A stretch of 33,725 bases of DNA from Candidatus Woesearchaeota archaeon. Its GTDB lineage: Archaea; Nanobdellota; Nanobdellia; Woesearchaeales; ARS49. Both the position numbers and the translations under genes were made by a program. Location: positions 1 to 33,725 of the forward strand of contig WJJS01000023.1 in the NCBI GenBank assembly GCA_014729505.1, in the 5' to 3' direction. The stretch's first letter is position 1; each line of letters begins with the position of its first letter. The notes under the pieces are model-generated. The model did no database searches and was not told the DNA's origin. It was given only the letters and a program-made list of their open reading frames with translations. Below, one piece after another: positions 1-33,725 of this stretch.

Positions 1-173
1 AAAAGATCTGTGAGCAGTACTCCGGCTCCTACTTTGCTTTTTTCTACTTCAATGCTGCGCTCTTGTCCCGCATTACTCAAAGAAACGTAAAAGAAGAGGA
101 GTAAGAATCCAAAACCTAGGATGCCGATGACGAGTACGAGTTCCAGTGGTCGTAGTGATTGTCCTTTTTTCAT
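1..173 (-). CDS. Partial (5' end only) pilin-like single-TM protein, MKKGQSLRPLELVLVIGILGFGFLLLFFYVSLSNAGQERSIEVEKSKVG...
   Basis: Open from the ATG at 173 through the window edge; KKG|Q followed by a hydrophobic helix; ATGA overlap with the upstream gene's stop (170-172). Not in the ORF track because it runs off the window. Confidence 0.7.
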   Translation of the reverse strand, partial: MKKGQSLRPLELVLVIGILGFGFLLLFFYVSLSNAGQERSIEVEKSKVGAGVLLTDL

Positions 174-586
174 GTTCTGCTGATAACCATGGTAAATGTG
201 TAATCCTTTGTTTTTTTCTCGCGAATATTGTGGACTATCGGTCCTCGTTCCAGCATGATCTCGAATAAGTCTTTATTGCTGTAGTAGGTGTTGTTACCGA
301 CTTGTACTCTCATTGCTATTTGCTTTTCTGAGTCAAACATGGCCGTTAATCGACTCGAGCTAATAGTGAGTTCTGGCCTGTCACTGTACGGGTCTGGTTG
401 TGTAAGTTCTTGTATTGCGCGTTGAAAGATGATTTCGCTTTGCAGACCATGTAATGTGCTGTGAACAGTGTACATGCTAACACCTAGGTAAGTAATTGCT
501 GAGAGGAGTACTGCAGCGATGCCAAAGTAAAAGAGCCACCACATGAGATTGGTTTGTCCTTTACGTGCTAACTCGTTGCGTGCCAT
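170..586 (-). CDS. Small membrane protein with class III signal-like N-terminus (MARNELARKG|QTNLMWWLFYFG...)
   Basis: ORF, ATGA coupling downstream, overlap with upstream gene, RKGQ + TM. Confidence 0.75.
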   Translation of the reverse strand: MARNELARKGQTNLMWWLFYFGIAAVLLSAITYLGVSMYTVHSTLHGLQSEIIFQRAIQELTQPDPYSDRPELTISSSRLTAMFDSEKQIAMRVQVGNNTYYSNKDLFEIMLERGPIVHNIREKKTKDYTFTMVISRT

Positions 587-1505
587 AGCGTATCACCCCC
601 TCGTGCAGTGCTTGTGCGATACGCGCGCCTGTTGTCTCAACGCCGGTTGTAGTGCCTACGTCGATAAGGACGCGTACCGCGTTACTCGTCAGTACTTCTC
701 TCATATCGTGTGGTTCTAGTGCTGCTGGATTTACCGGTATTATTGCTGCTCCTTCAATGGCAATGCTCTCATTTTGTAGTGCGGCGGTAACGCGGTTGAG
801 CAGCTCGCAGGCCAAATATTTGCTGTCCGCGATATGCTCATTTGCTGGAATGTATGCGCGGACAATATTGTCCGTTCCTGTGGCTCGTATTGCGAGCAGT
901 GGTTGTGTACTCTGCGTAGCAGTTGCGCTGTATAATTGTGCATTATTGGATCGCATTCTTGCTATGATTTCGGTCACTAGTGCTTGTTCGGTACTGTTAT
1001 GGGTCGTGTGTTCTTCAGTGTCTGCAAGAGCAAGTGTTGTCAGTGGTGTTGGATCTTTTCGTTGACATTCGCGCGCATAGCGATTAAAGGTTAATGGCGC
1101 TTTGCCAATCAGTATGTCGCTTCCTTGTTTTGCAAAGACGAGGGAGCTGTCCGTGAAGGTGCCTTCTCGTAAATGCAGGTCATTACTGCGTACAAATAGG
1201 TATTCTTCTGGACGGTCTTGTTGTGATACAGTCACTTTTTCTAGACTGACAGTTACAGTATAATTGTCTGGCGTGTAATAGTAAAAATAGGCATTGTCAT
1301 CAAAGAGTTGGAGGAGATCGATGTTTAAGCCTATTTCATTGACGAGTATTGTTTTTTCATAGAAATCTCCTTTGTTGATGAATCCGTAGATCACGCCCAT
1401 TCCTGTAAGGAGTATGAGTCCTCCGATAAACATGAATCCTGTAAGAACCCGCAGTATGTTGCGCTGTCCTGCTTCTGCTTGTGCAGTCCCTCGTTTGCCT
1501 AACAT
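561..1505 (-). CDS. Single-TM surface protein, KRG N-terminus, unknown function
   Basis: ORF of 314 aa; MLGKRGTAQ... then hydrophobic segment; overlaps neighbours in the same operon. Confidence 0.8.
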   Translation of the reverse strand: MLGKRGTAQAEAGQRNILRVLTGFMFIGGLILLTGMGVIYGFINKGDFYEKTILVNEIGLNIDLLQLFDDNAYFYYYTPDNYTVTVSLEKVTVSQQDRPEEYLFVRSNDLHLREGTFTDSSLVFAKQGSDILIGKAPLTFNRYARECQRKDPTPLTTLALADTEEHTTHNSTEQALVTEIIARMRSNNAQLYSATATQSTQPLLAIRATGTDNIVRAYIPANEHIADSKYLACELLNRVTAALQNESIAIEGAAIIPVNPAALEPHDMREVLTSNAVRVLIDVGTTTGVETTGARIAQALHEGVIRYGTQRVST

Positions 1506-2005
1506 TCACTTTCCTCTTTGGTCAGTGTGATTTCTTTGTCGCGATTCATGCAAAAATAGAATACTTCGGGTACGGGCACTTCGTTTGTCAAAACCAGTCG
1601 TTTGGTGAGTAAGGTTATTGGTTGTGCTAGACAAGGGTACGCACCGCAAGTAGTATGGATGTTTTCAAATGTTTCACAACGGTTAACGCGCCGATGTTCT
1701 GCGTCTGTGTACGTGTCATATAAACAAAGACAGGTCTTTGATCCGCAACTCTTTGGCCCGTGTGCGTTGCCTGCGTAGAGTCCTATCGTGTAATTGCTTC
1801 CTATTGTGCGTACAGGGATGGTATCGCCGGGTTGTAATGCGTTGAGTTCTATGACGTAGCGCTCGAAGTCTTGTTCTGCTTGTGATGGTTGGTTTGAAAG
1901 TGCCGGCGTGACGAGTTGTATGAGCAAATAAATGGCGCCAAGAAAGAGTACTGCGGCAAACATGAGCTCTATTGCTTTATTGATCACCATCCCTCTTTTG
2001 TTCAT
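1499..2005 (-). CDS. Single-TM surface protein, MNKRG N-terminus, Cys-containing
   Basis: 168 aa ORF; MNKRGMVINKAIELMFAAVLFLGAIYLLIQL; TATA box about 28 nt upstream (2029-2038). Confidence 0.8.
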   Translation of the reverse strand: MNKRGMVINKAIELMFAAVLFLGAIYLLIQLVTPALSNQPSQAEQDFERYVIELNALQPGDTIPVRTIGSNYTIGLYAGNAHGPKSCGSKTCLCLYDTYTDAEHRRVNRCETFENIHTTCGAYPCLAQPITLLTKRLVLTNEVPVPEVFYFCMNRDKEITLTKEESEC

Positions 2006-2038
2006 AGGTATGAAAAAGGTGCTGGCAATTTATAAAGG

Positions 2039-2347
2039 TTACCTGACGTCACAACAGACTTGTCCTTGTGTACAATCATCAAAATTACTGCCCGGTACGC
2101 GAACGTATCGTATGGATCCTTGGCGTAGATCGCTGCAACTGTCTGCACATTGTCGTTGTGTGCCAAAGACTTCGCATTTGTCGCCACTGAGTCCTCCTGC
2201 GCTTTCATTACCTACCGTATCGATAAAACCGAATGCTTTGCCGATCTGATCACGGAAAATAAATGCGAGGATCACAAGAACAAGTAATGCCAGTATTGCT
2301 TTTGTAAGATAGGATAGTTCGCCTCTTTTTCCTGCAAAAATATTCAT
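2039..2347 (-). CDS. Small single-TM protein with C-terminal Cys-rich domain (...DKCEVFGTQRQCADSCSD...FDDCTQGQVCCDVR)
   Basis: 102 aa ORF; GKRG + hydrophobic helix; C...C...C...C....CC pattern. Confidence 0.8.
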   Translation of the reverse strand: MNIFAGKRGELSYLTKAILALLVLVILAFIFRDQIGKAFGFIDTVGNESAGGLSGDKCEVFGTQRQCADSCSDLRQGSIRYVRVPGSNFDDCTQGQVCCDVR

Positions 2348-2420
2348 ATAATCATCAAGAGGTTTGTTTTATTTAAACCTTACCAAAACAATTATATAGA
2401 TTCTATTACAATAGTGCCTC

Positions 2421-3119
2421 ATGCAAAAGGGGAGAGTACACACTGTTATCTGGATTGGCGCTCTTGCTATTATCGTCGTCGCGTTACTCCTTTATTTGTT
2501 CTTGCCAACTGGAGTTGAGTACAGTGATGATCCTGTGGAGTGGGTTGATACGCATACTGATGGCGCCGTTGTTATTGATGTGGAGGAAGCGTCGCAGGGT
2601 GGCAGTTCATATTACGAGGGTCTTGCTAATCAGCGCGTTCCTGTGCAAGGCGGCGAAGTGACTGGTATTGCATACTTTGGTGCGTATAAGGGCCAGGTGT
2701 TTAACAAGAATGCTGTTGAAAATAGTGAGATTGTGATGCATATCGGTCCTGAATTGAATCCTCAAGACGGTGTTATTGATACTTTTGCAGTGGTGCAGTT
2801 TGATCCTGTTCTTACTCCTGGAACACTAGTTCCTGAAAAGCTGGTGATATATGTTGATCAGGACTGGGTGGATAGAGCAAGCAATCTCAATATTATTTGG
2901 GGTCCTGATGTTGCTAATATTGCAGGTATGAATCAGCGTCCGTTTAACTTCTCTACTGCTCAAAACGGTGTCTATATCGATAGTATTGATACAGATATTG
3001 AATGGACTTTAATGGTTGATGATCGTCCTCAGGGTCGCGTCTTTGTTGGTGATATTTCTAAAGAGGATCTTTTGAACACTGACGTGTTGTCTGATAAGAT
3101 TTTCTTGACACTGGTGTGA
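2421..3119 (+). CDS. Single-TM extracytoplasmic protein, unknown function
   Basis: 232 aa ORF, N-terminal TM, oriented opposite to the surrounding cluster. Confidence 0.75.
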   Translation: MQKGRVHTVIWIGALAIIVVALLLYLFLPTGVEYSDDPVEWVDTHTDGAVVIDVEEASQGGSSYYEGLANQRVPVQGGEVTGIAYFGAYKGQVFNKNAVENSEIVMHIGPELNPQDGVIDTFAVVQFDPVLTPGTLVPEKLVIYVDQDWVDRASNLNIIWGPDVANIAGMNQRPFNFSTAQNGVYIDSIDTDIEWTLMVDDRPQGRVFVGDISKEDLLNTDVLSDKIFLTLV

Positions 3120-3256
3120 GTTTTACAACAAGATAAAACAAGTCTTGTATCGCGATGATTCTCAATATTTTGTAGGGCCGCCAGTACAGTGTATCGTACA
3201 AGTGTGCACTATGCTTTTGACCAAATAAGAAAACATGTTTCGCAGCATTTGAGGCC

Positions 3257-5899
3257 TTAATGTGCAGGCCATTTCGTAAACGTGTTGATGTATGCTGTTG
3301 CTTTATACGCGGCATAATCTAGGGCTACGCTTGCCGCCGCTCCTACAAAGCATCCGGCAATGGGTACTGGAATGGCACATCCTGCGGATTGTAGAGCAAT
3401 GCCTCCCCCAATGTTGAGTATGAGCACGGTAAATTTCGCCACGGTTGGACCAATATTTGCTCCTTGATAACAGAAGTTGAGATTATTGTCGTCATTGAGT
3501 TCTGGATGTACTGTTAAGCATTGGACTGGCAATATTCCGTCCTTTCCGACGAGATTATCAAGAACGCCAGGTTCATTACAGATTCGGACTGCTTTTTCAA
3601 ATCGTTTGTCTCGTGTCGTTTCCTCGTTATTGATTGAAGCGGTATCAACAAAGGTTGGTCCGCCACCAAAATCAACAAGCGCATATCCCTCGTCTGGTGC
3701 GCTGCAACGACAATAATTGTTCGTGAGTTGGAGGTCTGCATAGCAGGGACTGGCAAGGAAGAGTCGTTGCAATCCTTGGTTCAGTGCTCCTCGACTAATA
3801 ACGTCTTGTCCGATGATGTCTCGTTGTAACATGAGGAATTTTGAGGTAGCTTGATCAGTGATGGGGTAGAAGACATTCGTAGTGTCTGTTGTCAGTGGTG
3901 TTTGAAATGGTCGGTGCATGCCAAACGTGTTGAGTCCTACTGCCATGAATTTCATGTTCGTACTGTCCATGAGGACTTGATGGTACGCTGCAGCAAACGC
4001 GATAACTCTTTTTGGATGTGTGGCCCAGCGTCCCAGGTTCCATGCAAGCGAGTATCGTTGCACTTCTGCTGCGATTTCTGGATGTGTCAACGCGAGCTCT
4101 GCTGCTTCGCTTGCTTGTCGTGCTTTACCTGCATTCATCATTGCCTGTGCCATGTCATCTCCGTAAGCGCTCGTTAACCGCCCTATAATTTCGCCTTCTT
4201 CTACGCCATTCTTGAGCAGCGTGTTAACAGCGTCAGCCGCTTCTTGTGTTTGGCGATTATTGAGTGCTTGGACGAGATCATCTCCTCCTCGACCTAGTTG
4301 TCGTACTTGTTGTACTGCTGCAGGATTTTCGATAAAGGGTTTGCTGAGTTTATCTGCTAAGAACCGATGTGCACTTGGCGCTTCTATGGCTTCTTCTGCG
4401 ATTTCTCTCATGACACTTGGAGGATACGCTTTTGGAATGTCGTCTGCGTGCTTGACGATGTCATCTGCTTGTGAAAACATTTTTTTGACGAGGTTAATTG
4501 AATCATCCGAGATCTTGAGCACTATTCTTCCGCTTTCAATAGTTGCAGAACTGATAGCGAGGACCAATGATCGTGCACGACCTCCTACTGAGGCGGCCAG
4601 TCGATATACTCGCAGTCCTGATATGATGCCTCCAGCACTTCGTGCTACTCTTCCAAGCACTCCTGCTGCAACTCGTTGACCTATTTTTCCCAAGAACCCT
4701 GCGCCTTTTGTTACAATACTCGCACCACTCAAAAATTTGGCAGTTTTGGCAACGGGTCCTGCAAACGCAAGAACGGCTCCTATCATCGCGGCGTTTGAGA
4801 AATATTTTTCTTGCAGATCGATCGTCCATGCTTCGTCTTCTCCGTGTGGGAAGCGTTCGTAGTAAAAAACATAAGTTGGATCGCCTTGTCCTCTAATATA
4901 CTCCTCCCACGGCCCTTCAAGTGTTTGTGGTAATTGGAAGTTGGTAACAGTGCATCGTTTTGATAATAATTGTTCTGGTGTTTGTGGTGCGTTGAGTATG
5001 GCGTCAAAAAGTCCTGTAGGTCCCATTGGACATTCATTTGAGTCTCTGCTAAGGTGTATTTCGTTTGTACCTCTATTGTCGCCGCATATCTGGAATGTTC
5101 CTTCTCCTTTTTTGAGAGGACATCCTATATCTCCTGCTCCTCCTTGATGCCATTCATAGTTTTCTGCAACGAGATTGAAGGTGCATTCCGGGCTTAAGGG
5201 TAGCGGAGGTATCCATGTGCCTGCAAGATCATCTCCTATGTCGCCGCTTGTGCGCAGTGCTTCGCGAAACTGCCATTCGGTTATAGGTTCTTTGAGTTCA
5301 TCCAAATGCACATAGGCGCACCATACATTGTTGAAATTGTTTTTTTCAAATTTCTGCCAACATTTTGTGGTGATTTCAACAAGGTCGTTGACATTTTCTA
5401 TGCCTATTGTTGGTGTCTCGAGTTGTGCACCAAAGCATTCTACTTGTGTCTCACCAAATTGTGCGCTTCCTTCAGAGTCACCACCGACAGTGATCGTACC
5501 GCGTCGCGCATTTTTTCCTAATCCTATTATTGCTCCTCCTGTCGGGCTTGTTAAGTTACTTTTATTGTCTGCAAGAAGTAGTGTGATATCTTGGTCAGGT
5601 TTAAATGCTTTATCGCCGTGAAATTTGCAGAGGTTTTGATCATTGAAATCCACGTCTCCTGTCGCGATGATATTAATGGCGCAGGTGAGTGCATTTACAG
5701 AATTGATCATTTTGACTTCGTCTTCGCTAAGCGTTCCTAATCCTGGCGGAACAAATGTTGCATTAGGCAAGGGTATGGGAACTCCTGCGATGTAGCGCCA
5801 CATATTTTGTCCTGTCTCTGTTCCGGCACTAAGGACTACTACGGTTAAGAGGCCTAGTATTAAGCTTACCACAAGCATACTCACACCTCTTTTGTTCAT
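3257..5899 (-). CDS. Large surface/membrane protein, MNKRG N-terminus, Cys-rich C-terminal region and hydrophobic/amphipathic segments
   Basis: 883 aa ORF in track (start 5908); start at MNKRGVSMLVVSLILGLLTVVVLS (5899) preferred because a TATA-like box lies about 28 nt upstream (5923-5932). Confidence 0.8.
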   Translation of the reverse strand: MNKRGVSMLVVSLILGLLTVVVLSAGTETGQNMWRYIAGVPIPLPNATFVPPGLGTLSEDEVKMINSVNALTCAINIIATGDVDFNDQNLCKFHGDKAFKPDQDITLLLADNKSNLTSPTGGAIIGLGKNARRGTITVGGDSEGSAQFGETQVECFGAQLETPTIGIENVNDLVEITTKCWQKFEKNNFNNVWCAYVHLDELKEPITEWQFREALRTSGDIGDDLAGTWIPPLPLSPECTFNLVAENYEWHQGGAGDIGCPLKKGEGTFQICGDNRGTNEIHLSRDSNECPMGPTGLFDAILNAPQTPEQLLSKRCTVTNFQLPQTLEGPWEEYIRGQGDPTYVFYYERFPHGEDEAWTIDLQEKYFSNAAMIGAVLAFAGPVAKTAKFLSGASIVTKGAGFLGKIGQRVAAGVLGRVARSAGGIISGLRVYRLAASVGGRARSLVLAISSATIESGRIVLKISDDSINLVKKMFSQADDIVKHADDIPKAYPPSVMREIAEEAIEAPSAHRFLADKLSKPFIENPAAVQQVRQLGRGGDDLVQALNNRQTQEAADAVNTLLKNGVEEGEIIGRLTSAYGDDMAQAMMNAGKARQASEAAELALTHPEIAAEVQRYSLAWNLGRWATHPKRVIAFAAAYHQVLMDSTNMKFMAVGLNTFGMHRPFQTPLTTDTTNVFYPITDQATSKFLMLQRDIIGQDVISRGALNQGLQRLFLASPCYADLQLTNNYCRCSAPDEGYALVDFGGGPTFVDTASINNEETTRDKRFEKAVRICNEPGVLDNLVGKDGILPVQCLTVHPELNDDNNLNFCYQGANIGPTVAKFTVLILNIGGGIALQSAGCAIPVPIAGCFVGAAASVALDYAAYKATAYINTFTKWPAH

Positions 5900-5930
5900 A
5901 CGTCGCATTATAGTGTAGTGATATTTATAA

Positions 5931-6116
5931 TTATCCGATCCCCAGATATCCTTCGATGATTTGAATAATACCTCTGTTACTCGTATTTGCTTGGATCATG
6001 AGCCAAATAAAGAAGAGTATTGCCATAAGGCCCAGGATTAATAAAATGACCTGCCACCATTCTGGTGCGCTGTAATCACCTTTTTTGTTTTTGATTATCC
6101 TATTTGTTGTAGACAT
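5931..6116 (-). CDS. 61-aa single-TM pilin-like protein
   Basis: MSTTNRIIKNKKGDYSAPEWWQVILLILGLMAILFFIW; overlaps the upstream 355-aa gene. Confidence 0.65.
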   Translation of the reverse strand: MSTTNRIIKNKKGDYSAPEWWQVILLILGLMAILFFIWLMIQANTSNRGIIQIIEGYLGIG

Positions 6117-7162
6117 TGTACGCGTATTCCTTGTTCACCATCTCCTCCGGCGATTGTTGCTGTGCCGAAGGGGTAGATGGAATCTTTTGCTGGTACAAGG
6201 ACGAGTCTGTTTGCTCGTTTGTTTTCCTCTGTACTTTCTTCATAGCCCAGGAGTTCTCCTACTTTGCCGATAACGCTTCTCGGCAGTGCAAATGCGTCCG
6301 CTCCCCATTCGTTCATGCGTGCAAACTCGACGGCGAAGGGTTCGTTTATCTTATAAGTATACTTAATGTTATTTTTTATGAGTGTGCTGCTTGTTTCTTT
6401 TTGTGTTTCATCAAGGACATATTCCCAATAGCTTTCCTCATCTCCAGGTCTGACCGGATGTGTTCGCATCCACGCAGCAAGCGACGTTATTTCTGTCTTT
6501 TCTACTTCTCTTGTTACATTTGGTGAGAACTTTACACGCGCGCAATAGATGCAGAATGTTGGCGGCCCATATGCAGTAAAAAGATTGAGAGAGGTTCCTG
6601 GTATGGTTCCTTTCGCATACTGTTGTACGGCCCATTTTTCCTGCTTTGAATAATCGTCTGGAGGATCGGAAATGCCAAAAAGGTCCCAATCAATCAGGTT
6701 CCACCATGAATCGAATAGCGGTAATTTTCCTTGTTGTACTTTTTGCCAGCAATTGCGCAGTTGATCTGCCATGATCTTGTTGAGTGCCCATTCATATTGT
6801 AGTTGTTCGTCAGTTGGATTGTTAAAAATCTTTGCTATCTCTTCCCATCGTGCGCGGTTCGGTCCTGCTAGTTGTCGTTGGATTTCAAGCATGTCATCTT
6901 CTGCATCATATTTTAATGCTTCAAGATCGGCCATGGTGACATTGACATATACTGTTTTGCATTCCGGTGGAACATCAAACATTCCTGCCGTTCCTAGTTT
7001 GGTGATGCCGATGAGTAGCGTGCTCCATTCGCATGCCACGTCTGGCGTGATGATACCAAGCCATGAAAGAATTAGATACACGAGCCATGCAAGCGCGAGT
7101 GTAGAGAGAGCGAGTATCGCCAGTCCGACGAGAAAATTCTGGATATTTGCGCGTTTACTCAT
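6095..7162 (-). CDS. Single-TM surface protein (355 aa), MSKRA N-terminus
   Basis: ORF; MSKRANIQNFLVGLAILALSTLALAWLVYLIL; ATGA overlap with the 39-aa ORF upstream. Confidence 0.8.
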   Translation of the reverse strand: MSKRANIQNFLVGLAILALSTLALAWLVYLILSWLGIITPDVACEWSTLLIGITKLGTAGMFDVPPECKTVYVNVTMADLEALKYDAEDDMLEIQRQLAGPNRARWEEIAKIFNNPTDEQLQYEWALNKIMADQLRNCWQKVQQGKLPLFDSWWNLIDWDLFGISDPPDDYSKQEKWAVQQYAKGTIPGTSLNLFTAYGPPTFCIYCARVKFSPNVTREVEKTEITSLAAWMRTHPVRPGDEESYWEYVLDETQKETSSTLIKNNIKYTYKINEPFAVEFARMNEWGADAFALPRSVIGKVGELLGYEESTEENKRANRLVLVPAKDSIYPFGTATIAGGDGEQGIRVQCLQQIG

Positions 7163-7278
7163 GATACATAGGGGGCTATGAGTCTGTTATAGGCGAGAAA
7201 TAATCCTACTACGATGAGTAATGAGATAATCAAGCCTAGGAGTATTTGTTGCCAAGAATACCCTACACCTCTTTTCAT
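7159..7278 (-). CDS. 39-aa single-TM micropeptide MKRGVGYSWQQILLGLIISLLIVVGLFLAYNRLIAPYVS (absent from ORF track)
   Basis: Manual translation; KRG motif plus one hydrophobic helix; stop overlaps the downstream start (ATGA); TATA (CCTTTTATAAA, 7299-7309) about 26 nt upstream of the ATG. Confidence 0.7.
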   Translation of the reverse strand: MKRGVGYSWQQILLGLIISLLIVVGLFLAYNRLIAPYVS

Positions 7279-7328
7279 ACTGTTTGTCGGTGAGATGATT
7301 TATAAAAGGTTTTCGTCCAGAATGGGGG

Positions 7329-7586
7329 TTATGAATTGTTATTGCTGGAAACGCCAATCTTAATGCAGCATTTGTTTGTTTCATTAGTACAGGTTCCAAC
7401 TGGTGAAGCGGTTTCTCCACTTGCACAAGCATTCTTACATGTTCCTCCTACTGTTTCACATGAATCTGCTGTTTCACCAAAGAGTCCTAGTTTTTGACCT
7501 ACTAAGAATGCGAGTATGACTAGAACAAGTATGGCAATAATAGCACCAACAATCTTTGATATTGCTATGTCCCCTTTTGTATTCAT
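7329..7586 (-). CDS. Small single-TM Cys-rich protein (MNTKGDIAISKIVGAIIAILVLVILAFLVG...DSCETVGGTCKNACASGE...CTNETNKCCIKIG)
   Basis: ORF; start at MNTKG gives ATGA coupling with the upstream gene. Confidence 0.8.
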   Translation of the reverse strand: MNTKGDIAISKIVGAIIAILVLVILAFLVGQKLGLFGETADSCETVGGTCKNACASGETASPVGTCTNETNKCCIKIGVSSNNNS

Positions 7587-7876
7587 CGTCCTTGACAACA
7601 CACGGTGCAGAATTGTTGTTCTTCTGGTTCTTTTTCTTGTTGTGTTCCATCGGTAAAGATGTTACGAGCTAGTGTGGGCCCTTCACACTGAACATCCTTT
7701 GGGCTTTCCCCTGCAGTATAGATTCCTTTGCATACGCCTTTTCGGGTTTCACAATTATCTGCTCCGGTAATACCCGCTAAATAATTGGCTACGAGAAACA
7801 CAATAATGACCATGATGGTTACTGCAATGATTGCTCCAACAATAACGTTCATTGCTTGTCCTTGTTTTCTTGTCAT
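7583..7876 (-). CDS. Small single-TM Cys-rich protein (MTRKQGQAMNVIVGAIIAVTIMVIIVFLV...DNCETRKGVCKG...FCTVCCQGR)
   Basis: Start at 7876 supported by the AGAGGGATC-ATG context; RKQG|Q; TATA-like ACCTTTTTAT (7911-7920). Confidence 0.8.
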   Translation of the reverse strand: MTRKQGQAMNVIVGAIIAVTIMVIIVFLVANYLAGITGADNCETRKGVCKGIYTAGESPKDVQCEGPTLARNIFTDGTQQEKEPEEQQFCTVCCQGR

Positions 7877-7965
7877 GATCCCTCTTTTACATGCATAAGT
7901 CACTTCGGGTATAAAAAGGTTTAGCTTTGCAAGCGTACAAAAAAATGGTGTGCGAGTAAGCATCA

Positions 7966-8436
7966 CTAGTACGCAGGCATTACGTATGATAACAGTTGCG
8001 GATCAGAGAGGAACCCTTCTTTTTTCAAATCTTCAATGATATAGTACACTTCTCGTTTTCGTATCGTGAATTTTTTGTCGAGCGCATCAAAAAAGTCTTC
8101 AAGTTCTTTAAGATCGTGAAAGATGGCTTCCACGAGGAAATCATAACCGTTATTGACTTTGCATAGCGAGTTCACGTTAAAGAACTTGACTAGTGCATCT
8201 TTGACTTTTTCTTTTTCTTGCTTGCCGACTTTGAGCAGTATGGAGACTTTTACGGAAAATCCAAGTTTTCCAAAATCAAGCAGGCTTACATGTTTTTGTA
8301 TCAGCGTTCCGTTTGCTTTTTTTAGCCGGTCAAAAATACTGCTGATGGGAATGCCTGTTTTCTTGCTTAGGTTTGTTAAACTCATGCGACTGTTTTGTCG
8401 CAGATAACTCATTAAGACCAAATCTTGCTTTTTCAT
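7966..8436 (-). CDS. Lrp/AsnC-like winged-HTH transcriptional regulator
   Basis: MKKQDLVLMSYLRQNSRMSLTNLSKKTGIPISSIFDRLKKAN... HTH followed by a RAM/AsnC-like C-terminal region. Confidence 0.7.
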   Translation of the reverse strand: MKKQDLVLMSYLRQNSRMSLTNLSKKTGIPISSIFDRLKKANGTLIQKHVSLLDFGKLGFSVKVSILLKVGKQEKEKVKDALVKFFNVNSLCKVNNGYDFLVEAIFHDLKELEDFFDALDKKFTIRKREVYYIIEDLKKEGFLSDPQLLSYVMPAY

Positions 8437-8538
8437 GGGTAGCACCTCAAAAAGGAAGAAGTAGAATGCCAGCTTAGAGTTTGTTCTTATACTTTTCAAG
8501 TGATCTTATATTCTTAAGGTTCAAAGAGAAAAGGAAGA

Positions 8539-8854
8539 TTATTTGCACACTGCTGGATCTTGCGGTCCTGATGCTACACATCGTGATCCTTCAATAAAAT
8601 CATTGCAATCAAAAACCGTGACTACGATTCCTCTGTTCGATATTCCGTGCTTTTCTACACAGTACGGCACAGCGATATGGTATTCGTCCCGTTCTTCTGG
8701 ACCAAACGTGTTATCTTGACCTTATGAAGAATAACACACAGGGTATGTGTCAAACAGTACGTTTGTTTGAATGCCTGAATCGTATGTTTTTTCTCCTAGG
8801 ATGTAGCTTACGTACAAATCTGATCTGTTAACTATCGTTAACTCTGTTGCGAAA
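8539..8854 (-). pseudogene. Truncated, stop-interrupted remnant of an extracytoplasmic protein
   Basis: One frame reads FATELTIVNRSDLYVSYILGEKTYDSGIQTNVLFDTYPVCYSS*GQDNTFGPEERDEYHIAVPYCVEKHGISNRGIVVTVFDCNDFIEGSRCVASGPQDPAVCK*; no start codon; 5' end abuts the tRNA-His 3' end. Confidence 0.6.
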
Positions 8855-8855
8855 G

Positions 8856-8972
8856 GGCGGCTACCGGGAATCGAACCCGGGCCTCAGGAGTTCTGCAGCT
8901 TGCTGCAGAGCCAGTAAAGCTTTGCTTTTACGCTGCCACAGTCCGGTATACTACCATTATACTATAGCCGCC
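8856..8972 (-). tRNA. tRNA-His(GTG) with 45-nt intron at 37/38 (intron 8891-8935)
   Basis: Encoded G-1 opposite C73; acceptor GCGGCTA/TAGCCGC; T-arm CCGGG-TTCGATT-CCCGG; CTGTGG anticodon loop; canonical BHB: CTGT(32-35)/GCAG helix with 3-nt bulges GG^C and AA^C; no encoded CCA. Confidence 0.88.
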
Positions 8973-9054
8973 ATGAAGGTCGTTGAAAACTGGTGATTTT
9001 TAAGCGTTTTGCCTCCTAATCCACTATCCGCACTTCCCGTTGGTAGAAGTGTTC

Positions 9055-11550
9055 TTACAGTATTGGTTTTTTTCGATGTATGAAATGGTCTGCTATCAAG
9101 ATTGTCACGACGAGCACCACAAAGAGTACTAGCCACACAAGTAGTGACGTGCTTTTCTCAACTTCTTGTACCGTAAAAGTTTTGCTCGAGACTGCTTCAT
9201 GTGCGCCGTCATTTGCTAGTATTGTTATGCTATGATCTGTGGCGTTTCTGTCGATAGGCAGGTCATAGGAGGTTTTTTCTAGTTCGAGTCTCACGATGTG
9301 GGGTTCTCCAAAGTCTGCAGAATACATGACAGTATAGACGAGTTCGTCACCGTCTGGATCGTTTCCTTCCCATTCCAAGTGCACAACATCGTCAATAGCT
9401 TCGACAATACTGTAATCGTCAATTGCCAGCTCTACTTCTGGCGCGTTCTTTGAAAAGGTGACCGTATCAACGAGTCCCCTTGGTCCCTCAAGATCTACTT
9501 GTGCAGTGTCGTCATGCCATGGCACGAAATAGTTGAAGTCAATTTCTTCAAGGGAAACACCACCTATGTCAAATCGTTCGCTAAATCCGTAGCGGCCGAT
9601 TTCGTTTCCGGATTCATCGCGCAGCACTATCTGCCACTCTCCTTGTGATTCGTTTAAATCTATAAAGCCGTCGCGAACATATAATGGTAATAGCGATCCT
9701 TTACCGTCTTTTGTTATTGTTCCGCCTACGAGTAGGACTTCTGGATCTTGTTTTGTTTTCCAATAGTTGATCATGTGTACCCATGCGCATTGTGAGATTT
9801 CTCGTATATCGTTTCCAACGGTGCTTTTGCCAAGGATTGCTGGCGAGCGGAGTATAGTGGTAATAGTTTGTGGTGGTGCCAGACCTTCTTTGGTGTATGT
9901 TTCTATTTCTTGGGCAGTTGGTTGTCGGTACTCTTTGTTTCCGGTATCTTCATTTAATGAATGATCGCATTCTTCAGTGATGAGTGCTGGGTTCCAGTGC
10001 CATTCGCGATAGGTGGGGCCGGTAGTTTCCAATAGAAGCTTTAGAGCGTTGTAGCGATCCGTGATATCTCCTCGAGGAGCCATCATGACTACTTTTCTGT
10101 TGAGTGGTAGTAATAATTCTTCGCCGAACTCGTCGGTAAAATCCAGTTGCAGCAATTCCCATCCTGGAACAACGAGGATGATTCTATCGTATCCTCGACT
10201 GCCATATAGTTTGTTGGATCGCAACACTTCTTGACCTAGTTTTTGGGCAAGCTCGGGAAAATCATCATCTTCTGCTATGTGTTGCATGTAATACTCATTA
10301 CTATTCCATGCGACCATTTGAGCTCCGTCAACATAGGGAAATTCTTGTGGTAATGCAGTTCGTAGTCCTGCGGCTACTCCTCCTGCATCCATTCGTGCAG
10401 TGAGTGTTTGCGCTTCACTGCGATCTTTCAATTGTAATGGTCTTACAAGAACATATTCCCATCCTTTCACCTGTTGTGCTTTGCCAATTATTTTGCCTAG
10501 CACTGTGTGTTCTCCGTTAATTTCAGAATTGACACTGATTTCGTAATTTCCGGGTTTTGTAAAGGTAAATGTTGGAGGACTAATTGCGCTAGAGATCCTT
10601 ATTTCCCAATTTTTGGCTTCAGCAAGACAACGGTTCTTTTTTCCGTTTGTTCCGTTGAGTTGCAAAAAGGGTAGTTTTTGTGTTCCTGCAGTAAATGTTT
10701 TTGTATCATATCCTTGTTGTAATTCAAAGGTGACTGGTACAGAGCCTGTGTCGGGAAACGTGCTTTTTCCTCGAATAACAATAGTGTCTCTATCGCTTGG
10801 ATCTGTTTGATAGACTCCTTTCAGTTGTGTTTCTCTATTCACAACCATTGGCACGCCGATGTTATTGATAGTGTCAGTCACTCGACTGTATAGATTGCTG
10901 CCGGTTTCTTGATCATTGACCCATACTTTTTGATAGGGTTGAAAGTATACTTCAACATCGCTGATTTCGCATTCTGGTTCTGCTGGTGGCGCACAATAGC
11001 AGGGCGCATAATGGTTTGGACATGAGTATTCAAATGGATCGACACAATAACCATGTACGCATTCTTTGTCAGCAGGGCATTGTTGTGAAGTAAACATTTC
11101 ACGGATGTCTTCTCGCATAGAAGGATGTGTTTCAAGTATTGTTTCTACGTCGGGAATGCATTGCCATCCTGCACAAAAGGAACTTACTAATGGTCCTGGC
11201 AGTCCTTGATCGAAGTATAGTTCTGCGTATTCTGTGCTCGGGCTAAATCCTTTGCGCGCTGGATAAAAGTCAGGATCCTTGCATGTTGATCCTTCGTACG
11301 CTACAGAACCCATGATAGGTCTTAAGATATCTGCACAGTTGATGGCATATTCTGACGGTAGATTGTCCACGCCTGCGGGTAATTGTGGTGTGCCTATCCA
11401 TCGACAGCCGGGAATGATCAACGTGTTACCTCCTTCACATCTTCCATAGTACATCGTGGGTTCGTATACATAAGTATCGCCGTCTTCAAGTGTTGAACTT
11501 CCTGTTATGCGTGCAAAGACGGGTTGTAGGGGTTGAGTTGTGCTGTGCAA
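9055..11550 (-). CDS. Large secreted/surface protein with Cys-rich N-terminal part, Ig/FnIII-like C-terminal region and C-terminal TM anchor; likely the 3' part of a frameshifted gene
   Basis: 831 aa ORF whose start is a TTG with no signal peptide; C-terminal LVWLVLFVVLVVTILIADHFIHRKK. Confidence 0.8.
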   Translation of the reverse strand: MHSTTQPLQPVFARITGSSTLEDGDTYVYEPTMYYGRCEGGNTLIIPGCRWIGTPQLPAGVDNLPSEYAINCADILRPIMGSVAYEGSTCKDPDFYPARKGFSPSTEYAELYFDQGLPGPLVSSFCAGWQCIPDVETILETHPSMREDIREMFTSQQCPADKECVHGYCVDPFEYSCPNHYAPCYCAPPAEPECEISDVEVYFQPYQKVWVNDQETGSNLYSRVTDTINNIGVPMVVNRETQLKGVYQTDPSDRDTIVIRGKSTFPDTGSVPVTFELQQGYDTKTFTAGTQKLPFLQLNGTNGKKNRCLAEAKNWEIRISSAISPPTFTFTKPGNYEISVNSEINGEHTVLGKIIGKAQQVKGWEYVLVRPLQLKDRSEAQTLTARMDAGGVAAGLRTALPQEFPYVDGAQMVAWNSNEYYMQHIAEDDDFPELAQKLGQEVLRSNKLYGSRGYDRIILVVPGWELLQLDFTDEFGEELLLPLNRKVVMMAPRGDITDRYNALKLLLETTGPTYREWHWNPALITEECDHSLNEDTGNKEYRQPTAQEIETYTKEGLAPPQTITTILRSPAILGKSTVGNDIREISQCAWVHMINYWKTKQDPEVLLVGGTITKDGKGSLLPLYVRDGFIDLNESQGEWQIVLRDESGNEIGRYGFSERFDIGGVSLEEIDFNYFVPWHDDTAQVDLEGPRGLVDTVTFSKNAPEVELAIDDYSIVEAIDDVVHLEWEGNDPDGDELVYTVMYSADFGEPHIVRLELEKTSYDLPIDRNATDHSITILANDGAHEAVSSKTFTVQEVEKSTSLLVWLVLFVVLVVTILIADHFIHRKKPIL

Positions 11551-11876
11551 TCTTGTTGAAAACTGAGTACTTCTCTGGTTTGATACTCAAGTGAAGGTCT
11601 GTTTGTGTATTTTACAAATTTTGTTCCGGAATCTGCACTGAATGTTCCTGAAGCTTGTGCGGTGTCAAAATCCACTTCCGCTGTAAAAGTTACATCGAGA
11701 ACGTCATCTGTTGAAACAATGTGTTGAGGACATACTGGCGCGCTTCCGTCAGGACAGATGCTTGGATCTTCTGGTGCCGGCGGGCAAGTAATATCGTGCA
11801 GCGGTAACGTAGAATCAAGTGGGTCGGCAAAAATAAGTGTCGCACAAACGATAATAAAGATGACGATTTTATGCAT
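11505..11876 (-). CDS. Signal peptide-bearing 5' part of the above gene (MHKIVIFIIVCATLIFADP...)
   Basis: 123 aa ORF; overlaps the 831-aa ORF by 46 nt in another frame. Confidence 0.65.
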   Translation of the reverse strand: MHKIVIFIIVCATLIFADPLDSTLPLHDITCPPAPEDPSICPDGSAPVCPQHIVSTDDVLDVTFTAEVDFDTAQASGTFSADSGTKFVKYTNRPSLEYQTREVLSFQQDCTAQLNPYNPSLHA

Positions 11877-12399
11877 CTTCTACAATGGCCTCTTCTTTTT
11901 TCTCGCCATATAATTTGTATAAGTGATAGATAAATGGGAGCATAAATGAAACGGTGTAGATTAGAGATACTAGTAACGGATTATGTATCCCTGCTGGTCG
12001 TTGTAGTACTGCAGCCCAGAAGTTTGATCCTATCGTGACGACAAAGAAGTTTGCGAGCAACAAGAAGGGTAGTAGTCCTGCAATAAGCGCGTAGTATTCG
12101 TCTTTGACTCGTTCCATGTGATAGACGATGACGTCACAAAACATGCCAAATGCAAAACCGAGTATGACAAGAAAGAAGATAACAGTTAGTTCATCTGCGA
12201 TGACAAATAGTGGTACAAGTACAATACCCAAAAATACATTGCCAATAAGTATTGCAAAAAGCGTGAGCCAATAATTGAGTGCATGCCAGAACTTTGATTG
12301 TGCAGTGATATGCGCTTCGCTTTTGTAGAGAGCTCGGAGTGCTTTGTCACGATCTCGTGGCCGTATCTTCTTGCGTAGTACTTCTTGATAAATGTCCAT
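11869..12399 (-). CDS. Multi-pass membrane protein, unknown
   Basis: 176 aa, several hydrophobic segments; TATA-like box at 12429-12438. Confidence 0.75.
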   Translation of the reverse strand: MDIYQEVLRKKIRPRDRDKALRALYKSEAHITAQSKFWHALNYWLTLFAILIGNVFLGIVLVPLFVIADELTVIFFLVILGFAFGMFCDVIVYHMERVKDEYYALIAGLLPFLLLANFFVVTIGSNFWAAVLQRPAGIHNPLLVSLIYTVSFMLPFIYHLYKLYGEKKEEAIVEDA

Positions 12400-12444
12400 C
12401 TCTTTTTTTTGGTTCCAAGAGTATTGTCTATAAAAAGGAATCGT

Positions 12445-12912
12445 TTACTCGTCTTCTTCTCCTTCGAGGATGTGCTCTATATATGTTACGAATTTTTTGA
12501 CTTTTTCAAAGTATTCTTTGATATCGTCGATCTTGATTGTGAGCGTTTCTCCATCGATTTCGCAGGTCATGGTGACGTGTCGTCTGAATTCCTGACTGCG
12601 TGTGAATTCTGCTTTGTCAATTTTTCTAAGCAGCAAAAAAAATGCGATGTAGTCTTTGAGTTGTTCATCAGTGGGGTAGTGTTTTAAGACTAGGTTTGCT
12701 CGTGCAACGGGAAACTTTGGTAATTCTTCTAGTTTTTTCTCGTCTTGCAAGTGGTAGAGGAGTGCTTCTATGGCAAAAGAACTCGCGTTGATTAATCGTT
12801 CGATCACGCTTTTGATCACGTCAACGGTTCTCGTGTATTTGAGACTTACGTAGAACAGGTGATCGGCGCGTTTCAGCTCTTCTTTTGCATTATCCAATGA
12901 ATCTAACTTCAT
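12445..12912 (-). CDS. Conserved-looking helical cytosolic protein, unknown
   Basis: 155 aa ORF in a cluster downstream of NAC. Confidence 0.7.
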   Translation of the reverse strand: MKLDSLDNAKEELKRADHLFYVSLKYTRTVDVIKSVIERLINASSFAIEALLYHLQDEKKLEELPKFPVARANLVLKHYPTDEQLKDYIAFFLLLRKIDKAEFTRSQEFRRHVTMTCEIDGETLTIKIDDIKEYFEKVKKFVTYIEHILEGEEDE

Positions 12913-12924
12913 GCGGGGCGCGAA

Positions 12925-13251
12925 TTAACTGGACAGCTCGAGGATGGCACTTGCAAGATCTCCGTTATGTTTTTTGATCGCCTCTCGTGCGTCTTCCTTT
13001 GAGACGTTTGCTTGTTCCATCACGGTCTGTACGTCTTCCTCACTGATTTCTACTTCTCGCGGTTGTTCCACAATGGTGCCACTGATTTGAAAGGACTCTT
13101 GGCCCATCATGACCACGCGTGCCACTTGTGGTTCGAGAATGTGAATGTCTTTGTCTGGTGTTTTTATGATAACGAGGCTTGCTTCAATATCTTCTTGACT
13201 CACGCCCATTTTTTTCATTGCTTTTTCGAGTTGTTTTGGGTTGAGTTTCAT
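12925..13251 (-). CDS. nac: Archaeal nascent polypeptide-associated complex protein (NAC domain + UBA)
   Basis: MKLNPKQLEKAMKKMGVSQEDIEASLVIIKTPDKDIHILEPQVARVVMMGQESFQISGTI...; C-terminal UBA-like VMEQANVSKEDAREAIKKHNGDLASAILEL. Confidence 0.92.
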   Translation of the reverse strand: MKLNPKQLEKAMKKMGVSQEDIEASLVIIKTPDKDIHILEPQVARVVMMGQESFQISGTIVEQPREVEISEEDVQTVMEQANVSKEDAREAIKKHNGDLASAILELSS

Positions 13252-13418
13252 CCGATGAATGCTCCTCCGTATAATTCTAGGAAAATAACGATGAGCATGA
13301 CTACAATAGCAAGTACAATAACATGTCCTGGCTGTATTTCTAGTTTTGATTGATAATCTTCAAAATATTGTGTAATTCCAGCCGTCGTTGCGGGCATGCG
13401 TACTTTTTTGTCAGCCAT
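13248..13418 (-). CDS. Preprotein translocase Sec61-beta/SecG-like subunit, 56 aa (absent from ORF track)
   Basis: Manual translation MADKKVRMPATTAGITQYFEDYQSKLEIQPGHVIVLAIVVMLIVIFLELYGGAFIG; ATGA overlap with NAC. Confidence 0.88.
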   Translation of the reverse strand: MADKKVRMPATTAGITQYFEDYQSKLEIQPGHVIVLAIVVMLIVIFLELYGGAFIG

Positions 13419-13426
13419 GGTATAAA

Positions 13427-13751
13427 GCAGGTTGGGTACGCATAAGCTACCTTCTGTTAGCCCCCTAAAACGATTCCGTTCCTCTCGGATGGGCTATCTT
13501 AGCATTTAACTAAGCGTCATATGACTTGCACTGGACCAGGACTATCCGTTTCAGCCGTTCTTACTCCAACGTCGGTAGGTTATCTCACACCCGTTACCGA
13601 GTGTTTCGCACACGTCATTCTTAGAGTAAGGGGTCTCGTTTCTGTGATGTTGCCCCCGGTATGCCCGGACTTATCAGGGATAAGTGATCCTTTTGGTAGT
13701 GGGTAGACTTTCCTAAGCCAAAAGCCTAAGCTAAGTACATACCTAACCTGT
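13427..13751 (-). ncRNA. rnpB: Archaeal RNase P RNA
   Basis: CR-I-like AGGAAAGTC, CR-V-like ACAGAAGGTAGCTTA near the 3' end, terminal P1 pairing CAGGTT...AACCTG; TATA box (ATTTATAA, 13775-13782) upstream. Confidence 0.9.
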
Positions 13752-13774
13752 AGTCTAGAGAAGACAATCAAGCC

Positions 13775-13782
13775 TTATAAAT
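13775..13782 (-). promoter_or_regulatory. TATA box for the RNase P RNA transcript
   Basis: ATTTATAA about 25 nt upstream of the inferred RNA 5' end. Confidence 0.6.
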
Positions 13783-13832
13783 GTATCGTTTAAGAGTGGT
13801 AACGCAAAAACAGTGCACTGCGTGATGTTGTT

Positions 13833-14420
13833 TTACACTATAAAACTACAGCCATCAGAATGTAAGAGCAATCCAACACTTGCGTCTGTTATCGTGATAA
13901 CCTTTGTAAATTGTGGCCATAAAGTGCTGAGATCGATCCATGCCTGCGTGGATGCATCCCATGACCACGCGTGCAGGTTAGTGCAGGCAGCTAGTGAAGG
14001 TTGTGGGGCTACCTTTCCATCATAAAAGGTGTGCGCACCTATAACTTCCCACCCTTTGCCCACATTCAGATTTTGGATATTATTTGCGATGGGTACTTCA
14101 TACTCGAGCGTGGAATCTTGAGTAACGTAGAGAAATCCTGTTTTGTGTATGACGTCTGCTGGCTGCAAATTTCCTATTTGTGTTGTATTAAAAGTTGGAT
14201 ACACTTGTGCCCATTGCTGGTTTTGGTGATGAAATACCCATAGTGATCCTGCATCGGTAACGTCAAAGGTTCCCCCTACTTGTTGGCTGAGGTCAAGTAG
14301 TCCTGCCACGAGGTTCCATCCTTTGTGCAGATCCACGGTAACAGTGTAGATATCGCCAACTGGCGCAATCACTGCTGTAGTGAGAAGAATGAGTGGTAAT
14401 AGTAGTAGTAGTCGTTTCAT
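13833..14420 (-). CDS. Secreted 'GWN' repeat protein, paralog 1
   Basis: Signal peptide; KGWNLVAGLLDLSQQVGGTF and KGWEVIGAHTFYDG repeats. Confidence 0.8.
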   Translation of the reverse strand: MKRLLLLLPLILLTTAVIAPVGDIYTVTVDLHKGWNLVAGLLDLSQQVGGTFDVTDAGSLWVFHHQNQQWAQVYPTFNTTQIGNLQPADVIHKTGFLYVTQDSTLEYEVPIANNIQNLNVGKGWEVIGAHTFYDGKVAPQPSLAACTNLHAWSWDASTQAWIDLSTLWPQFTKVITITDASVGLLLHSDGCSFIV

Positions 14421-15118
14421 GGAAATGGTGGCGGCATCATGATTCCTGAGGGCGTCCCTGCAGCACTGTTACTATAGACACATCCTTGCGGGTCATAGAG
14501 GAGTATTCCGGGCCATGCTTCGCCAAGTGTGAGCGGCAGATTCAATGCAGGTATAAAGGCAGTGAGTTCAAACCATTGTGCTGTTTGTCCTTGCACGCCT
14601 ATGGTATCATATGCCCATATGCGAAGGGCAGGGCATTGTGCGAATGCAGTGGCAATGGGTACTTGATCGTGAAAGAGTTGAAGACTGTTTAAGGACCAAA
14701 ACCCTGGTAATGAAGAGAACTGATTAATATTGGCATATACTGGTACTTCATAGTTTAGTGTACCGTCTGTATCACTGTAGATCATTGTCGGCAGGTGTGC
14801 GACCATGTCGAAATCTAGCAGTCCAAGAGTGTTCATGTCAAAGTTCGGATATACTTCTGCCCATCCTGTGCTGCCCGTCGGTCCTGCGCCGGACATGAGA
14901 ATATATATCGAGTGTATATTTGCTGGTTGTAGTGTTCCTCCGACGAGTTGACTCATATCACTGAAGTGATCGATATAATTCCATCCTTGGTAGATATCTG
15001 CGGTGACGAGATACGAGGATTGTGCTGGTGTTGTCGGCGCACCGAATTGTGCGTTTACGCAAGCTAGTGTTAAGAGCACCAGCGCGAGTGTAAGTATTCT
15101 TTTCATTGTAATGTGCAA
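14417..15118 (-). CDS. Secreted 'GWN' repeat protein, paralog 2
   Basis: Signal peptide; QGWNYIDHFSDMSQLVGGTL and LPGFWSLNSLQLFHDQ repeats; ATGA overlap with paralog 1. Confidence 0.8.
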   Translation of the reverse strand: MHITMKRILTLALVLLTLACVNAQFGAPTTPAQSSYLVTADIYQGWNYIDHFSDMSQLVGGTLQPANIHSIYILMSGAGPTGSTGWAEVYPNFDMNTLGLLDFDMVAHLPTMIYSDTDGTLNYEVPVYANINQFSSLPGFWSLNSLQLFHDQVPIATAFAQCPALRIWAYDTIGVQGQTAQWFELTAFIPALNLPLTLGEAWPGILLYDPQGCVYSNSAAGTPSGIMMPPPFP

Positions 15119-16116
15119 TCTCCGTCAATTAATAATACGTAGACTCGTTGCCAATCGTATGGATCTGATGGTACGTAGTTGACAAGTGCTGGATTGTTCA
15201 TCCAATCCTGACTTGCTGCATTCCATTCCCAGACTTCGCTGCCGCCTGCGGCAATCACGCAGTTTCCAAGGTGATTTGCAAGGTTTTCTCCAACATCAGT
15301 AAATGGTGCCATGGTGAGTACGTTCCATCCGTTGTACAGTGGTATGCCTGTGATGCTTTGTGGTACGGTCATTTCATAGTCAAGATAGCCGTCAGTATTG
15401 GAATAGACCCAGAATCCGTTTGCATCCGAGTATGGAGGTAATGATGACATCGTCGGATTGAACACGTAATCTTGTAGTTTCGCATCCCATCCTATAGCGT
15501 CTTGTACAAAGTCACCTGCGGTGATGGTGCCGGTGTTTAACGTTTGATAGGGAAGATCCCAGTATCCTGCAACGAGGTTCCATCCTGCGTAGATTTTTGC
15601 GTCATCCACATTTTGACTATACACGTTGATCACTCCGCTTGAACTTGGAGGTGGCGTAGTAGTGGTCGTTGTAGTAATTGGTCCTGGCGTCACAGTACTG
15701 GTTCCTGCGCATTCAACGTACATTTCTCGGTATAATCCGCTAATTGATTGATCGCAAGGAACAGACACCGAACAAGCAGGGCACGTGTGACAGGAATGGT
15801 ATCTGGTACTACATGCGCCTGTTTGCGGAGGCCCGTTGCAGTATACTCCTGACTCGTCTCCACTAGAACTGCTCGTTGTCGCAGCGGTAGGATGATATTG
15901 TAAACATACTCCGTTGCCGGGTTCCGTGTATCCTACACAGGTTCCTCCTGCTTTTTTGCAGACTTCATCTCCGCTGTCTTCGCTTGCGTCTGTCGAGGTG
16001 ACGACATAATAGGTTTTCCCGTTGTATATCACCGGACTTGAAAGTGCTAGAGCCAGGGGTATTGTAGTTAGGAGTAGAAGGACGAGTATCGAGTAGAGTA
16101 AGGATAATTGTTTCAA
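15103..16116 (-). CDS. Secreted 'GWN' repeat protein, paralog 3, with N-terminal Cys-rich module and Thr-rich linker
   Basis: Signal peptide; VCKKAGGTCVGYTEPGNGVCLQ; TTTTTTTPPPSSS linker; AGWNLVAGYWDLPYQTLNTGTI and NGWNVLTMAPFTD repeats. Confidence 0.8.
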   Translation of the reverse strand: MKQLSLLYSILVLLLLTTIPLALALSSPVIYNGKTYYVVTSTDASEDSGDEVCKKAGGTCVGYTEPGNGVCLQYHPTAATTSSSSGDESGVYCNGPPQTGACSTRYHSCHTCPACSVSVPCDQSISGLYREMYVECAGTSTVTPGPITTTTTTTPPPSSSGVINVYSQNVDDAKIYAGWNLVAGYWDLPYQTLNTGTITAGDFVQDAIGWDAKLQDYVFNPTMSSLPPYSDANGFWVYSNTDGYLDYEMTVPQSITGIPLYNGWNVLTMAPFTDVGENLANHLGNCVIAAGGSEVWEWNAASQDWMNNPALVNYVPSDPYDWQRVYVLLIDGDCTLQ

Positions 16117-16235
16117 CGTACCACCTCTTTACCAACGAAAAGCCGTTAAAGAATTATAAATGTTTCGTCGGATTTTTTTGGTTCGATTCCTCTAGTCCCA
16201 TAATCTTTTTATACTTACGCCAAGGATCTGAGTGT

Positions 16236-16790
16236 ATGCAATCGATTACTGGACGTTTTATTGTGGAAATGCTTGGCAAGCCCAAGGAGTATATAGAGTC
16301 TACGCTCAAAAAGTATGTTGATAAGTTTCGTGAAAATCTCGATATTACGAGTGCTGAATTTGCAAAACCAAAAGAACAGGAGGGTGGTTTGTTTAGTGTG
16401 TTTGCGGAATTGGAGATTACTTTCAAAAATATGAGCGATCTTTTTGGTTTTTGTCTTGATGCCATGCCGAGTTCTGTGGAGATCATGGATCCTGAGACTT
16501 TGACGTTTGAATCAGTGTACCTTGCAGATTTTCTCAATGATATTCAAACGAAACTGCATAATACTGATATGGTAGTCAAAACGCTTTCTGCGCAAAATAA
16601 GACTCTTGATAAAAATGCACAAACAATTGTGCGCAATTTCATTATTAATTTGCTTGCAGCAGGTCCTAAAACGATTGAGGAGTTGAGTAAGCCTATTGGC
16701 ATTAAACCGCCGAAATTGCAGAATTTTTTGACGAAATTAATTGAAGAAAAGATGGTGATTCAAGATGGGGACACATTCCGATCGCACTGA
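16236..16790 (+). CDS. Conserved hypothetical protein with C-terminal wHTH-like segment
   Basis: 184 aa ORF, TATA-like CTTTTTATACTT upstream, overlaps the scpB start; TIEELSKPIGIKPPKLQNFLTKLIEEKMV. Confidence 0.7.
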   Translation: MQSITGRFIVEMLGKPKEYIESTLKKYVDKFRENLDITSAEFAKPKEQEGGLFSVFAELEITFKNMSDLFGFCLDAMPSSVEIMDPETLTFESVYLADFLNDIQTKLHNTDMVVKTLSAQNKTLDKNAQTIVRNFIINLLAAGPKTIEELSKPIGIKPPKLQNFLTKLIEEKMVIQDGDTFRSH

Positions 16791-17778
16791 TTCGGATCTT
16801 GCAAATGATATTCATGCTGTTTTGTTTTCTGTAGGTGAGCGTATGCTCATTGAAGAGCTTGCAAAGATAGTTAAAGAATCGGATGTTGATCGTGTTCGTC
16901 AGGTACTTGTGCGCATGAAAGAGGAGATGGATGCGCAAAACGGTCCTCTTATGTTGCTTATCGACGGCGAGGAAGTAAAGTTGACCGTGCGCAGTAAGTT
17001 TATGAATCTCGTCCAAAAGGTCGTCCGCCATGCCGAGATTCCAAAATCCATTGTTGAAACTCTTGCAGTGGTCGCGTATAAATCTCCTATTTTGCAGTCT
17101 GATATTATTAAGATTCGCACGAATAAAGCGTATGATCATCTTAAGGAGCTTGAAGAAAAGGGGTATATCAGTAGAGAGAAGTACGGTCGCACCAAACTTG
17201 TCAAGGTTACGCCTAAGTTTTTTGAGTATTTTGAGATTTCTCCAGAAGAACTGCAAAGAAAATTTGATGAGGCTAAGGTGACTGAAGTTGGAGAACAGCA
17301 GGAAAAAATTACGACGGTGACAAACAAGGTCGGTGATTTGCAGGTGTATGGTAAGGCGGAGTTAGAACAACACTCGGTTACTCCGTATGGCACGCGCAAA
17401 ACACAAGAGACTGAAAAGAGCGGTTTGGATCTGGCTAAAGAAGTGTCTGACTCAGAGCCTGAACCGCCAATTTCTGATAGCTCAAACAATGATAACAAGG
17501 AGTTAGACGATCTTGAAGCAAAACTGGACGACAAGGAACCTGAAAAGGAATCTAAGAGCGATGAGAAAAAAGGGCATGATGAGAAAAAGCTTCCAGAAAA
17601 TGAAAAAAAGGAAATGGTTCCAAAAGATAAACCGCCAAAAAAGAAAAAGAAGTCTCAAGAATCAGATCAGCCTTATGAACCTCCTGAAGTGGAAGGTGGT
17701 TTTACAGAATATAGTGAAAAGGAAAAGGAACAAATTAAGGAGCGAGCTCACGACTTGACGCACGAGGAAGAAGACTAG
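16765..17778 (+). CDS. scpB: Segregation and condensation protein B with long charged C-terminal tail
   Basis: VGERMLIEELAKI..., AEIPKSIVETLAVVAYKSPILQSDIIKIR..., LKELEEKGYISREKYGRTKLVKVTPKFFEYFEI typical of ScpB. Confidence 0.88.
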   Translation: MGTHSDRTDSDLANDIHAVLFSVGERMLIEELAKIVKESDVDRVRQVLVRMKEEMDAQNGPLMLLIDGEEVKLTVRSKFMNLVQKVVRHAEIPKSIVETLAVVAYKSPILQSDIIKIRTNKAYDHLKELEEKGYISREKYGRTKLVKVTPKFFEYFEISPEELQRKFDEAKVTEVGEQQEKITTVTNKVGDLQVYGKAELEQHSVTPYGTRKTQETEKSGLDLAKEVSDSEPEPPISDSSNNDNKELDDLEAKLDDKEPEKESKSDEKKGHDEKKLPENEKKEMVPKDKPPKKKKKSQESDQPYEPPEVEGGFTEYSEKEKEQIKERAHDLTHEEED

Positions 17779-17816
17779 CGAACATTTTATATACTTTTTG
17801 CAAGCTCATTTTTTAG

Positions 17817-20261
17817 ATGGAAACAAAAGAGAAGATAGTTGAAAAAGTCATTGATGACGAGATGAAACAGGCCTATTTAGGCTATTCAATGTCTGTGATT
17901 GTTTCTCGTGCACTGCCCGACGTCAAGGACGGGTTAAAACCGGTGCATAGGCGTATCTTATACGCTATGTTTTCTGAAGGTTTGCTTCATAACAAGAAAT
18001 TTTCAAAATGTGCTGGTGTTGTTGGTGAAGTGCTAAAAAAATATCATCCTCATGGTGATTCTTCTGTGTATGATGCTCTTGTGCGTCTTGCGCAGCCGTG
18101 GAATTTGCGCTATCCTTTGATTCAGGGACAGGGTAATTTCGGATCTATGGATGGTGATTCTGCTGCTGCGTATCGTTATACGGAATCACGTCTCAAAAAG
18201 ATTGCTGAGGAAATGCTTGCGGATATTGACAAGGATACTGTTGAATTTGTTGAAAACTTTGATGGAACAACGACTGAACCGTTGTATCTTCCTGCAAAAA
18301 TTCCTAATTTGCTGATTAATGGCAGCAGTGGTATTGCTGTTGGTATGGCAACAAATATGCCCCCTCATAATTTGTCTGAAGTCTGTGATGGTGCTGTCAA
18401 ACTTATTGATGATCCTGATTTGAGTGTTAAGGAGTTAATGAAGACTATTAAAGGTCCTGATTTTCCTACCGGTGCAATTATTGCTGTTAGCGAGGGCTTA
18501 GTTGAGGCCTACGAGACGGGAAAAGGTAAGATTACTCTTCGTGCAAAGTATGAGGTTGAAGAAAAAAAGAAGAAAACAAAGATCATTATTTCTGAAGTGC
18601 CTTATCAGGTCAATCCTTTGAAATTGCAAGAGGAGATTGCTGAATTGGTCCGTGAGAAAAAAATCACAGGCATTAGTAATGTTCGTGACGAGACCGGCCG
18701 TAATCAGAAGGGTTTGCGCTTGGTTATTGAACTGAAGAGCGCTGCAAACGCTGACGTGATTATGAATCAATTGTTTAAGCATACTCGTTTGCAGGATTCA
18801 TTTAGTATTAATGCGCTTGCTTTAGTCGACGGACAACCAAAAGTGTTGAATCTCAAGCAGATTGTGCAGTTGTTTATCGATCATCGCAAAGAAGTAATTA
18901 CTCGTCGTACGAAATATGAGTTGAAACAGGCAGAGGATCGCGCGCACATTCTGGAAGGTTTGATAATTGCTCTTGATCATATCGATGAGATTATTGAATT
19001 TTTGAAAAAATCAAAGTCTGCAAAGGAGGCCAAGGAGGGTTTGATGAGCGATTACAAACTCTCGGATAAACAGGCTCAGGCTATTCTTGATATGCGTTTA
19101 CAGCGATTGACCGGCCTTGAGCAAGAGAAAATTCGTCAAGAATATACTGATGTTAAAAAGCTCATTGAGAAACTCAAGGGTATTCTTGCCTCTGCACAAA
19201 AAGTGCTTGATATTATTAAGAAGGAACTCGAAGATATTAAAGCATCGTATGGCGATGAACGCCGTACACAGATTCTTAAGGGCAGTGTTGAAAAATTTGA
19301 TATTGAGGAATTGATTAAGCCCGAGGATATGGTTATCACGATTACTCATGCAGGATATATCAAGCGCATTGGTGTCGACGAGTATAAGCAGCAGCGTCGA
19401 GGCGGCAAGGGCGTTATTGGTGCTGAGACTAAGGAATCTGATTTTCTTGAAAAGATTTTTGTTGCTAATACTCATGATTATGTGCTCTTCTTTACCAGTC
19501 TTGGCAAAGTGCATTGGGTTAAAGTGTATGAGATTCCTGAGGCAAAGCGGTATGCTAAGGGAACACCTCTTGTCAATCTCATTCCTCTCGGTCAGGGGGA
19601 AAATATTGCGGCGTATATCCCTGTGAGTGTGTTTGAAGAGGATGTCTTTTTGCTTTTTGCAACACAGAGGGGATATGTGAAAAAGACTGCGTTAAGTCAT
19701 TTCTCTAAACCTCGTAAGGGTGGTATTCGTGCTTTGACTATTCCTCTTGATGATCGTCTTATTGCTGTGCTTCCTATCGTTGCCGGTCAGGAAGTGTTTT
19801 TGGCAACATCAAAGGGTCAGGCTATTCGCTTTAAGGAAAGTGATGTGCGACCCATGGGTCGTGCAGCTCGGGGAGTTATTGGTATTAAGCTAAAGCAGGA
19901 CGATCATGTTGTTGGCGCAACTGTTGTGGATCATGATGAAACGATTTTAACGGTTACAAAGAAGGGTTATGGTAAGCGTACGAGTCCTAAGGAGTATCGT
20001 TCGATTAATCGGGGTGGTGTTGGCGTAATCAATATCAAAGTTACGGATAAGAACGGCCCTGTGATTTGTGTGCGCAGTGTCAAGCCTAAGGATCAGATCA
20101 TGCTGATTACACAAAAGGGAACGGTGATCCGCACAAGAGTCAAAGAAATTTCTGTAATTGGTCGAAACACCCAAGGTGTGCGAACGATTCGTTTGCAGGA
20201 TGATCGCGTTGTTGATTGTGCGCGTATTGTAGAAGATGAAAGCGCTGAGCCTGACAAATAA
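17817..20261 (+). CDS. gyrA: DNA gyrase subunit A
   Basis: [44 protein letters not shown] active-site region; GyrA box QRRGGKG. Confidence 0.97.
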
Positions 20262-21249
20262 AGGTATTGAACCTTTTGTCGTCCAGGAGATTAAGGAACT
20301 GTTGGGCAGGGATGCAGAGTCTCATCATCGTGTTGTGCTTTTTGAGGCTTCTGAAGAAGAAGTATGCAAATTTGCGTATCAGGCTCGGTCAGTATCCCGC
20401 GTTCTTCGTCTTCTAGGATCGCTTGAATCACCAAATCTTCTCGAGGAGCTTCCTTCCTTGGTACGATCGTTGTCGCTTCCTAAAGAGTGCACAATTGATG
20501 GTATTCGTGTGGGTTCTCATGCTTTTAATTCTCAAGATGTGAAGGCGTGCATTCAAGAACATGCGAATGTCTCATTCTCGTACTCCTCGTATAAGAACAT
20601 GCTTTTTTTTGTGATTATCGACGAGGCGTGTTATCTCGGTCTTGATGTTGCCGGAAGGGATTTGTCAAAGAGGGATTACAAAATTTTTCCTAGTTCGTTT
20701 TCCTTAAAGGGACCTCTTGCGTACAGTCTTGTTCGTCTCGCTTCTTTTGGACAACAATCAGTTATGCTTGATCCTTTTTGTCGTGACGGGACTATTGCTA
20801 TTGAAGCGGCGCTGTTTGCCTCTGGTCAAAGTCCTCATTATTTTTGTAAGCGAAAATTTTTGTGTGATGCTCTTGATCGTTTTGATCGTAGCATAACTAC
20901 TGATGCAAAAGTCTTCGCAAGTTCTTCACAATTTTCTCATTTGTCTGCTGCAAAGAAGAATGCAAAAATTGCCGATATGCACAAGAGTATTCACTTTCGT
21001 AAGTACGCTATTGACGATCTTGATATTCTTCTTGATACTAAGGTGACTACTATTGTTACTTCTGTTAAAAAAACCGTTGGAGCCTTGCTTCACAGAGCCG
21101 ATGCAATGACCGTGTCAAAGGCTCTTGTGGTTGTTCTTTATCAACAGTATGAGGGAGAGGTTCCCAAAGGTTTTCATGAACTCCGGCGTCTTACAATGAG
21201 CATGGGTAAGCAGGATTTTTCTGTGCTTGTCTTCGAGAAATCGACGTAA
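20236..21249 (+). CDS. THUMP-like/class I methyltransferase (Trm14/RlmL-like) with degenerate catalytic motifs
   Basis: N-terminal THUMP-like region; [14 protein letters not shown]...[19 protein letters not shown]; no NPPY-type motif IV. Confidence 0.75.
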
Positions 21250-21314
21250 ACAACTCTGTCACCATTACTAAATAGTTCTAAAAGTTTATAATCTTCTCTC
21301 CTCTTTTAAACCAC

Positions 21315-21797
21315 ATGGGGTTTTTAGATTTGTTTCGGGGGAAAAAGAAGAAAAAAGAATCCACATTGCCCGTACCATCACCGGTAAAGGCTGATAAAAA
21401 GGAGATTCCATCTGATATTCCTCCAATTAAAGCAAAGGATACTGCACCGCCAAAAGTTACAACGGATAAACGAGAAGTGTCCTCGTCAAGTGCTTCAAAG
21501 ATTGATCTTCCACCGCCAAAAAAGGTTACTTTTGTTGAAGAGCCTGATCACGAGCAAATTATGGCGCCGCCGGATGTCTCACATATTTTTGTGTCGTCTG
21601 ACGAGTATGGCGCAGTTATTGACAAAGCAAATCTTATCCGCTCGAAATTACTTGAAACTGATGAGCGCTTGCAGAAATTAATGGAATTGCGCAAGACCGA
21701 AGAGCAACAATTGGCTCAGTGGCAGGATCAGCTTGAAGGTCTTGAGAAAAAACTGACGTATATGGAGACAGTGCTCGCTCAAAGCGCAGAGGTGTAA
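21315..21797 (+). CDS. Coiled-coil protein, Lys/Pro-rich N-terminus, unknown
   Basis: 160 aa ORF; TATA-like AGTTTATAAT upstream; C-terminal heptad-rich helix. Confidence 0.75.
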   Translation: MGFLDLFRGKKKKKESTLPVPSPVKADKKEIPSDIPPIKAKDTAPPKVTTDKREVSSSSASKIDLPPPKKVTFVEEPDHEQIMAPPDVSHIFVSSDEYGAVIDKANLIRSKLLETDERLQKLMELRKTEEQQLAQWQDQLEGLEKKLTYMETVLAQSAEV

Positions 21798-22027
21798 TGA
21801 TGGAAAACGTTCCTGTATTTGTAAAAATTGGTGATTACAAGGAGATCGTGGAGATTCTTGGTCTCACGCGTGAAAAAATTAGTCAGGCGCGATTTTTACT
21901 CTCTAAGATTGGAGAAATTAAGGCTCAAGAGGATGCAGTAATTGCTGATTGGGCTCGTGAAATTGAAGAAGTGGAGCAACGTGTTGATGATATTGATAAA
22001 ACACTTGTTCACAAACAGCTGAAATGA
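21797..22027 (+). CDS. Small coiled-coil protein, unknown
   Basis: 76 aa, coupled to the previous gene (TAATG) and the next (ATGA). Confidence 0.7.
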   Translation: MMENVPVFVKIGDYKEIVEILGLTREKISQARFLLSKIGEIKAQEDAVIADWAREIEEVEQRVDDIDKTLVHKQLK

Positions 22028-22419
22028 CTGAAGATTTTTTTGTTGGAGTGCGTAATCCTAAGGATGTTCGTCGGGAACTCGTGACGAGTTCTCGTTCATT
22101 AGTTGAAGCTCTGATCAAATATGAGAAGTATAAGGGTCTTCGCGAACAAAAGCTACAGACTCTTGAAGAGTTAAAGTCAACAATGGATGAACTTGTGGTG
22201 TTGAATAGGAAGCTTCGTGGACGCTTGCCTAAGGTGAAACGCAAAAAAATGGAATCCATTCCACACGAGTGTCCAGAAACAGGAAGTAAGAAGAAAATCG
22301 GTAAGAAGACTACTGCTAAGAAAAAGGAGGTAAAAAAGAAGCCTCCTGTTAAGAGCCGTCTTGATAAGCTTCGTGAAAAGATCGAAGAGTACGAGTCTAA
22401 GATCTCCACTTTGCAATAA
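22024..22419 (+). CDS. Small coiled-coil, Lys-rich protein, unknown
   Basis: 131 aa, ATGA-coupled. Confidence 0.7.
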   Translation: MTEDFFVGVRNPKDVRRELVTSSRSLVEALIKYEKYKGLREQKLQTLEELKSTMDELVVLNRKLRGRLPKVKRKKMESIPHECPETGSKKKIGKKTTAKKKEVKKKPPVKSRLDKLREKIEEYESKISTLQ

Positions 22420-22428
22420 GAAGTATTC

Positions 22429-22914
22429 CTATTCTCTTTTTTTGTCTTGTACCAGTCCGCCAAAGAATTCATGGGTAAAAACGACAGATCCTTTGTAACG
22501 TATGTGTTCTGAACCGGTAAATGATGCTGCACTTCCTCTCCATTGCATGTGGTACTCCCAATCATCTCGTACGTAACGTGGCGGGCCTCTAAATTGAAAG
22601 TTCCCATCATGTGCTTGTCTGAATGCTTCTTTGAGGAACTGGAATGTGCGTTTTGCAAATGCTTCTTCTTGGAATTCCTCGGTCATGCCACCGCCGTATT
22701 GCGATACCCATACTGGTTGTCCTTTAAAGAAAATGGTTTCCGATCCATATGATCTAAAAAATCCGGTATAACTATCGTTGTAGAGCCATTCACCTTTTTG
22801 ATAGGTAATACTTTTGAATCCATTCCTTTCTGTTGTCTTTGCTTGTTCACTTCCATACCCGTGCTCAAGTGCTTCATCGAGAAACTGTAGAATTTGGACT
22901 AGTGTCGGTGTCAT
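22429..22914 (-). CDS. DUF5680-like protein
   Basis: NGFKSITYQKGEWLYNDSYTGFFRSYGSETIFFKGQPVWVSQYGGGM; start 22914 favoured by a TATA-like AAGTTTAAAG upstream. Confidence 0.65.
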   Translation of the reverse strand: MTPTLVQILQFLDEALEHGYGSEQAKTTERNGFKSITYQKGEWLYNDSYTGFFRSYGSETIFFKGQPVWVSQYGGGMTEEFQEEAFAKRTFQFLKEAFRQAHDGNFQFRGPPRYVRDDWEYHMQWRGSAASFTGSEHIRYKGSVVFTHEFFGGLVQDKKRE

Positions 22915-23035
22915 GTTAGTAGCTTGACACTCGCCGACTTTAAACTTATCGTCTGTGCAGAATATGATCCTTGATAGCAACGTTCACACTCAACGCAAAC
23001 GTTTAAAAGTGATGTCTTTGTTCTTCCCTGCTATT

Positions 23036-23140
23036 GTGGGGTTTGCCGGAGTGGCCCAGCGCAAAGTCTTGCTTTGCTGGCCTCGAACATGTCATGTTCA
23101 AGGAAACGGGACCGGCTCAAGTGCAACTCACTAACCTTTC
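23036..23140 (+). repeat. Duplicated tRNA-Leu 5' exon plus intron fragment with a 47-nt two-hairpin insert (23057-23103)
   Basis: TGCCGGAGTGGCC ... AAACGGGACCGGCTCAAGTGCA shared with the intact tRNA-Leu; no T-arm or 3' acceptor of its own. Confidence 0.8.
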
Positions 23141-23252
23141 GCGGGGTTGCCGGAGTGGCCAAACGGGACCGGCTCAAGTGCAGAACACTTACCGTTACGC
23201 GGTGATACCGGTTCGCTTAGTGCGTACGCAGGTTCGAATCCTGCACCCCGCA
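23141..23252 (+). tRNA. tRNA-Leu(CAA) with about 28-nt intron (approx. 23179-23206)
   Basis: Acceptor GCGGGGT/ACCCCGC + A73; anticodon stem ACCGG/CCGGT; CTCAAG loop; variable arm CGC-TTAGT-GCG; T-arm GCAGG-TTCGAAT-CCTGC. Confidence 0.9.
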
Positions 23253-23256
23253 CTTC

Positions 23257-23997
23257 TTAGTTTCTAGTGAGCGGATGTCCCAACTCGTTCTCCACATTGT
23301 AGAAAACACAAATAAAATGATCTTTTCCGTGAATGTTGTTATTTTTTGACCACGCCACAAAAGATCCTATGATTTGAGGGTCCTTTCGAATTCTCGCGAC
23401 CGCTGCCCAAGCTTTTTCCGTTTGCTTACCCAATGAATAAATAAAAAAGCGAGGAGGATTTTTCTTTGCAATGGCAACCGCACTTCTAAAAATAAACTCA
23501 ATTGTATCTGTTGTTTTCACAGGAATTGCGATTTCATTCCATTCCTTTAAAATGGCATCAAACTCTTGACGCAAAGCAGTGGGAGACAAGCAGTGCTTTT
23601 CTTTTCTATCTGCGAGATAATCCAATACATGAGCAAGGACCCCTGTGGAAGCGATGTGAACAATTCTGCTCACATTCTGTCCTCGTCTCTGGTACATTTG
23701 CTTTCTAATATTCTCGGCCCTATCGTACTCTCCCGTTATGGTTAACTTGTGGAGAAGAAAACCAATCTTAATATAGACCAAGTAGGGATAATTCTTTCCA
23801 ACAATTTCTCGAAATCTTTTGTACGCAGGATCTTTTGATACCTGAGCTAAAGTTGCCAGCTCTTTGTCGTACGGGCTGAATCCAAACTTCCCTGTATCCC
23901 ATACGCGTTTAATCTTTTCAAGAACTTTTTTTCCTGCTTTTCCTGCAGCTGCCAAACTTAATTCGGCAAGAAACCCTTCTAGAGAAGGAGTTGTCAT
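23257..23997 (-). CDS. Unknown 246-aa protein of a two-gene cassette
   Basis: ORF; start overlaps the stop of the upstream 82-aa gene (TGATG). Confidence 0.7.
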   Translation of the reverse strand: MTTPSLEGFLAELSLAAAGKAGKKVLEKIKRVWDTGKFGFSPYDKELATLAQVSKDPAYKRFREIVGKNYPYLVYIKIGFLLHKLTITGEYDRAENIRKQMYQRRGQNVSRIVHIASTGVLAHVLDYLADRKEKHCLSPTALRQEFDAILKEWNEIAIPVKTTDTIEFIFRSAVAIAKKNPPRFFIYSLGKQTEKAWAAVARIRKDPQIIGSFVAWSKNNNIHGKDHFICVFYNVENELGHPLTRN

Positions 23998-24245
23998 CAG
24001 TCTTCTAAATATTCCTCAACATACTTTGCAAGAGCGTAAGGTGATGAGCCAATAACGATGGTAGATCCCGGTAAAACTGAAGCATCCTGAAGGGAAATCT
24101 TTCGATTAGTATATTTGCAGAGCAATCTCTTTCCTGTCTCTGCATTTACAACATAATCTTCTTCGTCCAACTCGTACCCCAGAGCCTTCAATAGTACCCG
24201 TTTTTGGGGTTCTTTCAAAGACAAAAATTTTACTTCTTGATGCAT
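23997..24245 (-). CDS. Unknown 82-aa protein of the same cassette
   Basis: ORF MHQEVKFLSLKEPQKRVLLKALGYELDEEDYVVNAETGKRLLCKYTNRKISLQDASVLPGSTIVIGSSPYALAKYVEEYLED. Confidence 0.7.
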   Translation of the reverse strand: MHQEVKFLSLKEPQKRVLLKALGYELDEEDYVVNAETGKRLLCKYTNRKISLQDASVLPGSTIVIGSSPYALAKYVEEYLED

Positions 24246-24355
24246 GTCCTTCTTACTGTTTCAAACAATTTTAAGCCTTTCGGTGAAAACTTAGAAAATT
24301 ATCCGATATTCCTAGCCGGCACTATTAAATATTCTTCTTGATTCTTCTTTTTTTC

Positions 24356-25693
24356 ATGGGTATCGAAATTTGTGCTGTTGGCGGTTATGGTGAAGTTGGT
24401 AAGAATATGACTGCTATTCGTGTTGATGACGAGGTCGTCATCTGTGATTTAGGCATCCATTTGCCTAACTGGATTCGTTTTACTGAACATGATGAAGGCG
24501 AAGTGGTGAGGTATTCTCGCAAAAAGCTCATTGACGAGGGCGCTATTCCTGATGATTCTATTATTAACGATTGGCGTGCTAAGGTAGTTGCGCTGGTACC
24601 GTCTCATGCACATCTTGATCATGTCGGTGCTGTTCCTTTTCTTGCTCGTCGCTATGAGTGCCCTATTTTTGGCAGTCCTTTTACAATGGAAGTGCTTAAA
24701 ACGATTTTGCACGACGAGCGCATTGTCTTGCCTAACGAGCTGAAGACAGTGCTTGTTGGTAGTCGCGTACGTATTTCACAAAAGATCGAGCTTGAGTTTA
24801 TTCATATGACGCATTCAACACCGCAGACGACTATGATAGTATTGCATACTCCTTACGGTGGTGTGTTATATGGTTGTGATTTTAAGATCGATGATTCTCC
24901 TACTTTAGGTCCTAAACCGGATTATGCCGCTCTTGAACGTGCGGGCAAGCAGGGACTTGCTTGTGCTATGGTAGATTCATTGTATGCAGATCATAAGGGT
25001 AAGACACCTTCTGAAGCATATGCTAAGGAATTGCTGCGTGAGGTTATGTTTGGCGAGAATTTTCGCGGTCATGGATTGATTGTGACAACTTTTTCTTCTC
25101 ATATTGCTCGTCTTGCAAGTATTGTCGAGTTTGCTAAAAAGTTGAAGCGCAAGCCCATTTTTTTGGGTCGCAGTCTTTCAAAATATACTACTGCTGCCCA
25201 GGAGGCAGGCTTGATCAAGTTTGATGATGTGGAGATTGTCAAGTATGGTCGTAAGGTTCGTCGTCGTCTTCGTGAAATTGAACGTCAAAAGGGCGAATAT
25301 TTGATTTGTATGACCGGACATCAGGGCGAACCTAATGCTGTGCTTTCTCGTATCGCTGATGGTAAGTTGCGTTTTCATTTTGATAAGGGTGATGCTGTAC
25401 TTTTTTCTTGTCATGTGATTCCTGCAGAGATTAACCGGCAGAATCGTCAGGTTCTTGAGAAAAAGCTTGCCGATCAAGGAGTGCGCATGTATAGGGATTT
25501 GCATGTAAGCGGTCATGGTCGTCAAGATGATATTCGCCAATTGGTTTCCTTGTGTAAACCTAAGATGTTGATTCCCATGCATTCTGAGCCGCCCATGATG
25601 GACGCGTTTTGTGAGGTGTCCAAACAGATGGGCTATAAAATTGGTGAAACGCTTTTTCCGGTGCGTAATGGCGACCGTTTGAAAATAGTATAA
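24356..25693 (+). CDS. rnj: Ribonuclease J (metallo-beta-lactamase/beta-CASP)
   Basis: GGYGEVGKNMTAI, SHAHLDHVGAVPFLARR, YGCDFKID, VSGHGRQDDIRQLV, PMHSEP. Confidence 0.93.
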   Translation: MGIEICAVGGYGEVGKNMTAIRVDDEVVICDLGIHLPNWIRFTEHDEGEVVRYSRKKLIDEGAIPDDSIINDWRAKVVALVPSHAHLDHVGAVPFLARRYECPIFGSPFTMEVLKTILHDERIVLPNELKTVLVGSRVRISQKIELEFIHMTHSTPQTTMIVLHTPYGGVLYGCDFKIDDSPTLGPKPDYAALERAGKQGLACAMVDSLYADHKGKTPSEAYAKELLREVMFGENFRGHGLIVTTFSSHIARLASIVEFAKKLKRKPIFLGRSLSKYTTAAQEAGLIKFDDVEIVKYGRKVRRRLREIERQKGEYLICMTGHQGEPNAVLSRIADGKLRFHFDKGDAVLFSCHVIPAEINRQNRQVLEKKLADQGVRMYRDLHVSGHGRQDDIRQLVSLCKPKMLIPMHSEPPMMDAFCEVSKQMGYKIGETLFPVRNGDRLKIV

Positions 25694-25748
25694 TCAAACA
25701 CAGATAAGTTTTTATAGCACGAGGACCGGGTTTGGAGCAGGGGGAACT

Positions 25749-26504
25749 ATGAAACTCGTACTCGCAGATCCAAAACATTTCAAGGACAGTATTACTGTTA
25801 TTTCTGAGCTGGTAAATGAAGCTCGTTTTAAGATTACTAAGGAGGGCGTTGATCTCGTCGCTATGGATCCTGCCAATGTTGCTATGGTGACATTTAAGCT
25901 GTTGTCGAGCGCGTTTACGCTCTACGAATTGGAAAAGGATACCGAGATTTGCGTGAATCTTTCAAATCTCAAGCAGGTTTTGCGTCGTGCAAAGGCAAAT
26001 GATATGTTAACGCTTGAACTTCCTGAGGAGGGGACTTTGCGCATTACGTTAAAATCGAACAGTAAGAGAACGTTCAACATTCCTTTAATCGATCTTGAGG
26101 ATCGCGAGCAAAAGGTTCCTAACTTGACGTTTCCGCTTAGTATCTCGACGACCTCTGCTATTCTCAATGATGCTATTGAAGATGCGAGTATTGTTGCTGA
26201 ATCGGTGAGTTTTGTTTCTGATCCTGAAAAATTCACGATTGAAGGTACTGGCGATCTTTCTAAAGCGCTTATCGAGATTAAGGCAGATAATGATCAAACG
26301 AAGATCAAGACTGATACGACGGCAAATGTTCGTTCAAAATATTCCATTGAGTACTTGAAGAAGATGATGAATGGTGCAAAACTCGCCGACACTGTCGACG
26401 TGTATTTTAGTCAGGATTATCCGTTAAAGCTCGAGTACAAGGTTATTGATCGTTTGCAGTTGAGTTTTATTCTGGCTCCTCGAGTCGAGACTGACCGTCC
26501 ATAA
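25749..26504 (+). CDS. pcn: DNA polymerase sliding clamp (PCNA)
   Basis: FKDSITVISELVNEARFKITKEGVDLVAMDPANVAMVTFKL; C-terminal YPLKLEYKV...LSFILAPRVE. Confidence 0.96.
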   Translation: MKLVLADPKHFKDSITVISELVNEARFKITKEGVDLVAMDPANVAMVTFKLLSSAFTLYELEKDTEICVNLSNLKQVLRRAKANDMLTLELPEEGTLRITLKSNSKRTFNIPLIDLEDREQKVPNLTFPLSISTTSAILNDAIEDASIVAESVSFVSDPEKFTIEGTGDLSKALIEIKADNDQTKIKTDTTANVRSKYSIEYLKKMMNGAKLADTVDVYFSQDYPLKLEYKVIDRLQLSFILAPRVETDRP

Positions 26505-26896
26505 TGCTATACACTCGCTGTATTTTCCATCCTTTTGACCGCGAACAAGAAGGCGTAAGGATTTCTGTGATGAGCCGCCATACCTTATCTGACGGTAAGA
26601 CTCGTGATCCGCGCATCACACCTGCCACGTATGATTTGTGGAAGCCGCGCTTTGCCCCTCCTGACCGTCTTGTGGGCGACTGGTATAAGCGAGGTCTTCT
26701 CTGGGAGGATTTTGAGCGTCGATACCTTGACTATTTAGGCACTATCGAGCGCGAGGTCTTTGCTCTTGCAGCAAATGCTGTTGAGCAATCATTGACGGTA
26801 TTGTGTATTGAGGAATCACCAAGGCGGTGTCATCGTCGCTTGCTTGCCGAAGAGTGCCAGCGCTTGATTCCTCGATTATCCATAAGACATCTCTAG
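26504..26896 (+). CDS. DUF488-family protein
   Basis: MSRHTLSDGKTRDPRIT..., LTVLCIEESPRRCHRRLLAEE; TAATG coupling with pcn. Confidence 0.8.
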   Translation: MLYTRCIFHPFDREQEGVRISVMSRHTLSDGKTRDPRITPATYDLWKPRFAPPDRLVGDWYKRGLLWEDFERRYLDYLGTIEREVFALAANAVEQSLTVLCIEESPRRCHRRLLAEECQRLIPRLSIRHL

Positions 26897-26994
26897 TTTT
26901 TCGTGTTGAGACGTGACAGCGTCTGGTGTTCAAGAATAACAATGGTAATATACTAGCAATCTGTTTTGCAAAAAATGTTCTTGAATAGGGTTGC

Positions 26995-27396
26995 TTAGCG
27001 GTTTTTAATCCCGTGAGCAGCGTCTAACTCTTCTGCCATGCGGCCTAGTTCATCAAAGATGCGGTTGGTGTCTTTTCGCATTTCTTCGACCGCTGCTTTC
27101 AGACTGCCTCCTCGCAGGTGGACATGTCTTTTTTCTCGATAGAGAAATCCGCTGTCCATTAAATTGCGGATGTGATGGTTCACGCGAGATGCAGTGACGC
27201 GCAAATCTTCAGCGATCGCTTCAGAGCTCGTTGCCTGCGCTTGTCTTGAAAGGAGTGCATCAACGATTGCAAATGCCATGCTGTGAACGTCGCGACCTGA
27301 ACAAAAGCCCAGGCTATCACAAAACCAGCTAAGATCTTCGCGATGATTTTTCGCGCGTGGTTTATCCAAATAGCGTACGGTAAGATGCTGTAACAT
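26995..27396 (-). CDS. Winged-HTH (ArsR/MarR-like) transcriptional regulator
   Basis: ALLSRQAQATSSEAIAEDLRVTASRVNHHIRNLMDSGFLYREKRHVHLRGG; start 27396 supported by a TATA (AGGTTTATATAC, about 27417-27428) that lies inside the longer ORF. Confidence 0.75.
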   Translation of the reverse strand: MLQHLTVRYLDKPRAKNHREDLSWFCDSLGFCSGRDVHSMAFAIVDALLSRQAQATSSEAIAEDLRVTASRVNHHIRNLMDSGFLYREKRHVHLRGGSLKAAVEEMRKDTNRIFDELGRMAEELDAAHGIKNR

Positions 27397-27535
27397 GCAG
27401 GCGCAGAACAAAGAAAAGTATATAAACCTTTCCCAGAATGTGGACATCATTTCGATTTATAAGAGATCGTATTTACAAAAATTTTAAATAGTCGCTCTTT
27501 TTTCGCAGGAAAAAAACGTAAGGGGGTACGATCAT

Positions 27536-29411
<1,876 letters not shown>

Positions 29412-29517
29412 TTGTCTTTTTTTTCTTTTTTGCAGGCATTGCGTCGTTTGTTCTGTAGTTTAACAAACCTTATATACGTCTACTGCCCTCTCAAAGAGGG
29501 TATTCTCTAAAAGGTTT

Positions 29518-29772
29518 ATGGCAAAGATTATTTGTGACGATAAAGAGGTTGAATGTCAAGCGGACGATACTATTATTGAGCCGTGTAAAAAACTCAATGT
29601 CTCTTTTGGGTGTACTTCGGGGTTATGCGGAACTTGCAACATCATCGTCTTAAGAGGTATGAAAAATTTGACGCCACGAACCGAACAAGAAGAAGCTATG
29701 GCCCTGCCTGCAGAGAATCGACTCGCGTGCCAGTGCAAAATTAAAGGGGGAACGGTAAAGATCAAGTATTAG
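29518..29772 (+). CDS. 2Fe-2S (plant/adrenodoxin-type) ferredoxin
   Basis: FGCTSGLCGTCNI...RLACQC; TATA-like CCTTATATAC upstream. Confidence 0.9.
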   Translation: MAKIICDDKEVECQADDTIIEPCKKLNVSFGCTSGLCGTCNIIVLRGMKNLTPRTEQEEAMALPAENRLACQCKIKGGTVKIKY

Positions 29773-29781
29773 GAGGAAAAA

Positions 29782-30357
29782 ATGGAAATGCATACACCAT
29801 CAATTAATGAGGACGCGCCATCATTTAATGCTGAAGCGTTTCATATTAACGAAATTAAGAAAATTAGTCTTAACGATTTCAAAGGTAAATGGGTAGTGCT
29901 GGTGTTTTACCCTGCTGATTTCACGTTTGTCTGTCCTACGGAATTGGGCGATATTGCTGATCAGTATGAGAAATTTAAAGCCATGAATGCTGAAGTCTTG
30001 AGTGTGAGTACTGATACAGTGTTTGTGCATAAAGCGTGGTTTGATAATTCTGCGACTATTGCAAAGATTCGTTTTCCAATGCTTGCAGATCCTACAGGAA
30101 ATATTTGTCGCGCGTATGGAACCTACATTCCTGAAGAGGGTTTGAGTCTTCGCGGCACATTTATTATTGATCCGGATGGTAAACTCAAGGCTTTTGAGTT
30201 AAATGATAATAGTATTGGGCGCAGTAGTGCTGAACTGCTTCGAAAAATTGAAGCGGCACAGTTTGTGCGAAAGAATGGCGGCGAAGTGTGTCCTGCAAAT
30301 TGGAAGCCTGGCGATAAATCCTTAAAGCCTGGTCTTGATATGGTGGGGAAAATATAA
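29782..30357 (+). CDS. Peroxiredoxin (AhpC/TSA 2-Cys family)
   Basis: FYPADFTFVCPTELGDIADQYEKF; resolving-Cys region GGEVCPANWKPGD. Confidence 0.95.
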   Translation: MEMHTPSINEDAPSFNAEAFHINEIKKISLNDFKGKWVVLVFYPADFTFVCPTELGDIADQYEKFKAMNAEVLSVSTDTVFVHKAWFDNSATIAKIRFPMLADPTGNICRAYGTYIPEEGLSLRGTFIIDPDGKLKAFELNDNSIGRSSAELLRKIEAAQFVRKNGGEVCPANWKPGDKSLKPGLDMVGKI

Positions 30358-30953
30358 TGGCAGAACTTCCAACACTACCTTACGAGTATGACGCGCTCGA
30401 ACCGTTCATTGATAAGCAAACAATGGAGATCCATCATTCAAAGCATCATCAGGGATACGTGAACAAGTATAATGTCGCTCTTGCAGGTCGTGATGAATTG
30501 CTTGACTTGCCTGTTGAGAAGGTTCTTTCAGATCTTTCTATAGTGCCAAAGGAATTGCAGCAGAAAGTGATTAATTTCGGCGGTGGCGTTGCGAATCATT
30601 CATTGTTCTTTTTTTCTTTGAGTATCGATAAGTCTAAGCCAGAGGGTAAGTTGCTCGACGCCATTGTTGATGCTTTTGGTTCTTTTGAGAATTTTGTTGA
30701 AGAGTTTAGTGAGCAGGCCAAGGGTTTTTTTGGCAGTGGTTGGACCTGGCTTGTTAAGGATGGCGGGAATGTTAAGATAGTTAGTTTGCCTAATCAGGAC
30801 AGTCCGCTGAGTAAGGGGATGACTCCTTTGCTCAATCTTGATTTGTGGGAGCACGCGTATTATTTGAAGTATCAGAATCGTCGCGCCGAGTATGTGGATA
30901 ATTTTTGGAAGGTGATTGATTGGACTGTTGTTGCCCAGCGCTTTTCAGACTAA
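30357..30953 (+). CDS. sod: Superoxide dismutase [Fe/Mn]
   Basis: LPYEYDALEPFIDKQTMEIHHSKHHQGYVNKYN...GSGWTWLV...DLWEHAYYLKYQNRRAEYVDNFWKVIDW. Confidence 0.97.
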   Translation: MAELPTLPYEYDALEPFIDKQTMEIHHSKHHQGYVNKYNVALAGRDELLDLPVEKVLSDLSIVPKELQQKVINFGGGVANHSLFFFSLSIDKSKPEGKLLDAIVDAFGSFENFVEEFSEQAKGFFGSGWTWLVKDGGNVKIVSLPNQDSPLSKGMTPLLNLDLWEHAYYLKYQNRRAEYVDNFWKVIDWTVVAQRFSD

Positions 30954-31778
30954 TACGTTGATCGCTTGTTTGAGTACGCGAACGGCTATAGGTGTGGTAC
31001 CGATCACTTCGGCATCTGCATGTGCTAGAACTGGCTGTTGTGCGTTGATCTCTGCTTGCTCAATTTTGACGTGGATTACATCTGCAAATGACTGATGTGT
31101 TCCTGTGACCATTCCAACGAGGTACCGTAATTGTTGGGCAATTTCTTTTCTGGTAAAAACAAAAAGATCGAGCAGTCCGTCGTCAATGCTCGCATCTTTT
31201 GCTATCTGAAGCATACCGTAGTGTGGGATATTGCAGAGTATGCAGTAATACCCTTGATACGTGTTTCCGTTTGCTTGTATGGTAAGTAATGTCAAATCGT
31301 TTAAGAACAATGTTTCAAATAAGGATACTGGATACGCTAATTGTCCAAAGAGTTTCTTGATTCCGGGTCGTACTCGTGCAAACATGTCTGCATCAAATCC
31401 TACTCCTCCTGCGACGACAAAGGCGCGATTGTTCAACATACCTACGTCGAGGGCTTTCGTCGTGCTATTCATGAAGCGTGCAGAACCCGTTTCAATACCT
31501 AAGTATTTTGCAAGTAGATTTGCAGTACCGAGGGGTACAATTCCTAGAGAGGGCTTGTTGGTGTTGTGTACTAAACCGTTAATGACTTCATTGACAGTGC
31601 CGTCACCTCCCACTGCGATGACGACGTTTTGTGTTGCTTGTTGTGCGAGCTTGACTGCATCTTTAGGGCCTTGAGTGGCAGTGATTGTCGCTCGTGGTAA
31701 CTCTCGTGCAAGAGTATTGGCGACGTTAAGCGCCCGTCGCTTTCCTGCAAACGGATTGACGATAAACAGGTATGACAT
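30945..31778 (-). CDS. Diacylglycerol/lipid kinase (YegS-like)
   Basis: IVNPFAGKRRAL..., VIAVGGDGTVNEVINGLV, LGIVPLGTANLLAKYLGI. Confidence 0.92.
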   Translation of the reverse strand: MSYLFIVNPFAGKRRALNVANTLARELPRATITATQGPKDAVKLAQQATQNVVIAVGGDGTVNEVINGLVHNTNKPSLGIVPLGTANLLAKYLGIETGSARFMNSTTKALDVGMLNNRAFVVAGGVGFDADMFARVRPGIKKLFGQLAYPVSLFETLFLNDLTLLTIQANGNTYQGYYCILCNIPHYGMLQIAKDASIDDGLLDLFVFTRKEIAQQLRYLVGMVTGTHQSFADVIHVKIEQAEINAQQPVLAHADAEVIGTTPIAVRVLKQAINVLV

Positions 31779-32061
31779 GCGGTACAGGATTCTCCACCCA
31801 TTTATTAAACATAAGGTAAGTGCACTCTGCGTTTCTTGTCATCGCATAGTATCTTCTTCACGTAAAAGCGGTGGTTTTTGCTTTTGGATTACAAAAAAAA
31901 GGGGGCAATTGTTAGAAGGGGAAGGTGTGCAGGTCTCCGATAATGCGGTTGTTACTTTTCGTTCTCGCCTCTTCACTGCAGAGTTATTGAGTAGAGAGTA
32001 AGAGAACTGGACGGCCGAGAGTTTGAGGTACTTTTTTATATCACCTCTCTGTTGCACGACC

Positions 32062-32565
32062 ATGACAAAGGAATTAATTGCGGAATTGGAACACGCTATT
32101 GCAGAGTATCGAAAGAGAACTGCGCTCAAGGCATCTTTTGAGGAGTTAGAAGAGATTTTTTTCCTTCGTGATTTTGTACAGCAGGAGGGATATGTTAGTT
32201 CTCGTCTTGGTAGAACGCTTACAAGGCGTGTTGCTAATTTGTTTTGGAATTGGAATAATTACTTGCATAATCTTATCATGCCTAATCCTTCTTCGATGAT
32301 TATGGTCTCTGAGAGTCAGATGTTATCAGAACAGGAAAAGGCCGACATCATCCATGTGATGAACACAATAATGGATCATGTTACTGTAAACACCTTACTA
32401 GGTCTTGAGCCTGATGAAAAAAAAGAGGCACAATGGATCGATGAGTCTGTCAAGTTTTGGCGTGAAGTGGTAAGTCCTCAAATGCATACTGTTGTACAGA
32501 AGATCGGGGAGCAATGGCATAAGAAAGCAGCACAACCCGAAAAGCCTGAAAGGTTTGAGACCTAA
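32062..32565 (+). CDS. Conserved-looking hypothetical helical protein
   Basis: MTKELIAELEHAIAEYRKRTALKASFEELEEIFFLRDFV... ; precedes nth on the same strand. Confidence 0.7.
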   Translation: MTKELIAELEHAIAEYRKRTALKASFEELEEIFFLRDFVQQEGYVSSRLGRTLTRRVANLFWNWNNYLHNLIMPNPSSMIMVSESQMLSEQEKADIIHVMNTIMDHVTVNTLLGLEPDEKKEAQWIDESVKFWREVVSPQMHTVVQKIGEQWHKKAAQPEKPERFET

Positions 32566-32574
32566 GCTCGTAGT

Positions 32575-33225
32575 ATGACAGTCGATATTGACAAGGCGTA
32601 TTCCTTGCTGCAAAGGAAGGTTCAAGAATTTCGTGTTCCTGTCGTCGATCTTATTCAGGTACAGACAAAGGATCCGTTTAAGGTGTTAGTGGCAACTATT
32701 CTTTCTGCTCGCACTAAAGATGCGGTGACTGTTGAGGCTTGTAAGCGTTTGTTTGCAAAAGTATCTTCGCCGCAACAATTACAAAAAGTCTCGCTACGAA
32801 AATTGGAGGGGTTGATTAGTCCTGTGGGTTTTTTTCGCAATAAAGCGAAGTATCTCAAGGCATTACCTGCGCATCTGGAACGCTTTGATGGCAAGGTGCC
32901 GTCTGAGATTGATGAATTGCTCACTCTTCCTGGTGTTGGCAGAAAGACTGCTAATCTTGTTCGCGCTGTTGCGTTCTCTAAGGACGCAATTTGTGTTGAT
33001 GTGCACGTTCATCGCATTATGAATCGTTTGGGATACATTAAGACGTCGACTCCTTTGCAGTCTGAAATGGTTCTTCGTCAAAAGCTTCCTCGACGGTACT
33101 GGCAGACCGTTAATACCGTGTTTGTCGCGTTTGGTCAGCAGGTGTGTCGTCCTGTCTCTCCTCATTGCAGTAAGTGTCCTCTTAGTCATCTTTGTCCCAG
33201 GAACGGTGTGAAAACCAGTCGTTAA
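32575..33225 (+). CDS. nth: Endonuclease III (HhH-GPD, 4Fe-4S)
   Basis: LPGVGRKTANLVRAVAF...CVDVHVHRIMNRLGY; CRPVSPHCSKCPLSHLCP cluster. Confidence 0.95.
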   Translation: MTVDIDKAYSLLQRKVQEFRVPVVDLIQVQTKDPFKVLVATILSARTKDAVTVEACKRLFAKVSSPQQLQKVSLRKLEGLISPVGFFRNKAKYLKALPAHLERFDGKVPSEIDELLTLPGVGRKTANLVRAVAFSKDAICVDVHVHRIMNRLGYIKTSTPLQSEMVLRQKLPRRYWQTVNTVFVAFGQQVCRPVSPHCSKCPLSHLCPRNGVKTSR

Positions 33226-33266
33226 TAGCGATAACTTCTTAAGAATTCGTTGTTGTATCAGCTCTC

Positions 33267-33725
33267 ATGCTCGTCTCGCGCATCGGATATGCTAAACGAA
33301 ACTACGGTTCTCGAAATCAGGATCTTCCTATTACGTATTTCTCGTTAATGCCTGGAGAACGCGAAAGCGTTGAGGATTTTAAGAGAGATCATCAGGATTT
33401 GGAGAAACGGTTGCAGTTTGGTAAAAGACACGATCGTGAATCAAGGGAGAAAGCATTGGCTTCTCGTTTTGTCTCGATTGTCTCCCCATTGCTTCATTCT
33501 TGCAGTCTTGATGTTGTTCGTTGTCATGCAGGATATGGTAAGGAAAAGGAGATCCTGGTGGAGACTCCTTCCTATCTTCTTTTTGATGAGGGAGATCCTT
33601 TTAGTCTGGCGTTTAAGGCGACGTACTGGTTTCAGTGTCGTGAGACCGTATCGTGCATCTCTTATTTGTGCAGTCAGGATGGTTTGTCCAAGAAGAATAT
33701 TTCTGACGGTCTGCTTGATGATATC
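33267..33725 (+). CDS. Partial hypothetical protein running off the window (MLVSRIGYAKRNYGSRNQDLPITYFSLMPGERESVEDFKRDH...)
   Basis: Manual translation, open for 153 codons to the window end; not in ORF track. Confidence 0.65.
   Translation, partial: MLVSRIGYAKRNYGSRNQDLPITYFSLMPGERESVEDFKRDHQDLEKRLQFGKRHDRESREKALASRFVSIVSPLLHSCSLDVVRCHAGYGKEKEILVETPSYLLFDEGDPFSLAFKATYWFQCRETVSCISYLCSQDGLSKKNISDGLLDDI

What the first reader, a model, noticed from the sequence alone, without database searches (positions are those of the whole stretch)
1..7876. Pilin-like surface locus: about 11 small membrane proteins with K-[K/R]-G N-termini
Seen: MKKGQS, ARKGQT, GKRGTA, NKRGMV, GKRGEL, NKRGVS, NKKGDY, SKRANI, MKRGVG, NTKGDI and RKQGQA are each followed within about 10 residues by one hydrophobic helix, on one strand, often with ATGA overlaps. 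Known: archaeal class III signal peptides are cut by prepilin peptidase after [K/R]-G, leaving the hydrophobic helix for assembly into type IV pilus-like structures. Inference: this could be an undescribed DPANN surface appendage or secretion/attachment complex. No assembly ATPase or membrane platform gene is seen in the window, so it may rely on genes elsewhere or be a different kind of apparatus.
Basis: partly seen in the sequence, partly recalled or inferred. Interest (0 to 1): 0.78.

Follow-up and report, generated by a model that had tools for sequence, protein, structure and literature searches.

The report
Divergent pilin gene array in DPANN
This stretch of a tiny symbiont-type archaeon's genome holds one end of a long row of fast-evolving genes for pilus building blocks, served by a single shared pilus-building machine encoded nearby, and the same row occurs at the same chromosomal spot in most genomes checked in the order, which may explain where DPANN pilins have been hiding.

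Summary
Eleven minus-strand ORFs at window 3-7876 begin with a short basic leader ending in G or A, followed by one hydrophobic helix. The motif is in 11/11 standard-length ORFs here against 19/72 comparable proteins of the same genome (p = 7e-5). The window is a whole contig. Its first base overlaps contig C21 by exactly 141 bp, and C21 overlaps C30 the same way. That completes the operon (a truncated pilin, one more pilin-like gene, then an SSB/RPA-like gene) and places the genome's only PilB-type ATPase and TadC/PilC-type platform about 26 kb further on; the only A24 prepilin peptidase is elsewhere. In Aenigmatarchaeota the locus's large protein and several pilins adjoin PilB-PilC. In 17 of 18 scorable relatives lacking the window's accessory pair, such genes crowd upstream of RPA: 171 in 236 kb against 3 in 77 kb downstream. 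Best reading: a hyper-diverged archaeal type IV pilin set with Cys-rich mini-pilins and a giant pilin-anchored protein, assembled by one shared machine. The kind was outlined for DPANN (PMC6393860); the RPA-linked array and the P7-P6 module appear undescribed. Cleavage, filament formation and function are inferred.

The parts
3..173 (-). P1, class III-like pilin, 3' end cut by the contig end; completed on contig C21 (ends at C21:382)
   Evidence: MKKG|QSLRPLELVLVIGIL; reading frame continues through an exact 141-bp overlap with C21
170..586 (-). P2, class III-like pilin, 138 aa
   Evidence: LARKG|QTNLMWWLFYFGI; orthologue in L033
561..1505 (-). P3, class III-like minor pilin, 314 aa
   Evidence: GKRG|TAQAEAG then TM; orthologues in L027, L030
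1499..2005 (-). P4, class III-like minor pilin, 168 aa, 8 Cys
   Evidence: NKRG|MVINKAIEL; orthologues in L030, L032, L033
2039..2347 (-). P5, small 6-Cys pilin, 102 aa
   Evidence: GKRG|ELSYLTKAILALLVLV; Flp1-like Pfam hit below cut-off (17.6 of 33.5 bits); alignment A7
2421..3119 (+). P6, N-in membrane-anchored beta-domain protein, 232 aa; accessory partner of P7, probably not cleaved as a pilin
   Evidence: Orthologues adjacent to P7 in the loci compared; some carry cytosolic N-terminal extensions; motif in 7/21; model pLDDT 86, TM helix plus beta domain, no PDB match at E <= 0.001
3257..5899 (-). P7, giant pilin-anchored extracellular protein, 880 aa, 18 Cys (candidate tip adhesin)
   Evidence: NKRG|VSMLVVSLILGLL; relatives of about 400-1900 aa in Woesearchaeota, Nanoarchaeota and Aenigmatarchaeota with conserved GDPxYxxYYExFPxGE, SPC and WPxH motifs; motif in 25/35
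5931..6116 (-). P8, mini class III-like protein, 61 aa
   Evidence: NKKG|DYSAPEWWQVILLILG; small counterpart between P7 and P9 in many relatives
6095..7162 (-). P9, core minor pilin, 355 aa, 6 Cys
   Evidence: SKRA|NIQNFLVGL; profile found in 224/353 genomes of the order; motif in 27/29; four invariant Cys
7159..7278 (-). P8b, 39-aa class III-like mini protein
   Evidence: MKRG|VGYSWQQILLGLIISLLIVV; 4-nt overlap with P9
7329..7586 (-). P10, small 6-Cys pilin (candidate major pilin), 85 aa
   Evidence: NTKG|DIAISKIVGAIIAILVLV; beta-defensin-like Cys spacing, PF00711 22.8 bits over cut-off 21; alignment A7
7583..7876 (-). P11, small 6-Cys pilin (candidate major pilin), 97 aa
   Evidence: TRKQG|QAMNVIVGAIIA; alignment A7
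7966..8436 (-). Lrp/AsnC-like HTH regulator, probably first gene of the operon
   Evidence: Similar HTH ORF precedes the small pilins in L122, L123, L124, L127, L138; family assignment by sequence reading, no profile search run on it

Best explanation
The locus is the structural-subunit operon of a highly diverged archaeal type IV pilus system. Its products are prepilins: the single A24 peptidase of the cell would cut the short basic leader after G/A, leaving the hydrophobic helix at the N-terminus; the single PilB-type ATPase and TadC/PilC-type platform would then extract the helices from the membrane and pack them into a thin filament. The small 6-Cys pilins (P10, P11, perhaps P5) are the likely shaft subunits. 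P9, P4, P3, P2, P1 and the next gene on C21 are minor pilins for initiation or tip. The 880-aa P7 is a giant pilin-anchored extracellular protein, most likely a tip adhesin, and P6 is its membrane-anchored assembly partner. Function is probably attachment to another cell. Shown: gene content, motif enrichment, machinery present once in the genome, synteny with the machinery in a second phylum, order-wide conservation of the array. Inferred: cleavage, filament formation, division into shaft, tip and adhesin, and attachment.
For: Motif 11/11 against 19/72 background, p = 7e-5. One T2SSE ATPase, one T2SSF platform (whole-protein 26.1 against cut-off 25.2 bits) and one A24 peptidase with TD and GGGD motifs in the genome; the ATPase is of the TadA/FlaI/VirB11 group by NCBIfam. 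Contig joins put ATPase and platform about 26 kb from the operon. Aenigmatarchaeota L159: PilB (1e-154), PilC (1.5e-88), pilin-like gene, P7 relative, six pilin-like genes in one run; L143: PilC, P7 relative, about seven pilin-like genes. The ATPase is in 342/353 genomes of the order, A24 in 54/57 relatives, P9 in 224/353, P6 in 37/353 at E <= 0.001 of which 34 strong. Array upstream of RPA in relatives lacking P6: 171 motif genes in 236 kb against 3 in 77 kb. The cleavage motif persists where orthologues share only 20-30% identity: P9 27/29 against P6 7/21. Cys-rich extracellular parts, unlike P6.
Against: No member matches the Pfam class III or pilin models at cut-off: PF04021 has no hit in the genome, Flp1-like is below cut-off, and P7's best PDB hit, a geopilin N-helix, is E = 0.035. 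The motif is a weak pattern, seen in 26% of other N-terminal-TM proteins of the genome. P7 orthologues lack it in 10/35. The ATPase and platform are not in the same operon in this genome. P7 could not be modelled with confidence (pLDDT 47), and P9 and the small pilins were not modelled. No experiment or transcript evidence exists here.
Confidence: 0.84

Rival explanations
1. The same machinery and signals are used, but the product is a short membrane-bound or envelope-spanning pseudopilus or bindosome-like complex (secretion or binding), not an extended pilus.
For: Many different class III-like proteins, several large (P7 880, P9 355, P3 314 aa); class III signals also occur on substrate-binding proteins and proteases in archaea (PMC2910488); the one ATPase is shared by several gene sets in the genome (second cluster on C13).
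Against: Abundant, often tandem small 6-Cys subunits with a strongly conserved helix look like polymerising major pilins; no secretin or substrate-binding family was recognised among the locus proteins.
Confidence: 0.2
2. The proteins are ordinary single-pass, Sec-inserted surface proteins; the basic residues only set the positive-inside topology and there is no pilin processing.
For: No curated pilin profile matches; [KR][GA] before a helix is found in 26% of other N-terminal-TM proteins of the genome; P6 in the same array looks like this.
Against: Motif enrichment and its conservation in highly diverged orthologues, with P6 as internal control; operon with PilB/PilC in Aenigmatarchaeota; matching single-copy peptidase and assembly machine.
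Confidence: 0.08
3. A conjugation or DNA-uptake apparatus: a Tad/T4-like pilus whose main job is to import DNA, suggested by the conserved RPA/SSB and RadA neighbours.
For: RPA-like SSB directly downstream in most relatives checked, RadA-like gene close by on C21; DNA import by DPANN pili has been proposed (PMC9563170).
Against: RPA and RadA are housekeeping genes and lie beside further housekeeping genes (ribosomal S2-like and others); no ComEC or nuclease was sought or seen in the array; neighbourhood alone does not give function.
Confidence: 0.1

Closest known systems
DPANN type IV pili 'dark matter' islands (Makarova, Wolf, Koonin 2019, PMC6393860, Fig. 2A)
   Same: Unannotated signal-peptide proteins in DPANN interpreted as diverse pilins because a secretion ATPase and TadC lie nearby; the Aenigmatarchaeota loci L159 and L143 fit this directly.
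   Different: In the window's order the array sits beside RPA rather than with the ATPase/TadC, is conserved at that place across many families, and carries the P7-P6 module and 6-Cys mini-pilins, none of which the text available to me describes.
Methanococcus maripaludis Epd pili with EppA (clade 1 archaeal T4P, PMC4858521, PMC4371748)
   Same: About 70-100 aa pilins with KG|Q or RA|Q cleavage sites, several minor pilins, pilin genes scattered away from the assembly genes.
   Different: No PF04021 (class III signal) match; no DUF2341 adhesin was recognised; Cys-rich heads; a single ordinary-sized A24 peptidase.
Haloferax volcanii PilA pili
   Same: Pilin genes not co-located with pilB/pilC; shared conserved H-domain among major pilins.
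   Different: Different H-domain sequence; far more minor-pilin-like proteins in one operon here.
Bacterial Tad/Flp pili
   Same: TadA-like ATPase, platform protein of the TadB/TadC type, very short pilins; weak Flp1-like hit for P5.
   Different: No pseudopilins TadE/F, RcpA secretin or TadZ recognised; the Flp hit is below cut-off.
Saccharibacteria type IV pili (PMC12206443)
   Same: Analogous biology: an ultrasmall episymbiont using T4P for host binding.
   Different: Bacterial system; used only as a functional analogy, no homology tested.

Membership tests
Archaeal type IV pilus system | Subunits with class III signal peptides ([KR][GA] then a hydrophobic helix) | tested here: met
   11/11 in the locus against 19/72 background; P9 orthologues 27/29. 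FlaFind itself could not be run.
Archaeal type IV pilus system | A24 prepilin peptidase in the genome | tested here: met
   PF01478 50.3 bits, cut-off 26.5, C7:17250-17564; 54/57 relatives
Archaeal type IV pilus system | VirB11/PilB-family assembly ATPase | tested here: met
   PF00437 63.8 bits, C30; NCBIfam TadA-like 4e-30, FlaI 3e-29, below those families' own cut-offs
Archaeal type IV pilus system | TadC/PilC/FlaJ platform protein | tested here: met
   PF00482 26.1 bits over cut-off 25.2 as whole protein, adjacent to the ATPase gene
Archaeal type IV pilus system | Genetic linkage of these pilins to the assembly machinery | tested here: met
   Directly adjacent in Aenigmatarchaeota L159 and L143; about 26 kb away in the window's genome
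Archaeal type IV pilus system | Sequence or fold homology of subunits to known pilins | tested here: inconclusive
   No Pfam/NCBIfam pilin hits at cut-off; P7 profile to geopilin E = 0.035; the small-pilin profile hits defensins, not pilins
Archaeal type IV pilus system | Proteolytic cleavage and polymerisation into a filament | not testable with these tools
   Needs biochemistry or cryo-EM
PF04021 class III signal family (EppA-type pilins) | Match to the PF04021 profile | tested here: not met
   No hit at E <= 1 in the whole genome
Tad/Flp pili | Flp pilin family match | tested here: not met
   Flp1-like 17.6 bits against cut-off 33.5 for P5 only
Beta-defensin-like heads (P10 family) | Six-Cys beta-defensin spacing and profile match | tested here: inconclusive
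   PF00711 22.8 over 21 bits for P10; family profile to big defensin 2rng E = 0.022; Cys spacing varies among relatives. Could be chance for short Cys-rich sequences.

The most novel reading that the evidence does not exclude
A DPANN-specific attack or attachment filament in which tiny pilins display disulfide-knotted, defensin-like heads along the shaft and P7, with its helical insert and hydrophobic C-terminal hairpin, is a tip protein that inserts into the partner cell's membrane, so that the pilus itself is membrane-active and not just adhesive.
Probability: 0.06. Interest if true: 0.88.

Novelty: new variant of a known kind. Interest (0 to 1): 0.58.

Why it matters
DPANN genomes often carry pilus assembly genes with no recognisable pilins; a Nanohaloarchaeota study says exactly this (PMC9563170). 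Here pilin candidates for a whole order can be found by position, upstream of the RPA/SSB gene, although their sequences have drifted past ordinary searches. That gives testable candidates for the filaments by which these presumed symbionts touch their partners, and suggests one ATPase and platform serving many interchangeable pilin sets.

Tried and rejected
Pfam, NCBIfam and PDB searches with the members and with profiles A1-A3 and A7 gave no pilin match at cut-off. The PF04021 search of the genome was empty. Co-occurrence of P6 with the ATPase is uninformative because the ATPase is nearly universal. P6 as a pilin: rejected. The P7 model is too poor to search (pLDDT 47), so no fold search was run on it. 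The P6 fold search gave no match at E <= 0.001, only weak FN3/Ig-like ones. The enoyl-CoA hydratase and RND hits in NCBIfam are far below cut-off and were dismissed.
Full report
OBSERVATION. The window is one whole contig (C20, 33,725 bp) of a 1.05-Mb genome in 34 contigs. I call them, from the start of transcription: P11 and P10 (small, 6 Cys), P8b (39 aa), P9 (355 aa), P8 (61 aa), P7 (880 aa), P5 (102 aa, 6 Cys), P4, P3, P2, P1. Neighbours often overlap by 4 to 26 nt. A twelfth single-TM gene, P6, lies on the plus strand between P5 and P7. With one loose rule ([KR][GA] at most 18 residues before the first helix), 11/11 standard-length locus ORFs score, against 19/72 single- or double-pass N-terminal-TM ORFs elsewhere in the sampled genome (p = 7e-5, entered conservatively as 10 of 11). 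For P11 the script took an upstream KRG; its natural site is RKQG.

WHAT LIES BEYOND POSITION 1. The end of the window at position 1 shares exactly 141 bp with the start of contig C21, and the end of C21 shares exactly 141 bp with the start of C30; among the stretches fetched these overlaps occur only at those ends. Reading frames run through: P1 ends at C21:382, followed with a 4-nt overlap by a 303-aa protein starting MKQG|KIEFNAYLLIFVGLIL (P0), then an 81-aa membrane protein, an RPA/SSB-like gene (1702-2682), a YdjM-family membrane protein and a RadA-like gene. The same order (P5-P4-P3-P2-P1, larger protein, RPA, mostly with YdjM) occurs in relatives L028, L030, L031 and L033, which confirms the join.

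THE MACHINE. The genome holds one PF00437 ATPase, one PF00482 platform protein (the two genes adjacent, C30:13565-18191) and one A24 peptidase (C7, with the TD and GGGD motifs visible in its sequence). After joining, the ATPase is about 26 kb from the pilin operon. In relatives G011 and G020 the RPA gene and the ATPase are also about 26-29 kb apart on one contig, while in others (G016, G005) they are 90-180 kb apart. The ATPase is found in 342/353 genomes of the order and the peptidase in 54/57 relatives. The own genome has a second pilin-like cluster on C13 (22.7-31.5 kb; KQG|VQSVFTWIFILLAGG, KKG|QIEIMGLLLIILL and others, next to a 1657-aa protein) and a few single genes. Several pilin sets therefore probably share one machine, as proposed for archaea in general (PMC4858521).

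LINK TO THE MACHINE IN ANOTHER PHYLUM. A scan with the P7 profile returned 26 named loci in Woesearchaeota, Nanoarchaeota and Aenigmatarchaeota. In Aenigmatarchaeota L159 the order is PilB (1e-154), PilC (1.5e-88), a pilin-like gene, a P7 relative, then six pilin-like genes; in the complete chromosome CP070804.1 (L143) it is PilC, a P7 relative, then about seven pilin-like genes. This is the strongest evidence that P7 and these small proteins belong to the pilus machine. The complete chromosome of archaeon GW2011_AR15 (L153) carries a full array ending at RPA.

ORDER-WIDE ARRAY. P6 profile matches occur in 37/353 genomes of the order at E <= 0.001, 34 of them strong; P9 in 224/353. In genomes without a strong P6 match I read the stretch upstream of RPA: 18 of 20 had a scorable RPA, and 17 of these have three or more motif genes there; in total 171 in 236 kb upstream against 3 in 77 kb downstream. 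Many show a recurring plan: HTH regulator, small pilins (KKA|QGLPITVIIIAALG...), P9, a mini protein of about 50 aa, a protein of about 200 aa in the P7 position, P5, then four or five more pilin-like genes and RPA. The window's 880-aa P7 with P6 therefore looks like an accessory version of a core array. Whether the 200-aa proteins are truly homologous to P7 is only weakly supported (N-terminal similarity).

COMPONENTS. The small pilins share a conserved helix (KKGQ-LSINTII-A-IALxVLVVLIxIF) and usually six Cys with a C-terminal CC. P10 passes the beta-defensin Pfam cut-off (22.8 over 21 bits) and the family profile's best PDB hit is a big defensin (E = 0.022); I treat this as a lead, since short Cys-rich proteins score easily. 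P9 has four invariant Cys. P6 is predicted as a TM helix plus beta domain (pLDDT 86) without a PDB match at E <= 0.001; some orthologues have cytosolic N-terminal extensions and only 7/21 carry the motif, so it is more likely an anchored partner than a pilin. P7 has two conserved Cys-containing parts around a variable helical middle and a hydrophobic C-terminal pair of helices ending in WPxH; its model is poor (pLDDT 47), so only the rough architecture is used.

MECHANISM. Inferred from these parts and from established archaeal T4P biology (PMC4858521, PMC4371748): A24 cleavage after G/A, ATPase- and platform-driven extraction of the helices into a filament, small pilins as shaft, the others as minor pilins, P7 as tip-borne adhesin. 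Attachment to a partner cell is the likeliest use, by analogy with ultrasmall bacterial episymbionts (PMC12206443) and with proposals for DPANN; nothing here tests it.

NOVELTY. The idea that DPANN dark-matter genes near ATPase/TadC are pilins is published (PMC6393860), and the archaeal T4P census barely touches DPANN. A 2022 study still reported no annotated pilins beside Tad genes in Nanohaloarchaeota (PMC9563170). What seems new, within the open-access papers I could search, is the RPA-linked position of the array across an order, its size, the 6-Cys mini-pilins and the P7-P6 module. I file it as a new variant of a known kind.

Noticed in passing
window 9055-11876 (-): An 831-aa ORF with a C-terminal TM anchor overlaps, in another frame, a 123-aa ORF that begins with a Sec-type signal; together they look like one large secreted surface protein split by a frameshift (real or sequencing error).
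   Followed up: no
window 13833-16116 (-): Three neighbouring secreted proteins share a repeated motif of the GWNLVAG/GWNYIDH type, probably tandem paralogues of a surface protein.
   Followed up: no
window 27536-29411 (+) and 17817-20261 (+): By sequence reading, GroES/GroEL of bacterial type and a gyrase A-like protein sit in this archaeal genome, near a PCNA-like gene (25749-26504); likely acquired genes.
   Followed up: no
window 1 / L057 1 and L057 13333 / L004 1: Contigs C20, C21 and C30 of this assembly can be joined by exact 141-bp overlaps, consistent with breaks left by a de Bruijn graph assembler.
   Followed up: yes
L167 (G000:C13:22746-31529): Second pilin-like cluster with a 1657-aa surface protein and four to five class III-like genes; its QFNW-type member is conserved in many relatives, where this cluster adjoins the RPA-linked array.
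   Followed up: partly
L005:94-1274 and L004:19527-19973 (-): Three polytopic membrane proteins near the ATPase on C30; a relative of one also lies upstream of PilB in L159, so they may be unrecognised parts of the assembly platform.
   Followed up: partly
L057:7874-10739 (+): Two large polytopic proteins downstream of the array (the first with a PMT_2 glycosyltransferase match) also follow the pilin locus in L029; they may glycosylate the pilins.
   Followed up: no
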